Source of the DNA: a virus
Virus record (IMG/VR): IMGVR_UViG_3300005613_000417
Coordinates: 1 to 23,638 of that record
Length of the DNA stretch: 23,638 nucleotides
Direction: 5' to 3' (one strand)
Under the pieces are notes generated by a model. It made no database searches. It was given only the letters and a program-made list of their open reading frames with translations, and was not told where the DNA came from. Shown one piece after another: positions 1-23,638 of this stretch (positions are counted from its first letter, which is position 1; every line of letters begins with the position of its first letter). The position numbers and the translations under genes are program-made.

Positions 1-92
1 GAACGAATGGTGTACTTTTTTCCGTTTGCGGTAAAATGCCGCAGCGGATGTCCTTGCTCATCGCGCGGCAGCTTATTTATTTTATTGCTCAT
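1..92 (-). CDS. Hypothetical phage protein, N-terminal fragment cut by the window edge
   Basis: An open frame starts with ATG at 92 and runs off the left edge, giving the first 30 residues (beginning MSNKINKLPRDEQGHPLRHF). It is basic and polar with no signal peptide or membrane segment. Its start overlaps the stop of the 31-residue gene at 82-177 in another frame, the tight junction seen throughout this cluster, which supports it. I do not recognise the family. Late structural genes are expected in this direction. Confidence 0.5.
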   Translation of the reverse strand, partial: MSNKINKLPRDEQGHPLRHFTANGKKYTIR

Positions 93-177
93 TCCTGAAA
101 GATTCGTAAATTAATGTAATCCCTACTAACGCCAACATAAAAAACCAAACTGTACCCATGATAATTAGTGGATTCAT
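82..177 (-). CDS. 31-residue single-pass membrane peptide
   Basis: A short ATG-to-TAA frame encodes MNPLIIMGTVWFFMLALVGI followed by a polar tail ending YESFRNEQ. Residues about 3-23 form one continuous hydrophobic helix, so insertion in the inner membrane is the natural reading, with the charged tail on one side. The 3' end overlaps the start of the next minus-strand frame by 11 bases, as for other gene pairs here. It lies just after another membrane-protein gene (279-590). It could be a holin or spanin-like accessory, but nothing in the sequence proves that, and a frame this short could be chance. Confidence 0.45.
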   Translation of the reverse strand: MNPLIIMGTVWFFMLALVGITLIYESFRNEQ

Positions 178-187
178 TGATAAAAAA

Positions 188-218
188 TTTGTAAATTGTG
201 CTAAATAGGTTAAATTTG
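188..218 (+). promoter_or_regulatory. Bacteroidota-type promoter on the plus strand
   Basis: TTTG at 188-191 and TAAATTTG at 211-218 are separated by 19 bases, a full match to the Bacteroidota -33/-7 consensus (TTTG, spacer, TAnnTTTG). Transcription would start near 225. No plus-strand gene follows, only a terminator hairpin at 242-280. The region is AT-rich, so a chance match is possible. Confidence 0.4.
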
Positions 219-224
219 TGGCAA

Positions 225-280
225 GTAGTATTGTTTGGCTGCCCGTTCGCTCATGTGTCATCCCGCGAACGGGTTTTTTT
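225..280 (+). ncRNA. Candidate short plus-strand RNA
   Basis: The start is estimated from the promoter boxes at 188-218, and the end is the T-run of the hairpin terminator at 242-280. The product would be roughly 55 nucleotides, mostly the terminator hairpin with a short 5' tail, and it contains no useful reading frame. It would be the only transcript on the plus strand in this window. It touches only the last bases of the convergent membrane-protein gene ending at 279. This is an inference from paired signals. Confidence 0.25.
242..280 (+). terminator. Intrinsic terminator, plus strand
   Basis: CCCGTTCGC (242-250) pairs perfectly with GCGAACGGG (265-273) across a 14-base loop and is followed by seven T on the plus strand. 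On the minus strand the hairpin is preceded by A and followed by no U-run, so it works only for plus-strand transcription. Its last bases overlap the stop codon of the minus-strand gene at 279-590. Confidence 0.65.
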
Positions 281-590
281 ATGCCAATTTGTAACTAAAA
301 AAGGCGGTTAATGTTACAAGTTGGAATAAAAGTAATGCTGAAAATTCGAAAAAGAAAGGATAAAGCGCAATGGCCAAAAAGGAAGCATGGCAGATATGAC
401 AGCCGCCCGACCATTTATCCAAAAATTCGTATAATACGGATTCCTCCTTCACTCCTAATTTAACTATAATCTGATGGCGAACTCCCGGCAGCCATCCCAA
501 TAACTCACCGCTGTATTGCAGCTTTTCAAATACTATACCCCAAGCCGCTAAAAAGAATGGATAATAAAGAAAATGGATTATTTCATTCAT
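279..590 (-). CDS. Small membrane protein with a CHICH motif
   Basis: The product has 103 residues. A hydrophobic segment lies at about 4-21, a polar middle at 22-60, and a long hydrophobic stretch at 68-98 that could be one or two passes. Between them is a Cys/His cluster, GGCHICH (residues 62-68), just before the second hydrophobic part. The start overlaps the stop of the upstream gene by four bases (ATGA), implying translational coupling. I do not recognise the family. Small membrane proteins with a Cys pair before a transmembrane helix are common in phages of this host group and have no settled role. A holin-like function is possible given the endolysin in the same transcription direction, but unproven. 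Confidence 0.75.
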   Translation of the reverse strand: MNEIIHFLYYPFFLAAWGIVFEKLQYSGELLGWLPGVRHQIIVKLGVKEESVLYEFLDKWSGGCHICHASFLAIALYPFFFEFSALLLFQLVTLTAFFSYKLA

Positions 591-1222
591 AATTCAACGC
601 AGTTTATAGGTGTTAAAGGTGTTAAGGTGTATTCACAATTCAAATTGACTAAAATTGTCAAATAAAAATCAAGCGCAAAATAGTCATAAGGGTAAAGGAG
701 AAGATTCTGAACCTCATCTCCGTATGTGTAACGACTAAAAATAGATGCCGAACGCTCGGGCATCTCCAAAAATTCAAACTTGCCGCGAATGTTGGATAAA
801 TCGCCCGTTGGCTGATAAACTCCGTTAACGGCCGTTATTAATTGCATAGCTGCAAGGTCGGTGCGTAGGTCTGAAAATCCCAATTTAGGCAAGTTCATCC
901 AAGCCACCAAGCGAACTCGGGCGCGTAGGCTCTGGATTCCTTTCTTGATTCCTGAAATTTCAATGGATGTTAAGGGATTCATTTGTTCAAAATAGACAAC
1001 TGAGCTATAATTGCTGTTAGGCACAAGCGCCTGATACTTGCCGCCCTCCCAACATTCCTTACCTGATGTCGTGCTACTGACTGGAAATGTTTTGATTACC
1101 CGCTGCTGTTGCTCACCAACAACTTCTACTTTATTGACAGCCTGAACAAGGCCTCCGTATCGTTCCACCCAACTTAAGGCCGTTAATTTATCCTTTAATT
1201 CGCCGATAATTGAATTTATCAT
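587..1222 (-). CDS. Hypothetical phage protein, late region
   Basis: The 211-residue soluble protein has no signal peptide or membrane segment and mixed alpha/beta composition. It follows the Mu gpG-like gene by 12 bases and overlaps the next gene by four, so it belongs to the late operon. Its size and position after a neck-like protein fit a tail-terminator or head-tail connector component, but no motif secures this. Two cysteines near the C-terminus (in NLNCEY and INCVEL) are unremarkable. Function unassigned. Confidence 0.75.
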   Translation of the reverse strand: MINSIIGELKDKLTALSWVERYGGLVQAVNKVEVVGEQQQRVIKTFPVSSTTSGKECWEGGKYQALVPNSNYSSVVYFEQMNPLTSIEISGIKKGIQSLRARVRLVAWMNLPKLGFSDLRTDLAAMQLITAVNGVYQPTGDLSNIRGKFEFLEMPERSASIFSRYTYGDEVQNLLLYPYDYFALDFYLTILVNLNCEYTLTPLTPINCVEL

Positions 1223-1234
1223 ATAATTGTGCGA

Positions 1235-1681
1235 TTATAATTTGCTTAATATTTTCTGTATCTCCCGTTGTTCCTGTTGCGTTAGGAAGTCGATTTCTTC
1301 TTCTGTACCTAATAAGATGTTCCCGCGCTTTTCGAATTGACCGTTTAATTTGGCTTGATTTTCGGCATCTCGCGCTTTGATAGTTACCTCAGTCACTCCT
1401 CGCTGTTTCACTTCAGCTTGCGGCAATATGTTTGCCCAAAGGCGGCCAGTTACTGTGAAATCAACGTATTCCGTTTGATAACCGCCATCTTGCCTCTTTT
1501 TTGCGTATGGTGTCGTGTATGCTTCAAATTGGTTACCTTCATAATTTACGCCTGTACGCTGGATTCGGTCTTTAATCAACGCCAAAAATAGGTTAGAAAC
1601 CCGCAAAACCCGCTCTGGCTGCTTATCAATCAGCTCAGCCCTAACATCTTCGATTGTTTGTAAATAGTCATCAAAATTCAT
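1235..1681 (-). CDS. Neck or tail-completion protein, Mu gpG-like (tentative)
   Basis: The 148-residue product has a helical N-terminus, then a basic segment FEAYTTPYAKKR (52-63), the block VDFTVTGRLW (73-82), and an AENQAKLNGQ block (106-115) followed by a charged helical C-terminus. The sequence order of a YAK-R segment, a TGRL-type block and an A-x-x-H/L-x-x-G segment resembles phage virion morphogenesis proteins of the Mu gpG class, which join head and tail. The resemblance is by eye and weak. It is preceded by a 55-base gap with no clear promoter. An alternative is an uncharacterised head-closure protein. Confidence 0.6.
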   Translation of the reverse strand: MNFDDYLQTIEDVRAELIDKQPERVLRVSNLFLALIKDRIQRTGVNYEGNQFEAYTTPYAKKRQDGGYQTEYVDFTVTGRLWANILPQAEVKQRGVTEVTIKARDAENQAKLNGQFEKRGNILLGTEEEIDFLTQQEQREIQKILSKL

Positions 1682-1736
1682 GGGCTAAATTATTAGGTAA
1701 ATTTCTTTTCAATTCAACACAAATTAATGTCAAGTT

Positions 1737-2258
1737 TTATGCGCAAAAAACTTCATTAAAATCATTATCAACGCATTGGCTTCTGTATGTCCTGTGTAAT
1801 TCAAGCTGCAGAACGCCTGTGAAATAGTTACCTGATTCGTCAAGCGAATGAGCGAATGATTCAACCCGCACCTCTTGCCCGCTTTCGTTATCAAGCGGGA
1901 ACTCCTCCGTTTCGTCAATTACATACGGAAAAAAGTGAATTGTAACCTCATCGCAATCTTTTAGCGTGTGGAAAAAATGAAGGCTGCCGTAAGGTAAATT
2001 GTAAAAAGTCAACTGAGTTAGATAAACAGTTGTGCCGCGTGCCACTATCAAATTACCTTCCTGCGCGTCAAGTTCGCTTTCTTCAGGTCGGTTAATGATT
2101 ATTTCTTCCACGCATTCCAGATACGCTGTTTGTGTATAGCTGCTATTATCCCTAAATTGGTAATCCACCCCTTTAACCGCTTCCCCTTCGCTCAATTTAG
2201 CGATGTCGGTTGAATTACTGGCCGTTATTTTTATTAATCGAGTGTTTTCGTATTTCAT
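1737..2258 (-). CDS. Hypothetical late protein, probably virion-associated
   Basis: The 173-residue acidic protein starts MKYENTRLIKITASNS. I chose the ATG at 2258, one base after the stop of the upstream gene. The frame is open further upstream to 2513, but that extension lies inside the upstream gene and its translation is Arg/Leu/Thr-rich and unlike a protein. The sequence looks beta-rich, with alternating hydrophobic stretches such as GTTVYLTQLTFYNL, and the C-terminus has two cysteines (RSQCVD, EVFCA). No family recognised. Context with the 235- and 566-residue genes suggests a set of co-functioning structural proteins. Confidence 0.7.
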   Translation of the reverse strand: MKYENTRLIKITASNSTDIAKLSEGEAVKGVDYQFRDNSSYTQTAYLECVEEIIINRPEESELDAQEGNLIVARGTTVYLTQLTFYNLPYGSLHFFHTLKDCDEVTIHFFPYVIDETEEFPLDNESGQEVRVESFAHSLDESGNYFTGVLQLELHRTYRSQCVDNDFNEVFCA

Positions 2259-2259
2259 C

Positions 2260-2967
2260 CTAAAGTTTTGTAAATGTGTATGTATTGCAAGGGTCGTCAG
2301 GGTTATAAGTAAGTTGGTAGCGCTGAATAAATACCCCTTTGTGGCTTGTAACCTTACGATAAATAACAACTGAGCCGCTGTTGTTGGTGTCCTCAAATGT
2401 AGCTGCATCCGCCGCCTCTTCCCAACTTTCGCCCGTTGCTCCGATGTACTTGGCTGTCGGAGTAATGGATAAACAATCGGTGGCCTCAAATGTCCATTCA
2501 GGGTACTGGTCAACGCCCGGGCTGACTAATTGGCAATCTGTTATTGCAAGGTCAATACTTTGCTTATCCGGTATTTCAGTCAACTTAAACACCTCGCTAT
2601 AATAGGTCAGGTCATCTAATTTTAGTGTCATGTAATAAAATCCGCACTCAACGTCAAGGCTACAAATGCTTGCTCCGTTAAATGTGTAACTGGTGTAATC
2701 ATCATTTAAATAGCAGGCTTGATATAGTAGCGCTTCATCCAGATTTGTACTTGTACCGCTTTCAAGGTTAATTAATGACCAAGTTACACTTGCAGGCTTC
2801 GCGCCCTCAACCATCAACTGAAATGCGGGCAGGCTATTTTTAGGCCAAATGATAGCCCAATCCTTTAACTTTAACTGCTTACTTCCGCTGTAGGCCTGAA
2901 ATCGGTGTTGCCAACTTAGACGGTCAAAAAAGGAAAGATAATTGCCTATATTTTTAGGTGTTCTCAT
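2260..2967 (-). CDS. Hypothetical late protein, probably virion-associated
   Basis: The 235-residue protein looks beta-strand rich, with many Tyr, Thr and Ser residues and four cysteines in the middle (ACYLND, SICSLDVEC). Its start codon shares one base with the stop of the 566-residue gene (TAATG), a coupling arrangement. Aromatic-rich blocks such as CGFYYMTLKLDDLTYYSEVF look like immunoglobulin-like or baseplate-type beta domains, but that is inference only. No signal peptide. No family recognised. Confidence 0.75.
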   Translation of the reverse strand: MRTPKNIGNYLSFFDRLSWQHRFQAYSGSKQLKLKDWAIIWPKNSLPAFQLMVEGAKPASVTWSLINLESGTSTNLDEALLYQACYLNDDYTSYTFNGASICSLDVECGFYYMTLKLDDLTYYSEVFKLTEIPDKQSIDLAITDCQLVSPGVDQYPEWTFEATDCLSITPTAKYIGATGESWEEAADAATFEDTNNSGSVVIYRKVTSHKGVFIQRYQLTYNPDDPCNTYTFTKL

Positions 2968-4667
2968 TATTCCTGTGTTAAATCAATTTCACAAATGTTA
3001 GTCAATCCGTCAATTCTCATTTGCATTAACTCACCCCAATCAATGCCGCTTTTTATTAGTTCGATAGGGTCAAAGCCCGCAAGGTCGGAGCAGCAAAGTA
3101 GCGCGGTTATAGTGCCTTGAATTTTTACCGGTCGAACGCTATCAAAGGTAACCAAATTTTCATTAACCAAACCTTCCGCAAATGGTCGGTAATTGCGCCA
3201 GAATTTGTCGTGTAGGTAGATGAATGATAAAGCTCCATTAAATCGGGCTTCACTTGATGGTATTGTAATTTTGGGTATAAATTTTTCGCCTGAAAATTCA
3301 ACTACCTGAGCAATTAAAAATCCCGCATCACTTACCGCCTCGGCGTTCACATAGGCGGCTACAAATTCAAAATCTGTGGTGAATAGCGGGTTGGTGTATT
3401 CTTTTTCTGTCACCCCTTCTCTCTGTGTGCAGCTGTTGTCATATTCAATTGGAAATCCTGTGAAATCATCCGATACCTCATCCATCCACGTAAATTTTTC
3501 GCGTATTGGTTGGTTGGTCGTGTCGTAGGAGTAGTTATTAGTGCCTGTCAAATACTTGCTGTATGCCGCCTGCGTTAGGTCTAACCCTTGCGTTTTCGCT
3601 TCAAAATAACTGATATGTTCAATTCTTAAATTTGTGCCGTCAATGTAGGCGTACACCTGAAATGTATTGGCAAGGAATTGTAACAACTGCTCAAAGGTTA
3701 AATTTGCCTTGGTAGCATTTTCACTCGTGGCTGGTCGTTTAATGTCCGATTTTTGCCAAATGTATAAATTATCAACCTGCTCTGCCGCTGCTGTGTAGGC
3801 TGCGTTAGTTGGATTGGTAGCATCGCCGTTTATTCCAAAAAAGTTACTGATAACGGTTAAGCTACACGGGTTAATTAGCTCAATAACATCTGAAAAATTT
3901 AGGCCGTTGTCGTAAATTAATGTTTCGTTTGATTCATCAGCTCCTGCGATACCGTATTGCTCCTGCACTAAATTAGATTCCTGAACATCAAGCGTTTTGT
4001 AGGTTGCAGGCTTTCTTGCGTAAATTAAATTAATGGTATCAAACTCCCATCCGTCACCTACAGGAAGCGTGCCGCCGCCATTTTCACGCACCCATGTTGT
4101 TGTAGCTGTATTGCCTGTACCTGTCGATAGATGTTCGTAAACTGTCCATCCTTTTGAAACATCCAAAGTACCCTCATTGTAGCTAAATGGTGGAGATACA
4201 GCGCCCGTTTGTGGTGCTGAAAATTCAAATGTACCAACATACAATTTAGCTGCTATCCTATTGCTCGTGGGTATCTGAAATAAATTTACCTCCTTTTTCA
4301 AATCGACAAACCAACAGGTGTACTCATCATTATTTGAAATCGGAATGGTCACTTGCTTGCCGTCCAAATCCCAATTGCCGTCTGATAAGTTCAGATAGCC
4401 GGTAAAGTAATCCACCCATTGCCCTTCGCATCGCTTCTTTATTAATAGCTCAATTTGTGCGCACCTATCGCCGCTTGATTCAAATGCATAAAGTGTCGTG
4501 AAATCCTGTTGGCTTTTCGTATCAAAAAAATTCAATTCAGCATCACAACTGAACCGATAAAAAACCTGCCCGTCCTCTTTTCGGTAGGTGAAATTCAGGC
4601 TATCAAATGCAGGATAAACCCTCGTTTGGCTGCCTCCTTCAGGCGTTATGTAAAATTGGTAACTCAT
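2967..4667 (-). CDS. Large late protein, possible tail or baseplate component
   Basis: At 566 residues this is the second largest protein in the window. It has no membrane segment and looks beta-rich, with repeated Thr/Asn/Tyr-rich strands, for example a block around residue 375 containing TGTNNYSYDTTNQPI. Composition and size fit a virion structural protein such as a baseplate or tail-associated protein. Its start overlaps the stop of the coiled-coil gene by four bases (ATGA), and it overlaps the next gene by one. No motif I recognise identifies its role. Unusually, it lies downstream of the minor head protein and endolysin without an intervening capsid gene. Confidence 0.75.
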   Translation of the reverse strand: MSYQFYITPEGGSQTRVYPAFDSLNFTYRKEDGQVFYRFSCDAELNFFDTKSQQDFTTLYAFESSGDRCAQIELLIKKRCEGQWVDYFTGYLNLSDGNWDLDGKQVTIPISNNDEYTCWFVDLKKEVNLFQIPTSNRIAAKLYVGTFEFSAPQTGAVSPPFSYNEGTLDVSKGWTVYEHLSTGTGNTATTTWVRENGGGTLPVGDGWEFDTINLIYARKPATYKTLDVQESNLVQEQYGIAGADESNETLIYDNGLNFSDVIELINPCSLTVISNFFGINGDATNPTNAAYTAAAEQVDNLYIWQKSDIKRPATSENATKANLTFEQLLQFLANTFQVYAYIDGTNLRIEHISYFEAKTQGLDLTQAAYSKYLTGTNNYSYDTTNQPIREKFTWMDEVSDDFTGFPIEYDNSCTQREGVTEKEYTNPLFTTDFEFVAAYVNAEAVSDAGFLIAQVVEFSGEKFIPKITIPSSEARFNGALSFIYLHDKFWRNYRPFAEGLVNENLVTFDSVRPVKIQGTITALLCCSDLAGFDPIELIKSGIDWGELMQMRIDGLTNICEIDLTQE

Positions 4668-5002
4668 TCACCTGTGTTATTTAGGTCAATGTAGTTTTTT
4701 AATTTTGGCTTTTTGATTTTTGAGTAGTCGTACTTCACAAAGGTATAAATTCGGTCGTATGCTGACTGCTCGCCAAGTGCCTGTCCATAATCCACGGCTT
4801 CACTATTTACTACCTGCCAACTTTGTGATTTTTCGTATTGCTCAATCAGCTTATTTTTATTTTCAATAGACACCTCCGCAACGTCCAACACATCCTGTAT
4901 TAATTGGCGAAGTTGCGATACCTCCTCTTTTTGCTGCTCAAATAGCTGCTGCAATCGTTGGTAATCCGTCCATAAGCTGTGGTATATCTTTGCGTTCATC
5001 AT
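4664..5002 (-). CDS. Coiled-coil late protein of unknown function
   Basis: I place the start at the first of two adjacent ATGs (5002), giving 112 residues beginning MMNAKIYHSLWTDYQ. The frame is open further up to 5137, but that part lies inside the amidase gene. An AGAGG purine block sits about 8 bases before 5002, and the amidase ends 13 bases upstream. Residues about 12-60 are a heptad-like helix rich in Gln, Glu and Leu (QLFEQQKEEVSQLRQL), predicted as a coiled coil. The C-terminus is basic then polar. It may be a scaffold-like or lysis-accessory protein, but no family is recognised. Confidence 0.7.
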   Translation of the reverse strand: MMNAKIYHSLWTDYQRLQQLFEQQKEEVSQLRQLIQDVLDVAEVSIENKNKLIEQYEKSQSWQVVNSEAVDYGQALGEQSAYDRIYTFVKYDYSKIKKPKLKNYIDLNNTGE

Positions 5003-5015
5003 CGCCTGCACCTCT

Positions 5016-5492
5016 TTATTTTTCTTCGATTTGTTGACGAATCTGCTTAAGTTGAGTGTATAAGTTGCGCCCGCAGCAGCTTGTTTTACGAAAGTCGCAA
5101 TGCCCGTAAATAGGGAGATTTTTTTCGGTGAGTTCATTATAAAATTTTATGATGTGAATTAATGCGTTTAATTGTTCGGTTGTCGGCTCGATCTTTTCAA
5201 AATTGCCAATCAAACAAATCCCGATGGATTTCGCGTTCTGCCCGCTGCAATTGTAGCTGATAGTGGTTGAATTGTTGGTTAAGTAGATGTTAGCATCTGC
5301 ATCAATTACCGCGTGATAACCAATGGCCGGCCAATCCTTTTTTTGAACGTGGTAATCGGCAAAGCCATGAGGTGTGCCGCTATTGGTCGCTGAATGGTGT
5401 ACAATTATCTTGTCAATGTCGCTTATTTGTCGCGTGCCGTATTTCTTTTCAGGATGAACGGTTAATTTATGTACTATATTACTGATTATCAT
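5016..5492 (-). CDS. N-acetylmuramoyl-L-alanine amidase (endolysin)
   Basis: The 158-residue product is a single Amidase_2/PGRP-type domain, the T7 lysozyme fold, which cleaves the bond between MurNAc and L-alanine in peptidoglycan for host lysis. Visible features are IIVHHSA (29-35) with the first zinc histidine, GYHAVI (58-63), the SIGICLIGNF strand (89-98), and GHCDF...TSCCGRNL (130-144) with the last zinc ligands His131 and Cys139. The usual H-R-D and C-P-G motifs read H-C-D and C-C-G, which adds two cysteines next to the metal site. No signal peptide, so release would need a holin. It sits between the minor head gene and late genes, not in a separate lysis cassette. Confidence 0.9.
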   Translation of the reverse strand: MIISNIVHKLTVHPEKKYGTRQISDIDKIIVHHSATNSGTPHGFADYHVQKKDWPAIGYHAVIDADANIYLTNNSTTISYNCSGQNAKSIGICLIGNFEKIEPTTEQLNALIHIIKFYNELTEKNLPIYGHCDFRKTSCCGRNLYTQLKQIRQQIEEK

Positions 5493-5513
5493 ATCGCCTA
5501 TTTTTATATCATT

Positions 5514-6374
5514 TTATCTCCTATTGCGTATAAATTCAGCCGTTGCCGCGTCTATTGCGTCTAATTTGTGGCGGCAGTTGTACCCGCCACAATCAAGGAA
5601 TGGGTCATAGTTGGTGTTCTTGCCTTCCCAAGTTAAATTCCGCCAACTTTCCACTTCCTCCCGCGTGTAAATTTTACCGATTCTTTCTTCACAAAATGGC
5701 CGCGTGCGGCTCATCTCTGTTCCTGAATAAATGAAATAATCCAGCCCTAATTCATTAGAATAATCAAGGGTTATGGCTCGGTCTTGTTGTTGAAAAATGT
5801 CAAATGTCTTGGTGTAAAAATGCCGCTCAACCATCCCCAAGCCTTGCGGGTTGACGAAGTCATTCTTTAAGTTATCCCTAAACTCCTTTAATCCAATTCG
5901 CTGGCCGATTGCATTGTTTACTTTTTCGGCGATTGATTGCCCGATATTCAACGTGTTAGCCACCTCCCATAAATAACCGCCCTTTGTTATCTGCTTTTTT
6001 TGGATGTCGAAACCTAAGCGCAGTAAGGTTTTTTCCCTTGCCCGCGCGTCAACTTCTTTGAAATCGTATTTAAGGAATGAGTTAAAGTATTGCCTGTTTA
6101 ACCCAAAAAGGCTCATTATTTTATTACCCATCCAACTTGCCAACTTTGAGCCCTCGTTCGCTGGTATGCTATTCGTTATCTGGATAATTTGATTAATCGC
6201 TCCGAAGTTGCGCTGCGAATAGCTGATCACCTGATTTTCGGCTTCTAAATTGTTTGTCCATTGGAATAAACGACTATAAAGGCTCGCTTGAATAGCGCGT
6301 GTTTTGCGCATCAAAAGCGCCTGAGCAGCTCTGATAAATTTATTTCTTTCGTTGCTGTATTTCGCTCTGCTCAT
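5514..6374 (-). CDS. Minor head protein, Mu gpF / SPP1 gp7 family
   Basis: The 286-residue protein has a helical N-terminal body and a C-terminal Phage_Mu_F-type domain. The signature is at about 216-272: YSGTEMSRTRPFC, then KIYTREEV, then YDPFLDCGGYNCRH, where conserved Arg, Cys and His residues mark the family. Such proteins bind the portal, enter the procapsid and are needed for head assembly. The start codon shares one base with the portal stop, matching the usual portal-then-minor-head order. Three cysteines and a histidine in the C-terminal motif may bind metal. Full-length for the family. Confidence 0.88.
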   Translation of the reverse strand: MSRAKYSNERNKFIRAAQALLMRKTRAIQASLYSRLFQWTNNLEAENQVISYSQRNFGAINQIIQITNSIPANEGSKLASWMGNKIMSLFGLNRQYFNSFLKYDFKEVDARAREKTLLRLGFDIQKKQITKGGYLWEVANTLNIGQSIAEKVNNAIGQRIGLKEFRDNLKNDFVNPQGLGMVERHFYTKTFDIFQQQDRAITLDYSNELGLDYFIYSGTEMSRTRPFCEERIGKIYTREEVESWRNLTWEGKNTNYDPFLDCGGYNCRHKLDAIDAATAEFIRNRR

Positions 6375-8209
6375 TATACTTGCGTGTCATCAAAAAATAG
6401 GCTGCCCGTTTGTTCCTGCGTGACTGGCTGAATAGTTGCGGCAAGTTCGGCCACCTTTTGATAAACAACCTGCTTTTGAAGCGGCAAAGGCAAGGCGTGG
6501 AAGTTGCCGTCATATTCCCAAACAATATCACGGCTAATGGCTGAAAAATTCTCGTACAAAATTCGGTCAGGGTCTGATGGTTGGCGGCTGGATAAAATAA
6601 AGCTGATTGTTTCAGGCGATAGGCCATCAAATGGCTTCCATTTCCTCAATGCCTGAATTTCCCGTACTTGCTTAGGCGAGTTCACGTACTTTTTAGATAA
6701 CAAATCATTTTCAATTGAATTTAGCACATCAATTGACAATCCCGCTTCTCTTCCTATTTTATACTCATTGATTAGCTCCGTTTCTGATTTCATCTTGAAA
6801 TCGGAAGGGAAGGAATGGCGGGCGCTGAAGCCATCTGATAATTCCAAATACTGCGCTGTTATTGTCGCTATTTTTGTCCACATTTTAGACAAGTGATTCG
6901 CAAAAGGGCGAATTGCATCGTAGATTTTATCGTATTCAATTACGGCAGCTGTGGCTGTCTGCGCAAGCTGTGGCGCTTGGAAAATTTCCGTGTTGAAAAT
7001 GGCAAGGCTTATTCGCTTAATTGTTTTTTCCAAAAGCTCATCGTGCTGCCATTTAGGCAACCAATCAGGAAGGTTTACATAATGGACAAAATCTTGAAGA
7101 GGGAAAAAGGTTTCCTTGTCATCAGGAAGGGCAATTAAAATAACATCTTGCGTCGTCAAATGCACCTTTACACCTGCGCCTGAACAACTCGGGCAAACGT
7201 CACCACTGTTAGCTAAATAACCTCCTGAGCAGTAGTCGCCTTGGTCGTTTTCAAAATTACATTTAGGAGCGTAGGCTATTTTTTGCAGGAATGTATGAAG
7301 GGCGCGTGTGAGGTCAGCTTCGCTTTTCACGTTTATCAAATCAATAAAAACTTCCTCTGCTGCATCAAGTGCGCTAACCCTTGTCTTGCCGTCTGTTTTT
7401 TCGTCAAGGTACGCACCAAATGGAATAACGGGAAGTTCAAGTGTGCCGTTCTCGTAAATACCTTGGATAAAGTAAAGTTGCTTGCCGTCTTTGGTAGCTA
7501 TTGTAACCTCTGATTCATTTTGCGCTAACTCGGTAGGGCGCTTGTTTACAAATTGCTTTAACTTGATAACATATCCAGCCGCATATAGGTAATAATCAGT
7601 CACATCCTCCAACCTTTCGTAATAACTTGAACCGCTGCCAGTTTGGATTACCTCAACGCCATGCTGTTTAATTATCACCCATTCAATTTCACCATTAACC
7701 GTTGACCAGTTGATAAGATCGCGGCTGCCTACTTCGAATGGATAAACCTGCGTTTCGATTATTTCACCAAGTGCGCCGCGGATGTCTTTTCGCTCGATAA
7801 TAAGTAAACCATTAGGGTCAAGAAATCCCTTCATTTCACCGTTCCTCAACACGTAATCCCAAGCGCTGCCACCTGCAAAAAAGTTAGACAAAGCAGCATC
7901 TATTTGCGTGGCTGCTTCTTCGCTCTCATGCTTGATTTCCTTGATTACATTGTCCACCCGCTGAACCTTTCGGAAGTAGTTCCGTACTTGGTTTGTGGCG
8001 TACCGCGTTAAGCTGTTAGTTATCTTGATTCGCTGCTTTTTTTGTTCATCGGTTTCGCGCGCCTTGTAGCTGACAATCAGCTCCTCTTGTCCTTCCCCCG
8101 TTACCATCTGGCGCGAAAATTCTGCCACCTTGTTTATCCGCTCGTAGTGCCGATGAAACACCTTGTTGGCTATCGTGTGGCGCAGTAATTCAATGTAATA
8201 TTCAAGCAT
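6374..8209 (-). CDS. Portal protein
   Basis: The 611-residue portal would form the ring at the capsid vertex through which DNA is packaged. Assignment rests on position (between terL and the Mu gpF-like gene), size, and portal-like features: a long helical N-terminus, a beta-rich wing (EIIETQVYPFEVGS), and a helical C-terminal half with QAPQLAQTATAAV around residue 450. An unusual insertion at 317-345 carries Cys317, Cys327, Cys339 and Cys342, the last pair in a DnaJ-like CPSCSGAG, so a zinc-ribbon is likely. Translation begins at ATG 8209 after a T-rich spacer (A-rich in mRNA) separating it from terL. Confidence 0.85.
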   Translation of the reverse strand: MLEYYIELLRHTIANKVFHRHYERINKVAEFSRQMVTGEGQEELIVSYKARETDEQKKQRIKITNSLTRYATNQVRNYFRKVQRVDNVIKEIKHESEEAATQIDAALSNFFAGGSAWDYVLRNGEMKGFLDPNGLLIIERKDIRGALGEIIETQVYPFEVGSRDLINWSTVNGEIEWVIIKQHGVEVIQTGSGSSYYERLEDVTDYYLYAAGYVIKLKQFVNKRPTELAQNESEVTIATKDGKQLYFIQGIYENGTLELPVIPFGAYLDEKTDGKTRVSALDAAEEVFIDLINVKSEADLTRALHTFLQKIAYAPKCNFENDQGDYCSGGYLANSGDVCPSCSGAGVKVHLTTQDVILIALPDDKETFFPLQDFVHYVNLPDWLPKWQHDELLEKTIKRISLAIFNTEIFQAPQLAQTATAAVIEYDKIYDAIRPFANHLSKMWTKIATITAQYLELSDGFSARHSFPSDFKMKSETELINEYKIGREAGLSIDVLNSIENDLLSKKYVNSPKQVREIQALRKWKPFDGLSPETISFILSSRQPSDPDRILYENFSAISRDIVWEYDGNFHALPLPLQKQVVYQKVAELAATIQPVTQEQTGSLFFDDTQV

Positions 8210-8237
8210 TTTTTTTTATTTATTAGTTGGTCATTAT

Positions 8238-9419
8238 TTATCCTGCAAATTGAATAAACGAATTTTTTCGGCTCAACTTCATAACCGCGTAATATCTGAG
8301 CGCGTCAAAGCAATGGTTAAAGTTATCAATTGGTTTATTAAGCAAATCGCCGTCCATGTTTTCCTTCCATTTGTAATTCCTTGATTCCTTTACAAAGTTA
8401 ATCGAATTTTTATGAATGTTAAGGCCATGGTGTTTGATAAGGTCAATTCCGAAAAGTATTGAACCTTTACCCTTCTTAGCTGCGCGGATGTTCCAGCCCT
8501 CCCGCCTTAATTGCTCAATGCTCGCTGGGTCGGCTGCATCTGCAAAAATTTCATCATTCCTTTTTACTCCCGCGTCATGCATCGCCTTTGAAATATCAGG
8601 CACTATCAATCCTGTTTCATAGATTATTTCCCGCGTGTAGAGTTCACCAAATGCAATTCCGCATTCGACAAGGGCGGTAGGGTCATTAGAATAACCGAAG
8701 TCCAGCCCGTATGCTCGCTTCTTTAATTGCGGCCAAATGTCAACTACTTTTGTATTTTCAAAAATAAGGCCTTGTATTCTGCCTGTTTTTCCTTCAGCAT
8801 AAATTCTGTAAAGCATCGGGTCTGATTCCTTCAACCGCTCAATGTCGGCTTTTACCTTTTCCGATACTGTCGGATTATCCTTGTAGGTGGTTATTCGGAA
8901 TAAAAATTCATCTTGAAAAGGGACAATCTTTTCGTGAAACCAGAACTCACCTACCGGGTTAAAATCGATTATCTCGGTTTGCTCGGTACGGATTGCAAGC
9001 TGCCTGTATCGCTCATAGTTGATAAGGTTGGCTTCATTCACAAATAGTACATCCCGCTTGCCGCCGCGCACCTTATTGTTGTCATCAGCTGAAAAGAATT
9101 CAATCGTGCATTTACCTAAGCGAAAGGTCAGATTTGTTTTATTAAATTCACCATCAAATCCCATTTCCTCACAAATGGTCAACCATTGACGCAGCGCACC
9201 CCTGCGAAGGTGCGGCAAGGTGCAGCCAACAACACTTATTAACTGGCTTTCTTGCTGACTGATAGCGTAAAGGTACAATGCAATCAAAACGCCAAAGGTC
9301 TTCCCTGAACTCGTGCCGCCTTGCTGAACAACCATCTTGCGGCGCTTAGTCAGCCCGCCTAAAGTGGTGCGCACTACCTTTGTATCATATATCAAATTAT
9401 TTATCCTACTCGATGTCAT
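8238..9419 (-). CDS. terL: Terminase large subunit (packaging ATPase and nuclease)
   Basis: The 393-residue protein has the complete motor and nuclease layout of Terminase_3/PBSX-type large subunits. The ATPase shows Walker A GGTSSGKT (34-41), Walker B DVLFVNEAN (123-131) with catalytic Glu129, and DFNP (152-155) as coupling motif. The RNase H-like nuclease shows GLDFGYSNDPTA (238-249, Asp240), ADAADPAS (293-300, Asp294 and Asp297) and FDALRY (371-376, Asp372). It translocates DNA into the prohead and cuts concatemers. It overlaps terS by 14 bases and precedes the portal. All catalytic residues are present. Confidence 0.96.
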   Translation of the reverse strand: MTSSRINNLIYDTKVVRTTLGGLTKRRKMVVQQGGTSSGKTFGVLIALYLYAISQQESQLISVVGCTLPHLRRGALRQWLTICEEMGFDGEFNKTNLTFRLGKCTIEFFSADDNNKVRGGKRDVLFVNEANLINYERYRQLAIRTEQTEIIDFNPVGEFWFHEKIVPFQDEFLFRITTYKDNPTVSEKVKADIERLKESDPMLYRIYAEGKTGRIQGLIFENTKVVDIWPQLKKRAYGLDFGYSNDPTALVECGIAFGELYTREIIYETGLIVPDISKAMHDAGVKRNDEIFADAADPASIEQLRREGWNIRAAKKGKGSILFGIDLIKHHGLNIHKNSINFVKESRNYKWKENMDGDLLNKPIDNFNHCFDALRYYAVMKLSRKNSFIQFAG

Positions 9420-9786
9420 CGCTGCTCAGGTCATCACCTGCTATATTGATTGATATGTTTATTTTTTCCCCCTTGGTTGTGTGGTCAAATTTCTGCATAT
9501 CAGATTGACCTAACCGATTTTTACCAAGCCAAACCAACATTGACTTATCACCATTCATAGCAATTTCAAATTGCTTTGCTCGCAATAATGAATTGCCTTT
9601 GTTTTTTTTCGATGTTTTGTAGTCATCAAAATTCATCTGAAAATCATCTCGGCAGCGGTTGTATAGCGTATTTTTGTGAATGCCGATTGAATCAGCTATT
9701 TCCGCGCCTGAACATCCCGCTATTAATAACTTATCCACCAAATCCCAATCTATTATTACCTTATTACCTCCCTTTTCTCCTTCCAT
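9406..9786 (-). CDS. terS: Terminase small subunit
   Basis: The 126-residue product has an N-terminal helix-turn-helix at about 14-46 (DLVDKLLIAGCSGAEIADSI, then HKNTLYNRC), which would recognise the packaging site. A basic helical middle (KKNKGNSLLRAKQFEIA) leads to SMLVWLGKNRLGQSD, a pattern common in small terminases of the helix-turn-helix class, and an acidic tail that probably contacts TerL. It overlaps terL by 14 bases, the expected order. Start chosen at ATG 9786 because it lies three bases after the upstream stop. No tandem pac-like repeats were noticed nearby. Confidence 0.85.
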   Translation of the reverse strand: MEGEKGGNKVIIDWDLVDKLLIAGCSGAEIADSIGIHKNTLYNRCRDDFQMNFDDYKTSKKNKGNSLLRAKQFEIAMNGDKSMLVWLGKNRLGQSDMQKFDHTTKGEKINISINIAGDDLSSDDIE

Positions 9787-9789
9787 ATT

Positions 9790-10476
9790 TTAAAATTTTA
9801 GGTCGAAGTCAAAATTTACATTGAAATCAAAATCAAATCCTGTAGGATTATTTTGATTTTGGGTTATTTTTTTTTCGTTTGTCAAAATTTCATTTAAACA
9901 ATCTTCTGCATCTCTTCCTTTATCCAATAATCCTTTACCCCTTACACTGAATAAGTCATCAACAAATGAATTGAGCATATCAAATACAATAGGCTCATTG
10001 CTTATATCAAAATTTTCAGACCTTATATTTTCATTCAAATTCATGGACGATAGTATCACTATTTTCCATTCATCATTTTCAATTAATACAAATTTTGAAT
10101 GATTTTTTGTAGTCCTAATTTGCTCCTCATCAAATACCTCCAGCAAATGCGTAGCATATTGCTTTAACCTTGTTCCAAATGAATAATCAATAACAATTCG
10201 CACATCGGTCATTAAACCACTATTGCGCAATTCATTAAATGCGCCTATATCGTAAAATCCCGCCGACCATGTTGATAGTGTTACTTTTGCAGCTCCAGTT
10301 ATTTTTAAAATTTCTGAAATCAAACTAATTAATGAAAATGCGCCATTCGTTAAACCAACAATGCGCGTTTCTTTATCAAATCCATCTAAAATGCCCTTTG
10401 CCACTATATCGCCTGATTTTTTCGCCAATACCTTTTTCTTTCTCGGTATTTTTTTATAAATAGGCTTGTCTTTCAT
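9790..10476 (-). CDS. PLD-like (HKD) domain protein
   Basis: The 228-residue protein carries one phospholipase D-like motif: HSKFVLIEN at about 135-143 followed by ILSSMNLNENIRSENFDI, matching H-x-K...S-S-x-N of the HKD superfamily. The Asp of HxKxxxxD is not clearly present, so activity may be altered. The N-terminal half (VTLSTWSAGFYDIGAF) reads like the first strands of the same fold. One HKD implies a homodimer if active. Members include nucleases and lipid hydrolases, so the substrate is unknown. The tail alternates Phe and Asp (GFDFDFNVNFDFDLKF), which is odd. It immediately precedes terS and may assist packaging, or be a host-interaction enzyme. Confidence 0.7.
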   Translation of the reverse strand: MKDKPIYKKIPRKKKVLAKKSGDIVAKGILDGFDKETRIVGLTNGAFSLISLISEILKITGAAKVTLSTWSAGFYDIGAFNELRNSGLMTDVRIVIDYSFGTRLKQYATHLLEVFDEEQIRTTKNHSKFVLIENDEWKIVILSSMNLNENIRSENFDISNEPIVFDMLNSFVDDLFSVRGKGLLDKGRDAEDCLNEILTNEKKITQNQNNPTGFDFDFNVNFDFDLKF

Positions 10477-10504
10477 TTTTTCTAAATTTATAACATCTAA
10501 AACA

Positions 10505-10642
10505 TTACCTCCCCCAACAATTCAAACAAACGGCGTAGCGCTGGCCGCTGTCGGGAAATTCGGTATTCATTACCGTGTCAGCCATACAACGGCTGATGAA
10601 GGTGTTTTTATCTTCCGTTGCTCGAGGCTTCGGCAGTGGCAT
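10505..10642 (-). CDS. 45-residue phage protein with RCM...QRxAVC motif
   Basis: Read from ATG 10642 to TAA 10505. It begins MPLPKPRATED and contains NTFISRCMADTVM, then EFPDSGQRYAVC and ends LNCWGR. The pattern of an MPxPKP start, an F-I-x-R-C-M block, then F-P-D-x-x-Q-R-x-A-V-C and a C-terminal Trp recurs in small phage proteins and at the ends of some phage head-associated proteins, as I recall; its function is not established. Its three cysteines could bind metal. It overlaps the end of the 79-residue gene by 35 bases in another frame. The dense motif makes chance unlikely. Confidence 0.75.
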   Translation of the reverse strand: MPLPKPRATEDKNTFISRCMADTVMNTEFPDSGQRYAVCLNCWGR

Positions 10643-10847
10643 TCATTAAGTTTTTTAGCATTCGATAATATACAGACTTTGCCGTTTCAAAGCAGAAGTC
10701 CGTTGCGTGTTGGTTGTATTCATCTGCAAAGCTGTTATATGCTTCTTGAAGTGTTGCGCCTGCAAGGACAAGTGCGCGGGCGTGCCCGAAGAAAAGCACA
10801 TCCCTATTATTTTTATACGCAATGCAAACCAACCTATCCACGGCCAA
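10608..10847 (-). CDS. Small hypothetical phage protein
   Basis: The 79-residue product is probably all-helical, with a central block (GHARALVLAGATLQEAYNS) and a Tyr-rich C-terminal helix (SVYYRMLKNL). The start overlaps the stop of the 57-residue gene by 14 bases, and its 3' end overlaps the 45-residue gene, consistent with coupled translation. A plus-strand frame over the same bases is Arg/Ser-rich and implausible. Family not recognised. Confidence 0.65.
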   Translation of the reverse strand: MAVDRLVCIAYKNNRDVLFFGHARALVLAGATLQEAYNSFADEYNQHATDFCFETAKSVYYRMLKNLMNATAEASSNGR

Positions 10848-11007
10848 TGAATTTTAAGAACATTAATAGTAGGTCAATGAAGTAGCGGATGTTAGATAAA
10901 ACTTTGCTCAAATCAAACCTTTTATTAGGTTGCTCATCCACCCTGAATTTATCCAATTCAGCAATTAACCCTTCCTTGTCTAATGTAGCTAAATTTTTCT
11001 TTTTCAT
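10834..11007 (-). CDS. 57-residue protein with hydrophobic C-terminal helix
   Basis: I chose ATG 11007, giving MKKKNLATLDKEGLIAELDK. The frame is open 12 codons further up, but the upstream part crosses the terminator hairpin at 11020-11048 and is Cys/Phe-rich. Residues about 38-55 (NIRYFIDLLLMFLKFIG) form a hydrophobic or amphipathic helix, so membrane association is possible. It is the first gene after the terminator and may rely on read-through or an unseen promoter. Function unknown. Confidence 0.6.
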   Translation of the reverse strand: MKKKNLATLDKEGLIAELDKFRVDEQPNKRFDLSKVLSNIRYFIDLLLMFLKFIGRG

Positions 11008-11019
11008 ATATTTATAACG

Positions 11020-11048
11020 AAAAAAGCAGGGTGAAAAGTTCACCCTGC
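11020..11048 (-). terminator. Intrinsic terminator after the DUF3310 gene
   Basis: Ten perfect base pairs (GCAGGGTGAA at 11026-11035 with TTCACCCTGC at 11039-11048) and a three-base loop, followed on the minus strand by six U. It starts nine bases after the DUF3310 stop, so it separates the accessory genes from the packaging operon. Confidence 0.85.
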
Positions 11049-11056
11049 CTATTTAA

Positions 11057-11290
11057 TCAATCTCCATTTAAAATGCTTACATCTAATTTACTTTCTTCAC
11101 TTAATTGAATCAACCTATCTAAATACCATTTAGCTTTTTTTAAATCGTATATCCCGTTTTTCTTATTGTGCCGTAAAACGTATTTGATTACATTTCCCTC
11201 GTAAAAATCCAATTGGAAAGCATCAATTATATCAATTACCTCCATTACTCCTGATTGGTAGTGTTCCGGGTGGTTTACTTTTTCGGTCAT
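11057..11290 (-). CDS. DUF3310 family protein
   Basis: The 77-residue product opens with VNHPEHYQSG and continues EVIDIIDAFQLDFYEGNVI, KYVLRHNKKNGIYDLKKA and WYLDRLI. This is the complete DUF3310 pattern (N-H-P-x-H-Y, then G-N-x-I-K-Y-x-x-R, then D-L-x-K-A-x-W-Y-L). The family is widespread in phages and is sometimes labelled nucleotide kinase-like without biochemical support in most cases. Start overlaps the upstream stop by four bases (ATGA). A strong terminator follows directly. Confidence 0.92.
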   Translation of the reverse strand: MTEKVNHPEHYQSGVMEVIDIIDAFQLDFYEGNVIKYVLRHNKKNGIYDLKKAKWYLDRLIQLSEESKLDVSILNGD

Positions 11291-11595
11291 ATTTTTTTTA
11301 ACGTATCATAATTTTTAACAACTCGCAATCCGTCAATGTAGTGCTTCTTCATGTCGTCCGTTTCGTAATGCCGCGCCCATTTTTCGGCAAAGTCTATAAA
11401 GTCATCTGGATTCCAACGCTGGCCGCGTGTGTCGGTGATTATACCTTCTCTTATAAATTCGTAAAGCTCCCTTTGATTAATCCAATATTTTCCGTCGTGA
11501 AATAACCAAATGAACGGCTCCTTACTGATGGCCTCGCCAAGTATAACCACTCGTTTAGTTTTTTTATCGCGTCGGTAGAATCGGATAAAACTCAT
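11287..11595 (-). CDS. Hypothetical phage protein
   Basis: The ATG at 11595 overlaps the stop of the 56-residue gene as ATGA, so I prefer it to the upstream ATG at 11691, which lies inside that gene. The 102-residue product starts MSFIRFYRRDKKTKRVVILG, is rich in aromatic and charged residues and contains DGKYWINQRELYEFIREGII and RWNPDDFIDFAEKWARHYE. Both segments look like amphipathic helices around a Trp-rich core. No family recognised. Coupled at its own stop to DUF3310 by another ATGA. Confidence 0.7.
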   Translation of the reverse strand: MSFIRFYRRDKKTKRVVILGEAISKEPFIWLFHDGKYWINQRELYEFIREGIITDTRGQRWNPDDFIDFAEKWARHYETDDMKKHYIDGLRVVKNYDTLKKI

Positions 11596-11762
11596 ACAAA
11601 TTGCTTTTGGTGGTCGATGTATTCGATTACCTGAGCTATCGTGAAGCTGCCCTTTAGGATAGCTTTTTTGTCGCCGATATAAACTTCCCACAATCCGCCC
11701 TCAACTTTGACGGCGCGGATGTCAGGGTTTTTGTCGTTAGTTATTATAGTTCGGTATGCCAT
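11592..11762 (-). CDS. Small hypothetical protein preceded by competing hairpins
   Basis: I set the start at ATG 11762, giving 56 residues from MAYRTIITNDKNPDIRAVKV. An ATG ten codons upstream (11792) lies in a hairpin loop and is less likely. The fold looks like a small beta meander (GGLWEVYIGDKKAILKGSF) followed by a helix (TIAQVIEYID). The leader contains two mutually exclusive stem-loops (11766-11812), suggesting control of initiation by RNA structure. Coupled to the next gene by ATGA. Function unknown. Confidence 0.65.
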   Translation of the reverse strand: MAYRTIITNDKNPDIRAVKVEGGLWEVYIGDKKAILKGSFTIAQVIEYIDHQKQFV

Positions 11763-11765
11763 TGT

Positions 11766-11818
11766 GTTAGTTTTTACCAACACTAACCCCATTTTCAGGA
11801 GTTAGTGCTGGTTTTTTT
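11766..11818 (-). promoter_or_regulatory. Competing hairpins upstream of a small gene (possible RNA switch)
   Basis: Stem A pairs 11776-11787 with 11801-11812 (12 bp, one G-U wobble, 13-base loop). Stem B pairs 11766-11771 with 11782-11787 (6 bp, 10-base loop). They share 11782-11787, so only one can form. In minus-strand mRNA stem B ends four bases before the ATG at 11762 and would hinder it, while stem A leaves it free. On the plus strand stem A is followed by six T and looks like a terminator, but there is no plus-strand gene. Role inferred only. Confidence 0.4.
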
Positions 11819-11885
11819 ACTCAAAAAATTCTTCAAACATTATTAAAAAAATGCAAATAATGATTAATGCTGCTGCTATTTTCAT
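11817..11885 (-). CDS. 22-residue hydrophobic peptide
   Basis: ATG 11885 to TAA 11817 encodes MKIAAALIIICIFLIMFEEF plus FE. Nearly the whole peptide is one hydrophobic helix with an acidic end, fitting a membrane-embedded micropeptide or a signal-anchor. Its start overlaps the stop of the 93-residue gene exactly as ATGA, the coupling used by neighbouring genes, which is the main reason to believe in it. Its stop touches the start of the hairpin region. Function unknown; it could also be a leader peptide for the hairpins downstream. Confidence 0.4.
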   Translation of the reverse strand: MKIAAALIIICIFLIMFEEFFE

Positions 11886-12163
11886 AATTTTTCATTTTCA
11901 GGATATATCCTTACCTCCGTCATATCGATGTTGGTGTATTTATTAACAATTGCGTTTATTTCCTTTCCAAACGCTTCTACCATGTTCTCTCTGTCCACTT
12001 GCTCGATATTCTCATTCTTTTGCAATTCCCACATAAATCGAAGAGCTGTGTATGAAAATATCCATGTGGTCATCAATAAGTGTTTTTTTTCAAATTCAGG
12101 AACGTCGCTGTACTCGAGAATCGTGTCAAATAAATACTCTATCTTTTTGTTTAATTCTCGCAT
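11882..12163 (-). CDS. Hypothetical helical phage protein
   Basis: The 93-residue product begins MRELNKKIEYLFDTILEYSD and appears mostly helical, with a central aromatic stretch (TTWIFSYTALRFMWELQKN) and an acidic C-terminal half. It is not hydrophobic enough for a membrane protein. Its start overlaps the end of the 48-residue gene by 13 bases, and its stop overlaps the micropeptide start. No family recognised. Confidence 0.65.
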   Translation of the reverse strand: MRELNKKIEYLFDTILEYSDVPEFEKKHLLMTTWIFSYTALRFMWELQKNENIEQVDRENMVEAFGKEINAIVNKYTNIDMTEVRIYPENEKL

Positions 12164-12297
12164 AGCATAATGTCATTTATGTTAACAAACACTTCCAAGT
12201 CTCCTGTCTTTGCCCAATAGTTATGAGAATCCACAACCTCGGTAATAGTCATTAACTCGCCTGTTTCGGCGTGTGTGAATTGCGTTCCAATTTTCAT
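12151..12297 (-). CDS. 48-residue hypothetical protein
   Basis: Read from ATG 12297 to TAA 12151. The product starts MKIGTQFTHAETGELMTITE and ends NINDIMLCEN, with a balanced soluble composition and a beta-strand pattern reminiscent of small phage proteins of the form KxGxxFxxxxTGxxxTI. A typical A/T-rich leader precedes the ATG. It fills what would otherwise be a 150-base gap between the repeat protein and the 93-residue gene, and overlaps the latter by 13 bases. Function unknown. Confidence 0.6.
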   Translation of the reverse strand: MKIGTQFTHAETGELMTITEVVDSHNYWAKTGDLEVFVNINDIMLCEN

Positions 12298-12316
12298 AAT
12301 TTAAAGTTTTTGATTA

Positions 12317-13066
12317 TTAATTATTAGGTGGTGTTTTTGTATAAATTAAACCACTCTTCCACGTTCCATTACCCCAGATTCCATTCTCCCACATTCCATT
12401 CTCCCAGGTTCCATTCTTCCACGTTCCATTCTCCCACGTTCCATTCTCCCATGTTCCATCCTCCCACGTTCCATTCTCCCAGGTTCCATTCTTCCACGTT
12501 CCATTCTCCCACGTTCCATTCTCCCATGTTCCATTCTCCCATATTCCTTCCCACCAGATTCCACTATTCCACGTTCCATTCTTCCACGTTCCATTACCCC
12601 AGATTCCATCCCACCACCTTCCATTCTCCCACGTTCCATTCTCCCATGTTCCATTCTCCCATATTCCTTCCCACCATATTCCTTCCCACCAGATTCCACT
12701 CTTCCACGTTCCATTCTTCCACGTTCCATTACCCCAGATTCCATTCTCCCACGTTCCACTCTCCCACGTTCCATTCTCCCAGATTCCATTCTCCCAGATT
12801 CCATTCTCCCAGATTCCATTCTCCCACATTCCATCCTCCCAGATTCCACTCTCCCATGTTCCATCCCACCACCTTCCATTCTCCCAGATTCCATTCTCCC
12901 AGATTCCTTCCCACCAGATTCCACTCTCCCAAACAATCCAAGCCCCTTTAAAAGATACTTTAGCATTATTTGTTTCGGCCTTGCAAAACCAAGGAAAATC
13001 TTTTTCTAACTTCTCGATAGTTAACCCTTTAAGCAAGGTTAAGTTTTTATGTTTTCTGTAGTCCAT
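12317..13066 (-). CDS. W-x-x-G-x pentapeptide repeat protein
   Basis: The 249-residue protein has a 45-residue head (start MDYRKHKNLTLLKGLTIEKL; a short basic/aromatic domain ending FKGAWIV) and then 39 tandem pentapeptides at residues 46-240, mostly WENGT, WENGI, WKNGT, WESGI, WWEGI or WWDGI. Trp and Gly are invariant. A nine-residue tail ends it. Regular Trp/Gly spacing suggests a solenoid with stacked tryptophans, formally analogous to pentapeptide-repeat or MORN proteins but distinct in consensus. It follows thyX by three bases. Function unknown: target mimicry, surface binding or a structural rod are all open. Minus is preferred because the head reads naturally and the plus strand gives only H-S-P-x-F repeats. 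Confidence 0.8.
   Translation of the reverse strand: MDYRKHKNLTLLKGLTIEKLEKDFPWFCKAETNNAKVSFKGAWIVWESGIWWEGIWENGIWENGRWWDGTWESGIWEDGMWENGIWENGIWENGIWENGTWESGTWENGIWGNGTWKNGTWKSGIWWEGIWWEGIWENGTWENGTWENGRWWDGIWGNGTWKNGTWNSGIWWEGIWENGTWENGTWENGTWKNGTWENGTWEDGTWENGTWENGTWKNGTWENGMWENGIWGNGTWKSGLIYTKTPPNN
12347..12931 (-). repeat. 39-copy 15-bp in-frame minisatellite
   Basis: Thirty-nine 15-bp units without interruption encode the W-x-x-G-x pentads. The common unit on the plus strand is TTCCATTCTCCCACG. Codons for Trp, Asn (AAT) and the fourth Gly (GGA) hardly vary, while the second, third and fifth codons change mostly non-synonymously. Units 14-16 and 23-25 (WGNGT, WKNGT, W[K/N]SGI) recur as blocks, indicating segmental duplication. 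The tract is strongly pyrimidine-rich on the plus strand. Confidence 0.95.
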
Positions 13067-13069
13067 TTT

Positions 13070-13684
13070 TTAAAGTTTAAATGCTTTGATAGTATGTTCA
13101 AATGGATTATTCGGCAAGTTCTTCACCTGCTCCAGCATCGTCTGTGCTATTTCCCTAATTTCTTTTTGTGCGTGTTGGTTGTTTCTGAGTTTTTGGAAGT
13201 GGTAGAAACTTCTGAAGTTGAACATCACATCCATTGTGATTTGCGAATTGAACATCTTAAAGTACCTCGCTGATTCCTTCGCTCGCTTGCGTCCAAGTAG
13301 TGGTTCAAGCTGCGAAATAGCATCGTGATACAATTGGTTGGTCAACTCGCTGTACCTCATTAATTTACTTCGCCAACGTTCAGGCCAATCGGTCGGTATG
13401 TAAAATCTATCCTCTTTCAATTCCTTGTATCTCGCTGATTCGGCATTTATGGAAGTGCCTATCCTGTGCTTCAATAGGTGAATATGGCTTGCTTGGTCGC
13501 AGGTAACAAGGAAATGTAATGATGATTTTTCAAACGGCGTGTGGTGTCCATTTTCAGCAAGCATTTTGAGAAGTTCAGGCATCCTGTGCTTTTTCTTCTC
13601 ATAGTCCCTTGAAGTAGATGTCCACGCGCTCAATGCGTGGCTTTCATCTCCGCCATAGTGTCCTAATAGTTGTACTGTGTTCAT
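13070..13684 (-). CDS. thyX: FAD-dependent thymidylate synthase ThyX
   Basis: The 204-residue enzyme would methylate dUMP to dTMP using methylene-tetrahydrofolate, NADPH and FAD, as a homotetramer. The ThyX signature R-H-R-x(7)-S-x-R appears as KHRIGTSINAESARY (72-86), with Lys in place of the first Arg. Also seen are HHTPFEK (47-53) and the helical C-terminal block RNNQHAQKEIR (167-177). Length is normal. An AAACTATG start context precedes it, shared with several replication genes. It follows dut by 14 bases, which makes a natural pair: Dut makes dUMP and ThyX converts it. Active despite the Arg-to-Lys change is likely but unproven. Confidence 0.93.
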   Translation of the reverse strand: MNTVQLLGHYGGDESHALSAWTSTSRDYEKKKHRMPELLKMLAENGHHTPFEKSSLHFLVTCDQASHIHLLKHRIGTSINAESARYKELKEDRFYIPTDWPERWRSKLMRYSELTNQLYHDAISQLEPLLGRKRAKESARYFKMFNSQITMDVMFNFRSFYHFQKLRNNQHAQKEIREIAQTMLEQVKNLPNNPFEHTIKAFKL

Positions 13685-13698
13685 AGTTTAAAATTTGA

Positions 13699-14106
13699 TT
13701 ACTTACCCGTACTTCCAAAGCCGCCAGATCCGCGTTTAGTGTTTAGGTCAACATCCCCTACCTCCCATAAATTAGGATAAATACAACTAACAACAACTAA
13801 CTGAGCTATCCTGTCGAAAATTTCAAATGGTGTGGAGTAGTCATTAGCATCACCAATGTAGCGAAGTTTGACAATTATCTCACCGCGATAATCGCTATCA
13901 ATTACGCCAACTGAATTGCCTAATATCCATCCCGTTTTTGCAAGGCTTGAACGAGCAAATAAAAGTCCGGCATAAGCAAACGGAATTTCAACCCGTACTC
14001 CTGTATGAATGGTCGCTTGGTTGCCTTTTACGTGAATGTCCTTTATGAATAGGTCAGCACCTGCCGCTCCCTCACTTCCAACTTTAAATTGTCCTTGTAT
14101 TTTCAT
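13699..14106 (-). CDS. dut: dUTP diphosphatase (dUTPase)
   Basis: The 135-residue trimeric-type dUTPase hydrolyses dUTP to dUMP and pyrophosphate. All five motifs are present: GAAGADL (13-19), ARSSLAK (51-57), GVIDSDYRGE (67-76) with the catalytic Asp, RIAQLV (99-104), and the C-terminal arm RGSGGFGSTG (125-134). It keeps uracil out of phage DNA and feeds ThyX immediately downstream. Its start overlaps the upstream stop by four bases (ATGA). Slightly short because the loop between motifs is compact. Nothing essential missing. Confidence 0.96.
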   Translation of the reverse strand: MKIQGQFKVGSEGAAGADLFIKDIHVKGNQATIHTGVRVEIPFAYAGLLFARSSLAKTGWILGNSVGVIDSDYRGEIIVKLRYIGDANDYSTPFEIFDRIAQLVVVSCIYPNLWEVGDVDLNTKRGSGGFGSTGK

Positions 14107-14414
14107 TCTTTGTTTTTTAGGTGGAAAATTAATTCATTGTTATCCTGGAATTCCTGAAGCTTAGCGATTAAGACTTCAACGGGCATCATTACTGTAAATT
14201 TAATATCTTCAAATGCTAAAATAGTCGCTTCTTTGATTATTTCATTAGAATCGTTAAAGGCGGGATAAAATGAAAGGAAGTCAGGTTGAAATGGAATTAC
14301 TAACCATGAATAACTTACCTCATCCGATTGGTCAACGCCAAGGCGTTTAAGCTGCTGATTAACAAGCGAATAACCCACTTCTTCAAATTTAATGTATTTA
14401 TTTGTTATCCTCAT
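14103..14414 (-). CDS. Hypothetical phage protein
   Basis: I place the start at ATG 14414, giving 103 residues (MRITNKYIKFEEVGYSLVNQ...). The frame is open up to 14510, but that part lies inside the helix-turn-helix gene and is compositionally odd. The chosen start overlaps that gene by 17 bases. The protein looks mixed alpha/beta, with a central aromatic strand region (SYSWLVIPFQPDFLSFYPAF) and a helical C-terminus (VEVLIAKLQEFQDNN). Coupled to dut by ATGA. No family recognised. Confidence 0.65.
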   Translation of the reverse strand: MRITNKYIKFEEVGYSLVNQQLKRLGVDQSDEVSYSWLVIPFQPDFLSFYPAFNDSNEIIKEATILAFEDIKFTVMMPVEVLIAKLQEFQDNNELIFHLKNKE

Positions 14415-14637
14415 TTGATATTTTTTGTATTTGTGATAATTGAAATTTAGGCTGGCCGCTGCCCGATTTGTTGATAGGCTTAATTTCGCCGTTAAAAAGC
14501 ATCCTGTCAAATTTATAACGGCTTATTTTCAAAATTTCAAGTGCTTTTGACCGGCTAATGAGCTGCTCCCCATCCTTTTCAATCAGCACTTCCCGCACTA
14601 TTTGTCGGATTAATTCCTTTAATTGTTCGTGTTCCAT
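14398..14637 (-). CDS. Excisionase-like helix-turn-helix protein
   Basis: The 79-residue product has an N-terminal amphipathic helix (EQLKELIRQIVREVL, 4-18) that may mediate oligomerisation, then a MerR/excisionase-type winged helix: ISRSKALEILKISRYKFDRM (27-46), FNGEIKPINKSGSGQPKFQL, where the final strand corresponds to the wing. Such proteins occur in Bacteroidota phages and mobile elements as small DNA-binding regulators or directionality factors. With no integrase here, transcriptional regulation is the likelier role. It begins with the AAACTATG start context. Confidence 0.75.
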   Translation of the reverse strand: MEHEQLKELIRQIVREVLIEKDGEQLISRSKALEILKISRYKFDRMLFNGEIKPINKSGSGQPKFQLSQIQKISNEDNK

Positions 14638-14643
14638 AGTTTT

Positions 14644-14949
14644 TTACCCGTAAAGGATTTTATTAATTAAGTGAAATGTTTCTGCTTTTTTCATATCAGC
14701 TGGTTGAAATCGAAGAAGGAATATCCCTTGCTCTGTTAAGGCGTTGTACTTCTCCATATCTTTCACAAATCCACTCGCCCGCGTATGCCTTCCTTTAATC
14801 CATACTCCTCCCTCAACTTCAACCGCTAATTTCTTGCGTGGCGTTTGAAAAAAATAATCAATCCGCCATTTCCTTGTAGGATGAAATTTGTACTCCTTTT
14901 GCGGAATAAGCCCGATTATCTCTCGGGCTATTTGCTGGATTTCATCCAT
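14644..14949 (-). CDS. Predicted small PD-(D/E)XK-type endonuclease
   Basis: The 101-residue protein contains YKFHPTRKWRIDYFF (20-34), KLAVEVEGGVW (40-50), GRHTRASGF, DMEKYNAL and a final FLLRFQPADM block. The arrangement of an Asp after a W-R-x-D-Y strand, an L-A-V-E-x-E-G-G strand, then G-R-H and D-x-E-K-Y-N resembles small phage nucleases with the Vsr/DUF559-like restriction endonuclease fold. Asp31 and Glu44 would be the metal ligands. In a replication module it could resolve junctions or trim ends. Family assignment is by eye. Confidence 0.7.
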   Translation of the reverse strand: MDEIQQIAREIIGLIPQKEYKFHPTRKWRIDYFFQTPRKKLAVEVEGGVWIKGRHTRASGFVKDMEKYNALTEQGIFLLRFQPADMKKAETFHLINKILYG

Positions 14950-14955
14950 TTTTAT

Positions 14956-15072
14956 TTACTGTTTAGGTTTATAAAATTTCAAACAAGAATTTACGCAGTC
15001 AATAATCAGCGTTTGTAATTCATCTTTTGATATAGAAATTAAAACAATTTCTTCCTTTTCTTTTTTTGCCAT
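14956..15072 (-). CDS. 38-residue peptide resembling the first helix of the nearby HTH protein
   Basis: ATG 15072 to TAA 14956 encodes MAKKEKEEIVLISISKDELQ followed by TLIIDCVNSCLKFYKPKQ. The helix DELQTLIIDCVNSCLKFY resembles the N-terminal helix of the excisionase-like protein at 14398-14637, but the DNA-binding part is missing. Its leader is A-rich as for other genes, and it fills the gap between the nuclease and the SSB-like gene. It may be a genuine short protein or a remnant of a longer helix-turn-helix gene. Confidence 0.5.
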   Translation of the reverse strand: MAKKEKEEIVLISISKDELQTLIIDCVNSCLKFYKPKQ

Positions 15073-15122
15073 GATTTTTTATTTTTCTGTTTAAATGTTT
15101 AAAATCGGTCGGGACAGCCCTT

Positions 15123-15455
15123 CTAAAATGGTAAATCGTCGCCTAAATCATTTGATAGCATCGAATCTTCAACCGCATCGTATTTTTTAGGTGGATTTTC
15201 ATCTTTCGGCGGCGCTACATAGTCATCAACCTTAATGAAATGCGTTGACCAGTCGTTGGCCTCCTTTTTTTTGATGGCCGTCAATTTAAGGTAGGTAGAT
15301 TTTTTACCTTTGATAATAGCCGGATGGCTGTCTGATTCCTTGACACTGGCAAGAAAAGCCTTCAAGGCGGTTAAATCGATGGATAATGCGAGAATGTTCT
15401 CGTGCTTTTGCTTTGCGCTGCCTAAGAAAATTGTGTCGTTCTGATTCTGTTCCAT
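15123..15455 (-). CDS. SSB-like protein with acidic DDLPF tail
   Basis: The 110-residue product ends SNDLGDDLPF, the acidic tip with terminal Pro-Phe by which bacterial SSB proteins recruit partners. The tail is preceded by a disordered Pro/Lys/Asp-rich linker (APPKDENPPKKYD). The core (residues 10-75) is a small basic beta-rich domain with KGKKSTYLKLTAIKKK, plausible as a single-stranded DNA-binding surface, but I do not see a canonical OB-fold signature. A Bacteroidota-type promoter lies at 15488-15516, and the gene has an AACTATG start. It sits among replication genes, so a phage SSB working with RecT and the exonuclease is the best reading. Confidence 0.75.
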   Translation of the reverse strand: MEQNQNDTIFLGSAKQKHENILALSIDLTALKAFLASVKESDSHPAIIKGKKSTYLKLTAIKKKEANDWSTHFIKVDDYVAPPKDENPPKKYDAVEDSMLSNDLGDDLPF

Positions 15456-15487
15456 AGTTCAAAATTTTTATTGGTTATTTAATAGAT

Positions 15488-15516
15488 CAAACTTACAACT
15501 TTTTTTTTAATTCAAA
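15488..15516 (-). promoter_or_regulatory. Bacteroidota-type promoter for the SSB-like gene
   Basis: On the minus strand TTTG (15516-15513) is followed after 17 bases by TAAGTTTG (15495-15488), matching TAnnTTTG. A second TTG (15519-15517) gives a 21-base spacer. Both fall in the 17-23 range known for Flavobacterium. The start site would be near 15482, leaving a leader of about 26 bases before ATG 15455. It lies in one of the few real intergenic gaps. Confidence 0.6.
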
Positions 15517-15520
15517 CAAT

Positions 15521-16441
15521 TTATTGATTTTTTTTGAATTTTTTTATCCATTCTGGAATGATACCGGCATTGATAGCTGAAAGCAAGCCATTTTCATGCG
15601 TTTTAAGCGAAGGAAAATCTTTACTGGATATATCTATCAACTTTTGTTTTAAATCCTCGTGGAAGGCTTCCAGTTGCCTCAGGATTGATTTTTCACAATA
15701 CATCTCAGCTTCGCAAAATTCAGCAAGGGTATTATATCTGTATTTTGGGGTAAATTTTTGCTCCTCCTCCCATTTTTTTTCCAGTTCATTTTTTAGCTGG
15801 ATAAGTGATTCCGGCATCTTTGCGTATTGCTTCGCTTCTTCCTGCTCTTTTTGATCTTTCTTCCTTTCCCTCAACCTTTCCGCTTCGGCAGCTTCCAGAC
15901 GCTTAATGTTGTACTTCTCAAACCATATCATTACCGTTTGAACATCCATCCTATCATAACTAATCCCAAACTTACCCCCGATACCCATTTTTAAGCAAAG
16001 GTAAACATCCGTAAATTTTAGGTGGTAGTAGTCGTCAAGGATTAATTCACAAATCATTTCTACCATGTCATCACTCATTCCCTTATTGACTGCTTGAAAT
16101 TGACTAAATTTCATCAATTGCCAGCTTAGGGCTAAATAGGTGTTTGATTCGCCGTGATATTTTCGATATGCAGCCAAGCTCGGTATATCGCTGTTTATTG
16201 ATTCAATAATTTTATTGACCTTAATTTTTTTGATTTCATCCAAGCCAAACGGCATCACTTGGTTAGCCTGTTGCAAATTAAAATTCCTTTCTTCAATTAG
16301 TGTCTGAATCCGCAATTCGTAGTCGCTCTGCTCTTGCTCTCTCCATTTCCATCCGTTCGCGTTCCTTCCATTTTGCATAATTGCGCATAAGTCCTTCTTC
16401 GCTAAATGTATGCCCTTTTGATTTTTTTCTTGATTTTGCAT
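15521..16441 (-). CDS. DUF6633-like protein of the replication module
   Basis: Up to 306 residues from ATG 16441. The core at about 70-185 (SLAAYRKYHG, DDMVEMICELILDDYYHLK, DVYLCLKMGIGGKFG, YDRMDVQTVMIWFEKY) matches the shape of DUF6633-type Bacteroidota proteins, which often sit beside replication initiators in mobile elements, so a replication accessory role is inferred. Residues about 187-215 are a charged helix (RLRERKKDQKEQEEAK) likely to be coiled coil. Starting at 16441 overlaps the initiator by 149 bases. Internal starts at ATG 16378 or 16255 would reduce this, but 16441 has the best A-rich leader. Confidence 0.75.
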   Translation of the reverse strand: MQNQEKNQKGIHLAKKDLCAIMQNGRNANGWKWREQEQSDYELRIQTLIEERNFNLQQANQVMPFGLDEIKKIKVNKIIESINSDIPSLAAYRKYHGESNTYLALSWQLMKFSQFQAVNKGMSDDMVEMICELILDDYYHLKFTDVYLCLKMGIGGKFGISYDRMDVQTVMIWFEKYNIKRLEAAEAERLRERKKDQKEQEEAKQYAKMPESLIQLKNELEKKWEEEQKFTPKYRYNTLAEFCEAEMYCEKSILRQLEAFHEDLKQKLIDISSKDFPSLKTHENGLLSAINAGIIPEWIKKFKKNQ

Positions 16442-17327
16442 GGTTTACAATTTTTTGATAATTAGAATTTAGCCCGGCAGGGCTGTAATGATTATTATAA
16501 TAAAATCCGTCTGATAGGTTTGGCAGGCGGTTTAAAAAAGTACCTAAGTAATTAATCAATTTTTCATTTGTCAATTCCGAGCCGGCATTGTGTGCTTCTT
16601 CAGTTAACTTCTTCATCAGCCCTTCGAGATTTTTGTGCTGCTTACCATCCCAAATGAATTTTGAACGAAAATTGAACTCGTAGTACTCATCAAATACCTC
16701 CTTCGCCTCCTTCCTCAAATTATCTAAATTTTCATTCAAAAACGCGAAAATTTCATTTTCGCCATTATTATAATCTTGTTTATTTAATTTTTTTACTATA
16801 TTCTTATTAGTATTATTCTTATTAATGCGGCTGTGTTTTCGGCTCGCCTGATTAGGGCTATCCGTATGCTCGTCCGCCCCATCTTCGGCAGCCCTATCTT
16901 CGGCAGCCCTATCTTCGGCGGCCCTATCTTCGGCGGCCGTGTTTTCATCCGCCAAAGACTTTGGCTGCACTATTTCATTATCATTAACATCCCCTTCAAC
17001 CATTTCAGAAGTTGAATAATATACTTTTTCAATCTCAGGTGGCTTTATTTCCTCAATAAATTCAGGATGTTTAATTATCCATTTATAACCCAAAAATTTA
17101 CCAGTATCAAAGACTTTTTGACGTTTTAAGTATCCTGCTTTTTCAAGTTCGGTACATCCTTGTTGCACAAATCCTTTTGAAACTCTTAATTCATTTGCTA
17201 TATTTTGAACATACCACTTCCAGCCCTTAATTTTTGAAATCAAATGAATATAAACAAGTTGACCTTTGTATGTTAATCTTGCGTCAGCAAAAATGGAATG
17301 GGGAACTTTTATAAATCCACTATTCAT
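16293..17327 (-). CDS. Replication initiator-like winged-helix protein
   Basis: The 344-residue protein starts MNSGFIKVPHSIFADARLTY, the pattern of phage replisome organisers, with a winged helix at about 18-90 (WYVQNIANELRVSKGFVQQG, LEKAGYLKRQ). A low-complexity linker (about 95-185) includes four AAEDR/AAEDG repeats (131-150) and an Asn/Lys-rich run. The C-terminal domain has FYYNNHYSP and a basic helical end (KWKERERMEMERARAERL). This order, DNA-binding head, linker and C-terminal loading domain, parallels lambda O and similar initiators that recruit the helicase. It is four bases after the small winged-helix gene. The linker DNA holds repeats and an AT-rich tract that could be the origin. 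Confidence 0.78.
   Translation of the reverse strand: MNSGFIKVPHSIFADARLTYKGQLVYIHLISKIKGWKWYVQNIANELRVSKGFVQQGCTELEKAGYLKRQKVFDTGKFLGYKWIIKHPEFIEEIKPPEIEKVYYSTSEMVEGDVNDNEIVQPKSLADENTAAEDRAAEDRAAEDRAAEDGADEHTDSPNQASRKHSRINKNNTNKNIVKKLNKQDYNNGENEIFAFLNENLDNLRKEAKEVFDEYYEFNFRSKFIWDGKQHKNLEGLMKKLTEEAHNAGSELTNEKLINYLGTFLNRLPNLSDGFYYNNHYSPAGLNSNYQKIVNHAKSRKKSKGHTFSEEGLMRNYAKWKERERMEMERARAERLRIADSDTN
16764..16940. other. Candidate replication origin inside the initiator gene
   Basis: Four 15-bp tandem repeats (16881-16940) lie about 55 bases from a very AT-rich tract (16764-16826, six G or C in 63 bases). An iteron array next to an AT-rich unwinding element inside the initiator coding sequence is the layout of the lambda origin within gene O. 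Alternatively both are simply low-complexity linker coding sequence. Inference only. Confidence 0.35.
16881..16940 (-). repeat. Four tandem 15-bp repeats (AAEDR linker)
   Basis: The plus-strand unit is ATCTTCGGCAGCCCT. The first two copies are identical, and the third and fourth differ by a G in GGCGG and, in the last, a final GT. They encode AAEDR/AAEDG in the initiator linker. The unit is much more GC-rich than its surroundings. Confidence 0.9.
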
Positions 17328-17330
17328 AGG

Positions 17331-17582
17331 TTATAAATTTATCTCCCATGTGAATCCTTTCAGCCAGCCTTGAGAATAATCTCGCTCATTTTTTATAATT
17401 CCTTTTTTTCTTAGCTGATTAAGTATCCTCAAGATAGTTGGCCTACTTAAATGGGTCATTTCAGGTAAATCTTTAATTAGTGGCTTACTCTGAAATCTAT
17501 CACTTAAAATTGTCAGCATCATACCTTTTTCTTCAAGTGTTAAATCATGAGCATTCCTTAATTTTTCCAAATAATCTTTCAT
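17331..17582 (-). CDS. Small winged-helix DNA-binding protein
   Basis: The 83-residue product contains LTLEEKGMMLTILSDRF, then KDLPEMTHLSRPTILRILNQ with the recognition helix at about 44-58, and LRKKGIIKNERDY followed by a wing (WLKGFTWEI). This MarR-like or replication-initiator-like winged helix is almost the size of the domain alone. It resembles the N-terminal domain of the initiator that follows after three bases, so the two may be a duplicated or split pair, one acting as regulator. It is the first gene after the dnaN terminator. Confidence 0.75.
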   Translation of the reverse strand: MKDYLEKLRNAHDLTLEEKGMMLTILSDRFQSKPLIKDLPEMTHLSRPTILRILNQLRKKGIIKNERDYSQGWLKGFTWEINL

Positions 17583-17664
17583 TTTATCTTTATTTTTTTT
17601 AGTACAAAAATTTATTACAGTATAAATATATTACTTTAAACCAAACAATGCAACAAAAAGTTGC
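17583..17664 (-). promoter_or_regulatory. AT-rich leader of the replication operon, probable promoter region
   Basis: This gap between the dnaN terminator and the winged-helix gene holds no gene. It has GTAATA written twice on the minus strand 16 bases apart, a small hairpin (GCAAC, five A, GTTGC at 17650-17664) and AATTTTTG (minus strand, 17612-17605), one base off the TAnnTTTG box. A promoter and possibly an operator are expected here, but no exact box pair is present. Confidence 0.35.
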
Positions 17665-17700
17665 AAAAAAAAAGCCCGTTCAACAATTTGTGTTAAACGG
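17665..17700 (-). terminator. Intrinsic terminator after dnaN
   Basis: CCGTTCAACA (17676-17685) pairs with TGTTAAACGG (17691-17700), ten base pairs with one G-U in RNA and a five-base loop, and nine U follow on the minus strand (A-run 17665-17673). It lies about 30 bases after the dnaN stop and ends the recombination operon. Confidence 0.85.
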
Positions 17701-17731
17701 ACTGGCAAACCCTTTTATGAAAAAAACTAAA

Positions 17732-18838
17732 CTATATTATCATTATCGGCATGAGTAGGTAAAGTTGATCAGGATTACCTGTTTTAACTAAAATTGCTTT
17801 GCTTGGCGTTAAAAATTCAATGGTGATAAACTCATCTGTCAACTTAGATAAGTAGTTGATAAGTGTTTTTGCGTTCAATCCTATCTTAATTTCATTATTG
17901 CCATCATTAGCGCAATAAATTCGCTCGGTAGCTGACCTATTGAAATCCAAATCATTAGCTGTTATCGTGGCCGCATCGCCGTTTATTTCAAATAATACCT
18001 GATTAGTATTTTTATTTGCATACGTCAAAGCCCTTTTAAGCGCTCCTGAAAGCTCCTTTAAGTTTACTTGGACATTATTATTATCAACTGGAATAACCGC
18101 CCTATATTTAGGAAAAACCCCATCCACCAAACGGCCAGTAATAGTGATTTCACCATCCGTAATCACCGCGTTTTTTTCATCTACTGAAATGGTCACATTT
18201 TCGCCATCAAAAAGCCCTACAGCCTTTTTCGCAAAAGTTGGATTAACAAGGAAATTGCGCTCCTTATTTTCACTATCAAATAAAACATCTGTTTCAAATT
18301 TATAATTATACAATTGGTGAGCATCGGTTGATGTTATTGTAACACCTTCGCTAAATTCAAAAAACACGGCGTTAAGCTGCACTTTTAACTCATCCTTTGA
18401 AATACATTGATTAGCCTTTTTCATGGCTTCGTAAAACCTTTCTGTCGGCATTACTGCCTTTTGGGTAGGTCTTATGTCAGGTAATTTCGGAAAATAATCT
18501 GTCGGCGCTCCGACAACCTTATAAGTTCCTTTTGAACTGATAATCTGGATTGAGTTATTATCAGCATAATATTTGAAGGTCAAAAGGTCATCCGGTAGCA
18601 ATTTCAATGTATCAATCAAGATTTTGGCGGGTATGCAGAAACCGCCATCATTACTTACTGATGACAAGTTACAACTACCAATAATGTAATTTTGAACATC
18701 CGTTGCAGTAACCGACAATTTATACCCTGAAATTTCAAATAAAAAATCCTCTGTGGCAGGAATAGCGGAAGGGCTGGCAAGCCCTCCGCATTTATTGATT
18801 AATTGAAGCAGCTGCTTCGATGTCACGTCAAATTGCAT
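17732..18838 (-). CDS. dnaN: DNA polymerase sliding clamp (beta subunit, DnaN)
   Basis: At 368 residues this is a full-length bacterial beta clamp, the ring that tethers polymerase to DNA, with three related domains. Family blocks include MQFDVTSKQLLQLINKCGG at the start, FCIPAKILIDTLKLLPDDLLTF (split at about 85-108), YFPKLPD, ISVDEKNAVITDGEITITGR and the C-terminal LYLLMPIMII, where cellular clamps usually end in M-P-M-R-L/I. The DTLK-x-x-P...LTF wording is typical of Bacteroidota DnaN, suggesting capture from a host of that phylum. It overlaps the small coiled-coil gene by 11 bases and follows the recombination genes. A polymerase is not seen here, so it may serve the host polymerase. Confidence 0.93.
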   Translation of the reverse strand: MQFDVTSKQLLQLINKCGGLASPSAIPATEDFLFEISGYKLSVTATDVQNYIIGSCNLSSVSNDGGFCIPAKILIDTLKLLPDDLLTFKYYADNNSIQIISSKGTYKVVGAPTDYFPKLPDIRPTQKAVMPTERFYEAMKKANQCISKDELKVQLNAVFFEFSEGVTITSTDAHQLYNYKFETDVLFDSENKERNFLVNPTFAKKAVGLFDGENVTISVDEKNAVITDGEITITGRLVDGVFPKYRAVIPVDNNNVQVNLKELSGALKRALTYANKNTNQVLFEINGDAATITANDLDFNRSATERIYCANDGNNEIKIGLNAKTLINYLSKLTDEFITIEFLTPSKAILVKTGNPDQLYLLMPIMII

Positions 18839-19055
18839 TTTTACTTGTTTTTTCAGTTAGTAATAACTTGGTTGCTTCCATGTCGAGCCATCCAAGTCTA
18901 AATTTTAATTTATTGATAGCTTCAATATTTGCAGACATTGAATTATACAGCAATTCGATGTCCTTGTAAATAGCAAAGTTTTTCTCCGATAAATCGGAAA
19001 TAGTGTCGTAAATCTCGCGGATTTCATCTTGAATTTCAGATAATTTAGTGTTCAT
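18828..19055 (-). CDS. Small coiled-coil protein
   Basis: The 75-residue product (start MNTKLSEIQDEIREIYDTIS) is almost entirely helical with heptad spacing over about residues 3-50, so a dimeric coiled coil is likely. It ends inside the dnaN start region, overlapping it by 11 bases. Its leader shares the TTGATTGATTA element (plus strand) and AAACTATG start with recT and the exonuclease. No known family. It could be an accessory to the exonuclease or clamp. Confidence 0.7.
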   Translation of the reverse strand: MNTKLSEIQDEIREIYDTISDLSEKNFAIYKDIELLYNSMSANIEAINKLKFRLGWLDMEATKLLLTEKTSKNAI

Positions 19056-19066
19056 AGTTTAATGTT

Positions 19067-19077
19067 TTGATTGATTA
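19067..19077 (-). repeat. Leader repeat copy 1 (TTGATTGATTA)
   Basis: The 11-mer (plus-strand reading) lies 12 bases upstream of ATG 19055. Identical copies occur at the same position before the exonuclease and recT genes. It probably belongs to a shared translation or regulatory leader. Confidence 0.6.
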
Positions 19078-19986
19078 TTTAATTAAAAATGTACGGCTGC
19101 CAGTGCTGACTTTTGAATACTTTTCAAACACATCAGGCATCTCCGCCTTTATTGCTTTTGTGTCCAAAGTTATCCTATCCTTTGATTTTTTCCAAGTAAA
19201 TATCGGACGCTCATCCTCAATTACTGCCTCTGCATCATTCATAATAAGCTGCACTTGTTCCTTTAGCTCGTCAATTTTTCCGTCAATAGCCTTTTTTTCA
19301 GCTTGCAGCCCTTTAAGCTGCTTATGAATTGTGGCGATTGATTCACCGGCTACAATGTACTTGCCATCCTTGTGACTTGGATAAGCCTTCAGCACATCGC
19401 CAGTAGTTGTTAAACTCGGTTGCTCATCATTTTGTACCAATTCCCAAAAATCCCGCGCTGCTTCCTTCATATTATTGAAAAAATCAGCATCAAAATCAAA
19501 TTCCAAATAGTCAAAAACAAAGCGGTTACCAAGCCAAGCAATAGCGCCTTTATTTAAGCCAATCACACCCATCTGCCATTGCAATTGACAAAACCAAGAC
19601 ATCGGCAAGTTATCCGGATCAACATCCATCGCTGTAGTTTTAATTTCAAGAATGGCGCGCTCGCCATCAGATAAATAAAATCTATCGGGAGAAGCACTCA
19701 TGAACTCCTCCGCGTAGTAGATAGTAATATCTTCTCCTCCTTCTTCAATTTCAATGCCCGTCTTATCAACGAACATTTGAGCCACAACCGGCTCAAGAAG
19801 CTGCCCGCGCCTTGTTGCTTCGTTGCCTTCAAAAACTTCCCTTCCAGTTTTGCGAAGCCATAAATCGTAGGGCGTTTTAAATGGGTTAACACCCATAATA
19901 GTTCCAATTTCGGAAGAACCGATAGTCTTAGCGCGGAGTTCTTTAAACTCCGCTTCGCTGCTTGCTGTTTTTTTCTGATTGTTCAT
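19075..19986 (-). CDS. YqaJ-type recombination exonuclease
   Basis: The 303-residue protein has a YqaJ-family nuclease of the lambda-exonuclease fold in residues about 18-190. Motifs are TIGSSEIGTIMG (21-32), TRRGQLLEPV (58-67, Glu65), SASPDRFY (97-104, Asp101), ILEIKTT (112-118, Glu114 and Lys116) and QLQWQM (134-139). The C-terminal part has a coiled-coil stretch (LKGLQAEKKAIDGKIDELKE) and a small beta end. It would digest one DNA strand from double-strand ends to make single strands for RecT, encoded 36 bases upstream. All catalytic residues are present. Confidence 0.92.
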   Translation of the reverse strand: MNNQKKTASSEAEFKELRAKTIGSSEIGTIMGVNPFKTPYDLWLRKTGREVFEGNEATRRGQLLEPVVAQMFVDKTGIEIEEGGEDITIYYAEEFMSASPDRFYLSDGERAILEIKTTAMDVDPDNLPMSWFCQLQWQMGVIGLNKGAIAWLGNRFVFDYLEFDFDADFFNNMKEAARDFWELVQNDEQPSLTTTGDVLKAYPSHKDGKYIVAGESIATIHKQLKGLQAEKKAIDGKIDELKEQVQLIMNDAEAVIEDERPIFTWKKSKDRITLDTKAIKAEMPDVFEKYSKVSTGSRTFLIK

Positions 19987-20000
19987 AGTTTAATTATTGA

Positions 20001-20011
20001 TTGATTGATTA
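20001..20011 (-). repeat. Leader repeat copy 2 (TTGATTGATTA)
   Basis: Here the element is extended (TTGATTGATTGATTA from 19997) and lies 11-15 bases upstream of ATG 19986, within the 36-base recT-exonuclease gap. Confidence 0.6.
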
Positions 20012-20022
20012 TTAATAATTGA

Positions 20023-20835
20023 TTATTCCTCTTCGCCTGCCGCGTCAACTTCGCGCATCTCCTCCCATTCAGGAGTAACTGCATCGATGTTGACGCCCGT
20101 GTTATTATTTGACAAGCTATGCTCGCCAAATGCAGCGCCATCTATGTAGCTGGCCTTTATCATTTCATCCGACAATGGCATAAATTTAGAAAGCTGCTTA
20201 ATAGCTTTAGCAATAGCCATTGCCTCATAATCTGTAGCCCAAGCGCCGTTTATTCGGTTACGCTGCATCGGGTTTCGCATCCGTAATGCTTCAATTTGGG
20301 CCTTTGTAAGCACGACAAAATTATAACCACCGCTATTGTAATGAGCCACCGCGTACACGTGTGTAATTTCGCCGCGAGTTTCGGCCGGCACGTGATGAAT
20401 TGTTGGATTAAGGCCAAGTGAATAATTAAATTCATCGCCTTCCCGCACTACATATCCAAATAAATGTTTAATCTCGCCCGAACGGCGAGCAAGGTCAATG
20501 TAACCTTTGTAACCAATTTGTAGCTGTACGTGCTGCCCATAAGGTATCAGATAAACCTGCCCTAAAGCATTGGAAGGTTTGAATCCAAGTGTTGCCGCTT
20601 CGACAACTGCGCCGATAATTGACAGCGCAGAGCATTCAGCCAATTTAGGATTTTTAGCCACTGTATTAGCGGCCATCTGGATAATTCTTGCCGCATCAAT
20701 ATGCGCCGGCACGGCTTGTTCGATATGAGCCTTTAGCCCTTCAAAAACCGTGGCAAGGTCGGAATGTTTAAGGCCAGCAAGTGTGCCAGCCTTACTTGTT
20801 TTAGCCATTACGGCCTTAATGTCTGTTTTTTTCAT
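20023..20835 (-). CDS. recT: RecT-family single-strand annealing protein
   Basis: The 270-residue protein has the RecT core: RIIQMAANTVAKNPKLAECS (50-69), SIIGAVVEAATLGFKPSNAL (72-91), GQVYLIPYG, VQLQIGYKGYIDLARRSG (103-120), and W-x-x-D-Y-x-x-MAIAKAIKQLSKFMP (199-220). The acidic C-terminus ends AAGEEE. It anneals complementary single strands made by the YqaJ exonuclease, supporting recombination-dependent replication and concatemer formation. A TAATTTTG box lies 31 bases upstream of its ATG. Normal length for the family. Confidence 0.95.
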   Translation of the reverse strand: MKKTDIKAVMAKTSKAGTLAGLKHSDLATVFEGLKAHIEQAVPAHIDAARIIQMAANTVAKNPKLAECSALSIIGAVVEAATLGFKPSNALGQVYLIPYGQHVQLQIGYKGYIDLARRSGEIKHLFGYVVREGDEFNYSLGLNPTIHHVPAETRGEITHVYAVAHYNSGGYNFVVLTKAQIEALRMRNPMQRNRINGAWATDYEAMAIAKAIKQLSKFMPLSDEMIKASYIDGAAFGEHSLSNNNTGVNIDAVTPEWEEMREVDAAGEEE

Positions 20836-20846
20836 AGTTTAAGTTA

Positions 20847-20857
20847 TTGATTGATTA
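20847..20857 (-). repeat. Leader repeat copy 3 (TTGATTGATTA)
   Basis: Identical 11-mer 12 bases upstream of the recT start ATG 20835. With the TTAAACTATG context this makes recT, the exonuclease and the coiled-coil gene share one leader design. Confidence 0.6.
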
Positions 20858-20865
20858 ATTTTTGT

Positions 20866-20873
20866 CAAAATTA
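20866..20873 (-). promoter_or_regulatory. Possible promoter -7 box for recT
   Basis: TAATTTTG on the minus strand matches TAnnTTTG exactly and would start transcription about 24 bases before the recT ATG. No TTG lies at the expected upstream distance (only TTAGG), so the promoter is incomplete by consensus. It sits in the 65-base gap after the preceding gene. Confidence 0.4.
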
Positions 20874-20900
20874 CAAAGAAAAGTTTAAAAAACCTAATAA

Positions 20901-21785
20901 TTAGCCGATTGATGCACCATTTATTTTTTTCTTATGCAGCTCAATGAGCGCCTTTTCTCCATTTTCAAGCAAGTATCGGCAATATTTATTCTTAATCTTT
21001 GTCACCCGCCCAAGGTTGTAACTTTCAACAATCCCCTTTTCTATCCATCTGTTTAATTTTTCCCTGCTGACCTTGAATAGCATTTGAAATTCAAGGTATT
21101 TCAATGATTGGTTATTCATCACTTTGTATTGAATGTCCCCCGATTCTTCAAGATGCTTAAAAAATGAAGCTGTATTACGTATATTCATGAGCAACTTTTT
21201 TTCATAATAGTCATCCAGTTTGCCCGTGCTTTCTATTCCATTAAATTCGCAAAACTTCCGCACTAAATTAACTGGTATATTAAAAACATTACTCACTTCC
21301 TTAGCTGACAGCTTGGAATTTTCATTGTAATCTCGAAAATTATAGGTTTCTTTTTTTCCACTTAAATTCTGTGGAAATTGCCAGTTTATCTCGGTTGGAT
21401 TAAAAATTAATGGAAGTGTTTTATCCTCATTTAATACAAATGAAATTACATCTTGCAAATCTCCATTGCAATCTCGAGCCGCACCGATAACAGCTGGTGC
21501 GCCTTCAAGGTCTGAACGATACACAAAAAGGTAACTAATATTATTAGATACCTCATCCCATCCCTTTTTCAGCCATTTTTCGGCAAAATCCATTTGGTTA
21601 GGTGAATTTACCCGCACGACTATTGAGCGTGCAGAATGGTGGCGCATTTTAGTACGCCAGATGAAGCCGTCAATTAGATGAAGGATTGAACGTTCATCCT
21701 CTGTACAAGTTCTGTAAAATTGTTCGGTTACGAAATTAAGGTCGGTGTTAACGCCGCGAATGGGCAGAATTGAAGTGTGAATCAT
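20901..21785 (-). CDS. Hypothetical protein with C-terminal DNA-binding-like region
   Basis: The 294-residue protein starts MIHTSILPIRGVNTDLNFVT. The N-terminal half contains CTEDERSILHLIDGFIWRT and ARSIVVRVNSPNQMDFAEKW and is not recognised. The C-terminal half has two segments that look like helix-turn-helix units: LSAKEVSNVFNIPVNLVRKF, and MLFKVSREKLNRWIEKGIVE followed by YNLGRVTKIKN, the latter like MerR/excisionase. A transcription regulator or replication protein is possible. It has the AAACTATG start and lies just after the terminator at 21804-21828. Confidence 0.65.
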   Translation of the reverse strand: MIHTSILPIRGVNTDLNFVTEQFYRTCTEDERSILHLIDGFIWRTKMRHHSARSIVVRVNSPNQMDFAEKWLKKGWDEVSNNISYLFVYRSDLEGAPAVIGAARDCNGDLQDVISFVLNEDKTLPLIFNPTEINWQFPQNLSGKKETYNFRDYNENSKLSAKEVSNVFNIPVNLVRKFCEFNGIESTGKLDDYYEKKLLMNIRNTASFFKHLEESGDIQYKVMNNQSLKYLEFQMLFKVSREKLNRWIEKGIVESYNLGRVTKIKNKYCRYLLENGEKALIELHKKKINGASIG

Positions 21786-21803
21786 AGTTTGGTGTTTAGT
21801 GAT

Positions 21804-21828
21804 AAAAAAAACTGGCCGAAGCCAGTTT
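21804..21828 (-). terminator. Intrinsic terminator with UUCG tetraloop
   Basis: In minus-strand RNA the stem AAACUGGC/GCCAGUUU closes on a C(UUCG)G tetraloop, an exceptionally stable hairpin, and is followed by seven U (plus A-run 21804-21810). It overlaps the stop codon of the gene at 21827-22261. Confidence 0.85.
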
Positions 21829-22261
21829 ATTTAATTAAGTATCTGTAATGTGGTTTCTGAATGTTTCCGCCGGCTAAAATTGTATATGCAATTATTGATT
21901 TATTGCCATCACTTATGCGGCATTCAATGTTTGAAAAGGCATTGTAGGTATTAATTTTTATATTGTCAATATCAATGCCTTTTTTAGCTATCCGGTTTGC
22001 TAATTTAATTATGTTATGGTTAAAGTTTTCTTCCGCTTTTGAAAGTTCGTTATTAAGCCATTTATCTTGTTCGTTACGCTTTACTGAAGAAGGTAAAGCG
22101 TGATACAATTTTGATATTTCATTACTCCAGTTAGCGTGATAGTCATTAATTATTGCTTGCTTAATTCCCCAATCATTTACTAACCAAGTTTTAATTTGTG
22201 TAAGATATTCAATACGAAACTCAATAAGCTCTTGGTTTAATTTCTCTATTAAATTTTTCAT
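21827..22261 (-). CDS. Hypothetical phage protein
   Basis: The 144-residue product begins MKNLIEKLNQELIEFRIEYL, with long charged helices through residue 95 and a short beta end (SIIAYTILAGGNIQKPHYRYL). Lysine and asparagine are frequent. No family, signal or membrane segment is recognised. Its stop codon lies in the stem of the downstream terminator, so it ends a transcription unit. The 86-base leader has TATCTTTA (minus strand), one base off the -7 consensus. Confidence 0.65.
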   Translation of the reverse strand: MKNLIEKLNQELIEFRIEYLTQIKTWLVNDWGIKQAIINDYHANWSNEISKLYHALPSSVKRNEQDKWLNNELSKAEENFNHNIIKLANRIAKKGIDIDNIKINTYNAFSNIECRISDGNKSIIAYTILAGGNIQKPHYRYLIK

Positions 22262-22347
22262 AATTTATCTTGTTTGGTTGATTATACCGTAAAGATAAAC
22301 CCATTGAATTTAATATCCTAATTTTTTAGCATTTTTTTTTCAATAAA
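22262..22347 (-). promoter_or_regulatory. Intergenic leader with weak promoter match
   Basis: No gene is visible in these 86 bases. Reading the minus strand, TATCTTTA appears about 33 bases before ATG 22261, a near match to TAnnTTTG without a clear TTG upstream. The stop-proximal part is only an A/T run, not a terminator hairpin. Confidence 0.2.
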
Positions 22348-23214
22348 TCAATCCGCTTCATAAAATTTATAGTCAATAAATCGTGAATTGTTTTTGTAAA
22401 ATACGGAAAGCTCCATCCAAAAACCGCCTGTTGGTTTAGGTGGTGCGCCGCGTTCAATGTGCCATCCCTTGTGTGCCAAATATTCTTCTTTGTAACCCGG
22501 CGTACTGATATGGTGCTGCTTAGTAATAAACGGTACACCATTGTTTTTTATCCTTTCCTGCACTACCGGCACATGCCAACTTTCGTGAATATGACCACTC
22601 ACAATAACTGTTGCATCGGGCAGATAGGTTGCCTTTCTGTTGGTTTGTATTACGCCCTTAGTAACCGGCCCACCACCTCCATATCCATGATGATAAAATA
22701 GCCAAAAAGACGAAACCGCGCCATTGTCGTTTTCTTGTTCCAAAATAAACCGAATCCAGCCCGAATAAGTACCAATTTCAACTTCTGAACCTGTTTGATT
22801 AATGCCATTAACAAGCCGCTTAATAACATCCGTTTCTTGATACTTTAAAATGGATGTTTCATGATTACCCGGAGAAATCAAAATATAGTTATCCGCATAA
22901 TTTGAATACCAATCAACCGCATCATCAACCACAAGGTCATAATAATTTCCGCCTGAATATTCTTTTCTTAAATCCCCTTTTGAACCTCGCCTGTCTGACC
23001 TGCCTTGCATCACGTCGAATAAATCCCCAAAGCAAAAAATTCCTGCTTCTTTTTCCTTTGCTAAATCGTGATGTTTTTTGAGTTTTTCTCGGTCGCATTT
23101 GGTTGAGTCGAAATGGTGGTCAGATGTTAGTAAAAAAAGGTATTTTTCCCGTAATTTATAACTTATCCGCACCTCGATTGCCGCATCTGATAGCCGCTTT
23201 ATTGTATATTTCAT
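22348..23214 (-). CDS. Calcineurin-like metallophosphoesterase
   Basis: The 288-residue enzyme has all five motifs of the two-metal phosphoesterase superfamily: SDHHFDS (31-37, D-x-H), FGDLFDV (62-68), GNHET (116-120), HHG (175-177) and SGHIHES (206-212). A Gly-rich turn (GYGGGG, 177-182) follows the fourth motif. Substrates in this superfamily range from phosphoproteins to nucleotides and nucleic acids (SbcD/Mre11), so the reaction cannot be named. Proximity to recombination genes allows a nuclease, but no Mre11-like extra domain is seen. It is preceded by a terminator and the TTATAAATTTAGAA motif (minus-strand reading). Confidence 0.88.
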   Translation of the reverse strand: MKYTIKRLSDAAIEVRISYKLREKYLFLLTSDHHFDSTKCDREKLKKHHDLAKEKEAGIFCFGDLFDVMQGRSDRRGSKGDLRKEYSGGNYYDLVVDDAVDWYSNYADNYILISPGNHETSILKYQETDVIKRLVNGINQTGSEVEIGTYSGWIRFILEQENDNGAVSSFWLFYHHGYGGGGPVTKGVIQTNRKATYLPDATVIVSGHIHESWHVPVVQERIKNNGVPFITKQHHISTPGYKEEYLAHKGWHIERGAPPKPTGGFWMELSVFYKNNSRFIDYKFYEAD

Positions 23215-23242
23215 TTCCTGTCATTTATTCTAAATTTATAAT

Positions 23243-23275
23243 AAAAAAAAGGGCAGACGGTATAGCCCGCCTGCC
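23243..23275 (-). terminator. Intrinsic terminator before the phosphoesterase gene
   Basis: GGCAGACGG (23252-23260) pairs with CCGCCTGCC (23267-23275), nine base pairs with one wobble and a six-base loop, then eight U on the minus strand (A-run 23243-23250). It ends the transcript carrying the gene at 23323-23637. The remaining bases of this gap (23276-23322) hold only a start-like repeat AAACTATGAAACTATGAAA. Confidence 0.85.
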
Positions 23276-23322
23276 TGAAATCAACCTTAAAACTATGAAA
23301 CTATGAAAACTTCGGAATCCAA

Positions 23323-23637
23323 TTATTTATTATTTGCAAGCGTAATCATGACGAGTACAAATCTTAGGATGGCTTCAACCGTGTAAAGTTGTTCATCGGT
23401 CAAATCTGCTTCCAGTTCCTCTAAAGCTGTATCAATAATCCCGTCAATGTCATCAATTACAAGTGCTTTTAGTTCGTTTGGCAAAAATCCCGCTGCTTCA
23501 ATAGCGTTTTGAACATCGCCTAAATCATCGAAGAAATTACCAAGGTCTGTTAAGTCTAACTTGCCATCCTTTAGGCTTCTAATGACTGATTGCGCAACGG
23601 TCGCAAATCCTTTTAAAAATACTGCTGTGTTATTCAT
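23323..23637 (-). CDS. Small acidic helical phage protein
   Basis: The 104-residue product begins MNNTAVFLKGFATVAQSVIR and is acidic and nearly all helical (ELKALVIDDIDGIIDTALEE, DLTDEQLYTVEAILRFVLVM). It resembles small helical proteins often seen in Bacteroidota phages, with no assigned function. The hydrophobic C-terminal helix could contact a membrane. The start lies at the very edge of the window, so an upstream start cannot be excluded. A strong terminator follows it. Confidence 0.65.
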   Translation of the reverse strand: MNNTAVFLKGFATVAQSVIRSLKDGKLDLTDLGNFFDDLGDVQNAIEAAGFLPNELKALVIDDIDGIIDTALEELEADLTDEQLYTVEAILRFVLVMITLANNK

Positions 23638-23638
23638 T

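Follow-up and report, generated by a model that had tools for sequence, protein, structure and literature searches.

Genomic context of the W-array gene

The DNA analysed here (the window, 23 638 nt in full) is a 23.6-kb IMG/VR virus record, i.e. a Bacteroidota-type phage fragment whose terminase is closest to those of Bacteroides and Flavobacterium phages (around 40 % identity). The ATG of its W-array gene (Table 1) is located 3 bases downstream of the stop codon of thyX, which lies immediately upstream and in the same direction, with a dUTPase gene farther upstream. As read from its sequence, the W-array protein appears to carry no obvious signal peptide, which together with the nucleotide-metabolism operon points to a cytoplasmic role during infection.

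Table 1. Coordinates of the W-array gene, its parts and the adjacent thyX gene in the window
Feature	Position	Strand	Remarks
249-aa protein: cap, 39 WxxGx units and short tail	12317..13066	(-)	Open frame
N-terminal cap, 45 residues, MDYRKHKNLTLLKGLTIEKLEKDFPWFCKAETNNAKVSFKGAWIV; predicted helix, then strand	12932..13066	(-)	Core conserved in relatives
Array of 39 uninterrupted W-x-x-G-x units, 15 bp each	12347..12931	(-)	Residues 46-240
C-terminal tail IYTKTPPNN (nine residues) and stop, outside the array	12317..12346	(-)	
thyX-type thymidylate synthase (context, outside the system)	13070..13684	(-)	Pfam Thy1, 1.3e-32

Scans of the window protein against Pfam, PHROGs and NCBIfam returned no matching family, and a single-sequence PDB search returned nothing. 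No Pfam pentapeptide family was reached at E ≤1 by this protein or by the relatives tested, nor was a MORN Pfam match seen in any member tested. The first-pass annotation of this DNA, which had judged the consensus to be neither that of the classical pentapeptide repeat nor that of MORN, is supported by these results, and no confident match to a described family with known function was found.

Sequence and history of the repeat array

The array covers exactly 585 bp (from 12931 down to 12347), with W at position 1 and G at position 4 of the unit, and was recovered independently by Tandem Repeats Finder (15-bp period, 38.7 copies, score 594), confirming the 39 uninterrupted units with invariant Trp and Gly that had been noticed initially. 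At the DNA level there are 19 distinct units, corresponding to 16 distinct peptides. Near identity, as attributed to the DNA units, is true of the fixed codons only; at positions 2, 3 and 5 the amino acids vary as claimed. Regarding the suggested scarcity of synonymous change in the fixed codons, the claim stands for Gly, encoded by GGA in 38 of 39 units versus 80 of the 318 Gly codons in 18 other genes of the window, an excess which indicates recent homogenisation and not codon bias, while the invariance of Trp is uninformative at the DNA level because this residue has a single codon.

The block duplications are real, i.e. units 18-20 are identical at the DNA level to units 26-28, units 28-30 to units 33-35 and units 14-15 to units 23-24, which puts the two copies of the three-unit blocks 8 and 5 units apart and those of the two-unit block 9 units apart. 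Duplication lengths that are multiples of three units were looked for and not seen. With a mean pairwise unit identity of 0.79, the window array ranks fifth highest among 105 arrays compared. Growth by tandem duplication with homogenisation, as originally proposed, is supported, also by the non-homogenised array of a close relative (see below), and the window array has become near perfect only recently. The accompanying proposal of selection on the exposed residues is not supported: pN/pS between the units of the window array is 0.95 over all positions and 1.03 at the variable ones, with no sign of positive selection.

A second 15-bp tandem array is present at 16876-16938 (4.2 copies, 95 % identical), where it encodes AEDRA repeats within a 344-aa ORF (16293-17327, minus strand). 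Short in-frame minisatellites in this phage are therefore not unique to the W-array gene.

A family of capped arrays, mainly in phages

Viral relatives were collected by a scan with the window protein (36 loci) and by a scan with three arrays (68 more). The resulting set held 105 distinct arrays of at least 10 units (103 after removal of near-copies), and a later scan added 15 further arrays of at least 8 units. With around 120 distinct, non-redundant W arrays, nearly all on phage contigs and some in paralogue clusters, the protein is not the one-off that it had seemed. All collected arrays are open in frame, and no homologous locus with a broken frame was encountered. In many relatives, a cap core, W[LF]xxA....Ax[VI], followed by a hydrophobic strand directly precedes the first unit. 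We define the WxxGx phage array family by this cap and subsequent W/F-x-x-G-x units in one frame, a definition that includes the window protein. A loose cap pattern matches 65 of the 103 arrays, some of these being false matches. The cap also occurs in short proteins with around seven units and in phage records of 635 and 735 kb, and some W arrays lie inside giant proteins of huge phages. The fused heads of other W arrays (SGGLGGSCMR, GSWCIAY and others) gave no firm family, with one weak amidoligase match for the head of locus L145.

Some phages carry the arrays in clusters, with seven or more within around 4 kb of contig L159 (2498-6600), and with around ten large ORFs of this kind at 27-51 kb of a phage of 136 kb (G417). 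In both clusters the tandem paralogues have caps that are almost identical and arrays that differ considerably, which suggests rapid duplication and array replacement.

Cultured phages with a W array are rare. One of them is Pseudomonas phage PspYZU05, whose gp54, annotated as PIP5K 5-like, shares the cap with the window protein and has 22 WxxGx units, but belongs to the Straboviridae and differs in its surface residues and an extra C-terminal domain. Among PHROGs, only the unnamed phrog_14105 was matched, by two relatives (gp54, 5e-5; L006, 3e-4) and in its C-terminal part. This group of unknown function differs from the window protein, which does not reach it, in having a DUF7666 domain in front of its W-array-like region. 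The DUF7666 part is matched by PspYZU05 gp55 (4e-11), a DUF7666 protein encoded directly upstream of the W-array gene of this phage (L123, 4283-5893). Judging from these matches, phrog_14105 appears to unite the gp55-type DUF7666 and the W-array parts in one protein.

Only 5 of 296 Bacteroidota genomes matched, so the family looks mainly viral. While a genome scan with query P0001 (the window protein) gave no match, a scan with a close alignment yielded ten loci, three of them capped (Emticicia, Bdellovibrionales and Bacteroidales MAGs); most of the remaining loci were short capless W arrays that look like compositional matches and were set aside. The Bdellovibrionales protein (L128, 3575-4255) has a lipoprotein-like N-terminus and a proline/lysine-rich linker ahead of its cap and W array, and is a possible exported cellular version. 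Three further candidates were rejected: a plasmid tblastn match in Bordetella (H9) and a match in phage Amjad_SA (H8) are both classical ANLxG pentapeptide-repeat proteins, i.e. cross-matches to the query, and a match in Scytonema (H12) lies on the strand opposite to an annotated pentapeptide gene.

Mobility of the gene

In the closest relative of the window (L039), with a terminase 98 % identical by residue, the W-array protein has the same head (MNYKKHKNLTLL) followed by 18 contiguous heterogeneous units, versus 39 in the window, and its gene lies two genes from the site of the window's copy, in an insertion of 811 bp that maps between positions 11298 and 11300 of the window. Furthermore, a W array adjoins thyX at none of 80 other Thy1 loci. 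Therefore, the W-array gene is a movable accessory gene. Mobility, the shared N-terminal cap and the co-variation at three units per coil described below go beyond the first-pass annotation.

Other differences between the two phages include extra DNA methyltransferase-like ORFs in L039 (175-982) separating genes that almost adjoin each other in the window (11763-11895), a gene beside the window terminase that resembles a PHROG endonuclease (9790-10476; phrog_16945, 5e-54) and is absent from L039, and the small-terminase-like gene.

Co-variation indicates three units per coil

If the strands of neighbouring coils are stacked, the lag at which outward residues are coupled should give the number of units per coil. 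In a set of 96 non-redundant heterogeneous arrays with 2194 units in all, the charge at unit position 2 was anti-correlated at lag 3 (r=-0.166, z=-7.3; bootstrap over loci, -0.211 to -0.111), with 528 opposite-charge pairs observed versus 410 expected, while nothing comparable was seen at lags 2 and 4-10. The coupling agrees between both halves of the data. Positive coupling at lag 3 was found for aromatic residues at positions 2 and 5, for Phe replacing Trp and for beta-branched residues at position 5. Moreover, the four strongest couplings of an unbiased scan (5→2 at lag 1, 2→2 at lag 3, 5→2 at lag 4 and 5→5 at lag 3) are those expected if the strand is [5', W, 2] and a coil has three units. 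Since tandem duplication raises identity at a given lag, it cannot alone produce a negative charge correlation. While four units per coil had been our initial expectation, the co-variation pointed to three instead.

The lag-3 test, fixed before it was run, was repeated on 15 new arrays (217 units), many of them from contigs already sampled, so that the phages are not fully independent. Charge (z=-3.3) and Phe (+2.4) again showed coupling, as did aromatic residues at position 2 (+2.6), which had not been listed beforehand, whereas the pairing of beta-branched residues at position 5 was not replicated in these arrays. Applied to 45 classical PF00805 arrays as a control, the same method recovered lag 4 (Phe +6.4, charge -3.4). 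In the window array alone the correlation at lag 3 (r=-0.13) is not significant, the array being too uniform.

Predicted structures

AlphaFold predicts many short strands for the window protein (model 1; pLDDT 70 overall, 86-93 over residues 161-240), with helices at residues 17-23 and 25-28 and a strand at 31-40 in the cap. The model of an orthologue (model 2) reached a pLDDT of 82.7, around 92 over most of residues 1-140. The best VIA matches of model 1 are four-sided pentapeptide-repeat proteins, led by HetL (Z 11.8, rmsd 3.5) with AlbG, EfsQnr and MfpA close behind, while Foldseek gave no match to this model below E 0.1. Model 2 matches PspYZU05 gp54 in BFVD (E 1.2e-7), has no good PDB match and, unlike model 1, does not match the right-handed parallel beta-helix fold; its VIA matches to left-handed helices (Z 9-10, but rmsd 11) indicate a possible hand mismatch only. 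The two models thus agree on a beta-rich repetitive rod, in support of a beta-solenoid, but not on its number of sides.

Proposed fold and function

We infer that the protein is a capped parallel beta-solenoid with a Trp core and three pentapeptides per coil, likely serving as a binding or spacer rod, a reading which we consider probable and which retains the W-centred solenoid suggested in the first-pass annotation. Each pentapeptide, taken as G-x-W-x-x, would form one side of the solenoid, with Trp pointing inward, Gly leaving space for the Trp and x-N-G forming the corner. At three units (15 residues) per coil, the 39 units would make around 13 coils, i.e. a rod of around 6 nm. The surface would consist of the outward-facing residues at unit positions 2, 3 and 5, where opposite charges of adjacent coils would lie on top of each other, and tandem duplication would lengthen, shorten and homogenise the array.

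As a stand-alone cytoplasmic protein encoded beside nucleotide-metabolism genes, the rod most likely provides a rigid binding surface for a host or phage protein, or acts as a spacer. With modest confidence, our guess is that it is most likely used to bind such a protein along its length. The occurrence of fused heads, stand-alone copies and copies in giant phage proteins suggests a general-purpose rod. More tentatively, the arrays could constitute a new class of beta-solenoid, i.e. Trp-cored and three-sided with 15-residue coils, found in a large unnamed phage family that spreads, forms tandem paralogues, changes length as a minisatellite and binds many host targets. The coil is the feature by which solenoid repeat proteins are classified, and here sequence alone indicates three pentapeptides per turn versus four in the known family. 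If correct, this would add a compact Trp-core solenoid and name a widespread family of phage proteins whose current annotation is hypothetical or PIP5K-like, with a unit short and perfectly regular enough to be an attractive scaffold.

Alternative readings and known repeat proteins

In register and shape, the W array works like a pentapeptide-repeat protein. Like the PF00805 proteins HetL, AlbG, EfsQnr and MfpA, it consists of uninterrupted tandem pentapeptides whose inward residues are large at i and small at i-2, its 39 units exceed the family's minimum of eight contiguous pentapeptides, and a parallel solenoid is predicted. A divergent member with the four-sided right-handed fold and 20 residues per coil would explain this register and the VIA matches of model 1, as well as a weak but ungapped and in-register profile match to the luminal domain of SV2C, which is a pentapeptide-repeat domain. 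We nevertheless consider it unlikely: the inward residues, G at i-2 and W at i in 39 of 39 units, both depart from the published consensus, which has (A/C/S/V/T/L/I) and (L/F) at these positions (PMC8145042), the window protein stays below the Pfam score cut-off, and co-variation speaks against four pentapeptides per coil, as the test that detects lag 4 in PF00805 does not find it in the WxxGx arrays. Because consensus, Pfam score and coil size all disagree, we do not file the protein with the pentapeptide-repeat family.

It also seems unlikely that the product is mainly a structural spacer, or a nearly neutral gene driven by its minisatellite and lacking a specific target. A pN/pS of around 1 at exposed positions, very variable array lengths and the related arrays inside giant proteins of huge phages would fit such a gene, but the cap is conserved, all arrays retain the frame, W and G, and the cross-coil charge pairing is maintained, which indicates that the fold is under selection.

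Quite improbable is a tandem tryptophan zipper or minimal MORN sheet, i.e. an antiparallel beta-meander with an NG turn per unit and Trp on one face. The motif WENGxW, repeated in the window array, does occur in the designed hairpin trpzip2 (SWTWENGKWTWK), whose NG turn is of type I', and both the PIP5K-like annotation of a relative and a weak gapped profile match to MORN4 (E 0.007) suggest a MORN-type resemblance. Strands of a meander touch one unit apart, so that same-position coupling at lag 3 would be unexplained, and the 23-residue MORN repeat differs from the W-array period of five.

Least probable is an acidic DNA-mimicking rod directed against gyrase or a defence protein. The pentapeptide-repeat proteins MfpA and Qnr have been described as DNA mimics (PMC8145042), and the window protein is acidic (pI 4.4; array net charge around -23), but per 100 residues the net charge of the arrays varies between -17.8 and +10.9 and the array of the close relative L039 differs in composition. 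The mimicry proposed earlier is therefore not supported as a family trait, and the family lacks the conserved, strongly acidic surface expected of a mimic of the Qnr/MfpA type.

The Knotted Solenoids of Brevundimonas are three-sided, as proposed for the W array, and were reported to be closest to pentapeptide-repeat proteins, but have a knotted chain and no mention of a W-x-x-G unit (PMC13123833). For the W array, we infer a Trp-cored three-sided rod that is a sister architecture to the four-sided pentapeptide-repeat proteins and not a member of them. A triangular beta-solenoid with 15-residue coils is also found in the spruce budworm antifreeze protein, which is left-handed and has Thr faces. 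The tryptophan repeat of NANOG has around ten units and is not known to have an invariant Gly. Like the W array, this repeat carries Trp at every fifth residue; NANOG itself is largely disordered, and its prion-like C-terminal domain assembles (PMC5446312, PMC9106587).
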